From Streptomycetaceae bacterium (GTDB lineage Bacteria; Actinomycetota; Actinomycetes; Nanopelagicales; Nanopelagicaceae), in NCBI GenBank assembly GCA_027488575.1, contig JAIYBJ010000025.1:1-39321 (forward strand): a stretch of DNA of 39,321 bases, given 5' to 3'. Below, piece after piece: positions 1 to 39,321 of this stretch (its first letter is position 1; every line of letters starts with the position of its first letter). The notes below the pieces were generated by a model that ran no database searches, was not told the DNA's origin, and was given only the letters and a program-made list of their open reading frames with translations. The position numbers were made by a program, and so were the translations under genes.

Positions 1-1245
1 GCGCAATATATCCAAACAATCACGAGTGACTTCTCCGATTATTCGTATGCCAAGACCTGGGCCTGGAAATGGTTGGCGCCAAATAATTTGCTCAGGCAAA
101 CCTAGTTCTGCTCCAACATTTCGTACTTCATCCTTAAAGAGTTCGCGCAATGGTTCAACCAAATTGAACTTAAGATCATCAGGTAATCCACCGACATTGT
201 GATGTGACTTAATGTTTGCAGTTCCTGTTCCGCCACCTGATTCAACGACATCTGGATATAAAGTTCCCTGAACCAGAAACTCAACTTCTCCACCGCTTGC
301 AATATCGCGGGCAGCTTTTTCAAAAGATCGAATGAATTCGCGCCCAATTATTTTTCGCTTAGTTTCTGGATCAGTAACACCTTTAAGTGCATCCAAGAAT
401 TGATCAACTGCATCAATAACAACAAGGTTCACACCCGTGGAAGCGACGAAATCTCTCTGCACTTGCTCCGATTCGCCGCTTCGCAATAATCCGTGATCAA
501 CAAAGACGCAGGTAAGTTGTTTTCCAACAGCTTTTTGAATAATCGCTGCAGCAACAGCTGAATCGACTCCACCAGATAATCCACAGATCACGCGCTTGTC
601 GCCAATTTGCTTACGAGCTTTTTCTATTTCAATGTGTGCAATATTTGCAGGCGTCCATGTTGTATTGCACTTTGCAATATTGACTAACCAATTCTTGAGA
701 ATTGCTTGCCCATGTTCGGAGTGCATAACTTCTGGATGAAATTGAACGCCAGAGAGTTGTGCATTTGCACTTTCAAATGCAGCGATGGCTGTGTCGGAAG
801 TACTAGCTGTAACACTAAAACCACATGGCGCTTCGGTAACAGCATCGCCGTGAGACATCCAAACTCTTTGTTCTGCAGGCAATGAGTTAAATACTTTCGA
901 ACCAGGCTTCACCTTTAATTGCGTGCGACCGAATTCGGATTTACCAGTTTGGCTAACTACGCCACCGAGTGCTGCTGCCATAGCTTGAAAGCCGTAACAG
1001 ATTCCAAAAATAGGAATGTTTAGAGCAAATATTGCGGGATCAACTGATGGTGCATTCTCTGAGTAAACACTTGATGGACCACCAGAGAGGATTATTGCTT
1101 CTGGGTTTTTCGCACTTACTTGTGCTGCAGTAATTGTTGATGCAACGATTTCTGAGTAAATATTTGCTTCACGGACCCGTCGTGCAATCAATTGTGCATA
1201 TTGCGCACCAAAGTCAACGACTAGAACTCCGTGAGGATTAGGCAC
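1..1245 (-). CDS. guaA: GMP synthase (glutamine-hydrolysing), partial, 3' end outside window
   Basis: Converts XMP to GMP using glutamine and ATP, the last step of guanylate synthesis in the cytoplasm. I translated this frame by hand: 415 codons are visible and the C-terminal part (about 110 residues in a usual enzyme of about 525) lies outside the window. The N-terminal class I glutamine amidotransferase domain has the nucleophile Cys83 in GICYG and the His170/Glu172 pair in FHPE. The ATP-pyrophosphatase domain has its P-loop SGGVDSA at about residues 224-230, and the start of the dimerisation domain carries [11 protein letters not shown]. The start is GTG at 1245: no other ATG, GTG or TTG lies in frame before the upstream stop. 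It overlaps the guaB3 stop by 8 bases through the shared string GTGCCTAA, which suggests translational coupling. It is the last visible gene of the guaB-guaB3-guaA run. Confidence 0.95.
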
Positions 1246-2350
1246 GATGAATAAGAACTTCTACTCGCTGGAATGACTTCACATCTGAATACCCAGTTGT
1301 TGCCATCGCACGACGTAGTGCACCAAATAAATTCATTGAACCATCTGCTGCATGTGATGGTCCAAGCAAAATCTCTTGCAGTGTTCCTGATGTTCCAACT
1401 GCAACTCTTTCTCCACGTGGAAGTTCTGGGTGATGAGCTTCTGATCCCCAGTGCCAACCAAGCCCAGGTGCCTCAGTTGCTTTTGCAAGTGGTGAACCCA
1501 TCATCACTGCGTCAGCGCCACATGCAATTGCTTTAGCAATGTCGCCACTTCGTCCAACTGAACCATCTGCAATGACGTGAACATAGCGTCCACCAGATTC
1601 GTCCAAATATTCGCGGCGAGCAGATGCAACTTCAGCAACAGCTGATGCCATAGGAACTTCAATTCCTAAAACTTTTCTCGTGGTGTGTGCAGAGCCACCA
1701 CCGAAACCAACGAGCACACCAGCAGCGCCTGCACGCATTAAGTGCAGCGCACCAGTTGCAGTTGCTACTCCACCAACGATTACTGGAACATCCAATTCGT
1801 AGATGAATTTCTTTAGGTTTAGCGCTTCTGTTTCTGCTGCCACGTGTTCGGCGCTAACAGTTGTTCCGCGGATTACGAAAATATCAACGCCTGCATCGAT
1901 TACTGCTTTATGTAGTTCTGCTGTGCGCGCTGGTGAAAGGGATGCAGCAACTGTTACACCTGCATCTCTGATCGTTTTAATGCGCTCTTTAATCAGCTCT
2001 GGCTTAATTGGAGCAGAATAAATCTCTTGCATGCGCTTTGTTGCGTGCTTATCTGGCATGGATGCGATTTCACCTAGTGGAATGCGAGGATCTTCATAAC
2101 GAGTCCACAAACCTTCGAGGTTTAGAACACCCAGACCTCCAAGATTGCCAATTGCAATCGCTGTTTCTGGTGAGACAACAGAATCCATGGGCGCTGCCAT
2201 CATCGGTAAATCAAATTTGTATGCATCGATTTGCCATGAAGTAGAAACTTCAAGCGGATCGCGTGTGCGACGACTTGGAACGATTGCAATATCGTCAAAA
2301 GAATATGCCTGGCGGGCTCTCTTTCCGGGAGCTAATTCAATATCGCTCAT
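1238..2350 (-). CDS. guaB3: GuaB3, IMP dehydrogenase-family paralogue
   Basis: A 370-residue (beta/alpha)8 barrel protein of the IMP dehydrogenase/GMP reductase family, without CBS domains, of the usual length for actinobacterial GuaB3. The N-terminal half holds the MAAPMDSV segment (about 51-58), matching the SSAMDTV segment of true IMPDH. The loop that carries the catalytic Cys in IMPDH (GPGSICTTR) reads [11 protein letters not shown] here (about 215-225), so the nucleophile is absent. The C-terminal region has [12 protein letters not shown] and an acidic/His patch ([13 protein letters not shown]). To my knowledge the role of actinobacterial GuaB3 is unsettled, so I do not assign a reaction. 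It lies 18 bases after guaB and overlaps guaA, so it is very likely co-transcribed with both. Confidence 0.93.
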
Positions 2351-2368
2351 GTTTTTCCCTTCGGTGAC

Positions 2369-3505
<1,137 letters not shown>

Positions 3506-3537
3506 TCATTGGCGAAGGTGGAAGTCTATCGGTGGAT

Positions 3538-4413
3538 TTAGGCTCCGATTGCCCGCGTAATTTCCTCACATGCGAAGTTCAAATCAGGGGTTTGAGTCAT
3601 ATTCGCACAATCACTTTCGCGCCAACCTGGCCCGCCCAAAAGTATTCGTGGAGCAGGTCGCACTGCTGGCAGATTTCTAAAGTATGTCGGATCAGCATTT
3701 TCAACTAACTGTGCCCATAAGAAAATCGCAGGTGGTGCGAACTTTTCAACCATCGCTTCAAGTGCTGCAAATGGTGTGCGAGCTCCGAGGAAATGGCACT
3801 CAATATCTCGCTCAGCAAGGGCTGCAGTCAATGCATGGATTGCAAGTGAGTGCATCTCTTCGCCAACGGATGCAACCAACACAGGGCGTGGGTTGATTGG
3901 TTTTTGAATCATCGATGATCGTTCACGCAAAACTCTCTTAAGGGTTTCTGAAAAGAAGTGCTCGATTTCAATACCTTCGCCAGTTTGCGCCCATGATTCT
4001 CCGAGCATCACAAGTACTGGAACTATGACCTCTTGCCATGAGCAAATAACGCCGTATTTTTCGATGTCATTACGTAATGTGCTTTCAATAAAGTTTTTAT
4101 CCAGTGCATTAGCCGCGCTATGCAGAGCGTCAATAACATCTGGTCGATCAGAAAAAGCGCCAACAATTTTTTCCATTTTAATTGCACTCTTTGTACTGAG
4201 TGCTTTTTCCGCCGCTTCCGCAGGTGACATCCCAGCGATGATTAGCCGACGCATCGTTGTTAGCTTTGCCAGATCAGCGGCGCAATATCGGCGGTGCGAA
4301 CCGCTCTCGTGATCGCTCGGTCCGATTCCGTAACGACGAGCCCAGGTGCGAAGGGTTGCTGGGGCTACGCCAAGGCGTCTAGCCACTGCTGCAACGGTTA
4401 AGAGCTCTTCCAC
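3538..4413 (-). CDS. MerR-family regulator with B12-binding domain, CarH/LitR type
   Basis: 291 residues in three parts. Residues 1-72 form a MerR-type winged helix-turn-helix (LTVAAVARRLGVAPATLRTW, then the RRYGI and HRRY wing). Residues about 85-165 form a helical domain holding Trp141, nine residues, then Glu151-His152. This W-x9-EH spacing is the signature with which CarH-type proteins cover the upper face of adenosylcobalamin. Residues about 175-290 look like a Rossmann-like B12-binding domain with an ExH motif (Glu186-Met-His188, the candidate lower axial ligand) and a late GGPG. CarH/LitR proteins repress genes in the dark and release DNA when light breaks the Co-C bond. Light sensing here is inferred from motifs only. 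The start is GTG 4413 with no clear ribosome binding site. It is co-directional with guaB (53 bases) and divergent from whiB. Confidence 0.8.
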   Translation of the reverse strand: MEELLTVAAVARRLGVAPATLRTWARRYGIGPSDHESGSHRRYCAADLAKLTTMRRLIIAGMSPAEAAEKALSTKSAIKMEKIVGAFSDRPDVIDALHSAANALDKNFIESTLRNDIEKYGVICSWQEVIVPVLVMLGESWAQTGEGIEIEHFFSETLKRVLRERSSMIQKPINPRPVLVASVGEEMHSLAIHALTAALAERDIECHFLGARTPFAALEAMVEKFAPPAIFLWAQLVENADPTYFRNLPAVRPAPRILLGGPGWRESDCANMTQTPDLNFACEEITRAIGA

Positions 4414-4474
4414 GGGCTAAGGGTGGCGCAATGCGACGCATATCACCACTTGGAATGCCCTTTTTTGAGAGAAA

Positions 4475-4504
4475 TTGAGGGCAGGTACTTGAACAACCTA
4501 TGAA
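4475..4504 (+). promoter_or_regulatory. candidate whiB promoter
   Basis: TTGAGG (4475-4480) and TATGAA (4499-4504) are separated by 18 bases on the plus strand, a reasonable -35/-10 pair. Transcription would begin near 4510-4513, just upstream of the ATG at 4524. The -10 element covers the other possible whiB ATG at 4500, so that upstream start would not be in the transcript. Found by eye, without statistical test. Confidence 0.4.
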
Positions 4505-4523
4505 ACGGTTGTATCTTTCACCC

Positions 4524-4826
4524 ATGGCTGAAATTTCACGTTTACCCCAACCGATTGCAGATCATTGGGAGTGGCAGTACGAAGGTTCTTGCCGCACCAT
4601 GCCTAGCGAAATGTTCTTCCATCCAGATGGAGAACGCGGTCCGCGTAGACGCAATCGTGAGAACGCAGCAAAAGCTGTCTGCGCTAGCTGCCCTGTAATC
4701 AAACAGTGCCGTGATCACGCGTTGGCAGTTCAAGAGCCATACGGAATTTGGGGCGGTCTCTCTGAAGATGATCGCTTGGCCATTATTGGCAATGAAAAAC
4801 CATCAGAGGTTTATGAAGCTTCATAA
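4524..4826 (+). CDS. whiB: WhiB-family Fe-S transcription factor, WhiD/WhiB3 group
   Basis: A small actinobacterium-specific regulator that binds a [4Fe-4S] cluster and acts with the principal sigma factor in redox and developmental control. The 100-residue product has the four cluster cysteines: one in GSCR, then CASC and KQC in the C-x2-C-x5-C spacing. The GIWGG turn and a short C-terminal tail follow. The opening MAEISRLP and the FFHPDGERG block match, from memory, the N-termini of Streptomyces WhiD and Mycobacterium WhiB3. That favours ATG 4524 over ATG 4500, which would add eight residues and falls in the predicted -10 box. It is the only plus-strand gene in the window and converges on groEL, as whiB3 sits beside groEL1 in mycobacteria. 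Confidence 0.93.
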   Translation: MAEISRLPQPIADHWEWQYEGSCRTMPSEMFFHPDGERGPRRRNRENAAKAVCASCPVIKQCRDHALAVQEPYGIWGGLSEDDRLAIIGNEKPSEVYEAS

Positions 4827-4836
4827 CGAATTAATT

Positions 4837-4878
4837 AAAAAAACCCCTTCGCATTAAGCGAAGGGGTTTTTTGTTTTT
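4837..4878. terminator. bidirectional Rho-independent terminator between whiB and groEL
   Basis: A perfect 9-bp stem (4844-4852 with 4858-4866, arms CCCCTTCGC/GCGAAGGGG) has a 5-base loop ATTAA. Seven A residues (4837-4843) lie on the left and six T residues (4867-4872) on the right. It therefore gives a U-tract in both directions and serves whiB (plus) and groEL (minus), whose ends are 10 and 2 bases away. Confidence 0.93.
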
Positions 4879-4880
4879 AA

Positions 4881-6515
<1,635 letters not shown>

Positions 6516-6809
6516 TTACTTCTCGATAACAGCGAGAATGTCACGTGCAGATAGAACTAAATACTCTTCATTGTTGTACTTAACTTCTGTTCCGCCGTAC
6601 TTGCTATAAAGGACAACGTCGCCAACTTTGACATCCATAGGAACGCGAACACCATCATCAAAGCGACCTGGTCCAACAGCTACAACTGTGCCTTCTTGTG
6701 GCTTCTCTTTTGCTGTATCTGGGATAACAAGACCTGATGCAGTCGTTGTCTCGGCTTCATTAGCTTTAACGACAATACGATCTTCAAGCGGCTTAATGGC
6801 TACAGCCAT
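6516..6809 (-). CDS. groES: 10 kDa co-chaperonin GroES
   Basis: Heptameric lid of the GroEL chamber. The 97 residues are of standard length and begin with [16 protein letters not shown]. The mobile loop region [19 protein letters not shown] (about 19-37) that contacts GroEL is intact, and the roof and C-terminal strands ([18 protein letters not shown]) follow. A strong ribosome binding site AGAGGAG lies a few bases before ATG 6809. The stop abuts the groEL start with no spacer. The operator 6856-6882 lies about 47 bases upstream of the start codon. Confidence 0.97.
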
Positions 6810-6855
6810 GGGTATTACTCCTCTTTTACTAAACGAATGGGCCTGGAGTCGCGAA

Positions 6856-6882
6856 TTAGCAGACTCGACCCTTGAGTGCTAA
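6856..6882 (-). promoter_or_regulatory. CIRCE-like HrcA operator upstream of groES
   Basis: The consensus CIRCE element is TTAGCACTC-N9-GAGTGCTAA. Here the arm at 6874-6882 is perfect (GAGTGCTAA), the spacer is exactly 9 bases, and the arm at 6856-6864 reads TTAGCAGAC, with two mismatches. Position and geometry fit heat-shock repression of groES-groEL by HrcA. The hrcA gene itself is not in the window. I saw no convincing -35/-10 pair here. Confidence 0.85.
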
Positions 6883-6925
6883 CGCCAAGAGTAGGGTGGC
6901 TATTCCCGCGGTGCAAATTAAGGGA

Positions 6926-7957
6926 TTAAACGCTTACAGATGTAACGGCAAGGCTGGATGAAGCGCTGAAATCAATGGCCGAAGGAGCGCGACCGGCACT
7001 GCTCATAAGAGATCCAAGGGCTGCAACCATCGCGCCGTTATCGGTGCACAAAATTGGTGATGGGATTCGAAGGCGAACTCCAGCATCAGAACAACGCTGT
7101 TCGGCAAGTTGGCGCAATCGCGAATTGGCTGCGACTCCCCCTGCAATCACTAGTGATTCGATCCCAGTTGCTTTGCAAGCCGCTAATGATTTTTGTAAAA
7201 GCACATCAACGATGGCTTCTTGAAAAGATGCTGCCACATCTGCGCGTTTGTACTGCGGAGTTGATTCTAAATATCGGGCTACTGCTGTCTTAAGACCCGA
7301 GAATGAAAAATCGTAAGGACGGGTGCGCCAATCTTCTGCTTGAGTTAATCCGCGTGGAAAATTAATGGCTTCTGTGTCTCCGCTTTGGGCTTCGCGATCA
7401 ACAGCTGGCCCTCCAGGAAAACCTAATCCCATGATGCGCGCAATCTTGTCAAAAGCTTCACCGGCAGCATCATCCATTGTCGAACCTAAAGATGTCACCG
7501 ATGATGTGATGTCATCGATTTGAAGGATTGAAGAGTGTCCGCCACTAACAAGTAATGCAATTGTTGGATCAATATGTTCAGAGTGAGTTAAGTAATCAAC
7601 GCTGATATGAGCAGCCAGATGGTTGACGCCATAAATTGGTTTATCAAGTGCCAGTGCAAGTGCTGTCGCAGTTGAAGTGCCGACCAGAAGTGCGCCAACT
7701 AAACCTGGTCCTGCCGTAACAGCGACTGCATCAATATCTTTAAATGAAACTTTGGCATCTGCTAGCGCGCGATCTAACGCAGGAATCATCGCTTCTAGAT
7801 GCGCCCTGCTTGCAATTTCTGGAACAACTCCACCAAAGCGAGCATGTTCTTGAACGCTGGATGCAATTTCATTTGCCAACAAAGTTCGTCCCCGCACGAT
7901 GCCAATTGCAGTTTCATCACAGGATGTTTCGATACCCAAGACCAGAGGCGTGCTCAT
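6926..7957 (-). CDS. tsaD: tRNA N6-adenosine threonylcarbamoyltransferase TsaD
   Basis: Transfers the threonylcarbamoyl group to A37 of ANN-decoding tRNAs (t6A), working in a complex with TsaB and TsaE. The 343-residue ASKHA-fold protein shows [11 protein letters not shown] at the N-terminus, the metal-binding pair His113/His117 in NHLAAH, GGHSS, and the VAGGVAAN nucleotide segment near the C-terminus. ATG 7957 overlaps the rimI stop by 4 bases (ATGA). TsaE, TsaB, RimI and TsaD form one tightly overlapping run here, so all visible partners of the t6A complex except TsaC are made together. No terminator follows, so some read-through into groES is possible. Confidence 0.97.
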
Positions 7958-8412
7958 GACAACTCTTTTCTCATGACATGCGCATCTAATCCATGACCGT
8001 AGTAATTCTTGCGCGTATTAATAATTGAATAACCAAGTGATTCATATAGCGCAATAGCAGATGTGTTGTTGACTCCGACTTCGAGCATCATCGACGGCGC
8101 TACTCGCATCTGCGCCCACTTTTCTAGCGAATCCATGAAGTGCCGTGCGATCCCTTTCCTGCGCGCTTCGGGCAAAACAGCAACGGTTAATACATCCGCA
8201 TCTACACCGGATGAAACAACCATTACGCCGGCATAACCAACTATTTGTTTATCAGAATCTGTTGCAACGATGAAATAACGAGTCTTTGGAATACCTGAGA
8301 ATTCTTCTTTAAATTGACCCATCGACCACGGCGAATCAGCAAAGAGTGTGCGCTCCATGGAAACTAATACTGGAAGATCTAGTGGCATTGCCTCGCGATA
8401 TGAAACCTGCAT
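7954..8412 (-). CDS. rimI: ribosomal-protein/TsaD-linked N-acetyltransferase RimI
   Basis: A 152-residue GNAT acetyltransferase. Motif A is visible as [17 protein letters not shown] (acetyl-CoA pyrophosphate loop), with [17 protein letters not shown] downstream, the usual GNAT C-terminal pattern. RimI homologues acetylate the N-terminus of S18 or other proteins; the substrate here is unknown. The assignment rests on the conserved tsaB-rimI-tsaD order. The start ATG 8412 shares one base with the tsaB stop (TAATG) and the stop overlaps tsaD by four bases, so it is translationally coupled on both sides. Confidence 0.9.
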
Positions 8413-8972
8413 TATCGCTCCGATGTTGGAACTGCATCTGGGCGACGTAAATACATCGGTTGATCTACGGGTGATAGGTATGCAAAGTGTGAAAGGTCTG
8501 GATACGTTGCAACATCACATAAACCGTACTTATGTGCACCTTCGCCGACGAAAACTTTTCCATCAACTTCTGCAGGAAGATTTACATGTGGCCCATCAAC
8601 TCGCCGACCATCTTTATACGACGCCCAATAAATTTCTTTTCGTCTGGCATCAGTGGCTGCAACATATTCAGGTGCTTCAGAAACGATTGCATCCAGTGAA
8701 CAGACTCCGCGTAACTCAATTTTTCTAGCCCACGCGAATGCCTGTGCAAATGAAATACCAGCACGCAGTCCCGTGTATGGTCCCGGACCCATTCCAACAA
8801 TCACCTGAGTAATACTGTTTTCAATTTCTAGAGCTTTTTTGACCAAACGTGGAACAGCTTCTGCGTGAGCTGTTGAGCCATCTTCAAACTCTGACCACTT
8901 GACTGCGCCATCAACAATTAGTGCAACTGAAGTGCGCGAAGTCGAGGTATCAATTGCGAGTTGTGCGCTCAT
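8412..8972 (-). CDS. tsaB: t6A complex subunit TsaB
   Basis: Inactive TsaD-like ASKHA protein that scaffolds TsaD and TsaE in t6A synthesis. The 186-residue product begins AQLAIDTSTSRTSVAL, the usual N-terminal phosphate-binding strand pair, and has GMGPGPYTGLRAGISFAQA at about 60-80. I chose ATG 8972, which overlaps the tsaE stop in an ATGA. The frame stays open to a possible start at 9005, but that would add eleven residues unlike the family and a deeper overlap with tsaE. Confidence 0.94.
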   Translation of the reverse strand: MSAQLAIDTSTSRTSVALIVDGAVKWSEFEDGSTAHAEAVPRLVKKALEIENSITQVIVGMGPGPYTGLRAGISFAQAFAWARKIELRGVCSLDAIVSEAPEYVAATDARRKEIYWASYKDGRRVDGPHVNLPAEVDGKVFVGEGAHKYGLCDVATYPDLSHFAYLSPVDQPMYLRRPDAVPTSER

Positions 8973-9409
8973 GCAGAAAAACCTGCCCAACGACTGCCCA
9001 CGCAATTAAATGAAACTTTTCGAACCTCATCGCTTCGATCAATTGTTATTTCAAGTCGCTGCTCCGACAGACGCGCAGACTCTGCTCCACCCCATTCGAT
9101 AACTGTTACCGAATTTTCTCGATCAGAATCAATGTCTAAATCATCTAGAAATAGTGCATCTTTGCCAGAATCCAATAGCCGATACACATCGACATGAATC
9201 AATGGAAGTGCAGCTTTGTAGCTTTTAGAAATAACAAATGTTGGCGAAGTAACACCATCGATACCAAGTGCCTGAGCAATTCCCTGGACTAGAACAGTTT
9301 TTCCTGCCCCTAGATCCCCATTAAGCAAAACTAGATCTCCGGGTTTTAACTGTGCACCAATGCGTGCGCCAAGTTCGTGCATCTCTAAGGCGCTTGCGAT
9401 GTTTTTCAT
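8969..9409 (-). CDS. tsaE: t6A ATPase TsaE
   Basis: P-loop ATPase that drives the TsaB-TsaD cycle. The 146 residues include Walker A GDLGAGKT (31-38), the switch-like GVTSPTFVISKSY region, IHVDVYRL and a C-terminal ITVIEWGG (Walker B-like region of this family). It is the first gene of the tsaE-tsaB-rimI-tsaD unit; the next gene upstream ends behind a strong terminator (9431-9471), so a promoter must lie in roughly 9410-9430 or inside the terminator region. No Shine-Dalgarno sequence is seen before ATG 9409, which would fit a leaderless or near-leaderless message, but I could not define a promoter. Confidence 0.95.
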   Translation of the reverse strand: MKNIASALEMHELGARIGAQLKPGDLVLLNGDLGAGKTVLVQGIAQALGIDGVTSPTFVISKSYKAALPLIHVDVYRLLDSGKDALFLDDLDIDSDRENSVTVIEWGGAESARLSEQRLEITIDRSDEVRKVSFNCVGSRWAGFSA

Positions 9410-9430
9410 GATTATCCAAAGTTTAGCGGC

Positions 9431-9471
9431 AAAAGCAGAGGGCCCCAGGTTTACTGGAGCCCTCTGCTTTT
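9431..9471 (-). terminator. strong hairpin terminator after the transporter-hydrolase operon
   Basis: A 13-bp perfect stem pairs 9431-9443 with 9459-9471 (arms AAAAGCAGAGGGC and GCCCTCTGCTTTT), with a further internal CCAG/CTGG pairing in the loop. It lies 13 bases after the hydrolase stop. The arm-end A/T runs give a U-tract in either direction, so it could also stop plus-strand transcription. It separates the hydrolase gene from tsaE. Confidence 0.9.
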
Positions 9472-9484
9472 GAACCGTTAGTTA

Positions 9485-11116
9485 TTAACGATCAGCGAAC
9501 ATCAATTCAGGTTTGAAATCTGGATCGATGAACATATTTGGATTCTTCTTAAATGCTGCCTTAGCAGTTGCAACTGAAGGCAACTTGCCTGTCTTGCCTG
9601 CGTTAGCAAGCATCTTGGCAATAATTAGAAGATCTGAGTTTGTATACATAAAGTGGCTTGTGCCTGTTGTTGGGATTGCCGGTGTTATTGGTGATCCCGT
9701 GGCATCAAACTTTGTATATGAATCTGGTGGCTTGTTCCAGATGTTTAGCAGCATGCCCTTCTTTGCAGTGCCTGCAGCAACATTAGATTCATACAACTCT
9801 TTGAACTTCTGAATGAATCCAGCTGGAGTCACTTGATCAGCAGTCTGTGAGATTGTAATTGTTGGAATTGTTACCGCACCTGAATAAGCAGATTGCTCAT
9901 TCTTGATGCAGTTAACAGCAGCAGGTGTGCCCTTTACGCGAGGTGCAGCTGGATTGAGCTTATTGAGATAAGCCAACATACCGGCAGCAGATGCTTTACC
10001 TGTAAGACCAGCGGCAAAAATATCGCCATTGTCGCCAAGACGAGCTGCGTAATCAGTTGCGGTGTTATCGTAAATTGTTCCACCGCACTTAACTTCTGCG
10101 TCATAGTTTCCGATGAGCGCAGTAGCTGCTGCTGTGAATCCATTTTCAAGGACACCGAGTGCTGGGCTAATTGCTAGACCAAATGAAGTTTCTAGTGGGC
10201 CGACAGGACCAGTTGATGCGTCATAAGTACTTGACTGCACTGGAACACCAGAGAGCAAGCCAATTAGTAGCACTGCGCTACGAACTGGAATCGCTTTCAT
10301 TGTGTCTGGAACCTTCGACGAAGCTGGCCACGTTGGTGCCACTGGATTAGCTTTGATTGCAGCTTGGATTGTTCCAAAGGCTGTTAGTACCTTTGAAACA
10401 TCGCCCAAGTACTCGGCGTATCCTGCTGAACCAGATGAGTATCCATTTCCTTTGATTGTTGGATCAAAGAATGTTTTGAATAACCATAGGAAGTCATTGG
10501 CATACGTGAACTGAGAATCAGCTGAACCAGCCATGTGTAAATTCGCAGCTGCATCAATGACGTCATATTTCTCAGATAGTGATTGAGAAATTGCGCCACC
10601 TAGTGAGTCGCCCCAAGAAACAATCTTGTTGATTTTTGGGAACGTCTCACGAGCTTCGATGATTAGCTCGAGGTTATTGTTTACAGCTTCTGGAACAGAC
10701 CATCCCTGTGTAGAGATTCCTGATGCAGCGAGTGCGTATCCCTGCTTAAGAAGTTCTTGAGCAATGAATTCTTGATCAGCAGCTGTACGTCCTGGTGCAA
10801 TTTCAACGGACATATCAACTACATAACCATTTGGTCGAATTACAGGAATCTTTGGCATGTTGTGATTGCCGCGAATACCGTGGTTGTACAAGTACAGCAT
10901 GCCGTTGAACTTTGATGGCATGCGAATTTCGTACTTAGCTCCTTGCCAATCAGTGCCCGTACATTTTTGGTAAGAAACGCTCTTACCTGCAGATGTAAAG
11001 GATGCCTTTGAGCAAGTTGTTGCTTGCGCAGAAGTAGGGATTGCAACTGCAAGAGTTGTTACAAGTGCTGTAACAACAAGTGCAGCTAGAGATTTACGAG
11101 CTTTTGTATTTTTCAT
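9485..11116 (-). CDS. secreted alpha/beta-hydrolase (esterase- or peptidase-like), substrate unknown
   Basis: 543 residues. The N-terminal signal peptide has positive KNTKARK, a hydrophobic core at about 9-27, and a likely cleavage after the AQA at 30-32. The mature protein looks like an alpha/beta hydrolase: oxyanion-side LYNHG (about 76-80), nucleophile elbow WGDSLGG with Ser171, and a candidate triad Asp427 (TADQVTP) and His488 (TSHFMY). Four cysteines (35, 52, 344, 403) could form two disulfides, as expected outside the membrane. The start overlaps the binding-protein gene stop in ATGA, so it is the last gene of the ABC transporter operon and may release the transported compound from a larger molecule. 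No specific family name is recognised, and lipase, esterase or prolyl-oligopeptidase-like activity are all possible. Confidence 0.8.
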   Translation of the reverse strand: MKNTKARKSLAALVVTALVTTLAVAIPTSAQATTCSKASFTSAGKSVSYQKCTGTDWQGAKYEIRMPSKFNGMLYLYNHGIRGNHNMPKIPVIRPNGYVVDMSVEIAPGRTAADQEFIAQELLKQGYALAASGISTQGWSVPEAVNNNLELIIEARETFPKINKIVSWGDSLGGAISQSLSEKYDVIDAAANLHMAGSADSQFTYANDFLWLFKTFFDPTIKGNGYSSGSAGYAEYLGDVSKVLTAFGTIQAAIKANPVAPTWPASSKVPDTMKAIPVRSAVLLIGLLSGVPVQSSTYDASTGPVGPLETSFGLAISPALGVLENGFTAAATALIGNYDAEVKCGGTIYDNTATDYAARLGDNGDIFAAGLTGKASAAGMLAYLNKLNPAAPRVKGTPAAVNCIKNEQSAYSGAVTIPTITISQTADQVTPAGFIQKFKELYESNVAAGTAKKGMLLNIWNKPPDSYTKFDATGSPITPAIPTTGTSHFMYTNSDLLIIAKMLANAGKTGKLPSVATAKAAFKKNPNMFIDPDFKPELMFADR

Positions 11117-12420
11117 GAGTTTGTTGGTATCCCATTCTTAGGAATTGAAATGCGCTTGTAAGTTGAAGGTGTGATCGGACCATTTGTTGAGTCTGTTGTA
11201 ACAACAGACAAAGTTCCGCCGAATGGCTTCAACTCACCCTTTGCATTGAGTTGTCCCATCCAGTAACCGTTATAACCAATATGGCTTGTAGGTGAGTAAT
11301 TAAGTGGAACAAGAGCTGCGCTAGCAAACTTTGCTCCCTTATTTTCAATCGCCTTGATCAAACCAGTGCGAGTTAAATTCTTACCAGCTGCACGAAGTGC
11401 CTGCACTGTAAGCATCGCTGAGTTCATACCTTGTAGAACAGTGTTGTCGAATGAGACACCAGGGTTGTACTTGGCATTGATTTTGCTAAATTCTTTGACG
11501 TATTCGTCATTTGTGTCTTTAGCGTCTGGGAAGAAGCTTGCAGCGACAATGCCATCAATTGTTGTTGACTTAACACCGAGTGCAAGAAGAGTGTTGGAGT
11601 CTCCACCAACAGAACCAGCAATCCAAGTAAATTTACTTACAAGGTTGAGTGATTCAGCAGCCTTAAGAATAAGCGCTGTGACATCTGTTGTTCCAAAGAG
11701 GATTACAACAGGCTTGCCAGGGACAGCACTTAATCCAGTTACAAGTGCTTTTGCACGAGCATCTGTCATTGAGCTTTGTGGGTACAAAGTCTTCGATGCC
11801 AGAGTAAGTGAACCTGCAGCAAAGCCATTTACACCGTCAACACCAAATTCATCATCTTGGGCAACGAGTGCAACTGCTTGGCCAGGGAACTTATCCTTGA
11901 CGAATTTAGAAATAATTTTTGCTTCCATCGCATAGCTTGGAAGAACTGTGAATGTTGTTGGGTACTTAGTGCGATTACCAAATCCACTAAAACCTGTATT
12001 TACAAAGAGATCAGGAACATTCTTTTTCGCAAGTGAAGCAGCTGTATACGCCTTTGAGTGCGTTGCTGTACCGAGAGCTGCAACTAGAGCAAATACGCCA
12101 TCCTTTAGAACAAGGTTAGTTGTCTGTGTAGCTGCCAATGTAGGTAGGTACTTATCGTCGCGAACAATCAGTTTGATTTTACGGCCGTACACTCCACCAT
12201 TTGCATTAACGTGGTCGAAGTAAGCCTTCATCGCACCTGGAACTTTGCCGTATGAAAGAGCAGCAGTACCTGTAAGCGGTGTTGAAATTCCTAGCTTAAT
12301 TTCTGAAGATGTCAGACCTGGTTCGGCAGCTTGCGCAGGAAGAGCGGTGATAACCATTGTTCCGAGTGCGACTACCGCTGAAACGATGGAGAAACGTTTC
12401 ATGCGAGTATTTCTGATCAT
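11113..12420 (-). CDS. ABC transporter substrate-binding protein, LivJ/LivK-like
   Basis: 435-residue extracellular binding protein of the branched-chain amino acid (type I periplasmic-binding) family. A signal peptide ends in AQA at about 29-31. The mature start has the family pattern EIKLGISTPLTG, then FDHVNANGGVYGRKIKLIVRDD, and the two lobes follow. The ligand cannot be told: amino acids, amides, urea or aromatic compounds are all used by this family. Unusually for a binding protein of a single-membrane bacterium I see no lipobox and no cysteine at all, so membrane anchoring is unclear. AAGGA precedes ATG 12420 at good spacing. It follows livM by 38 bases and overlaps the hydrolase gene by 4. 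Confidence 0.88.
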   Translation of the reverse strand: MIRNTRMKRFSIVSAVVALGTMVITALPAQAAEPGLTSSEIKLGISTPLTGTAALSYGKVPGAMKAYFDHVNANGGVYGRKIKLIVRDDKYLPTLAATQTTNLVLKDGVFALVAALGTATHSKAYTAASLAKKNVPDLFVNTGFSGFGNRTKYPTTFTVLPSYAMEAKIISKFVKDKFPGQAVALVAQDDEFGVDGVNGFAAGSLTLASKTLYPQSSMTDARAKALVTGLSAVPGKPVVILFGTTDVTALILKAAESLNLVSKFTWIAGSVGGDSNTLLALGVKSTTIDGIVAASFFPDAKDTNDEYVKEFSKINAKYNPGVSFDNTVLQGMNSAMLTVQALRAAGKNLTRTGLIKAIENKGAKFASAALVPLNYSPTSHIGYNGYWMGQLNAKGELKPFGGTLSVVTTDSTNGPITPSTYKRISIPKNGIPTNS

Positions 12421-12458
12421 GTATTTCCTTCCGTGTGTTATCTGAGGGGTTTTCTTAT

Positions 12459-13439
12459 TTAGTTGTGTTTCTTAAAGCTGTGTAAGAGCGTTCCTGGTCC
12501 ATTCGGTGTAAATAACACCGCCAAGATCAGCAGGGCGCTGACCAAGAAACCAGGCAAGGTTGCGGTGAATCCTTCAGATCCACCGATTCGGGTAACGATT
12601 GAATCGGCAATCTCAGGGATAGCGACCAAAACCAACCCCCCTAGCATCACACCTTTGAGGCTGTACACACCAGTAACAACCGCGCCTGTCAGCAAAGAAA
12701 ATGAGAGGCTGAGCGGGAAAGCACTCGGTGAAACCCCGCTGATGAGCATGACCAGCAGGCCTCCGGCCAAGCCGGCCATTCCTGAACTGATGGCAAATGC
12801 CAGGACCTTCAGGCGCCCGGTGTTGAGTCCAGACAGGGCGGCTGCTGTTTCATTGTCCCGAATTGCTCTGAAGGTGCGCCCGTAACGGGAGGAGACCACA
12901 TTAGAAATTAGCCAGAGCATAATTAACACTGCAAGTGTTGAAATCCAGAAAAACCACTTGTACATAGAAAAGTCTTCGCCAAAACGGGCAGGTGGTGCGC
13001 CCACATCAAAGACAACGCCTTGTTCTCCGCCAAGTATTGGGAATTGATTAGCAAGAGTTGGTAACGAAACAGCCAGAGCCAATGTTGTTCCAGCTAAATA
13101 CGGGCCTGATAATCGAGCGACACCGAATCCCAATATGAGCCCAAATATTCCTGCTACAAAGGTTGCAATCACAAGTGCAATAGCCGGATGTAAATTCAGG
13201 TTATTGATCGAAAGTGCGCCGGCGTATGCACCGACTGCCATTAACGCACTGTGACCTAAAGAAAGTTGTCCAGAGTATCCAGTGAGCAAAATAATTGAGG
13301 CAATTGCAAGTGCATACATTGCAACAAACGAGCCTTGATACTGCAGCAACTCACCGATGCGATCTCCGATTAACAATAATGCCCAACCGAGTGCAACAAA
13401 AAAGAGTGTTCGCTTTTTAGTAGGAGATAACTTAATCAT
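12459..13439 (-). CDS. livM: branched-chain amino acid-type ABC permease LivM
   Basis: About 326 residues, a multi-pass membrane permease that pairs with LivH. The LivM signature is visible: ITGYSGQLSLGHSALMAVGAY-like segment (LLTGYSGQLSLGHSA), then GYFRAIRDNETAA-like cytoplasmic loop (TFRAIRDNETAAALSG), which contacts the ATPase, and a Gly-rich C-terminal half. ATG 13439 overlaps the livH stop (TGATG); a TTG one codon earlier at 13442 is also possible. The 3' part (about 12480-12900) is clearly richer in G+C than the rest of the gene and its neighbours, see findings. Confidence 0.93.
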   Translation of the reverse strand: MIKLSPTKKRTLFFVALGWALLLIGDRIGELLQYQGSFVAMYALAIASIILLTGYSGQLSLGHSALMAVGAYAGALSINNLNLHPAIALVIATFVAGIFGLILGFGVARLSGPYLAGTTLALAVSLPTLANQFPILGGEQGVVFDVGAPPARFGEDFSMYKWFFWISTLAVLIMLWLISNVVSSRYGRTFRAIRDNETAAALSGLNTGRLKVLAFAISSGMAGLAGGLLVMLISGVSPSAFPLSLSFSLLTGAVVTGVYSLKGVMLGGLVLVAIPEIADSIVTRIGGSEGFTATLPGFLVSALLILAVLFTPNGPGTLLHSFKKHN

Positions 13440-14335
13440 CAATCTCTCCGACTCTTTTTACCTGAGAATAAACCAGCTGGCTTAATCAAGAGGACGACAA
13501 CTAACATCACAAAAGCCATTGGGAAGACGAGTTTTTCGCTGACGTAACTTGTCGCAAAACTAATTGCAAATCCAAGAATCATTGCACCAGCTACGGCTCC
13601 GAACAAACTATCTAGTCCGCCAATTACTGCAGCCACAAAACCAAAGACGAGTAATACATCCATCGCATTCGGGTAAAGATAAGAAGATGGTATGTACAGC
13701 ATTCCTGCTAGACCACCTGCCGCACCTGCTAGTGACCATCCAAGAGTTCTGATGAAATCAACTTTGATTCCTGATAATTTTGCGATTTCAGGTGAGTGGG
13801 CGGATGCTCGAAGCGCGAGTCCGACATTTGTTTTTTGAAACAATACAGTCAGAAGAAGCATGCTGACAGTTGCAAATACAAGGACTAATAAATTAAATGG
13901 GCTAAATGCAATTACTCGACCAAATAATGTAAATCCATCAGTTGAAACCGGGGCAGCTAGTGATTGATAGGTCAATCCCCATCTAAATCCGATGACGGCT
14001 TGAATAATTCCAAGCAAACCAAGAGTGGCGACAACTGGCGCAATCATAAGAATAGGTCCGCTTTGAATTCGCTTAAAGATTGGGCGCATAAAGAATCTAT
14101 CAATCGCAGCACCGAGGAGTGCACCGAATATCATCGCCGAAATTACGCCCACCCAAAATGAACCGCTACGAATCGTGACTTCATATCCAATATATGTGGA
14201 CAAGACCGCCTGACCTGCCTGTGCAAAATTGATAATTCGAGTTGAACGCCACACGAGTACAAGTGCTGTAGACATCAACGCATAGATAGCGCCAGTTGTT
14301 AGAGCGGTAAGAATCGCTGTTATGAATTGAATCAT
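13439..14335 (-). CDS. livH: branched-chain amino acid-type ABC permease LivH
   Basis: 298-residue integral membrane permease, partner of LivM. It has the LivH opening (GAIYALMSTALVLVWRSTRIINFAQ), the GLALRASAHSPEIAKLSGI cytoplasmic coupling loop and the late VAAVIGGLDSLFGAVAGA segment. ATG 14335 directly follows the livF TAA without a spacer, and its stop overlaps the livM start. Same operon as livG, livF and livM. Confidence 0.94.
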   Translation of the reverse strand: MIQFITAILTALTTGAIYALMSTALVLVWRSTRIINFAQAGQAVLSTYIGYEVTIRSGSFWVGVISAMIFGALLGAAIDRFFMRPIFKRIQSGPILMIAPVVATLGLLGIIQAVIGFRWGLTYQSLAAPVSTDGFTLFGRVIAFSPFNLLVLVFATVSMLLLTVLFQKTNVGLALRASAHSPEIAKLSGIKVDFIRTLGWSLAGAAGGLAGMLYIPSSYLYPNAMDVLLVFGFVAAVIGGLDSLFGAVAGAMILGFAISFATSYVSEKLVFPMAFVMLVVVLLIKPAGLFSGKKSRRD

Positions 14336-15046
14336 TTAATACCCCAAGTAAGCAGTGCGTACTGCTGGATCATTAAGTAGGTTTTCTGCAGTATCAACGC
14401 CAACAACTCGTCCTAAATTCAGAACAACGCCTTCATCAGCAATTGCTAGCGCACCCATTGCATTCTGCTCAACAAGTACAACGGTGAGATTCATGGTGGT
14501 AACAAATTTTCTGATTGTCGTAAATATCTGATCGATAATTAATGGAGCAAGTCCAAGTGAAGGCTCATCTAGAAGTAGCAACTTTGGGCGTGCGACAAGA
14601 GCTCGTCCGATTGCAAGCATCTGACGTTCTCCTCCCGAAAGTGAACCACCAGATTGGGACATACGTTCGCCTAAAATTGGAAATAGTGAAACGACTTCTT
14701 CGGTTGCAAGTGCAACATCTTTCTTATCTTTTCGCCATAACCCTGTCAGGGCCAAGTTTTCTTTAACACTGAGTTCTGCAATGACAGATTTACCATCGGA
14801 AACATGCATTATTCCTGCGCGTGCTAAATTTTCAGGACGCTGACCAACTATGGACTCTCCGTTCCATGTAGCACTTCCAGATTTGATCTCTTTTAATCCA
14901 GAGAGTCCTCGAAGTAGCGTTGTTTTACCAGCACCATTTGCGCCGATTACAGCAGTTAACTTGCCCGTGGGAACTTTAAATGAGACGGCATTGATGGCAC
15001 GAATAGCACCGTGATCAATAACAAGACTTTCGACAATTAACGTCAT
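14336..15046 (-). CDS. livF: ABC transporter ATPase LivF
   Basis: 236 residues with Walker A GANGAGKTT (35-43), canonical signature LSGGERQ (136-142), Walker B LLLLDEP (157-162 region, Asp160/Glu161) and, at the switch position, Gln194 in VEQN rather than His. Gln here is normal for LivF proteins. It pairs with the LivG-type ATPase and energises the LivH/LivM channel. ATG overlaps the livG stop by 4 bases (ATGA). Confidence 0.94.
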   Translation of the reverse strand: MTLIVESLVIDHGAIRAINAVSFKVPTGKLTAVIGANGAGKTTLLRGLSGLKEIKSGSATWNGESIVGQRPENLARAGIMHVSDGKSVIAELSVKENLALTGLWRKDKKDVALATEEVVSLFPILGERMSQSGGSLSGGERQMLAIGRALVARPKLLLLDEPSLGLAPLIIDQIFTTIRKFVTTMNLTVVLVEQNAMGALAIADEGVVLNLGRVVGVDTAENLLNDPAVRTAYLGY

Positions 15047-15807
15047 GCGTGTGCCCCTAAATAAGCAGCTACAACGTCCGGGTTGCGCCTGACTGACTCA
15101 ACATCTCCCGAGGCGATAACTTCGCCAAAGTTAAGTACATAAAGTCGATCACACACTGACATAACTACATCCATATGGTGTTCTACCAAAACAACAGAAC
15201 ATTGCGAGGATAGGTTATGGATTAATGAATTCATCCACTCAATATCTTGTGCGCCTAACCCGCCAGCAGGTTCGTCAAGAAGCAAAATTTGAGGTTGGCT
15301 GATCAAAGCACGAGCGAGTGCCACTCTTTTTGTGACTGGATAATCCAGAGTATCTGCTCGACGATTTGCTAAGCCAGTTGCATACACTCGTTCTAAAGCT
15401 GTCATTGCGAGTTCTTTTAATTTGGTTTCATCTTTAGAACTCAATCCCAGAGCGGCAGAGATCAATCCAGTGCGAGCGGTATTGGAAGCACCAATCATCA
15501 CATTCTCTAAAACGCTTAACTCAGGAAATAAGCCCACACCTTGAAGAGTGCGCGATATACCTAGCTTCACTAATTCGTGGGGCTTTGGCCACTTGTGGGA
15601 CTTGCCTTGAATTTCAAGTGCTCCGCTATCAACTTCTACAAGTCCAGAGAGAGCGTTAAACAATGTTGTCTTGCCAGCACCATTTGGGCCAATTAATCCA
15701 ATTACTTCATTCTTGTGTAAATCCAAAGATACTTTGTTAAGCGCTTTGAGACCTCCGAATGAAATCGAAAGGTCTTTGATGCTTAGTATGCGTGAATTAG
15801 TACTCAT
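15043..15807 (-). CDS. livG: ABC transporter ATPase LivG, degenerate signature motif
   Basis: 254 residues from ATG 15807, the length of the family. Walker A GPNGAGKTT (40-48), Walker B ILLLDEP (174-180), the LivG-typical AGGLG and the switch His210 (VEHH) are intact. The ABC signature, normally L-S/P-Y-G-Q-Q-R, reads LDYPVTKR here (154-161), losing the Gly-Gln core. The reading frame is unbroken on both sides. ATG 15807 lies inside the 3' end of alr (11-base overlap), so the transporter genes appear to be read from the alr message. A start at 15852 would overlap alr by 56 bases and add 15 residues atypical of LivG. Confidence 0.9.
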   Translation of the reverse strand: MSTNSRILSIKDLSISFGGLKALNKVSLDLHKNEVIGLIGPNGAGKTTLFNALSGLVEVDSGALEIQGKSHKWPKPHELVKLGISRTLQGVGLFPELSVLENVMIGASNTARTGLISAALGLSSKDETKLKELAMTALERVYATGLANRRADTLDYPVTKRVALARALISQPQILLLDEPAGGLGAQDIEWMNSLIHNLSSQCSVVLVEHHMDVVMSVCDRLYVLNFGEVIASGDVESVRRNPDVVAAYLGAHA

Positions 15808-16912
15808 GAGATTGGTAGATTCTAGGCACACGTGGGCCAATTCGGGTAACAATCTCGTAATTTATGCTCGAACTCGCACGTCCCCAATCATCTGCGGTGT
15901 ACTCACCATGCGATCCATCCCCAAAAACAATCACCCAATCCCCCGATTTTGCGGTGCTATCGGAACCCAAATCGACAACAAATTGGTCCATAGAAACTCG
16001 CCCAATAATTGGTGCTCGCTTGCTCTTAACAAAAATTCCTGCACCTTGTGCAATACGAGGGATTCCATCTGCATAACCCATCGCAATAACACCTAACTTT
16101 GTATCTGATGGCGTGTGTGCACTTGCACCGTAACCAACTGGCACACCTTTTGAAACCTCTTTGACTAAGTGTAATTTCGCACGCAGTTGTCCCGCTGGGC
16201 GCAAACCTAACTCCTTGCTTGTACCCATATGCGTGATGTCTGGAGTTAATCCATACATCGCAATGCCAACTCGAACCAGTGAAAAATAGGAATCTTTGTC
16301 ATTTAGCGTGGCAGCAGAATTTGATAAGTGCTTGATGGGCGGATTGATTCCAATTTTTTCGAGCTCACTAACCATATGTTTAAACTTGTGAAGTTGATCT
16401 TCGTTTTGCTGCTGACCTGGTTCATCTGCTCGTGCAAAATGAGAGAAAATGCCAACGACTTCTAAATTAGAAAAATCTGCTTTCAACAATTCTTGCCACT
16501 CATCTAAAAATCCACCACGCGTCATTCCTGTATCAATTTCAATATGAATGCGTGCTTTTTTGCCTGTCTTAACTGCTGCGGCAGTAACTTCTTGCAATCC
16601 TTTAATACTTGAAACACCTAAATCTATATTCTTAGACAACGCTGATTCGAAATCAGATCCAGGTGAAACCAACCAAGCCAAGATCGGTGCATCGATTCCG
16701 TTTTCTCGAAGAGTGATTGCTTCTTCAAGCAGTGCAACACCTAACCATGACGCGCCACCCTTGAGGGCGGCACTTGCTACTCGGACTAAACCATGCCCAT
16801 AGGCATCAGCCTTTACAACGGCCATAAGATCCACGCCGCATTGTTTTTTTATTTTAGAAACGTTGCTAGTAAGAGCGCTTAAATCAATTAGAAATTCGGC
16901 GCGATCACTCAT
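15797..16912 (-). CDS. alr: alanine racemase
   Basis: PLP enzyme that makes D-alanine for peptidoglycan. The 371-residue protein has the PLP lysine Lys34 in VVKADAYGHG, the second catalytic base Tyr261 in VGYGASAHT, HIEIDTGMTRGG, and SMDQFVVDLG in the C-terminal beta domain. It follows a PAP2-type gene and glmS/glmM, so cell-wall precursor genes are grouped. Its last codons overlap livG. In Mycobacterium alr is followed by tsaE; here the transporter and hydrolase genes intervene. Confidence 0.96.
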   Translation of the reverse strand: MSDRAEFLIDLSALTSNVSKIKKQCGVDLMAVVKADAYGHGLVRVASAALKGGASWLGVALLEEAITLRENGIDAPILAWLVSPGSDFESALSKNIDLGVSSIKGLQEVTAAAVKTGKKARIHIEIDTGMTRGGFLDEWQELLKADFSNLEVVGIFSHFARADEPGQQQNEDQLHKFKHMVSELEKIGINPPIKHLSNSAATLNDKDSYFSLVRVGIAMYGLTPDITHMGTSKELGLRPAGQLRAKLHLVKEVSKGVPVGYGASAHTPSDTKLGVIAMGYADGIPRIAQGAGIFVKSKRAPIIGRVSMDQFVVDLGSDSTAKSGDWVIVFGDGSHGEYTADDWGRASSSINYEIVTRIGPRVPRIYQSHEY

Positions 16913-16931
16913 TTGGCAATACTAATAAGAA

Positions 16932-17591
16932 CTATGAGAGTTGGCTATTAGATGGAACAAATCTATCTACGGCGATGACCATAACGAGCAAAGCTGCTCC
17001 AATAAACAAACCACCCACCAAATCTGATAACCAGTGCGTATTTCTAAAGAGTGATACAACGCAAACACTGAGAGAAATAAGGGCGACGCCGGTACTTGCT
17101 AATCGACCGCGATATCGATCTACGTGTGCATATCTGTAAATCAGGTAAGCCAATACTCCCCATGTAAGGAGCGCGTTGGAGGCATGACCGCTGGGATATG
17201 AAAGTCCACCTGCATAGATTAAATCAACGTTGAGTTTTGGTTTAGTTCTGCCGATTAACAACTTAGCTAAGCCAACGGTTAAGTTCAGTGCAATCAGCGA
17301 GAGAATCGCTAAATTTAATGGACGCCATGTTCTAAATCTTCTTGCAATATAAATTGCAGCAATCATGAGCGCCGTGGCTGTTAAACCACGCAAACCTAAA
17401 TCGTCAATTCGCATTAAAACAAAATCTACCCATGAAGGAAAATCTGTTCTGCCAGCGTTTGCAATTCTTGCATCAAGTGCAATAAGTGGACCATTAGTGA
17501 TTACCTGTTGCGTAACGACGATAAAACCGACAAAGAAAAGTGTTGACCACCTAACAGCACGAACCATTTGTTTTCTGCGAAGAGAGGGCAC
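16932..17591 (-). CDS. PAP2-superfamily membrane phosphatase homologue, altered active-site residues
   Basis: 219 residues with about six hydrophobic segments and PAP2-like motifs. The family pattern is K-x6-RP / PSGH / SR-x5-H-x3-D. Here motif 1 is K110-x6-K117-P118 (Lys for Arg), motif 2 PSGH (133-136) is intact, and motif 3 keeps His186 and Asp190 but has Ser180 where Arg is expected; Arg183 is nearby. Family members remove phosphate from lipid phosphates such as undecaprenyl pyrophosphate or phosphatidate; that role fits its place between glmS and alr but is inference. GTG 17591 directly follows the glmS stop; ATG at codon 9 is an alternative start. Confidence 0.8.
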   Translation of the reverse strand: MPSLRRKQMVRAVRWSTLFFVGFIVVTQQVITNGPLIALDARIANAGRTDFPSWVDFVLMRIDDLGLRGLTATALMIAAIYIARRFRTWRPLNLAILSLIALNLTVGLAKLLIGRTKPKLNVDLIYAGGLSYPSGHASNALLTWGVLAYLIYRYAHVDRYRGRLASTGVALISLSVCVVSLFRNTHWLSDLVGGLFIGAALLVMVIAVDRFVPSNSQLS

Positions 17592-19433
17592 TTATTCCAC
17601 CGTTACAGATTTAGCCAAGTTGCGTGGCTGATCTACATCGCTTCCACGAGCAACAGCAATCTCGTAAGCAAAGACTTGTAATGGGACAGTTGCAAGAATT
17701 GGTTGAAAGAGTGGCTCTGTAACTGGAATACGAATTACGTATTCCGCACCAACAACGTCAGCGCCTTCTTCTGCAATCACGATAACGCGTGCACCACGTG
17801 CTTTAACTTCCTGGATGTTGCTCGCCATTTTCTCATCAAGTGAGTGTTCGTGACCTGCTGGCAAAATTGCGATAACTGGAGTGGCAGATTGGGAATCGAT
17901 CAATGCGATTGGTCCGTGCTTGAGTTCGCCGCCAGCAAAACCTTCGGCGTGAATGTATGCCAACTCTTTTAACTTCAGCGCACCTTCAAGGGCAACTGGA
18001 TAACCTACATTTCTGCCCAGAAAGAGAATGGTGTTTGCATCTGCAAATTTACGGGTGAGAGCGCGAAGTGGTTCTACCGTTTCAAGAATTTGTTCAATTT
18101 TTCCAGGTAATTCGAGCATTTCGTTATAGAGATCTGCCACTTGATTATCAGTTAGTGCTGAACGAACCTGTGCAAGGTGTAAACCAATTAAATACACAGC
18201 CACGATCTGAGTTAGCAGGGCTTTTGTTGATGCAACAGCGATTTCAGGGCCAGCGTGTGTGTAAATCACAGCATCAGATTCGCGAGGAATAGTTGAGCTA
18301 TTTGTGTTGCAAATTGCTAATACTCGAGCACCTGCGGCTTTTGCATGACGCAAAGCCATCAATGTATCCATCGTTTCACCAGATTGAGAAATTGCGATTA
18401 CCAGAGTGTTCTTATTAATAATTGGATCTCTGTAACGATATTCGCTAGCAATTTCTACTTCTACTGAGATTTTCGCCCACTTTTCAATTGCATACTTTGC
18501 AATCATTCCAGCGTGATAAGCAGTTCCACACGCAATTACAACAATCTTTTCAAGTGATTTGATTTCCGCGGGCGTTAAATGAATTTCATCTAGCAAGATC
18601 TGTTTGTTATCGCTTAATCGCGCCATCAGAGTATCTGCAACAGCTTTTGGTTGTTCAAAGATTTCTTTAAGCATAAAGTGTGAAAACCCACCCTTTTGCG
18701 CAGCACTTGCATCCCAGGTGATTTCATACTCTTTCGGAGTGAGTGTCTTGCCATCTAAATCCGTGATTGAAACCGTCGTAGGGGTCAATGTGACAACTTG
18801 GTCTTGACCGAGCTCGATAGCCCGCTTTGTGTAATCAATGAAAGCCGCAACATCGGATGCCATAAAGTTTTCATTTTTTCCGATGCCAACAACAAGTGGT
18901 GAATTTCTTCGAACTCCGACGATTACATCTGGAGTATCGGCATGAATGGCCACCAGAGTGAATGAACCGCGCAATGATTTAACGGCTTCACGCATTGCAG
19001 CAGATAAGTCACCATTGTGTTCTTTTCTTAAATCGCTGAGCAAGTGTGCAACAGATTCGGTATCTGTATCTGAAGAAAACTTGTGGCCTTTGCTCTCTAG
19101 TTTGGCTTTTAACTCCGCGTAGTTCTCGATAATTCCATTATGGATAACGGCTAACTTTCCATCGTTGTCGACGTGTGGATGTGCATTGCGATCTGTTGGT
19201 CCACCATGGGTGGCCCAACGAGTGTGGCCAATTCCAGAGTGAGCAGTTGGGATGGACGAAAGTTCTTGTTCTAAATTAGAGAGTTTGCCAGCACGTTTTT
19301 CAATAAATAATTTATTTGGTGTTCCGAGTGCGATTCCTGCTGAGTCATATCCGCGATATTCAAGACGACGCAAACCTTCGATCAGAGGCGTGATTGCAGT
19401 TTGTGGCCCTGTGTAACCCACAATTCCGCACAC
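17592..19433 (-). CDS. glmS: glutamine-fructose-6-phosphate aminotransferase (isomerising)
   Basis: Makes glucosamine-6-phosphate from fructose-6-phosphate and glutamine, the entry to UDP-GlcNAc and peptidoglycan. The 613 residues include the N-terminal nucleophile Cys2 (CGIVGYTG, exposed after Met removal), the GHTRWATHG loop (about 71-79), two SIS domains (SQSGETMDT; ALEGALKLKELAYIHAEGF) and the family C-terminus PRNLAKSVTVE. The start is GTG 19433. It lies only 4 bases after the glmM stop and is followed without a spacer by the PAP2-like gene. No glmS ribozyme is expected or seen in the short junction. Confidence 0.97.
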   Translation of the reverse strand: MCGIVGYTGPQTAITPLIEGLRRLEYRGYDSAGIALGTPNKLFIEKRAGKLSNLEQELSSIPTAHSGIGHTRWATHGGPTDRNAHPHVDNDGKLAVIHNGIIENYAELKAKLESKGHKFSSDTDTESVAHLLSDLRKEHNGDLSAAMREAVKSLRGSFTLVAIHADTPDVIVGVRRNSPLVVGIGKNENFMASDVAAFIDYTKRAIELGQDQVVTLTPTTVSITDLDGKTLTPKEYEITWDASAAQKGGFSHFMLKEIFEQPKAVADTLMARLSDNKQILLDEIHLTPAEIKSLEKIVVIACGTAYHAGMIAKYAIEKWAKISVEVEIASEYRYRDPIINKNTLVIAISQSGETMDTLMALRHAKAAGARVLAICNTNSSTIPRESDAVIYTHAGPEIAVASTKALLTQIVAVYLIGLHLAQVRSALTDNQVADLYNEMLELPGKIEQILETVEPLRALTRKFADANTILFLGRNVGYPVALEGALKLKELAYIHAEGFAGGELKHGPIALIDSQSATPVIAILPAGHEHSLDEKMASNIQEVKARGARVIVIAEEGADVVGAEYVIRIPVTEPLFQPILATVPLQVFAYEIAVARGSDVDQPRNLAKSVTVE

Positions 19434-19437
19434 GTGC

Positions 19438-20778
19438 CTACCTCAATTCTTCTTCAACAACTTTGGCAAGTTTTTCTGCAATTTCTTTGGCGATGCTATC
19501 ACTTTGGGCTTCAACCATGACTCTAACGAGCGGTTCTGTACCGGATGCGCGCAAAAGAATCCGTCCAGCATCACCTAGTTCAGATTCGTATTTCGCAACT
19601 GCTGCACTAATTACAGTTGATGATTCGAGTTTGTCTTTGGCTACACCAGAGACATTTATCAATACCTGTGGGAAGCGTTGCATGATTGAAGATAACTCTT
19701 TGAGCGATTTCTTTGAACGTGCCATTTCGCATAGCAGTTGAAGCGCGGTAAGCAGACCATCGCCTGTACCAGAAAATTCACGCATAATGATATGGCCAGA
19801 TTGTTCGCCACCTAGCGTGTAATTATTTTCAAGCATATTTTCTAATACGTAACGATCTCCAACTGAAGTCTTTGCAACATTGATTCCGGCATCCTTCATT
19901 GCAATCAGAAAACCGAGGTTGCTCATTACAGTTGCTACAACGGTTGAATCCTTTAACTTTCCGCGCGATTTAAATCCTTGTGCCAAAATTGCCAATATAA
20001 AGTCACCATCGATTGTGTTGCCTTCAGCATCAATTGCTAAACAACGATCGGCATCTCCATCATGGGCAATTCCAATATCAGCTTTGTTCTTTATCACGGC
20101 TTCTCGTAGGAAATCCAAGTGGGTAGATCCAACGCCATCATTGATATTTAAGCCCGTTGGCGTATTGGCAATTGCAACAACTGTTGCGCCAGCTTTTTCC
20201 AGGGCCATTGGCGCAACAAATGATGCTGCCCCATGTGCGCAATCCACGACTACTTTTATTCCAGAAAGTGACGTATCAACGGTTTTTAAAAGGTGTGCGA
20301 TGTACTTATCGCGAGCGCCTGTATCTTCAATTATTCGACCCACATCTTTGCCAGTCGGGCGCTGCCAAGGTTCTCCCATGCGAGCTTCAATTGCAGCCTC
20401 AAGTGAATCAGCTAACTTTTCACCACCGCGTGCGAATAATTTAATTCCGTTATCTGGCGCTGGATTATGAGAAGCAGAAATCATTACGCCCAAATCAGCG
20501 CCCGTTTCGGCAACTAAGTATGCAATTGCAGGAGTTGGTAGAACACCGACTCGATACACATCGACGCCAGCACTAGTTAAACCAGCAACAACTGCAGCTT
20601 CTAGAAATTCACCGGATGCACGTGAATCTTGCCCAACAATTGCGTGTGGACGTTTACTTGTATCACCGAGTGATTCCACCAAAATATGCGCAGCAGCAAC
20701 TGCAACATCAAGTGCTAATTCAGCTGTGAGATCAACATTTGCTAAGCCACGAATTCCATCAGTGCCGAAAAGGGCCAC
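19438..20778 (-). CDS. glmM: phosphoglucosamine mutase
   Basis: Converts glucosamine-6-phosphate to glucosamine-1-phosphate. The 446-residue protein has LFGTDGIRG at the N-terminus, the phosphoserine loop ISASHNP (active Ser about 103), the metal loop DGDADR and the sugar-binding GEQSGH, plus [15 protein letters not shown] at the C-terminus. I chose GTG 20778 because GGAGG lies at 20787-20791, 8 bases upstream, and MALFGTDG is the family start; a TTG at 20793 would use that ribosome binding site as coding sequence. It is 27 bases downstream of rpsI, so it is probably on the rplM-rpsI message. Confidence 0.95.
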
Positions 20779-20805
20779 GGAGATTGCCTCCAAATACGAT
20801 AGAAA

Positions 20806-21294
20806 TTAGCGCTTGCTGTATTGAGAACGCTTACGTGCCTTCTTAAGACCGTACTTCTTACGTTCGATCACACGAGCATCGCGTGAAAGGAATCCAGCTT
20901 TCTTAAGTGCTGGACGGTGTGCTTCTGCATCAATTTCATTAAGTGAACGTGCAACACCAAGACGAAGTGCGCCAGCTTGACCTGAAACTCCACCACCGTT
21001 GATACGAGCAAATACATCGTAAGAACCTTCAGCACCTACTGTGCGAAATGGTTCAGAGACTGATTGTTGGTGAACTTTGTTTGGGAAGTAATTCTCAAGA
21101 GTCTTTCCGTTAACAACCCAGCGACCTGTTCCTGGAACGAGTCGAACACGAGCAACAGCTTCTTTACGGCGACCTACTCCGGCGCCTGGTCCCTTAAGTG
21201 CTGGACGGTTAGTTGCTGCAGCTGGTGTTGCTGATGTGTACGAAGTTGGAATTTCGTTCTCATCTAGTTCGTCAACGAATGTGTTTTCAGACAT
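20806..21294 (-). CDS. rpsI: 30S ribosomal protein S9
   Basis: 162 residues. The conserved core starts at about residue 40 ([17 protein letters not shown]), and the C-terminus RKRSQYSKR is the tail that reaches the P-site tRNA. The acidic, Ala/Pro-containing N-terminal extension of about 38 residues is of a kind common in actinobacterial S9. It follows rplM, as in most bacteria, and precedes glmM. Confidence 0.96.
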
Positions 21295-21323
21295 GAATTA
21301 TGTTTCCCTTTTTTCTTCTTCGA

Positions 21324-21776
21324 TTACTTGACGATTTGTGAGACTTGATTGAATACGTATGGTTTAGGAGCTTGTGCAGCATGTGGATGTTCTGAACCTG
21401 CGTACACCTTGAGCTTTGCTGACATTGCACGGCCAAGTCGGTTCTTTGGCAACATTCCCTTGATCGCTTTTTCAACTGCGCGAGTTGGGTGCTTTTCCAT
21501 CAATTCGCCGTACACAGTTGAAGTTAAACCACCTGGGAAACCAGAGTGCATGTGTGAAAACTTTTGCTTAGCTTTTTGTCCTGAGAGCGCAACTTTTTCA
21601 GCATTGATCACAATGACGAAATCGCCCATATCCATGTGAGGTGCGAATGTTGCTTTGTGCTTTCCGCGAAGAAGAACTGCAGCGTGACTTGCAAGACGTC
21701 CTAGAACGACATCTTGTGCGTCGATGATGTGCCAATTACGCACTGCATCGCCAGCCTTTGGACTATATGTACGCAT
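21324..21776 (-). CDS. rplM: 50S ribosomal protein L13
   Basis: 150 residues starting [10 protein letters not shown], the standard actinobacterial L13 N-terminus, with the core [20 protein letters not shown] and [13 protein letters not shown] prefer ATG 21776 on homology; a GTG three codons upstream (21785) is in frame. First gene of the rplM-rpsI-glmM-glmS run, behind the promoter at 21849-21877. Confidence 0.95.
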
Positions 21777-21848
21777 GCTCTTCACTTCTCTCTTTTTAAA
21801 TTACTTTGAATCTGGTGTTCTGCGCCCTTGAAAAGGAGCAAGAGGTAA

Positions 21849-21877
21849 AGGGTACCTGCGCGCTCGCGTAGGGTCAA
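21849..21877 (-). promoter_or_regulatory. candidate rplM-rpsI-glmMS promoter
   Basis: On the minus strand TTGACC (21872-21877) and TACCCT (21849-21854) are 17 bases apart, matching the actinobacterial TTGAC / TAnnnT pattern. It lies in the 165-base gap between truA and rplM, about 70 bases upstream of rplM. The same gap contains an imperfect inverted repeat just after truA, with no U-tract. Confidence 0.5.
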
Positions 21878-21950
21878 AATGGCCTTTTTCCCCATATTCA
21901 ATGCTCAGAATCGGGCCCTGACAGGGGTGAAAAGGGGCGAATCTGAAGAG

Positions 21951-22787
21951 TTAATTGTTCTCTTCGTTTCGACGAGCAATTGTCTTTTTCGCTCGCTCCA
22001 ACAGCTCGGCATCATCTGGATAATCCACTTGATACAGCGTTAAACCACGACTAGGAAACACAAGTGAGTCAGAAACTCGTTCTTTGTTATTTAAAACGCC
22101 CACAATCCACTCAGGATCAAAGCGTCCATCGGCTACGCACACAACTGCGCCAACAAGATTTCGTACCATTGAATAACAAAAAGCATCAGCAACAATGTCT
22201 GCTACAAGAAAACCTTCGGGGCTACGTTTCCATTCGTACTTTTCTAAGGTGCGAATAGTTGTTGCTCCTTCACGGTACTTGCAGAAAGCAGCAAAATCAT
22301 GTTCTCCCAAGAGCAAGGCACTTGTTTTATTCATGACATCACAATCGAGTGGTCGATACCAGGATGAGACATCTAGTCGATCAAGTGGATCTAAGACTTT
22401 GTTATCGTCCAAAATTTTGTAGCGGTAGTACCGACGAAGGGCCGAAAAGCGTGCGTGAAAAGCTTCGGGTGCAATTGAAATATTGTGGATACGAATATCT
22501 TCATCAAGTAATCGATTGAGTTTGTAAACCAAATCATCAAGGCCAAGTGTTTCTGGAAGATCCACATGAATTACTTGCCCAGTTGCGTGAACTCCAGCAT
22601 CAGTGCGCCCAGCAACAATTGTCTCCGGAGTAATCTGCGAAACTGTCGCGAGTGCTTGCTCTACACACTCTTGAACCGTGCGGCGATCTGGTTGTTTCGC
22701 CCATCCCGCAAAGTTGCTACCGTCATAAGCTAAATCGATTCGTAAACGACGAAACCCACTCTCGGGATAGAGAGTGGGTTCTGTCAT
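21951..22787 (-). CDS. truA: tRNA pseudouridine(38-40) synthase
   Basis: Modifies U38-U40 in the anticodon stem of many tRNAs. The 278 residues begin the fold at about 14 (LRIDLAYDGSNFAGWA), hold the catalytic Asp63 in AGRTDAGVHATGQV, RYYRYKI, and the C-terminal half FCYSMVRNLVGAVV. ATG 22787 is the only start codon before the conserved core. Its first codons form an 11-bp hairpin (22753-22780). It lies 21 bases after rplQ. Confidence 0.95.
   Translation of the reverse strand: MTEPTLYPESGFRRLRIDLAYDGSNFAGWAKQPDRRTVQECVEQALATVSQITPETIVAGRTDAGVHATGQVIHVDLPETLGLDDLVYKLNRLLDEDIRIHNISIAPEAFHARFSALRRYYRYKILDDNKVLDPLDRLDVSSWYRPLDCDVMNKTSALLLGEHDFAAFCKYREGATTIRTLEKYEWKRSPEGFLVADIVADAFCYSMVRNLVGAVVCVADGRFDPEWIVGVLNNKERVSDSLVFPSRGLTLYQVDYPDDAELLERAKKTIARRNEENN
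22753..22780 (-). other. terminator-like hairpin within the first codons of truA
   Basis: A perfect 11-bp inverted repeat AACCCACTCTC (22753-22763) / GAGAGTGGGTT (22770-22780) has a 6-base loop. On the minus-strand transcript it starts 7 bases after the A of the truA ATG and is followed by only a short T-rich stretch (TTTCGTCGTTTA). It could act as the end of the alpha operon, as an attenuator, or as a translational brake on truA. Confidence 0.6.
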
Positions 22788-22808
22788 AAGAGTAAAGAAA
22801 GCTAGTGC

Positions 22809-23174
22809 TTAGTTATCTTTCTCAGTTAAAACTTCAATGACCGCCATAGGTGCGTTATCGCCCTTGCGTGGTCCGATCTTTGTAATACGTGTATATCCAC
22901 CATTGCGTGAAACAAAGCGTGGACCAATTTCAGTAAACAAAGTATGTACAACGCCCTTGTTTGCAATTGTTGCCATTACTTGGCGACGAGCTGCAAGGTC
23001 ACCCTTTTTTGCAAAGGTAATTAACTTTTCAGCAAGTGGACGAAGACGCTTCGCCTTTGCTTCTGTAGTTGTGATCTTTCCGTGCTCGAACAATTGCTCT
23101 GCAAGTGTTCCTAGGATTAGACGCTCGTGTGATGGGCCACTGCCCAGACGAGGACCTTTAGTTGGTTTTGGCAT
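22809..23174 (-). CDS. rplQ: 50S ribosomal protein L17
   Basis: 121 residues, with the family start [21 protein letters not shown] and the [17 protein letters not shown] helix. The C-terminal part [19 protein letters not shown] is the bacterial L17 end. Lies 12 bases after rpoA and closes the alpha operon. Confidence 0.97.
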
Positions 23175-23186
23175 GAGTTATTTCTC

Positions 23187-24200
23187 CTAGGCCTGATCTG
23201 CATCGACGAAATCATCATCGACTGATGCGTTGTAGTTTTGGTGCTTCGTTGGATCAAATCCAGCTGGGCTGTCCTTCATAGACATTCCCATTGAGACAAG
23301 CTTTGCCTTGACCTCATCGATGGACTTTGAACCAAAGTTGCGGATATCTAGAAGGTCAGCTTCTGAACGGTTAACTAGTTCACCGACAGTGTGAATACCT
23401 TCACGCTTTAAGCAGTTGTAAGAACGAACTGTGAGATCAAGATCTTCAATTGGAAGAGCAAGGTCAGCAGCTAGAGCTGCATCCATTACGGATGGTCCCA
23501 TTTCAATTCCTTCTGCATCAACGTTTAGTTCGCGAGCAAGACCAAAGAGTTCAACAAGTGTCTTACCAGCTGATGCAACAGCATCGCGTGGCTTCATTGA
23601 TGGCTTTGTTTCTACATCAACAACAAGACGATCGAAGTCTGTGCGCTGTTCAACGCGGGTTGCTTCAACCTTGTAAGTGACCTTTAGTACTGGTGAATAA
23701 ATTGAGTCAACAGGAATGCGACCAATTTCCGCTCCTGCTTGCTTGTTCTGAACAGCAGTTACGTAACCACGGCCGCGCTCTACTGTGAGCTCGATTTCGA
23801 GGTTAGCTTTTCCATTAAGAGTTGCGAGGTGTAGCTCTGGGTTGTGAACTGCAACGCCTGTTGGCACAGCAATATCTGCTCCAGTAACTGATCCTGCACC
23901 AGATTTGCGAATGTAGAGAACGCTTGGTTCATCGTTATCTGATGAAAGAACAAGGTTCTTGATATTCAAAACAATATCGGTGAGATCTTCTTTTACACCT
24001 TCAAGAGTTGTGAACTCGTGGAGTGCTCCAGCAACGCGGATGCTTGTCACTGCTGCACCTGGAATAGATGAAAGCAATGTACGGCGCATGCTGTTGCCGA
24101 GGGTGTAACCAAAACCTGGTTCTAGCGGTTCAATAATGAATCGTGAACGGTTTTCGGATACTACTTCTTCACTGAGGGTGGGACGTTGTGCAATTAGCAC
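23187..24200 (-). CDS. rpoA: RNA polymerase alpha subunit
   Basis: 337 residues. The N-terminal dimerisation domain holds [30 protein letters not shown]-type sequence (about 21-50), and the C-terminal domain has [20 protein letters not shown] and [15 protein letters not shown], which bind UP-element DNA and activators. The start is GTG 24200 with AGAGGAG a few bases upstream. A 105-base gap with a strong hairpin separates it from rpsD. Confidence 0.98.
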
Positions 24201-24269
24201 TGTTGCTCCTCTTTCTTCTCTCGGAGAACCTCTATTTGATCTCCTGTTTGGTACTGCGTTCGTGCGGAT

Positions 24270-24296
24270 GTTTAACGACCAGGGGGGTCATTAAAC
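24270..24296 (-). other. RNA hairpin between rpsD and rpoA
   Basis: On the minus-strand RNA GUUUAAUGACC pairs with GGUCGUUAAAC over 11 bp, including one U-G wobble, around a 5-base CCCCU loop. On the plus strand the same position would be a C-A mismatch, so the structure is best as minus-strand RNA. It starts 10 bases after the rpsD stop and is not followed by a U-tract. It may be an attenuator, an RNA processing site or a ribosomal-protein binding site. Confidence 0.6.
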
Positions 24297-24305
24297 TTTT
24301 AAAAA

Positions 24306-24932
24306 TTACTTGGAATAAAGTTCAACGATCAACTGCTCTTGAATTTGAGTGTCGATAACCGCGCGAGCAGGAACTGAGTGAATGATGATGCGCATTTGCG
24401 AACCAACAACCTCCATCCATGCTGGAACAGCTTTCTCACCAAGTTCAGCACTTGCCACGATAAATGGTGTGAGATCGAGTGACTTAGGAAGAACATCAAT
24501 GATGTCCATCGCTGAGACGCGATATGAAGGAATGTTTACCTTCTTGCCATTAACAATGAAGTGTCCGTGACGAACTAGTTGACGTGCCATGTCGCGGCTC
24601 TTTGCAAAGCCTGCGCGGAAGACGACGTTATCTAGACGTGTTTCAAGAAGTACAAGAAGGTTTTCAGCAGTCTTGCCTTGCTTACGGTTTGCTTCTTCGT
24701 AATATCCACGGAATTGCTTTTCAAGAACACCGTAAATACGTGCGCACTTTTGCTTTTCGCGCATCTGTAATAGGTACTCAGATTCCTTGGCACGGCCACG
24801 ACCATGTTGTCCTGGTGGATATGGGCGTGATTCGATCGGACACTTTGGTCCATCGCACTTAGATCCCTTAAGGAATAGTTTTACTTTTTCGCGACGGCAA
24901 CGCTTGCAGTCTGCTCCGGTATAACGAGCCAT
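24306..24932 (-). CDS. rpsD: 30S ribosomal protein S4 (zinc-binding form)
   Basis: 208 residues. The N-terminal zinc knuckle has Cys9, Cys12, Cys26 and Cys31 (the C+ form), followed by RPYPPGQHGRGR and the S4 RNA-binding domain (RLDNVVFRAGFAKSRDMARQ at about 97-116). S4 nucleates 30S assembly and in other bacteria represses its own operon. It lies 13 bases after rpsK. Confidence 0.97.
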   Translation of the reverse strand: MARYTGADCKRCRREKVKLFLKGSKCDGPKCPIESRPYPPGQHGRGRAKESEYLLQMREKQKCARIYGVLEKQFRGYYEEANRKQGKTAENLLVLLETRLDNVVFRAGFAKSRDMARQLVRHGHFIVNGKKVNIPSYRVSAMDIIDVLPKSLDLTPFIVASAELGEKAVPAWMEVVGSQMRIIIHSVPARAVIDTQIQEQLIVELYSK

Positions 24933-24945
24933 TTTCTATTCCTCC

Positions 24946-25365
24946 TTAAACTCGACGTGGTTTGGTTGGGCGGCAGCCATTGTGTGGAGCAGGTGTTACA
25001 TCAGAGATGGCACCAACTTCCAAACCAGCTGCTTGCAATGAACGGATTGCAGTTTCGCGTCCTGAACCAGGACCCTTAACGAAAACATCAACTTTCTTAA
25101 GTCCGTGCTCTTGCGCGCGACGAGCTGCTGCTTCTGCTGCGAGCTGCGCTGCGAATGGAGTGGACTTACGAGAACCCTTGAAACCAACTTGGCCAGATGA
25201 AGCCCAAGAGATAACAGCGCCTGTTGTGTCAGTAATAGAGATGATCGTGTTATTGAAAGTGCTCTTAATGTAAGCATTTCCAACAGCAACATTCTTCTTT
25301 TCTTTCTTACGCATTTTGACTTTGCCCTTTACTGGAGCAGCAGTCTTTGCTTTAGGAGCGGCCAT
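24946..25365 (-). CDS. rpsK: 30S ribosomal protein S11
   Basis: 139 residues with a basic Ala/Lys-rich N-terminus, then [21 protein letters not shown] and [18 protein letters not shown], and the C-terminal [18 protein letters not shown] typical of S11. It shares one base with rpsM (TAATG overlap), so translation is coupled. Confidence 0.97.
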
Positions 25366-25742
25366 TACTTAGTCACCTTCTTCTTACCTGCAATTGCTTT
25401 ACGTGGACCCTTACGAGTACGTGCATTTGTATGTGTGCGCTGACCACGAACAGGAAGTCCCTTGCGGTGACGAATGCCTTGGTAGCTTTGAATTTCAACT
25501 TTGCGACGGATGTCACCGGAGATTTCACGGCGAAGATCGCCTTCAATCTTGAAGTTTGCCTCAATGTATTCGCGAAGCTTTGCAAGCTCAGGCTCTTGAA
25601 GATCCTTTACGCGAGTATCAGGACTGATACCAGTTGCGGCTAATGTTTTTTGGGAACGGGTTAAACCCATTCCGAAGATATAGGTAAGTGCAACCTCTAC
25701 GCGCTTTTCGCGCGGAAGATCGACACCAACAAGACGTGCCAT
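25365..25742 (-). CDS. rpsM: 30S ribosomal protein S13
   Basis: 125 residues: N-terminal [24 protein letters not shown]-type opening, the helix-two-turn-helix region, and the basic tail [18 protein letters not shown] that reaches the P-site tRNA. No good Shine-Dalgarno sequence is next to ATG 25742; a GGAGG lies about 30 bases upstream inside a hairpin of the structured leader. Confidence 0.97.
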
Positions 25743-25862
25743 GTGTTTGCCATTTCTTTAATCCGGAAGGTCCTCCGCCATGCTGTTCTCTGGCCTACCG
25801 GTCCAGAGGTCTTTGTTAATTTCTTAACAAAGTCGCATAGCGCGTTTGTTCGCTACAGAGAT
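25743..25862 (-). promoter_or_regulatory. structured leader between rpmJ and rpsM
   Basis: This 120-base spacer is long for this window and can form three hairpins on minus-strand RNA: a perfect 9-bp stem CUUUGUUAA/UUAACAAAG with a GAAA loop (25811-25832); a 6-bp stem CUCUGG/CCAGAG (25788-25808); and a short stem around GGAGG and CUUCC (about 25763-25777). A 7-codon frame (ATG to TAA, 25781-25758) with product MAEDLPD lies across the last stem. In E. coli S4 represses its operon by binding the leader in front of rpsM; an analogous role here is possible but unproven. Confidence 0.5.
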
Positions 25863-25976
25863 TTATCCCTGACGTTGTTTGTGTCGCAAGTTTTCGCAGA
25901 TAACCATGACACGACCTTTGCGTCGAATGACTTTGCACTTATCGCAAATCTTCTTAACGCTTGGTTGTACCTTCAT
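25863..25976 (-). CDS. rpmJ: 50S ribosomal protein L36 (zinc-binding form)
   Basis: A 37-residue gene I translated by hand. [17 protein letters not shown] is the standard L36 opening, and the zinc ligands Cys11, Cys14, Cys27 and His32 are all present (C+ form). It lies 15 bases after infA and before the rpsM leader, the usual infA-rpmJ-rpsM order. Confidence 0.97.
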
Positions 25977-25991
25977 TATTACTGCTCCTAA

Positions 25992-26213
25992 TTACTTGTG
26001 ACGGAAAACAATTCGACCTCGGGTGAGGTCATATGGACTTAATTCAACGATGACACGATCACCAGGCAAAATACGAATGTAGTTCTTTCGCATTTTTCCG
26101 CTGATGTGCCCAAGAATTTTGTGCCCATTCGTTAGCTCCACGCGAAACATCGCGTTAGGTAGCGCTTCAGCAACAGTGCCTTCGATTTCGATTGCACCAT
26201 CTTTACTAGCCAA
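25992..26213 (-). CDS. infA: translation initiation factor IF-1
   Basis: S1-like OB-fold protein that binds the A site during initiation. From TTG 26213 the product is 73 residues ([14 protein letters not shown]), exactly the usual IF-1 length and start; the core [20 protein letters not shown] and the end [15 protein letters not shown] are near-invariant. The frame is open to ATG 26237 (8 more residues) and GTG 26330 (39 more), which have no family support or Shine-Dalgarno sequence. A partial one (AAGTAGGT) precedes the TTG. Confidence 0.95.
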
Positions 26214-26375
26214 ACGTGTACCTACTTCTCTATTCATGCATGGAGTGCGAAGGTGCAGTCTAAAGCCAGTCACCCGCTGAAGGGAAATCGGGGTTATACC
26301 CCTACTTTGGCCAGATTTCTCGCTATCCACACGTAGATTTTTGGAGATTTATGGGGCAAATCAGCCTAGGCAGGC
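26214..26375 (-). promoter_or_regulatory. map-infA spacer, possible weak terminator and infA promoter region
   Basis: A 162-base gap. A 5-bp stem AGCCT/AGGCT with a 4-base loop (26363-26376) overlaps the map stop and could be a weak terminator. Further on the minus strand GGGGTATAACCCC (about 26291-26303) contains TATAAC, a possible -10, but no matching -35 is evident. A separate promoter for infA-rpmJ-alpha genes is plausible, not shown. Confidence 0.3.
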
Positions 26376-27188
26376 TTAGGAGAGAAGATCCGAGACCTCC
26401 ACGCCGAGGCTAGATAGCTTGGCCCGGCCCCCATCGATTGCCGTGAGAACAAATGGTTTTCCATCAGGTGCGATTGCATATGAGTTTTCAAAGTGTGCAC
26501 CGCGGGACTGATCTTGAGAAACAACTGTCCACTCATCTGCAAGGACGCGAGTCTTTGCAGTACCGCGAGTAATCATCGGTTCGATTGCTAATGCAAATCC
26601 TGGAACTATTTCTGGACCATTTCCTGCCTTACCAAAGTTAAGTACATGTGGTTCTTGGTGCATCTCTGTACCAATTCCGTGTCCACCGTACTCCTGCAAA
26701 ATTCCATAACGTCCTTGTGAATTAATGTATTGCTCAATTGCATAGCCGATATCGCTAAGACGTGCACCAGATTTTCCAGCAGCAATACCCCGCCACATAG
26801 ATTCTTCGCAGACATCTAACATCTTTTGATCTTCAGGATCGGCTTGACCCACGATTACTGAAAACGCTGCATCTCCGTGCCAACCATCAATAATCGCACC
26901 GCAATCGATTGAGACAACGTCGCCATCTTCGATTATGCGATCACCCGGAATGCCGTGAACAATTTCATCATTGAGTGAGATGCAAATAGTTGCGGGATAG
27001 CCGTGATAACCCTTGAAGTTAGAGGTCGCACCACCGCGCTTAATATTTGCTGCAGCAATTGCATCTAGTGCATCTGTGCGCATTCCAACTTTGATGGATT
27101 CGCGCATTAAATCCAATGTTTGCCCGACTAATAATCCGGCACGACGCATCGTCTTTAATTGCTCTAACGTCTTGATTTGAATTGCCAT
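26376..27188 (-). CDS. map: methionine aminopeptidase, type I
   Basis: Removes N-terminal Met from new proteins. The 270 residues carry the full dinuclear metal set: Asp95 and Asp106 (SIDCG...HGDAA), His170 (GGHGIG), Glu203 (AIEPM) and Glu234 (HFENS), plus the substrate His in HQEPH. No zinc-finger N-terminal extension. It is 10 bases after adk. Confidence 0.97.
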   Translation of the reverse strand: MAIQIKTLEQLKTMRRAGLLVGQTLDLMRESIKVGMRTDALDAIAAANIKRGGATSNFKGYHGYPATICISLNDEIVHGIPGDRIIEDGDVVSIDCGAIIDGWHGDAAFSVIVGQADPEDQKMLDVCEESMWRGIAAGKSGARLSDIGYAIEQYINSQGRYGILQEYGGHGIGTEMHQEPHVLNFGKAGNGPEIVPGFALAIEPMITRGTAKTRVLADEWTVVSQDQSRGAHFENSYAIAPDGKPFVLTAIDGGRAKLSSLGVEVSDLLS

Positions 27189-27198
27189 TACGTACTAC

Positions 27199-27765
27199 TT
27201 ATTTGTTGCCAAGTGCTGCAATTGCACGCTTTGTGATTTCATCTACCGCACCTGTGGCGCTAATTGTGATGAGTGATCCTTCGGTGCGGTAATAATCAAT
27301 AATCGGTGCGGTTTGATCGTGATAAACCTTGAGGCGATGAACAATTACTTCTTCGGCATCATCTGCACGTGATTCAACGCTTCTGCGATTATTCAAACGA
27401 GAGATGATTTCTGAATCATCGATTTGAAGTTCTAGAACAGCATCAAGTGGTGTCTTTTTCTCGGTTAAAACAGCTGAGAGAACTTGTGCCTGTGCCACAT
27501 TTCGTGGGAAACCATCTAACAAAAAGCCATGTGCTGTATCTGCATGAGTAAGACGATCTTTGACCATCTCATTTGTAACTGAGTCTGGAACAAGTTCGCC
27601 AGCATCCATAAATTTTTGCGCTTCAACACCAAGCGGTGTGCCAGCTTTCAAATTAGCGCGAAAAATATCGCCAGTTGAAATGTGTGGAATTGAGTAGTGC
27701 TCGGAGAGGAATTGTGCCTGCGTACCTTTGCCCGCACCTGGTGGTCCAACCAGGACTAAACGCAT
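27199..27765 (-). CDS. adk: adenylate kinase, short-lid form
   Basis: Interconverts ATP + AMP and 2 ADP. The 188-residue protein has the P-loop GPPGAGKGT (7-15), STGDIFR AMP-binding segment, LLDGFPRN (about 82-89) and the lid start NNRRSVESRADD. The lid is the short version without the Cys4 zinc domain, as usual in actinobacteria. ATG 27765 shares its A with the secY stop. Confidence 0.97.
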   Translation of the reverse strand: MRLVLVGPPGAGKGTQAQFLSEHYSIPHISTGDIFRANLKAGTPLGVEAQKFMDAGELVPDSVTNEMVKDRLTHADTAHGFLLDGFPRNVAQAQVLSAVLTEKKTPLDAVLELQIDDSEIISRLNNRRSVESRADDAEEVIVHRLKVYHDQTAPIIDYYRTEGSLITISATGAVDEITKRAIAALGNK

Positions 27766-29060
27766 TAGCGCAAGAACCCCTCATACGAACGTTGTTGCAA
27801 TTGGCTTTCAATCTGCTTGGCAGTATCAAGACCAACACCTACAACGATCAAGATCGCTGTTCCACCAAATGGGAAGTTTTGAGTAGCACCAAAGAGAATC
27901 AGTGCACCAATAGGAATGATTGCAACCAGAGATAAGTAGATAGAACCCGGTGCTGTAATGCGTGAGAGAACATACTGAAGGTATTCAGATGTTGGACGTC
28001 CCGCGCGAATACCAGGTACGAAACCACCGTACTTCTTCATGTTATCTGCAACCTCATCTGGGTTAAATGTGATTGCTACATAGAAGTAAGTAAAGAAAAT
28101 AATGAGCGCTGCATACGTTGCAACGTAAATTGGGTGATCACCAGTAACAAAGTTACGGCTAATCCATACAGCCCATCCTGCTTGGCTATTTGTGAAGTTC
28201 ACAATCAAAGATGGAATATAAAGAAGTGATGAAGCGAAGATCACTGGAATAACGCCAGCTTGGTTTACCTTGATTGGAATATATGTACTTGTTCCACCGT
28301 AGCTCTGACGTCCAACCATGCGCTTTGCATATTGAACCGGAATGCGGCGCTGTGCTTGCTCAACGAATACAACCGCAGCAACTACCAAGATTCCAACTGC
28401 AAGAACGAAGATGAATGCGAAGAGACCCTTTTGCAATCTGATGCTCCACAAGTTGCTTGGGAATCCAGCTGCAATAGATGTAAAGATAAGAATGGACATA
28501 CCGTTACCAACACCACGATCTGTGATGAGCTCGCCGAGCCACATGATTACAGATGTACCAGCGGTCATTACGAAAATCATTGTGATGATGCGCTGCCATG
28601 ATGTGTCAGGAATGATTGCTAGGTCGCAACCAGAAATTAGGCGACCAGGTGTACGAGCAACAGCAATCAAACCTGTTGATTGCAATACCGCTAAACCAAT
28701 CGTTAAATAACGTGTGTACTGAGTTAGTTTTGCTGTTCCTGATTGTCCTTCAGCTTTAAGAGCTTCGAAGCGAGGAATAACAACTGTTAAGAGTTGAACA
28801 ATAATTGAGCTGGTGATGTAAGGCATGATGCCGAGTGCGAACACAGAGAGCTGCAAAAGCGCTCCACCGCTAAATAGGTTAATGAGGCCGAAGAGTCCGC
28901 CCGATTCAACCTGCTTTAAACACTGTTGAACGTTTGTGTATGAAACTCCAGGCGTTGGAACTACAGATCCAAAGCGAAACAAAGCCATGATTGAAAGAGT
29001 GAAGAAAATCTTCTTTCGTAGTTCAGGGGTCTTAAAGGCCATACCGAATGCTGAAAGCAT
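27765..29060 (-). CDS. secY: preprotein translocase channel SecY
   Basis: 431-residue channel of the Sec system in the cytoplasmic membrane, with ten hydrophobic segments. The N-terminus AFKTPELRKKIFFTL, the plug-side GVSYTN region, the cytosolic loop VPVQYAKRMVGRQSYGG-like (RRIPVQYAKRMVGRQ) and the loop KYGGFVPGIRAGRPTSEYL are all characteristic. Same operon position (rplO-secY-adk-map) as in most bacteria; 41-base gap to rplO. Confidence 0.97.
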   Translation of the reverse strand: MLSAFGMAFKTPELRKKIFFTLSIMALFRFGSVVPTPGVSYTNVQQCLKQVESGGLFGLINLFSGGALLQLSVFALGIMPYITSSIIVQLLTVVIPRFEALKAEGQSGTAKLTQYTRYLTIGLAVLQSTGLIAVARTPGRLISGCDLAIIPDTSWQRIITMIFVMTAGTSVIMWLGELITDRGVGNGMSILIFTSIAAGFPSNLWSIRLQKGLFAFIFVLAVGILVVAAVVFVEQAQRRIPVQYAKRMVGRQSYGGTSTYIPIKVNQAGVIPVIFASSLLYIPSLIVNFTNSQAGWAVWISRNFVTGDHPIYVATYAALIIFFTYFYVAITFNPDEVADNMKKYGGFVPGIRAGRPTSEYLQYVLSRITAPGSIYLSLVAIIPIGALILFGATQNFPFGGTAILIVVGVGLDTAKQIESQLQQRSYEGFLR

Positions 29061-29101
29061 CAGATTTTCTCCCTCTTCCTAATCAATCTTTGTTTTTTTA
29101 A

Positions 29102-29542
29102 TTACAGAGTCTTAGTGGATCCGCCTGCTGCAGCAATTTTTTCAACTGCTGAACCAGAGAATCCATGTGCGGTCACATTTACCTTGACTGAAATTTCGCC
29201 ATTGCCTAGAACCTTTACAGGAAGGCTGTCGCGAACTGCACCCTTTGCAATGAGATCTGCAACTGTTACATCTCCACCCTTTGGATAGAGAGCATTAATT
29301 GTTGAAACATTGACAGCTTGGTATTCAACGCGAGCTGGGTTCTTAAATCCGCGCAACTTAGGCAAGCGCATTACCAAAGGTAGTTGTCCACCTTCGAAAC
29401 CTGCACGAACCTGGTTACGGGCGCGAGTTCCCTTGCCACCACGACCAGCAGTCTTACCCTTTGATGCTTCACCGCGACCCTTACGAGTCTTAGCTTTCTT
29501 AGCACCAGGGGCTGGACGGAGATGATGAAGTTTTAGCGTCAT
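29102..29542 (-). CDS. rplO: 50S ribosomal protein L15
   Basis: 146 residues with the Gly/Lys/Arg-rich N-terminal part ([20 protein letters not shown]) and core [18 protein letters not shown], ending in the globular domain [12 protein letters not shown]. Only 2 bases from rpmD. Confidence 0.97.
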
Positions 29543-29544
29543 CT

Positions 29545-29727
29545 TTATTCAACCTCCTCAACCTTGATCATGTGGCGAACGGCGTTAACCATGCCACGAA
29601 TTTCTGGACGATCTTCCTTTACAACAACATCGTTAATTCTCTTGAGACCAAGAGAGCGAAGTGTTTCGCGTAGTTCTGGCTTATTGCCAACCTTTGAGCG
29701 AATTTGAGTAACTTTCAAACGTCCCAT
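29545..29727 (-). CDS. rpmD: 50S ribosomal protein L30
   Basis: 60 residues. [20 protein letters not shown] and [15 protein letters not shown] are the family core. L30 is dispensable in some small genomes but is kept here. One-base overlap with rpsE. Confidence 0.96.
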
Positions 29728-30347
29728 TACGCACCTACTGTCATCTGTGAAGCACGAATAATTGCAGCTGGTGCAACATCTTCTAGTGGACGACCGCGAC
29801 GTGCAGCAATTGCAGCTGGTGACTCGAGCATCTTCAACGCAGCAACAGTTGCATGAACCATGTTGATTGCGTTATTTGATCCGAGTGATTTTGTTAGAAC
29901 ATCAGTAATTCCTGCGCACTCAAGTACTGCACGCACAGGACCACCAGCAATAACTCCGGTACCTGGGCTAGCTGGGCGAAGTAGAACAACGCCTGCTGCA
30001 GTTTCACCTTGAACTGGGTGAGGAACTGTTCCTTGAACACGTGGGACTGTGAAGAATGATTTCTTTGCTTCTTCTACAGCCTTTGCAATCGCTTGTGGAA
30101 CTTCCTTAGATTTTCCATAACCGATTCCAACTGTTCCGTTCTGATCTCCTACAACAACGAGTGCTGTGAATGAGAAACGACGACCACCCTTCACAACTTT
30201 AGATACGCGGTTAATGAATACAACGCGCTCTGTGTATGGGCTCTTCTCTTGTTGGCGATCATCACGACGTTCACGACGTTCGCGACCGCCTTTACCTGAT
30301 GTGTTACCACCAGTTGATGGTGCTGCTGAGGTTGGATCAATAGCCAT
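29727..30347 (-). CDS. rpsE: 30S ribosomal protein S5
   Basis: 206 residues. After a charged, Ser/Gly/Arg-rich N-terminal extension (about 45 residues) comes [33 protein letters not shown] and the C-terminal [12 protein letters not shown]-like region ([13 protein letters not shown]). S5 controls decoding accuracy at the 30S shoulder. One-base overlaps with rpmD and rplR. Confidence 0.97.
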
Positions 30348-30724
30348 TAGAACTCCAATCCATTCTCTCGTGCACTATCTGCAAGAGCTGCGATACGGCC
30401 GTGATATTTATTGCCACCGCGGTCAAAGACAACGGCAGAAATTCCTGCTTCTTTTCCACGCTTAGCAATTAACGCACCAACTTGGCGAGACTTAGCTGTC
30501 TTATCGCCTTTGTCATTACGTAGATCTGCTTCCATGGTTGATGCATAAGCAAGTGTCTTTGATGTTGAATCATCAACAATCTGCACGAACAAGTGACGAG
30601 CAGAGCGGGATACAACTAGACGTGGGCGAGCAGAAGTTCCGGAGACCTTCTTACGCACGCGGAAGTGACGACGGGCGCGAGCATTTGTTGCCGAACCTTT
30701 ACGGACCTTTACACCGATAGCCAT
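30347..30724 (-). CDS. rplR: 50S ribosomal protein L18
   Basis: 125 residues, binds 5S rRNA. The basic N-terminal arm is followed by [20 protein letters not shown] and [21 protein letters not shown], the L18 end. Overlaps rplF and rpsE by one base each. Confidence 0.97.
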
Positions 30725-31263
30725 TACTTCTTACCTGTCTTTCCTTGCTTACGGCGAACAACTTCGCCTGTGAGTCGCAAGCCCTTGCCCTTGTAAGGAT
30801 CAGCCTTGCGAAGCTTCTTAATCTTTGCGGCGGTTTCGCCAACGAGCTGCTTATCGATTCCTGAGATGTGCAACTTTGTTGGTGATTCAACCTTGTAAGT
30901 AATTCCTTCTGGTGCTGGGAAGTTAATTACGTGGCTGTATCCAAGTTGGAACTCAAGATCTTTACCCTTTTCAGCAACGCGGTAACCAACACCAACGATG
31001 TCAATTGTGAGTGTGTAACCAGTTGTTACGCCCTCAATCAAATTGGCAACGAGTGTGCGAGATAGACCGTGAAGTGAGCGAGTGATGCGCTCTTCATTTG
31101 GGCGAGCGACAGTGATGACGCTTCCCTCTTGTGAAACTCTGATTGGTTCAGCAACGTTTAGTGCAAGTGAACCCTTAGGTCCCTTAACTGCAACGCTCTG
31201 ACCAGAAATTGTTACTTCAACACCGCTAGGAACGGTAATTGGCATGCGTCCAATACGTGACAT
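30724..31263 (-). CDS. rplF: 50S ribosomal protein L6
   Basis: 179 residues beginning [17 protein letters not shown], with two L6 repeats and the C-terminal [20 protein letters not shown] motif that binds 23S rRNA near the sarcin-ricin loop. 6 bases from rpsH. Confidence 0.97.
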
Positions 31264-31269
31264 CTGTAA

Positions 31270-31674
31270 TTACCATACGTAGGCGAGAACTTCTCCGCCT
31301 ACGCCCTTCTTGTTTGCTTGCTTATCTGTTAACAAACCAGATGATGTTGAGATGATTGCAACGCCCAGACCACCAAGAACTTTTGGAAGTGCAGTTGACT
31401 TTGCGTATACGCGAAGTCCTGGCTTTGAAACACGGCGAAGACCTGCGATTGAACGCTCGCGGTTTGTGCCGAACTTAAGGTCAAGAACAAGTGTCTTGCC
31501 TACGCCATTTGCATTTGAATCAACGCGATATCCAGCAATGAATCCCTCTTCTTGAAGGATTGCTGCGATACGAACCTTGACCGATGAAGACGGCATTGAA
31601 ACCGAATCATGGTAGGCAGAGTTCGCGTTGCGCAGACGAGCCAACATGTCTGCGATCGGATCTGTCATTGTCAT
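31270..31674 (-). CDS. rpsH: 30S ribosomal protein S8
   Basis: 134 residues: [18 protein letters not shown] at the start and [27 protein letters not shown] at about the end, both S8 hallmarks (quoted segments are partly discontinuous with the core). In E. coli S8 represses the spc operon. Separated from the S14 gene by 77 bases, the longest gap within the spc genes. Confidence 0.96.
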
Positions 31675-31751
31675 ACGTGGCCTGTGGCCTTTCTCGAATT
31701 GGTTTCCATTTATTTAATGGACCTATTTCGTAGTTGTTGGGTTAAAAAAAA

Positions 31752-31937
31752 TTACCAGCTTGCTTTTGTGATGCCAGGAAGTTCACCACGGTGTGCCATT
31801 TCGCGGAAGCAGATACGGCAGATGCCGAACTTTTGGTAGACAGCGTGTGGACGACCACAACGCTGGCAACGGGTGTAGCCGCGAACCTTAAATTTAGGTT
31901 TGCGAGCTGCCTTTACCTTCAGTGATGTCTTTGCCAT
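31752..31937 (-). CDS. rpsZ: 30S ribosomal protein S14, type Z (zinc)
   Basis: 61 residues with a zinc ribbon Cys24-x2-Cys27 and Cys40-x2-Cys43, the short S14 form. The tail [11 protein letters not shown] is typical. A run of T residues follows the stop on the minus strand (31745-31751 as A on plus), then the 77-base spacer to rpsH, in which I see only short hairpins (CCATT/AATGG, GGCC/GGCC). Confidence 0.97.
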
Positions 31938-31940
31938 CTC

Positions 31941-32498
31941 TTATGCCTCCTTGAATGGAAAACCGAGCGCTTTAAGAAGTGCACGACCTTCGTCATCGTT
32001 TTTAGCTGTTGTAACAATGGTGATATCCATACCGCGCGGACGATCAACTTTGTCTTGTTCGATTTCAGGGAACACAACTTGTTCGGTAAGACCGAATGTG
32101 TAATTTCCCTTGCCATCAAATTGTTTTGGTGAAAGTCCACGGAAGTCGCGGATACGTGGAAGAGAGATTGAAAGCAGACGATCTGCGAACTCCCACATAC
32201 GATCGCCACGCATTGTTACGTGAGCGCCGATTGGCTGACCTTCACGCAACTTAAATTGTGCGATTGATTTACGTGACTTAGTTACTTGTGGCTTTTGGCC
32301 AGTAATAACTGCAAGGTCACGTACTGCGCCTTCGATGAGCTTTGAATCACGAGCAGCTTCACCAACACCCATGTTCACAACAATCTTTACGAGTGTTGGG
32401 ATCTGCATAGGGTTTTTGAAACCGAATTGTGTTTTTAGCGCTGGCGCAATTTCACTGCGATAGCGAGACTTTAGACGTACATCAAGTGTCGTCGACAT
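31941..32498 (-). CDS. rplE: 50S ribosomal protein L5
   Basis: 185 residues, 5S rRNA binding. [19 protein letters not shown] and [20 protein letters not shown] are the family core, and [18 protein letters not shown] lies near the end. One-base overlap with rplX and 3 bases to the S14 gene. Confidence 0.97.
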
Positions 32499-32809
32499 TA
32501 GATGTCCTTTCCGGTACGACGCGAGATGCGTACATTTTTGCCGTCATCATTCTTGCGAGAACCAAGACGTGAAGCCTTGCCATCTCCATCAACAACCATG
32601 ACATTTGAAATGTGAATTGAAGATTCAACAGTGATGATTCCGCCGACCTTTACGCCGCGCTCACCAGTCTGCTCTTTTGTGTGGCGCTTTACGCGATTCA
32701 CACCTTCAACAAGGATGCGGTCACCGAGTACATCGATAACTTTTCCTGTAACGCCCTTATCTTTTCCGGCGATTACCAAAACAGAGTCAGATTTCTTAAT
32801 CTTTGCCAT
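32498..32809 (-). CDS. rplX: 50S ribosomal protein L24
   Basis: 103 residues with the KOW motif ([20 protein letters not shown]) at the N-terminus and [12 protein letters not shown] following. Assembly initiator of the 50S subunit. 2 bases from rplN. Confidence 0.96.
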
Positions 32810-32811
32810 TT

Positions 32812-33180
32812 TTATAACACCTCCGGCGCAAGGGAAATAATCTTCATGAAACGCTTATCGCGAAGTTCACGTGCAACTGGTCCGAAGATACGAGTTCCGC
32901 GTGGTTCGCCATCAGCTTTCAAAATTACTGCAGCGTTTTCATCAAATTTAATGTAAGAACCATCTGGACGACGACGTTCTTTAACTGTACGAACGATGAC
33001 AGCCTTTACGACTTCACCCTTCTTAACTTGTCCGCCAGGAATTGCATCCTTAACGGAACAGACGATGATGTCTCCGATACCGGCATAACGACGGGAGGAG
33101 CCACCGAGTACGCGAATACACAGAAGCTCTTTAGCTCCAGTGTTATCCGCCACGCGAAGGCGCGACTCTTGTTGAATCAT
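32812..33180 (-). CDS. rplN: 50S ribosomal protein L14
   Basis: 122 residues, [18 protein letters not shown] at the start and [23 protein letters not shown] at the end, both invariant for L14. Standard length. 9 bases from rpsQ. Confidence 0.98.
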
Positions 33181-33189
33181 TTCTTCCTC

Positions 33190-33459
33190 CTACTTAGCTT
33201 TCTCGATAATTTGAACTAAACGCCAGCGCTTAGTTGAAGAGATTGGGCGAGTTTCCATGATCAAAACGCGATCACCGATACCTGCTTCGTTCTTCTCATC
33301 ATGTGCCTTCAGTTTGCTTGAACGGCTCATAACTTTTGAATACAGACCGTGCTTTACGCGATCTGAAACTTCAACAGAGATGGTCTTATCCATCTTGTCG
33401 CTAACAACGATTCCTTCACGAGTCTTACGTGAACCGCGATCTTCGTTTACTGCGCTCAT
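33190..33459 (-). CDS. rpsQ: 30S ribosomal protein S17
   Basis: 89 residues, OB-fold. [18 protein letters not shown] and the later [18 protein letters not shown] are the signature segments. Four-base ATGA overlap with rpmC. Confidence 0.97.
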
Positions 33460-33674
33460 GCAGCGCCTCCGATTCCTAGTTCACGTTCGCGAACGATCGT
33501 GTAGATGCGAGCGATCTCTTTGCGTACTGCACCGAGTCGGCCATGGCTTTCGAGTTGACCAGTTGCTGCTTGGAAACGAAGGTTGAAAAGTTCTTCCTTA
33601 GCTTCGCGCAACTTATTAGTTAGCTCTTCTGCTGATAACTGGCGTAATACTTCATTTGTATTTGTAGTAGCCAC
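33456..33674 (-). CDS. rpmC: 50S ribosomal protein L29
   Basis: 72 residues, two long helices; the [20 protein letters not shown] segment is the L29 core. The start is GTG 33674 immediately after the rplP stop. Confidence 0.96.
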
Positions 33675-34088
33675 TTATGCCTCCTCACGACGAACAACAC
33701 GACACTTCATTGGAAGCTTGTGAATAGCAAGACGCATAGCTTCATTAGCGATTGCTTCTGTAACACCAGAAATTTCAAACATAATGCGACCAGGCTTTAC
33801 GTTTGCGATCCACCATTCAGGTGATCCCTTACCGGAACCCATACGAGTTTCAGCAGGCTTCTTTGTTAATGGACGGTCTGGATAAATGTTGATCCATACC
33901 TTTCCACCACGCTTGATGTAACGAGTCATAGCAATACGTGCTGCTTCAATCTGACGGTTTGTTACGTAAGCAGGTGCAAGAGCTTGGATTCCGAAGTCAC
34001 CGAAGGCAACAACAGTTCCACCTTTTGCAGAACCCTTACGTGAAGGGTGGTGCTGCTTACGGTGCTTAACACGACGTGGAATTAACAT
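33675..34088 (-). CDS. rplP: 50S ribosomal protein L16
   Basis: 137 residues, [19 protein letters not shown] at the start, [20 protein letters not shown], and [11 protein letters not shown] in the C-terminal half. Contacts A-site tRNA. No spacer to rpsC or rpmC. Confidence 0.97.
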
Positions 34089-34889
34089 TTATGCCTCGCT
34101 TCCTTCTGTACCTGCAGCAGGTGCTTCAAGAGTTGCAACTGCTGAATCAGAAACATGTGAGGTTGTAACTTCACCGCGTGGTGCACGTGGTGTGCGTGGT
34201 CCGCGACGCTCTGGCTTTGGAGCACGTGCAGCAGCGAGTGCTGATGCTGCGCGCTCTGCGCGAGATTCGATTACTTCACCCTTGTAGATCCAGACCTTTA
34301 CGCCTAGACGACCAAATGTTGTGTGCGCTTCGTAGAAGCCGTAGTCGATATCTGCACGAAGTGTGTGCAAAGGAACGCGACCTTCGCGATAGAACTCTGA
34401 GCGAGACATTTCTGCTCCACCAAGACGTCCACCACACTGAACACGAATACCTTGTGCGCCAGCTTTCATCGCTGTCTGCATTGACTTACGCATTGCACGA
34501 CGGAAAGAAACACGAGCAGCTAACTGCTCAGCAATTCCTTGCGCAACGAGCTGTGCGTCAGTTTCAGGATTCTTAACTTCAAGAATGTTTAACTGAACTT
34601 GCTTGCCAGTTAACTTCTCTAGGCGTTGACGAAGCAGATCTGCTTCTTGTCCACGACGACCAATAACAATTCCTGGACGAGCTGTATATAGATCGATACG
34701 TACGCGCTCACGTGTGCGTTCGATTTCGATACGTGAAACGCCGGCGCGCTCCATGCCCTTTTGCATAAGACGACGAATTTCAACGTCCTCTTTTACATAA
34801 TCCTTGTACAACTTGTCTGCATACCAACGTGATTTGAATTCAGTGGTAATTCCAAGACGGAAGCCGTGTGGGTTTACTTTTTGACCCAT
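34089..34889 (-). CDS. rpsC: 30S ribosomal protein S3
   Basis: 266 residues. [20 protein letters not shown] opens the protein, a KH domain includes [20 protein letters not shown], and the C-terminal S3 domain has [18 protein letters not shown]. After about residue 212 an Ala/Pro/Arg-rich tail follows, a low-complexity extension common in actinobacterial S3. One-base overlap with rplV. Confidence 0.97.
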
Positions 34890-35302
34890 TACTTGGTCGC
34901 TCCCTTCTTGCTATCTGAAACAGCAACTGAGATGTGGCTGCTTCGCTTAAGAATTCTGAAACCGCGTCCTTGTGCACGTGGACGGAAACGCTTCATTGTG
35001 CGTCCCTCATCAACTAGTGCTTCAACAACCCAGAGTTCAGATGCATCACGAATTGCTGGGTTCTTCTGCTTTGCGTTAGCAACAGCGGAAGCAAGAAGTG
35101 TGTACACATCTTGTCCTGCAGCTTGTGGTGCGAACTTTAAAATTGAGAGTGCTTCATCAGCGCGCTGTCCGCGAATCAAATCGACGATACGACGTGCCTT
35201 CTGAGGTGTGTGGCGAATGTCGCGCAAGATTGCGCGAGCAATCAACACTTCCTGTGTTGTTGCAGGAGTAGCTGCTGCTGTTTTATCAGTTGTATTAGGC
35301 AC
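34889..35302 (-). CDS. rplV: 50S ribosomal protein L22
   Basis: 137 residues from GTG 35302. The Thr/Ala-rich start ([16 protein letters not shown]) precedes the core [40 protein letters not shown] forms the hairpin that lines the exit tunnel. I chose GTG because GGAAGG lies 6 bases upstream and the overlap with rpsS is then only GTGCCTAA; the next start upstream (35368) would overlap rpsS by 74 bases. Confidence 0.94.
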
Positions 35303-35579
35303 GAGTAGCCTTCCGATCTTCACCCTTGATGTGACCACGGAAAGTACGTGTTGGTGAGAATTCACCAAGCTTGTGACCGATCATCGCATCAGTTACGAAT
35401 ACAGGAATGTGCTTGCGACCATCGTGTACTGCGATGGTGTGTCCGATCATTGAAGGAATGATCATTGAGCGGCGTGACCATGTCTTGATCACGTTCTTGG
35501 TATTCGCTGCATTTTGAGCATCTACTTTCTTAAGTAGATGTCCATCAACGAATGGACCCTTCTTTAAACTACGTGGCAT
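35295..35579 (-). CDS. rpsS: 30S ribosomal protein S19
   Basis: 94 residues, [19 protein letters not shown] at the start, [19 protein letters not shown] in the centre and [16 protein letters not shown] at the end. Binds 16S rRNA in the head with S13. Eight-base overlap with rplV. Confidence 0.98.
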
Positions 35580-35587
35580 TAGGGCTC

Positions 35588-36421
35588 CTACCGCTTCTTA
35601 TTCGACTTGCGACGACGGACGATCATTGAATCTGATGCTTTCTTCTTACGAGTGCGGCCTTCAGGTTGACCCCATGGAGTCACTGGGTGACGTCCACCAG
35701 AAGTCTTACCTTCACCACCACCGTGTGGGTGATCAACAGGGTTCATAACAACACCGCGAACAGATGGGCGCTTGCCCTTCCAACGCATACGACCAGCTTT
35801 TCCGTAGTTGATGTTGGATTGTTCTGCGTTTCCAACTTCACCAACAGTTGCACGGCAGCGAACATCTACGTTGCGAATTTCACCTGATGGCATACGAAGT
35901 TGCGCGTACGCACCTTCTTTAGCAACGAGTTGAACACTTGCACCTGCTGAACGAGCAATCTTTGCTCCGCCACCTGGGCGAAGTTCAATTGCGTGAACAA
36001 CAGTTCCTACTGGGATGTTACGAAGAGGCAAGTTGTTTCCAGGTTTTATATCGGCCTTTGGACCGTTTTCAACTGTTGCACCTTGCTCAAGTTTATTTGG
36101 CGCGATGATGTAACGCTTTTCTCCATCTGCATAGTGAAGAAGTGCAATACGCGCTGTGCGATTTGGATCGTATTCAATGTGTGCAACTTTCGCTGGCACG
36201 CCATCTTTATCATTACGAATGAAATCGATTAGACGGTACGCACGCTTGTGACCGCCACCTTGGTGACGAACAGTGATGCGACCTGATGCGTTACGTCCAC
36301 CCTTTGAGTGAATTGGACGTACGAGTGACTTCTCTGGAGTCGAACGAGTTAACTCAGCAAAATCTGGAACAGATGCGCCGCGTTGACCCGGAGTCGTTGG
36401 CTTTAATTTACGAAGTGCCAT
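35588..36421 (-). CDS. rplB: 50S ribosomal protein L2
   Basis: 277 residues; near the peptidyl-transferase centre. The conserved C-terminal loop [10 protein letters not shown] holds His231 (equivalent of the key E. coli His229). [14 protein letters not shown] at the start and the basic tail [20 protein letters not shown] are typical. 40 bases after rplW. Confidence 0.98.
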
Positions 36422-36461
36422 GATTGTCCTTTTCTAGATCCCTAGTTTCATAAGGTTGCCC

Positions 36462-36755
36462 TTACGAAACTGGGCCTCCAAAGATGTCGATACGGTCGCC
36501 AGCTGCTACTTGCACAATTGCGCGCTTAGTGTCTTTACGCTTTCCATCACCGAAACGGGTCTTCTTGTTCTTACCCTGACGGTTCATGGTGTTAACGCTG
36601 ACAACTCGTACGCCAAAAACCTTTTCGACTGCAATTTTGATTTCAGTCTTATTGGAATCTGGTGCAACAAGAAATGTGTACTTATTCTCATCGAGCAATC
36701 CATAGCTCTTTTCAGAGACAACTGGTGCTAGAAGAACTTCGCGGTGGTCTTTCAT
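36462..36755 (-). CDS. rplW: 50S ribosomal protein L23
   Basis: 97 residues, tunnel-exit protein that docks SRP and trigger factor. [20 protein letters not shown] and [20 protein letters not shown] are the core. ATGA overlap with rplD. Confidence 0.97.
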
Positions 36756-37423
36756 GCTGAGACCTCACTTTCACGTGCAACTGCTGTTGCGCTCTTGCCC
36801 TTTGCAGGACCATTGAGGAAAGCTTTGATCGCAGCTTCAGAGAAGACAATGTCATCGCTTTTTAGTACGTCATATGCGTTGAGCTGATCAGGTACAAGAA
36901 GGTGCATGTCATCAGCGTTACGAAGTGAACGCCATGCAAGATCTTCTGTACGAGCAACAACTACAAGCAAATTCTTACGATCACTAAACTGACGAACAGC
37001 AGCAATTGCAGACTTTGTTGAAGGTGCATTTGATACTGAATCAAGAACGTGAATACGTGAGTTACGTGCACGATCAGATAGAACGCCGCGAAGTGCTGCA
37101 GCAATCATCTTCTTTGGTGTGCGTTGGAAATACTTACGTGGGCGAACAGCGTGTGCTGTACCGCCGCCGATTTGGTTAGGTGAACGTGAAGAACCCTGAC
37201 GAGCGCGACCTGTTCCCTTTTGCTTAAATGGCTTCTTACCACCACCGCTTACTTCGCCACGGTTCTTAGACTTTTGAGTACCTTGGCGAGCAGCAGCGAG
37301 TTGTGCGGTAACAACTTGGTGGATCAAAGGAATATTTGTCTGTGCATCAAAGATTTCTGCAGGAAGATCTACAGATCCAACCTTTGCACCAGATGCGTTC
37401 TTTACATCAATAGATAGCGTCAT
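36752..37423 (-). CDS. rplD: 50S ribosomal protein L4
   Basis: 223 residues. The loop that reaches into the tunnel is visible at about 50-95 ([20 protein letters not shown], then [17 protein letters not shown]). In E. coli L4 represses the S10 operon; I cannot see an L4 leader target here because the rpsJ leader is short. 2 bases from rplC. Confidence 0.97.
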
Positions 37424-37425
37424 GG

Positions 37426-38118
37426 TTATGCACCAGCCTTTACTGTCTCAAATACTGCATGCTTTGCAGCTGAGCGAATAAATACAAGTGCTCCATCTGA
37501 ACCAGGAACTGATCCCTTGATGAGAAGCAAGTTGCGATCAGCATCAACTGAGTGCACAAGTAGATTCTGCGTTGTAACGCGCTCTCCACCCATACGACCA
37601 GCCATGCGCATACCTTTGAAAACGCGACCTGGTGTTGAACATGCACCAATAGAACCTGGCATGCGGTGCTTACGGTCTACACCGTGTGATGCACCAATAC
37701 CGCCGAAGTTGTGGCGCTTCATAACACCCGCAGTTCCTTTACCAATGCTTGTTCCTGTTGCATCGACAATGTCTCCGGCAGTAAAGACTGTTGCGCCGAG
37801 TTCTTGTCCGACTGTGTAATCACCAGCAGATAGTGTGCGAAGTTCTGCAACGCTACGACGTGGTGTTACTCCAGCTTTTGCAAAGTGACCAGCAAGTGGC
37901 TTTGAAACTTTCTTTGGATCAATTGCGCCATACGCGATTTGCACTGCTGAGTAACCATCTACTTCAGGAGTGCGAATCTGTGTAACAACGCATGGTCCTG
38001 CTTCAACAACGGTTACTGGAACCATCTTGTTGTTTGCATCAAAAACCTGTGTCATTCCAAGCTTCTTACCGAGAACGCCCTTGATGGACGATCCGCTTGC
38101 TTGAGTTGTGTAATTCAT
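37426..38118 (-). CDS. rplC: 50S ribosomal protein L3
   Basis: 230 residues from ATG 38118: a short N-terminal stretch, then [36 protein letters not shown], and the loop [20 protein letters not shown] near the peptidyl-transferase centre. I chose this ATG because AGGAAAGGA lies just upstream, between it and the rpsJ stop; a start at 38175 would overlap rpsJ by 41 bases. Confidence 0.95.
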
Positions 38119-38134
38119 GGTTATCGTCCTTTCC

Positions 38135-38443
38135 TTAGAGCTTGATCTCGATGTCGACGCCAGCTGGCAAATCAAGACGCATCAATGAGTCAACTGTTTT
38201 AGGAGTTGGATCGATGATGTCGATGAGGCGCTTATGTGTGCGCATCTCGAAGTGCTCGCGGCTATCCTTATATTTGTGAGGAGAGCGAATCACGCAGTAC
38301 GTGTTCTTCTCTGTTGGTAGCGGTACTGGACCCGCGACAGTTGCACCAGTGCGCTCAACAGTTTCAACGATTTTCTTCGCTGAAGTGTCAATCACCTCAT
38401 GGTCATATGCCTTGAGTCGAATGCGGATCTTCTGTCCCGCCAT
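38135..38443 (-). CDS. rpsJ: 30S ribosomal protein S10
   Basis: 102 residues, [19 protein letters not shown] at the start and the loop [20 protein letters not shown] in the middle. Head protein, also NusE in transcription antitermination. First gene of the S10 operon, with strong AGAGGAG before ATG 38443. Confidence 0.98.
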
Positions 38444-38471
38444 GTGCTTCTCCTCTAATCTCTTATTACTA

Positions 38472-38501
38472 CTTAAACTGCTAATTAAATTTAGTTGTCA
38501 A
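38472..38501 (-). promoter_or_regulatory. candidate S10-operon promoter
   Basis: A consensus -35 TTGACA (38496-38501, minus strand) is followed after 18 bases by TTTAAG (38472-38477), a fair -10. It lies between the tuf hairpin and rpsJ, about 30 bases before the rpsJ start, giving a short leader. Confidence 0.5.
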
Positions 38502-38513
38502 ACTTTCTTGATT

Positions 38514-38540
38514 GCCCGGCGGTTTTTTACGCCGCCGGGC
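38514..38540 (-). terminator. GC-rich hairpin terminator after tuf
   Basis: A perfect 9-bp stem GCCCGGCGG (38514-38522) / CCGCCGGGC (38532-38540) has a 9-base loop and begins 9 bases after the tuf stop. On minus-strand RNA no U-tract follows (AAUCAAGAAAG), a form often seen in actinobacterial terminators. It isolates tuf from the S10 operon. Confidence 0.75.
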
Positions 38541-38549
38541 TTACAAGAT

Positions 38550-39321
38550 TTACTTCTTGATCTTTGTTACGCGACCTGCACCAACAGTGCGGCCACCTTC
38601 GCGGATTGCGAAGCGAAGACCTTCTTCCATAGCGATTGGCTGGATGAGCTGAACAGACATCTCAGTGTTATCGCCAGGCATAACCATTTCTGTACCTGAA
38701 GGAAGTGTTACAACACCAGTCACGTCAGTTGTACGGAAGTAGAACTGTGGACGGTAGTTGTTAAAGAATGGAGTGTGACGACCGCCTTCATCCTTTGAAA
38801 GGATGTAAGCAGATGCATCGAACTCTGTGTGAGGTGTGATTGAGCCAGGCTTGCAAACAACCTGACCACGCTCTACGTCTTCACGCTTTAGACCGCGAAG
38901 CAATAGACCAACGTTCTCGCCTGCTTGACCTTCGTCGAGCAACTTACGGAACATTTCAACACCTGTAACAGTTGTCTTTTGTGCTTCTGGACGGATACCA
39001 ACGATTTCAACTTCTTCGTTGACCTTAACAATGCCGCGCTCGATACGACCAGTGATAACTGTTCCACGACCTGTGATTGTGAAAACGTCTTCAACTGGCA
39101 TAAGGAATGGCTTATCAACTTCGCGTGCTGGTTGTGGAATAAATGAATCAACTGCATCCATAAGTTCCATCAACTTGTCAGCCCACTTCTGGTCTCCTTC
39201 GAGAGCCTTAAGTGCTGAGATGCGAACGATTGGTGTGTCATCGCCTGGGAACTCGTACTTAGAAAGAAGTTCACGAACTTCCATTTCAACGAGCTCTAGA
39301 ATTTCTTCGTCATCAACCATA
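38550..39321 (-). CDS. tuf: elongation factor Tu, partial, 5' end outside window
   Basis: Delivers aminoacyl-tRNA to the ribosome. The last 257 or so of about 397 residues are visible: the end of the GTPase domain ([20 protein letters not shown] onward), domain 2 ([20 protein letters not shown]) and domain 3 ([15 protein letters not shown], then [12 protein letters not shown]). The frame runs unbroken to the window edge. rpsG, rpsL and fusA would be expected outside. Confidence 0.97.

Follow-up and report, generated by a model that had tools for sequence, protein, structure and literature searches.

A CarH-like MerR-B12 protein as a candidate local regulator of its divergent WhiD-type whiB neighbour in Candidatus Planktophila and other Actinomycetes

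What does a CarH-like MerR protein control when it stands directly upstream of guaB and guaB3, on their strand, and faces a whiB gene across a divergent promoter region, and does its C-terminal domain sense B12? The gene arrangement had been described in a first-pass annotation of the 39,321-nucleotide stretch analysed here (the window), and it is borne out. The annotation had also called the protein a candidate CarH/LitR-type photoreceptor and, from the positions of guaB and whiB, had suggested possible light or B12 control of growth functions. The genome to which the window belongs (1.16 Mb in 46 contigs, 86% complete) groups with Candidatus Planktophila. WhiD of Streptomyces and WhiB3 of Mycobacterium are central Fe-S regulators, and the inputs that set the expression of WhiD-type genes are of interest. 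The features of the locus are as follows.

1238 to 2350, minus strand: guaB3 (IMP dehydrogenase-related), by profile match
2369 to 3484, minus strand: guaB, 371 aa, by profile matches
3538 to 4413, minus strand: MerR-B12 (CarH-like) regulator, 291 aa, GTG start, by ORF call with profile and structure matches; HTH at residues 6-69, four-helix bundle at about 91-166, Rossmann-type B12 domain at about 178-288
3715 to 3717, minus strand: Trp233 codon (computed), at the position of the SxT/V serine in the B12 motif (PMC9304148)
3850 to 3852, minus strand: His188 codon, equivalent of CarH H177, the lower axial ligand (coordinates, like those of the next two, derived from the 4413 start codon)
3958 to 3963, minus strand: Glu151-His152 codons, equivalents of CarH E141-H142
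3991 to 3993, minus strand: Trp141 codon, equivalent of CarH W131
4486 to 4517, plus strand: candidate operator and predicted whiB promoter, TTGAAC at 4489-4494, 17 bp, TATCTT at 4512-4517, with the conserved spacer block AACCTATGAAACGGTTG
4524 to 4826, plus strand: WhiD-type WhiB Fe-S regulator, the divergent partner, ATG at 4524
4881 to 6515, minus strand: groEL, which flanks the conserved locus in synteny
6516 to 6809, minus strand: groES, which likewise flanks the conserved locus in synteny

The regulator and its corrinoid-type domain

The open reading frame encodes a MerR protein as first annotated, with a winged-helix domain that matches MerR_1 (Pfam PF13411, 4.4e-13). Matches of the C-terminal half to B12-binding (PF02310, 9.9e-6) and B12-binding_2 (PF02607, 1.5e-4) both fall under the curated cut-offs, and the top NCBIfam model, the CarH equivalog NF052513, reaches 96.7 bits where its cut-off is 400. 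The closest solved structures by sequence are those of T. thermophilus CarH/LitR (E 5e-18; profile E 1.4e-33), and the alignment pairs W141 with W131, E151-H152 with E141-H142, and H188 with H177. Structure prediction, which had been proposed as a check and was run on the protein alone, returned the CarH cobalamin-domain fold: in an AlphaFold2 model with 31 orthologues as input (pLDDT 88.4, pTM 0.74), residues 91-285 superimpose on 5c8a with Z 19.6 and an rmsd of 2.4 Å over 189 aligned residues. Further fold matches of this domain are photocobilins (8j2x, Z 20.5), the light-responsive CtMerR of Chloracidobacterium (8jbs, Z 19.1), the AppA SCHIC domain (Z 17.7) and methyltransferase corrinoid proteins. 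The protein thus has the architecture of the MerR-B12 superfamily, a MerR HTH followed by a four-helix bundle and a Rossmann B12 domain, and its description as a CarH-like MerR-B12 protein is supported. In a domain tree with long branches, the subfamily stands apart from CarH, CtMerR and CarH-like paralogues (support 96/93). Because CarH-defining features that were tested did not hold, it is not classed as CarH, and it is apparently an uncharacterised sister of CarH/LitR within the MerR-B12 regulators.

Which parts of the cobalamin pocket are kept was tallied in a set of 142 homologues with identities of 36% or more. The Wx9EH capping motif, a mark of CarH (PMC9304148), is present as W141, E151 and H152, and these residues and the axial histidine are almost invariant (W141 140/142, E151 142/142, H152 141/142, H188 142/142), as are G138, G210, P214 and G261 (each 142/142), while Trp141 is missing from some distant relatives. 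The residue numbers given by the first-pass annotation are exact, and since the four residues are near-invariant, the match with the CarH motifs is, as judged from the alignment, far beyond chance. The positions of His188 and Trp141 in the corrin pocket are likewise inferred from the alignment, because the AlphaFold2 model holds the protein alone, without cofactor.

Other parts of the pocket, which the annotation had passed over, have changed. Of the full B12 motif, D/ExHx2G/P-x41-SxT/V-x22-27-GG (PMC9304148), the subfamily member in the window retains E186xH188, the x41 spacing and GG, with Ala191 and Trp233xGln235 instead of G/P and SxT/V. The serine is replaced by Trp233 in 139/142 homologues, the equivalent of CarH G180 (residue 191) is Ala or Pro in 140/142, and W264, additional with respect to CarH, is invariant (142/142). 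Ala191 was dropped as evidence against adenosylcobalamin (AdoCbl), as AdoCbl-binding CtMerR carries the same Ala at the ExHxxG glycine in the alignment, leaving Trp233, Gln235 at the T/V position and W264 as the notable changes. Together, the Ser-to-Trp233, V-to-Gln235 and Gly-to-Ala/Pro191 substitutions and W264 suggest a remodelled nucleotide-tail pocket, and the ligand may therefore not be AdoCbl.

A domain that has taken another ligand, or that works ligand-free like CarA while still regulating whiB, is the alternative that fares best, although we consider it rather unlikely. The pocket changes, the near-total loss of the GxxH glycine and the likeness to the AppA SCHIC domain are in its favor, but a ligand-free domain would have no need of W141, E151, H152, H188, G138, G210 and P214, all of which are strongly constrained, and the Ala at the glycine position is shared with an AdoCbl binder. 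CarA of Myxococcus, a B12-independent paralogue, has the same MerR and B12-domain architecture and the EH pair but lacks the Trp of Wx9EH (PMC9304148), whereas the present subfamily retains this Trp and alters SxT/V. AdoCbl binding is plausible, and the cells are able to make AdoCbl. A corrinoid, probably AdoCbl, is most likely bound by the C-terminal domain, with His188 predicted to lie below the cobalt and Trp141, Glu151 and His152 to cap the adenosyl group.

The supply of this cofactor is consistent with such a role. A PduO-type adenosyltransferase is present in 14/14 good genomes of the genus (E 1.8e-63 in the window's own genome), the AdoCbl-dependent ribonucleotide reductase NrdJ in 13/14, with none found in the incomplete window genome, and acI strains have been reported as cobalamin auxotrophs with ECF import under riboswitches (PMC5301498). 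AdoCbl is therefore available to these cells; its use by the regulator does not follow. Across the class sample, the adenosyltransferase is found in 119/122 regulator-positive and 110/125 regulator-negative genomes (p 0.006), an association that argues against a non-AdoCbl domain and is confounded by one enzyme-free family that dominates it. The idea that the regulator is the only AdoCbl client of the cell was rejected on the distribution of NrdJ. The window's genome also encodes a methyltransferase-type corrinoid protein beside a MetF-like gene (L001, G000:C18 near 11957-12286), whose place is taken in some other Planktophila genomes by a B12 protein of MetH size. In genome G001, nrdJ is in pieces, one with an internal TGA (L217-L219, G001:C12), possibly an assembly error.

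The whiB pairing and its promoter block

The regulator is found in 61/72 other genomes of the genus, always as one ortholog in synteny, and the genomes without it are mostly incomplete; the closest named records share 93-95% of the protein. Relatives occur in about half of the class genomes sampled (122/247 at E ≤1e-30, a count whose weak end takes in some paralogues). The divergent whiB-regulator pair is kept, together with groES-groEL, across many families of Actinomycetes. In sister genera, a close whiB is present in 5/5 regulator-positive and 5/20 regulator-negative genomes (p 0.005), and in genus g44 the regulator and this whiB have both been lost. The gap between whiB and groEL contains a strong symmetric terminator hairpin of 15 pairs (4838-4872) that likely terminates in both directions.

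An operator search of the regulator-whiB spacer and of whole genomes, as the annotation had advised, yielded one conserved candidate block, located at the whiB promoter. It spans 4489-4513 of the window with the consensus TTGAACAAYYTATGnnnCGGTTGTA and the hexamer pattern TTGAAC-17-TAnnnT, and was not flagged by a simple promoter consensus scan. Within the candidate operator lie the dyad ACAACC-N8-GGTTGT and, at the -35 element, a single TnnACA repeat of the CarH type. Its spacer bases are conserved like the hexamers, far past what a promoter needs. The block occurs in 5/5 loci of sister genera in which the regulator is kept; in genomes that lack the regulator, 6/6 whiB-type loci score at shuffle level and have no block, two of them still beside groEL. 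A position matrix built from family sequences scores 15.7 to 36.8 at 10/18 regulator loci of other families, as opposed to -22 to -34 (shuffle level) where there is no regulator; a strong block is missing from the other 8/18 spacers. In 16 Planktophila genomes, a sequence model of the block recovers one strong site per genome, at whiB (E 6e-10 to 7e-8), and none in three g44 genomes, which have neither the regulator nor such a whiB. The motif-defined target would thus be a single site, the predicted whiB promoter. A global regulon was sought genome-wide with this model and not found; the first look scored 150 candidates per genome, and weak sites may escape it.

These observations are best explained by a local role of the MerR-B12 protein, dedicated to regulating the divergent whiB, in which a corrinoid-type domain sets its DNA binding; to this reading we assign a probability of about 60%. 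The MerR domain would bind the block at 4486-4517, which spans the -35 element, the spacer and the -10 element of the predicted promoter, and the regulator would therefore be able to occlude or remodel it. Its binding would be tuned by ligand state, that is, by the level of AdoCbl and possibly by photolysis. The sign of regulation could be either, as overlap with both promoter elements fits CarH-like repressors as well as MerR activators.

As the block overlaps a promoter, another factor, WhiB included, could be what binds there. In that case the block would be simply a well-kept whiB promoter, or a site for WhiB or some further regulator, while the MerR-B12 protein would act elsewhere. This alternative is unlikely. 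It can draw on the -35 and -10 elements inside the block and on a separate dyad, AAGTGG-N10-CCACTT, in the regulator's own promoter region, but it does not account for spacer bases that are conserved equally with the hexamers, nor for the absence of the block at whiB promoters in genomes that keep whiB without the regulator, so that the block tracks the regulator and not whiB. In addition, the CarH repeat TnnACA (PMC9304148) finds a match within the block.

Several details of the spacer are recorded here. Strict CarH-type repeats in 11-bp tandem were sought in the window and not found, as it holds one TnnACA; second copies lie 26-27 bp away in 36/102 family spacers, and 11-bp pairs occur in two other-family loci only. 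A weaker second copy of the block is seen about 26 bp upstream in some genomes. The predicted start point is near the whiB ATG, and whiB may therefore be leaderless. A second conserved element, AAGTGGTGA...CCACTTCACGCCAC, lies upstream of the regulator (4423-4452, minus strand), and is a dyad in many relatives and degenerate in the window.

guaB adjacency and the question of light

In the loci of other families that were read, the order is groES-groEL, whiB facing the regulator, a bldM-like response regulator, in L036 a sigma factor, and guaB-guaB3; in other families, 1.2-4 kb lie between the regulator and guaB. This is the order of the actinobacterial WhiD/WhiB3 - BldM - SigD/ShbA - guaB locus, from which Planktophila differs by having no bldM-like or sigma gene between the regulator and guaB. 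Direct adjacency to guaB is restricted to Candidatus Planktophila and its relatives (132 loci, gaps of 10-100 nt). Because other families have genes in between, the adjacency is derived, a product of gene loss, and the whiB pairing is the old feature. In the window, the regulator-guaB gap revealed neither a sigma-70-type promoter nor a terminator, and guaB is possibly co-transcribed with the regulator in the Planktophila lineage only. Control of growth functions is thus weakly founded, given an adjacency that stems from gene loss and the location of the only strong site at the whiB promoter. In the Planktophila group (2369-3484 in the window; 132 loci), GuaB itself has only about 371 aa, versus about 500-550 aa in other families, and the profile match skips the middle. 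The short form appears to be without the CBS (Bateman) module, and its nucleotide regulation would therefore be lacking too.

The residues associated with the light switch have also diverged. The light signature defined with SignatureFinder comprises GxxW, EH, GxxH and GxxxP (PMC11796333), of which three of four are kept; the GxxH position reads E185xxH188, with Gly in only 3/142 homologues. CarH His132, which provides the bis-His ligation of the light state and is frequent but not universal, corresponds to A142, and the homologues mostly have E/A/Q/K/V/R/Y there, with no His among the residues tallied over the 142. The R176-D201 salt bridge of the CarH head-to-tail dimer (PMC8221060) is not retained: M187 stands for R176 (mostly L, M or Q in the homologues), and R212 for D201 (Arg in 133/142). 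The His132 and salt-bridge positions, too, had been missed by the annotation.

A true AdoCbl photoreceptor of the CarH type, under which guaB-guaB3 and growth functions would be repressed in the dark and freed in light, has on its side the complete Wx9EH, the axial His, the CarH fold, the unbroken gap to guaB and cells able to make AdoCbl, but is very improbable given the missing His (TtCarH H132A stays mostly tetrameric after illumination; PMC10442372), the lost salt bridge, the distance of guaB in other families, the site at whiB, and the neighbours examined, among which no carotenoid or photolyase gene was seen. The point about H132 is softened by CtMerR and photocobilins, which respond to light without such a His (PMC11796333). 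Of the original photoreceptor claim, the CarH-like B12-domain regulator stands and the photoreceptor is weakened by the systematic divergence of light-switch and tail-pocket residues. Light control by the whiB-facing regulator is possible but less certain than AdoCbl binding, and the switch would differ from that of TtCarH.

Relation to known regulators and significance

Compared with CarH / class I LitR of T. thermophilus (5c8d, 3whp), the regulator shares the domain order and GxxW, Wx9EH, ExH, GxxxP and GG; it differs by its low identity (26-27% in structure alignments), by belonging to a separate clade, by the residue changes above, and by a locus of whiB, groEL and guaB instead of carotenoid or photolyase genes. 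CtMerR likewise has a non-His residue at the H132 position (PMC11796333) but retains the SxT/V serine and falls outside the clade. Class V LitR of Micrococcales is said to lack a B12-binding domain (PMC9758184); these proteins are actinobacterial MerR/LitR relatives, the present subfamily scores under the Pfam B12 cut-offs, and, compared by description only, the two might be the same group. No published account of this MerR-WhiB pair was found in the open literature.

A CarH-like partner that faces whiB across many families of Actinomycetes offers a concrete upstream input that can be put to the test at a defined candidate site of 32 bp, and its B12 domain provides natural variation with which to probe the roles of the SxT/V serine and CarH His132. 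For abundant freshwater actinobacteria, a regulator-whiB circuit takes the place of the guaB-growth hypothesis. A wider proposal, which can be entertained tentatively, is that these proteins form a branch of B12 sensors, spread through the actinobacterial class and remodelled in the nucleotide-tail pocket, that would couple AdoCbl or light directly to the Fe-S regulator WhiD/WhiB; if true, a second axis, from B12 or light to redox and developmental control, would exist beside carotenoid regulation.

One Planktophila genome (G053, L063:6159-7037) has a second, canonical CarH-like gene with an FHEIG motif, unlinked to whiB, near which no obvious photolyase or carotenoid gene was seen on a quick reading of L063. 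Finally, Planktophila-type loci occur in public metagenome bins whose records are named Bifidobacterium breve or Streptomyces griseus (L105, L114, L119, L131, L133, L149, L153, L165), titles that look wrong.
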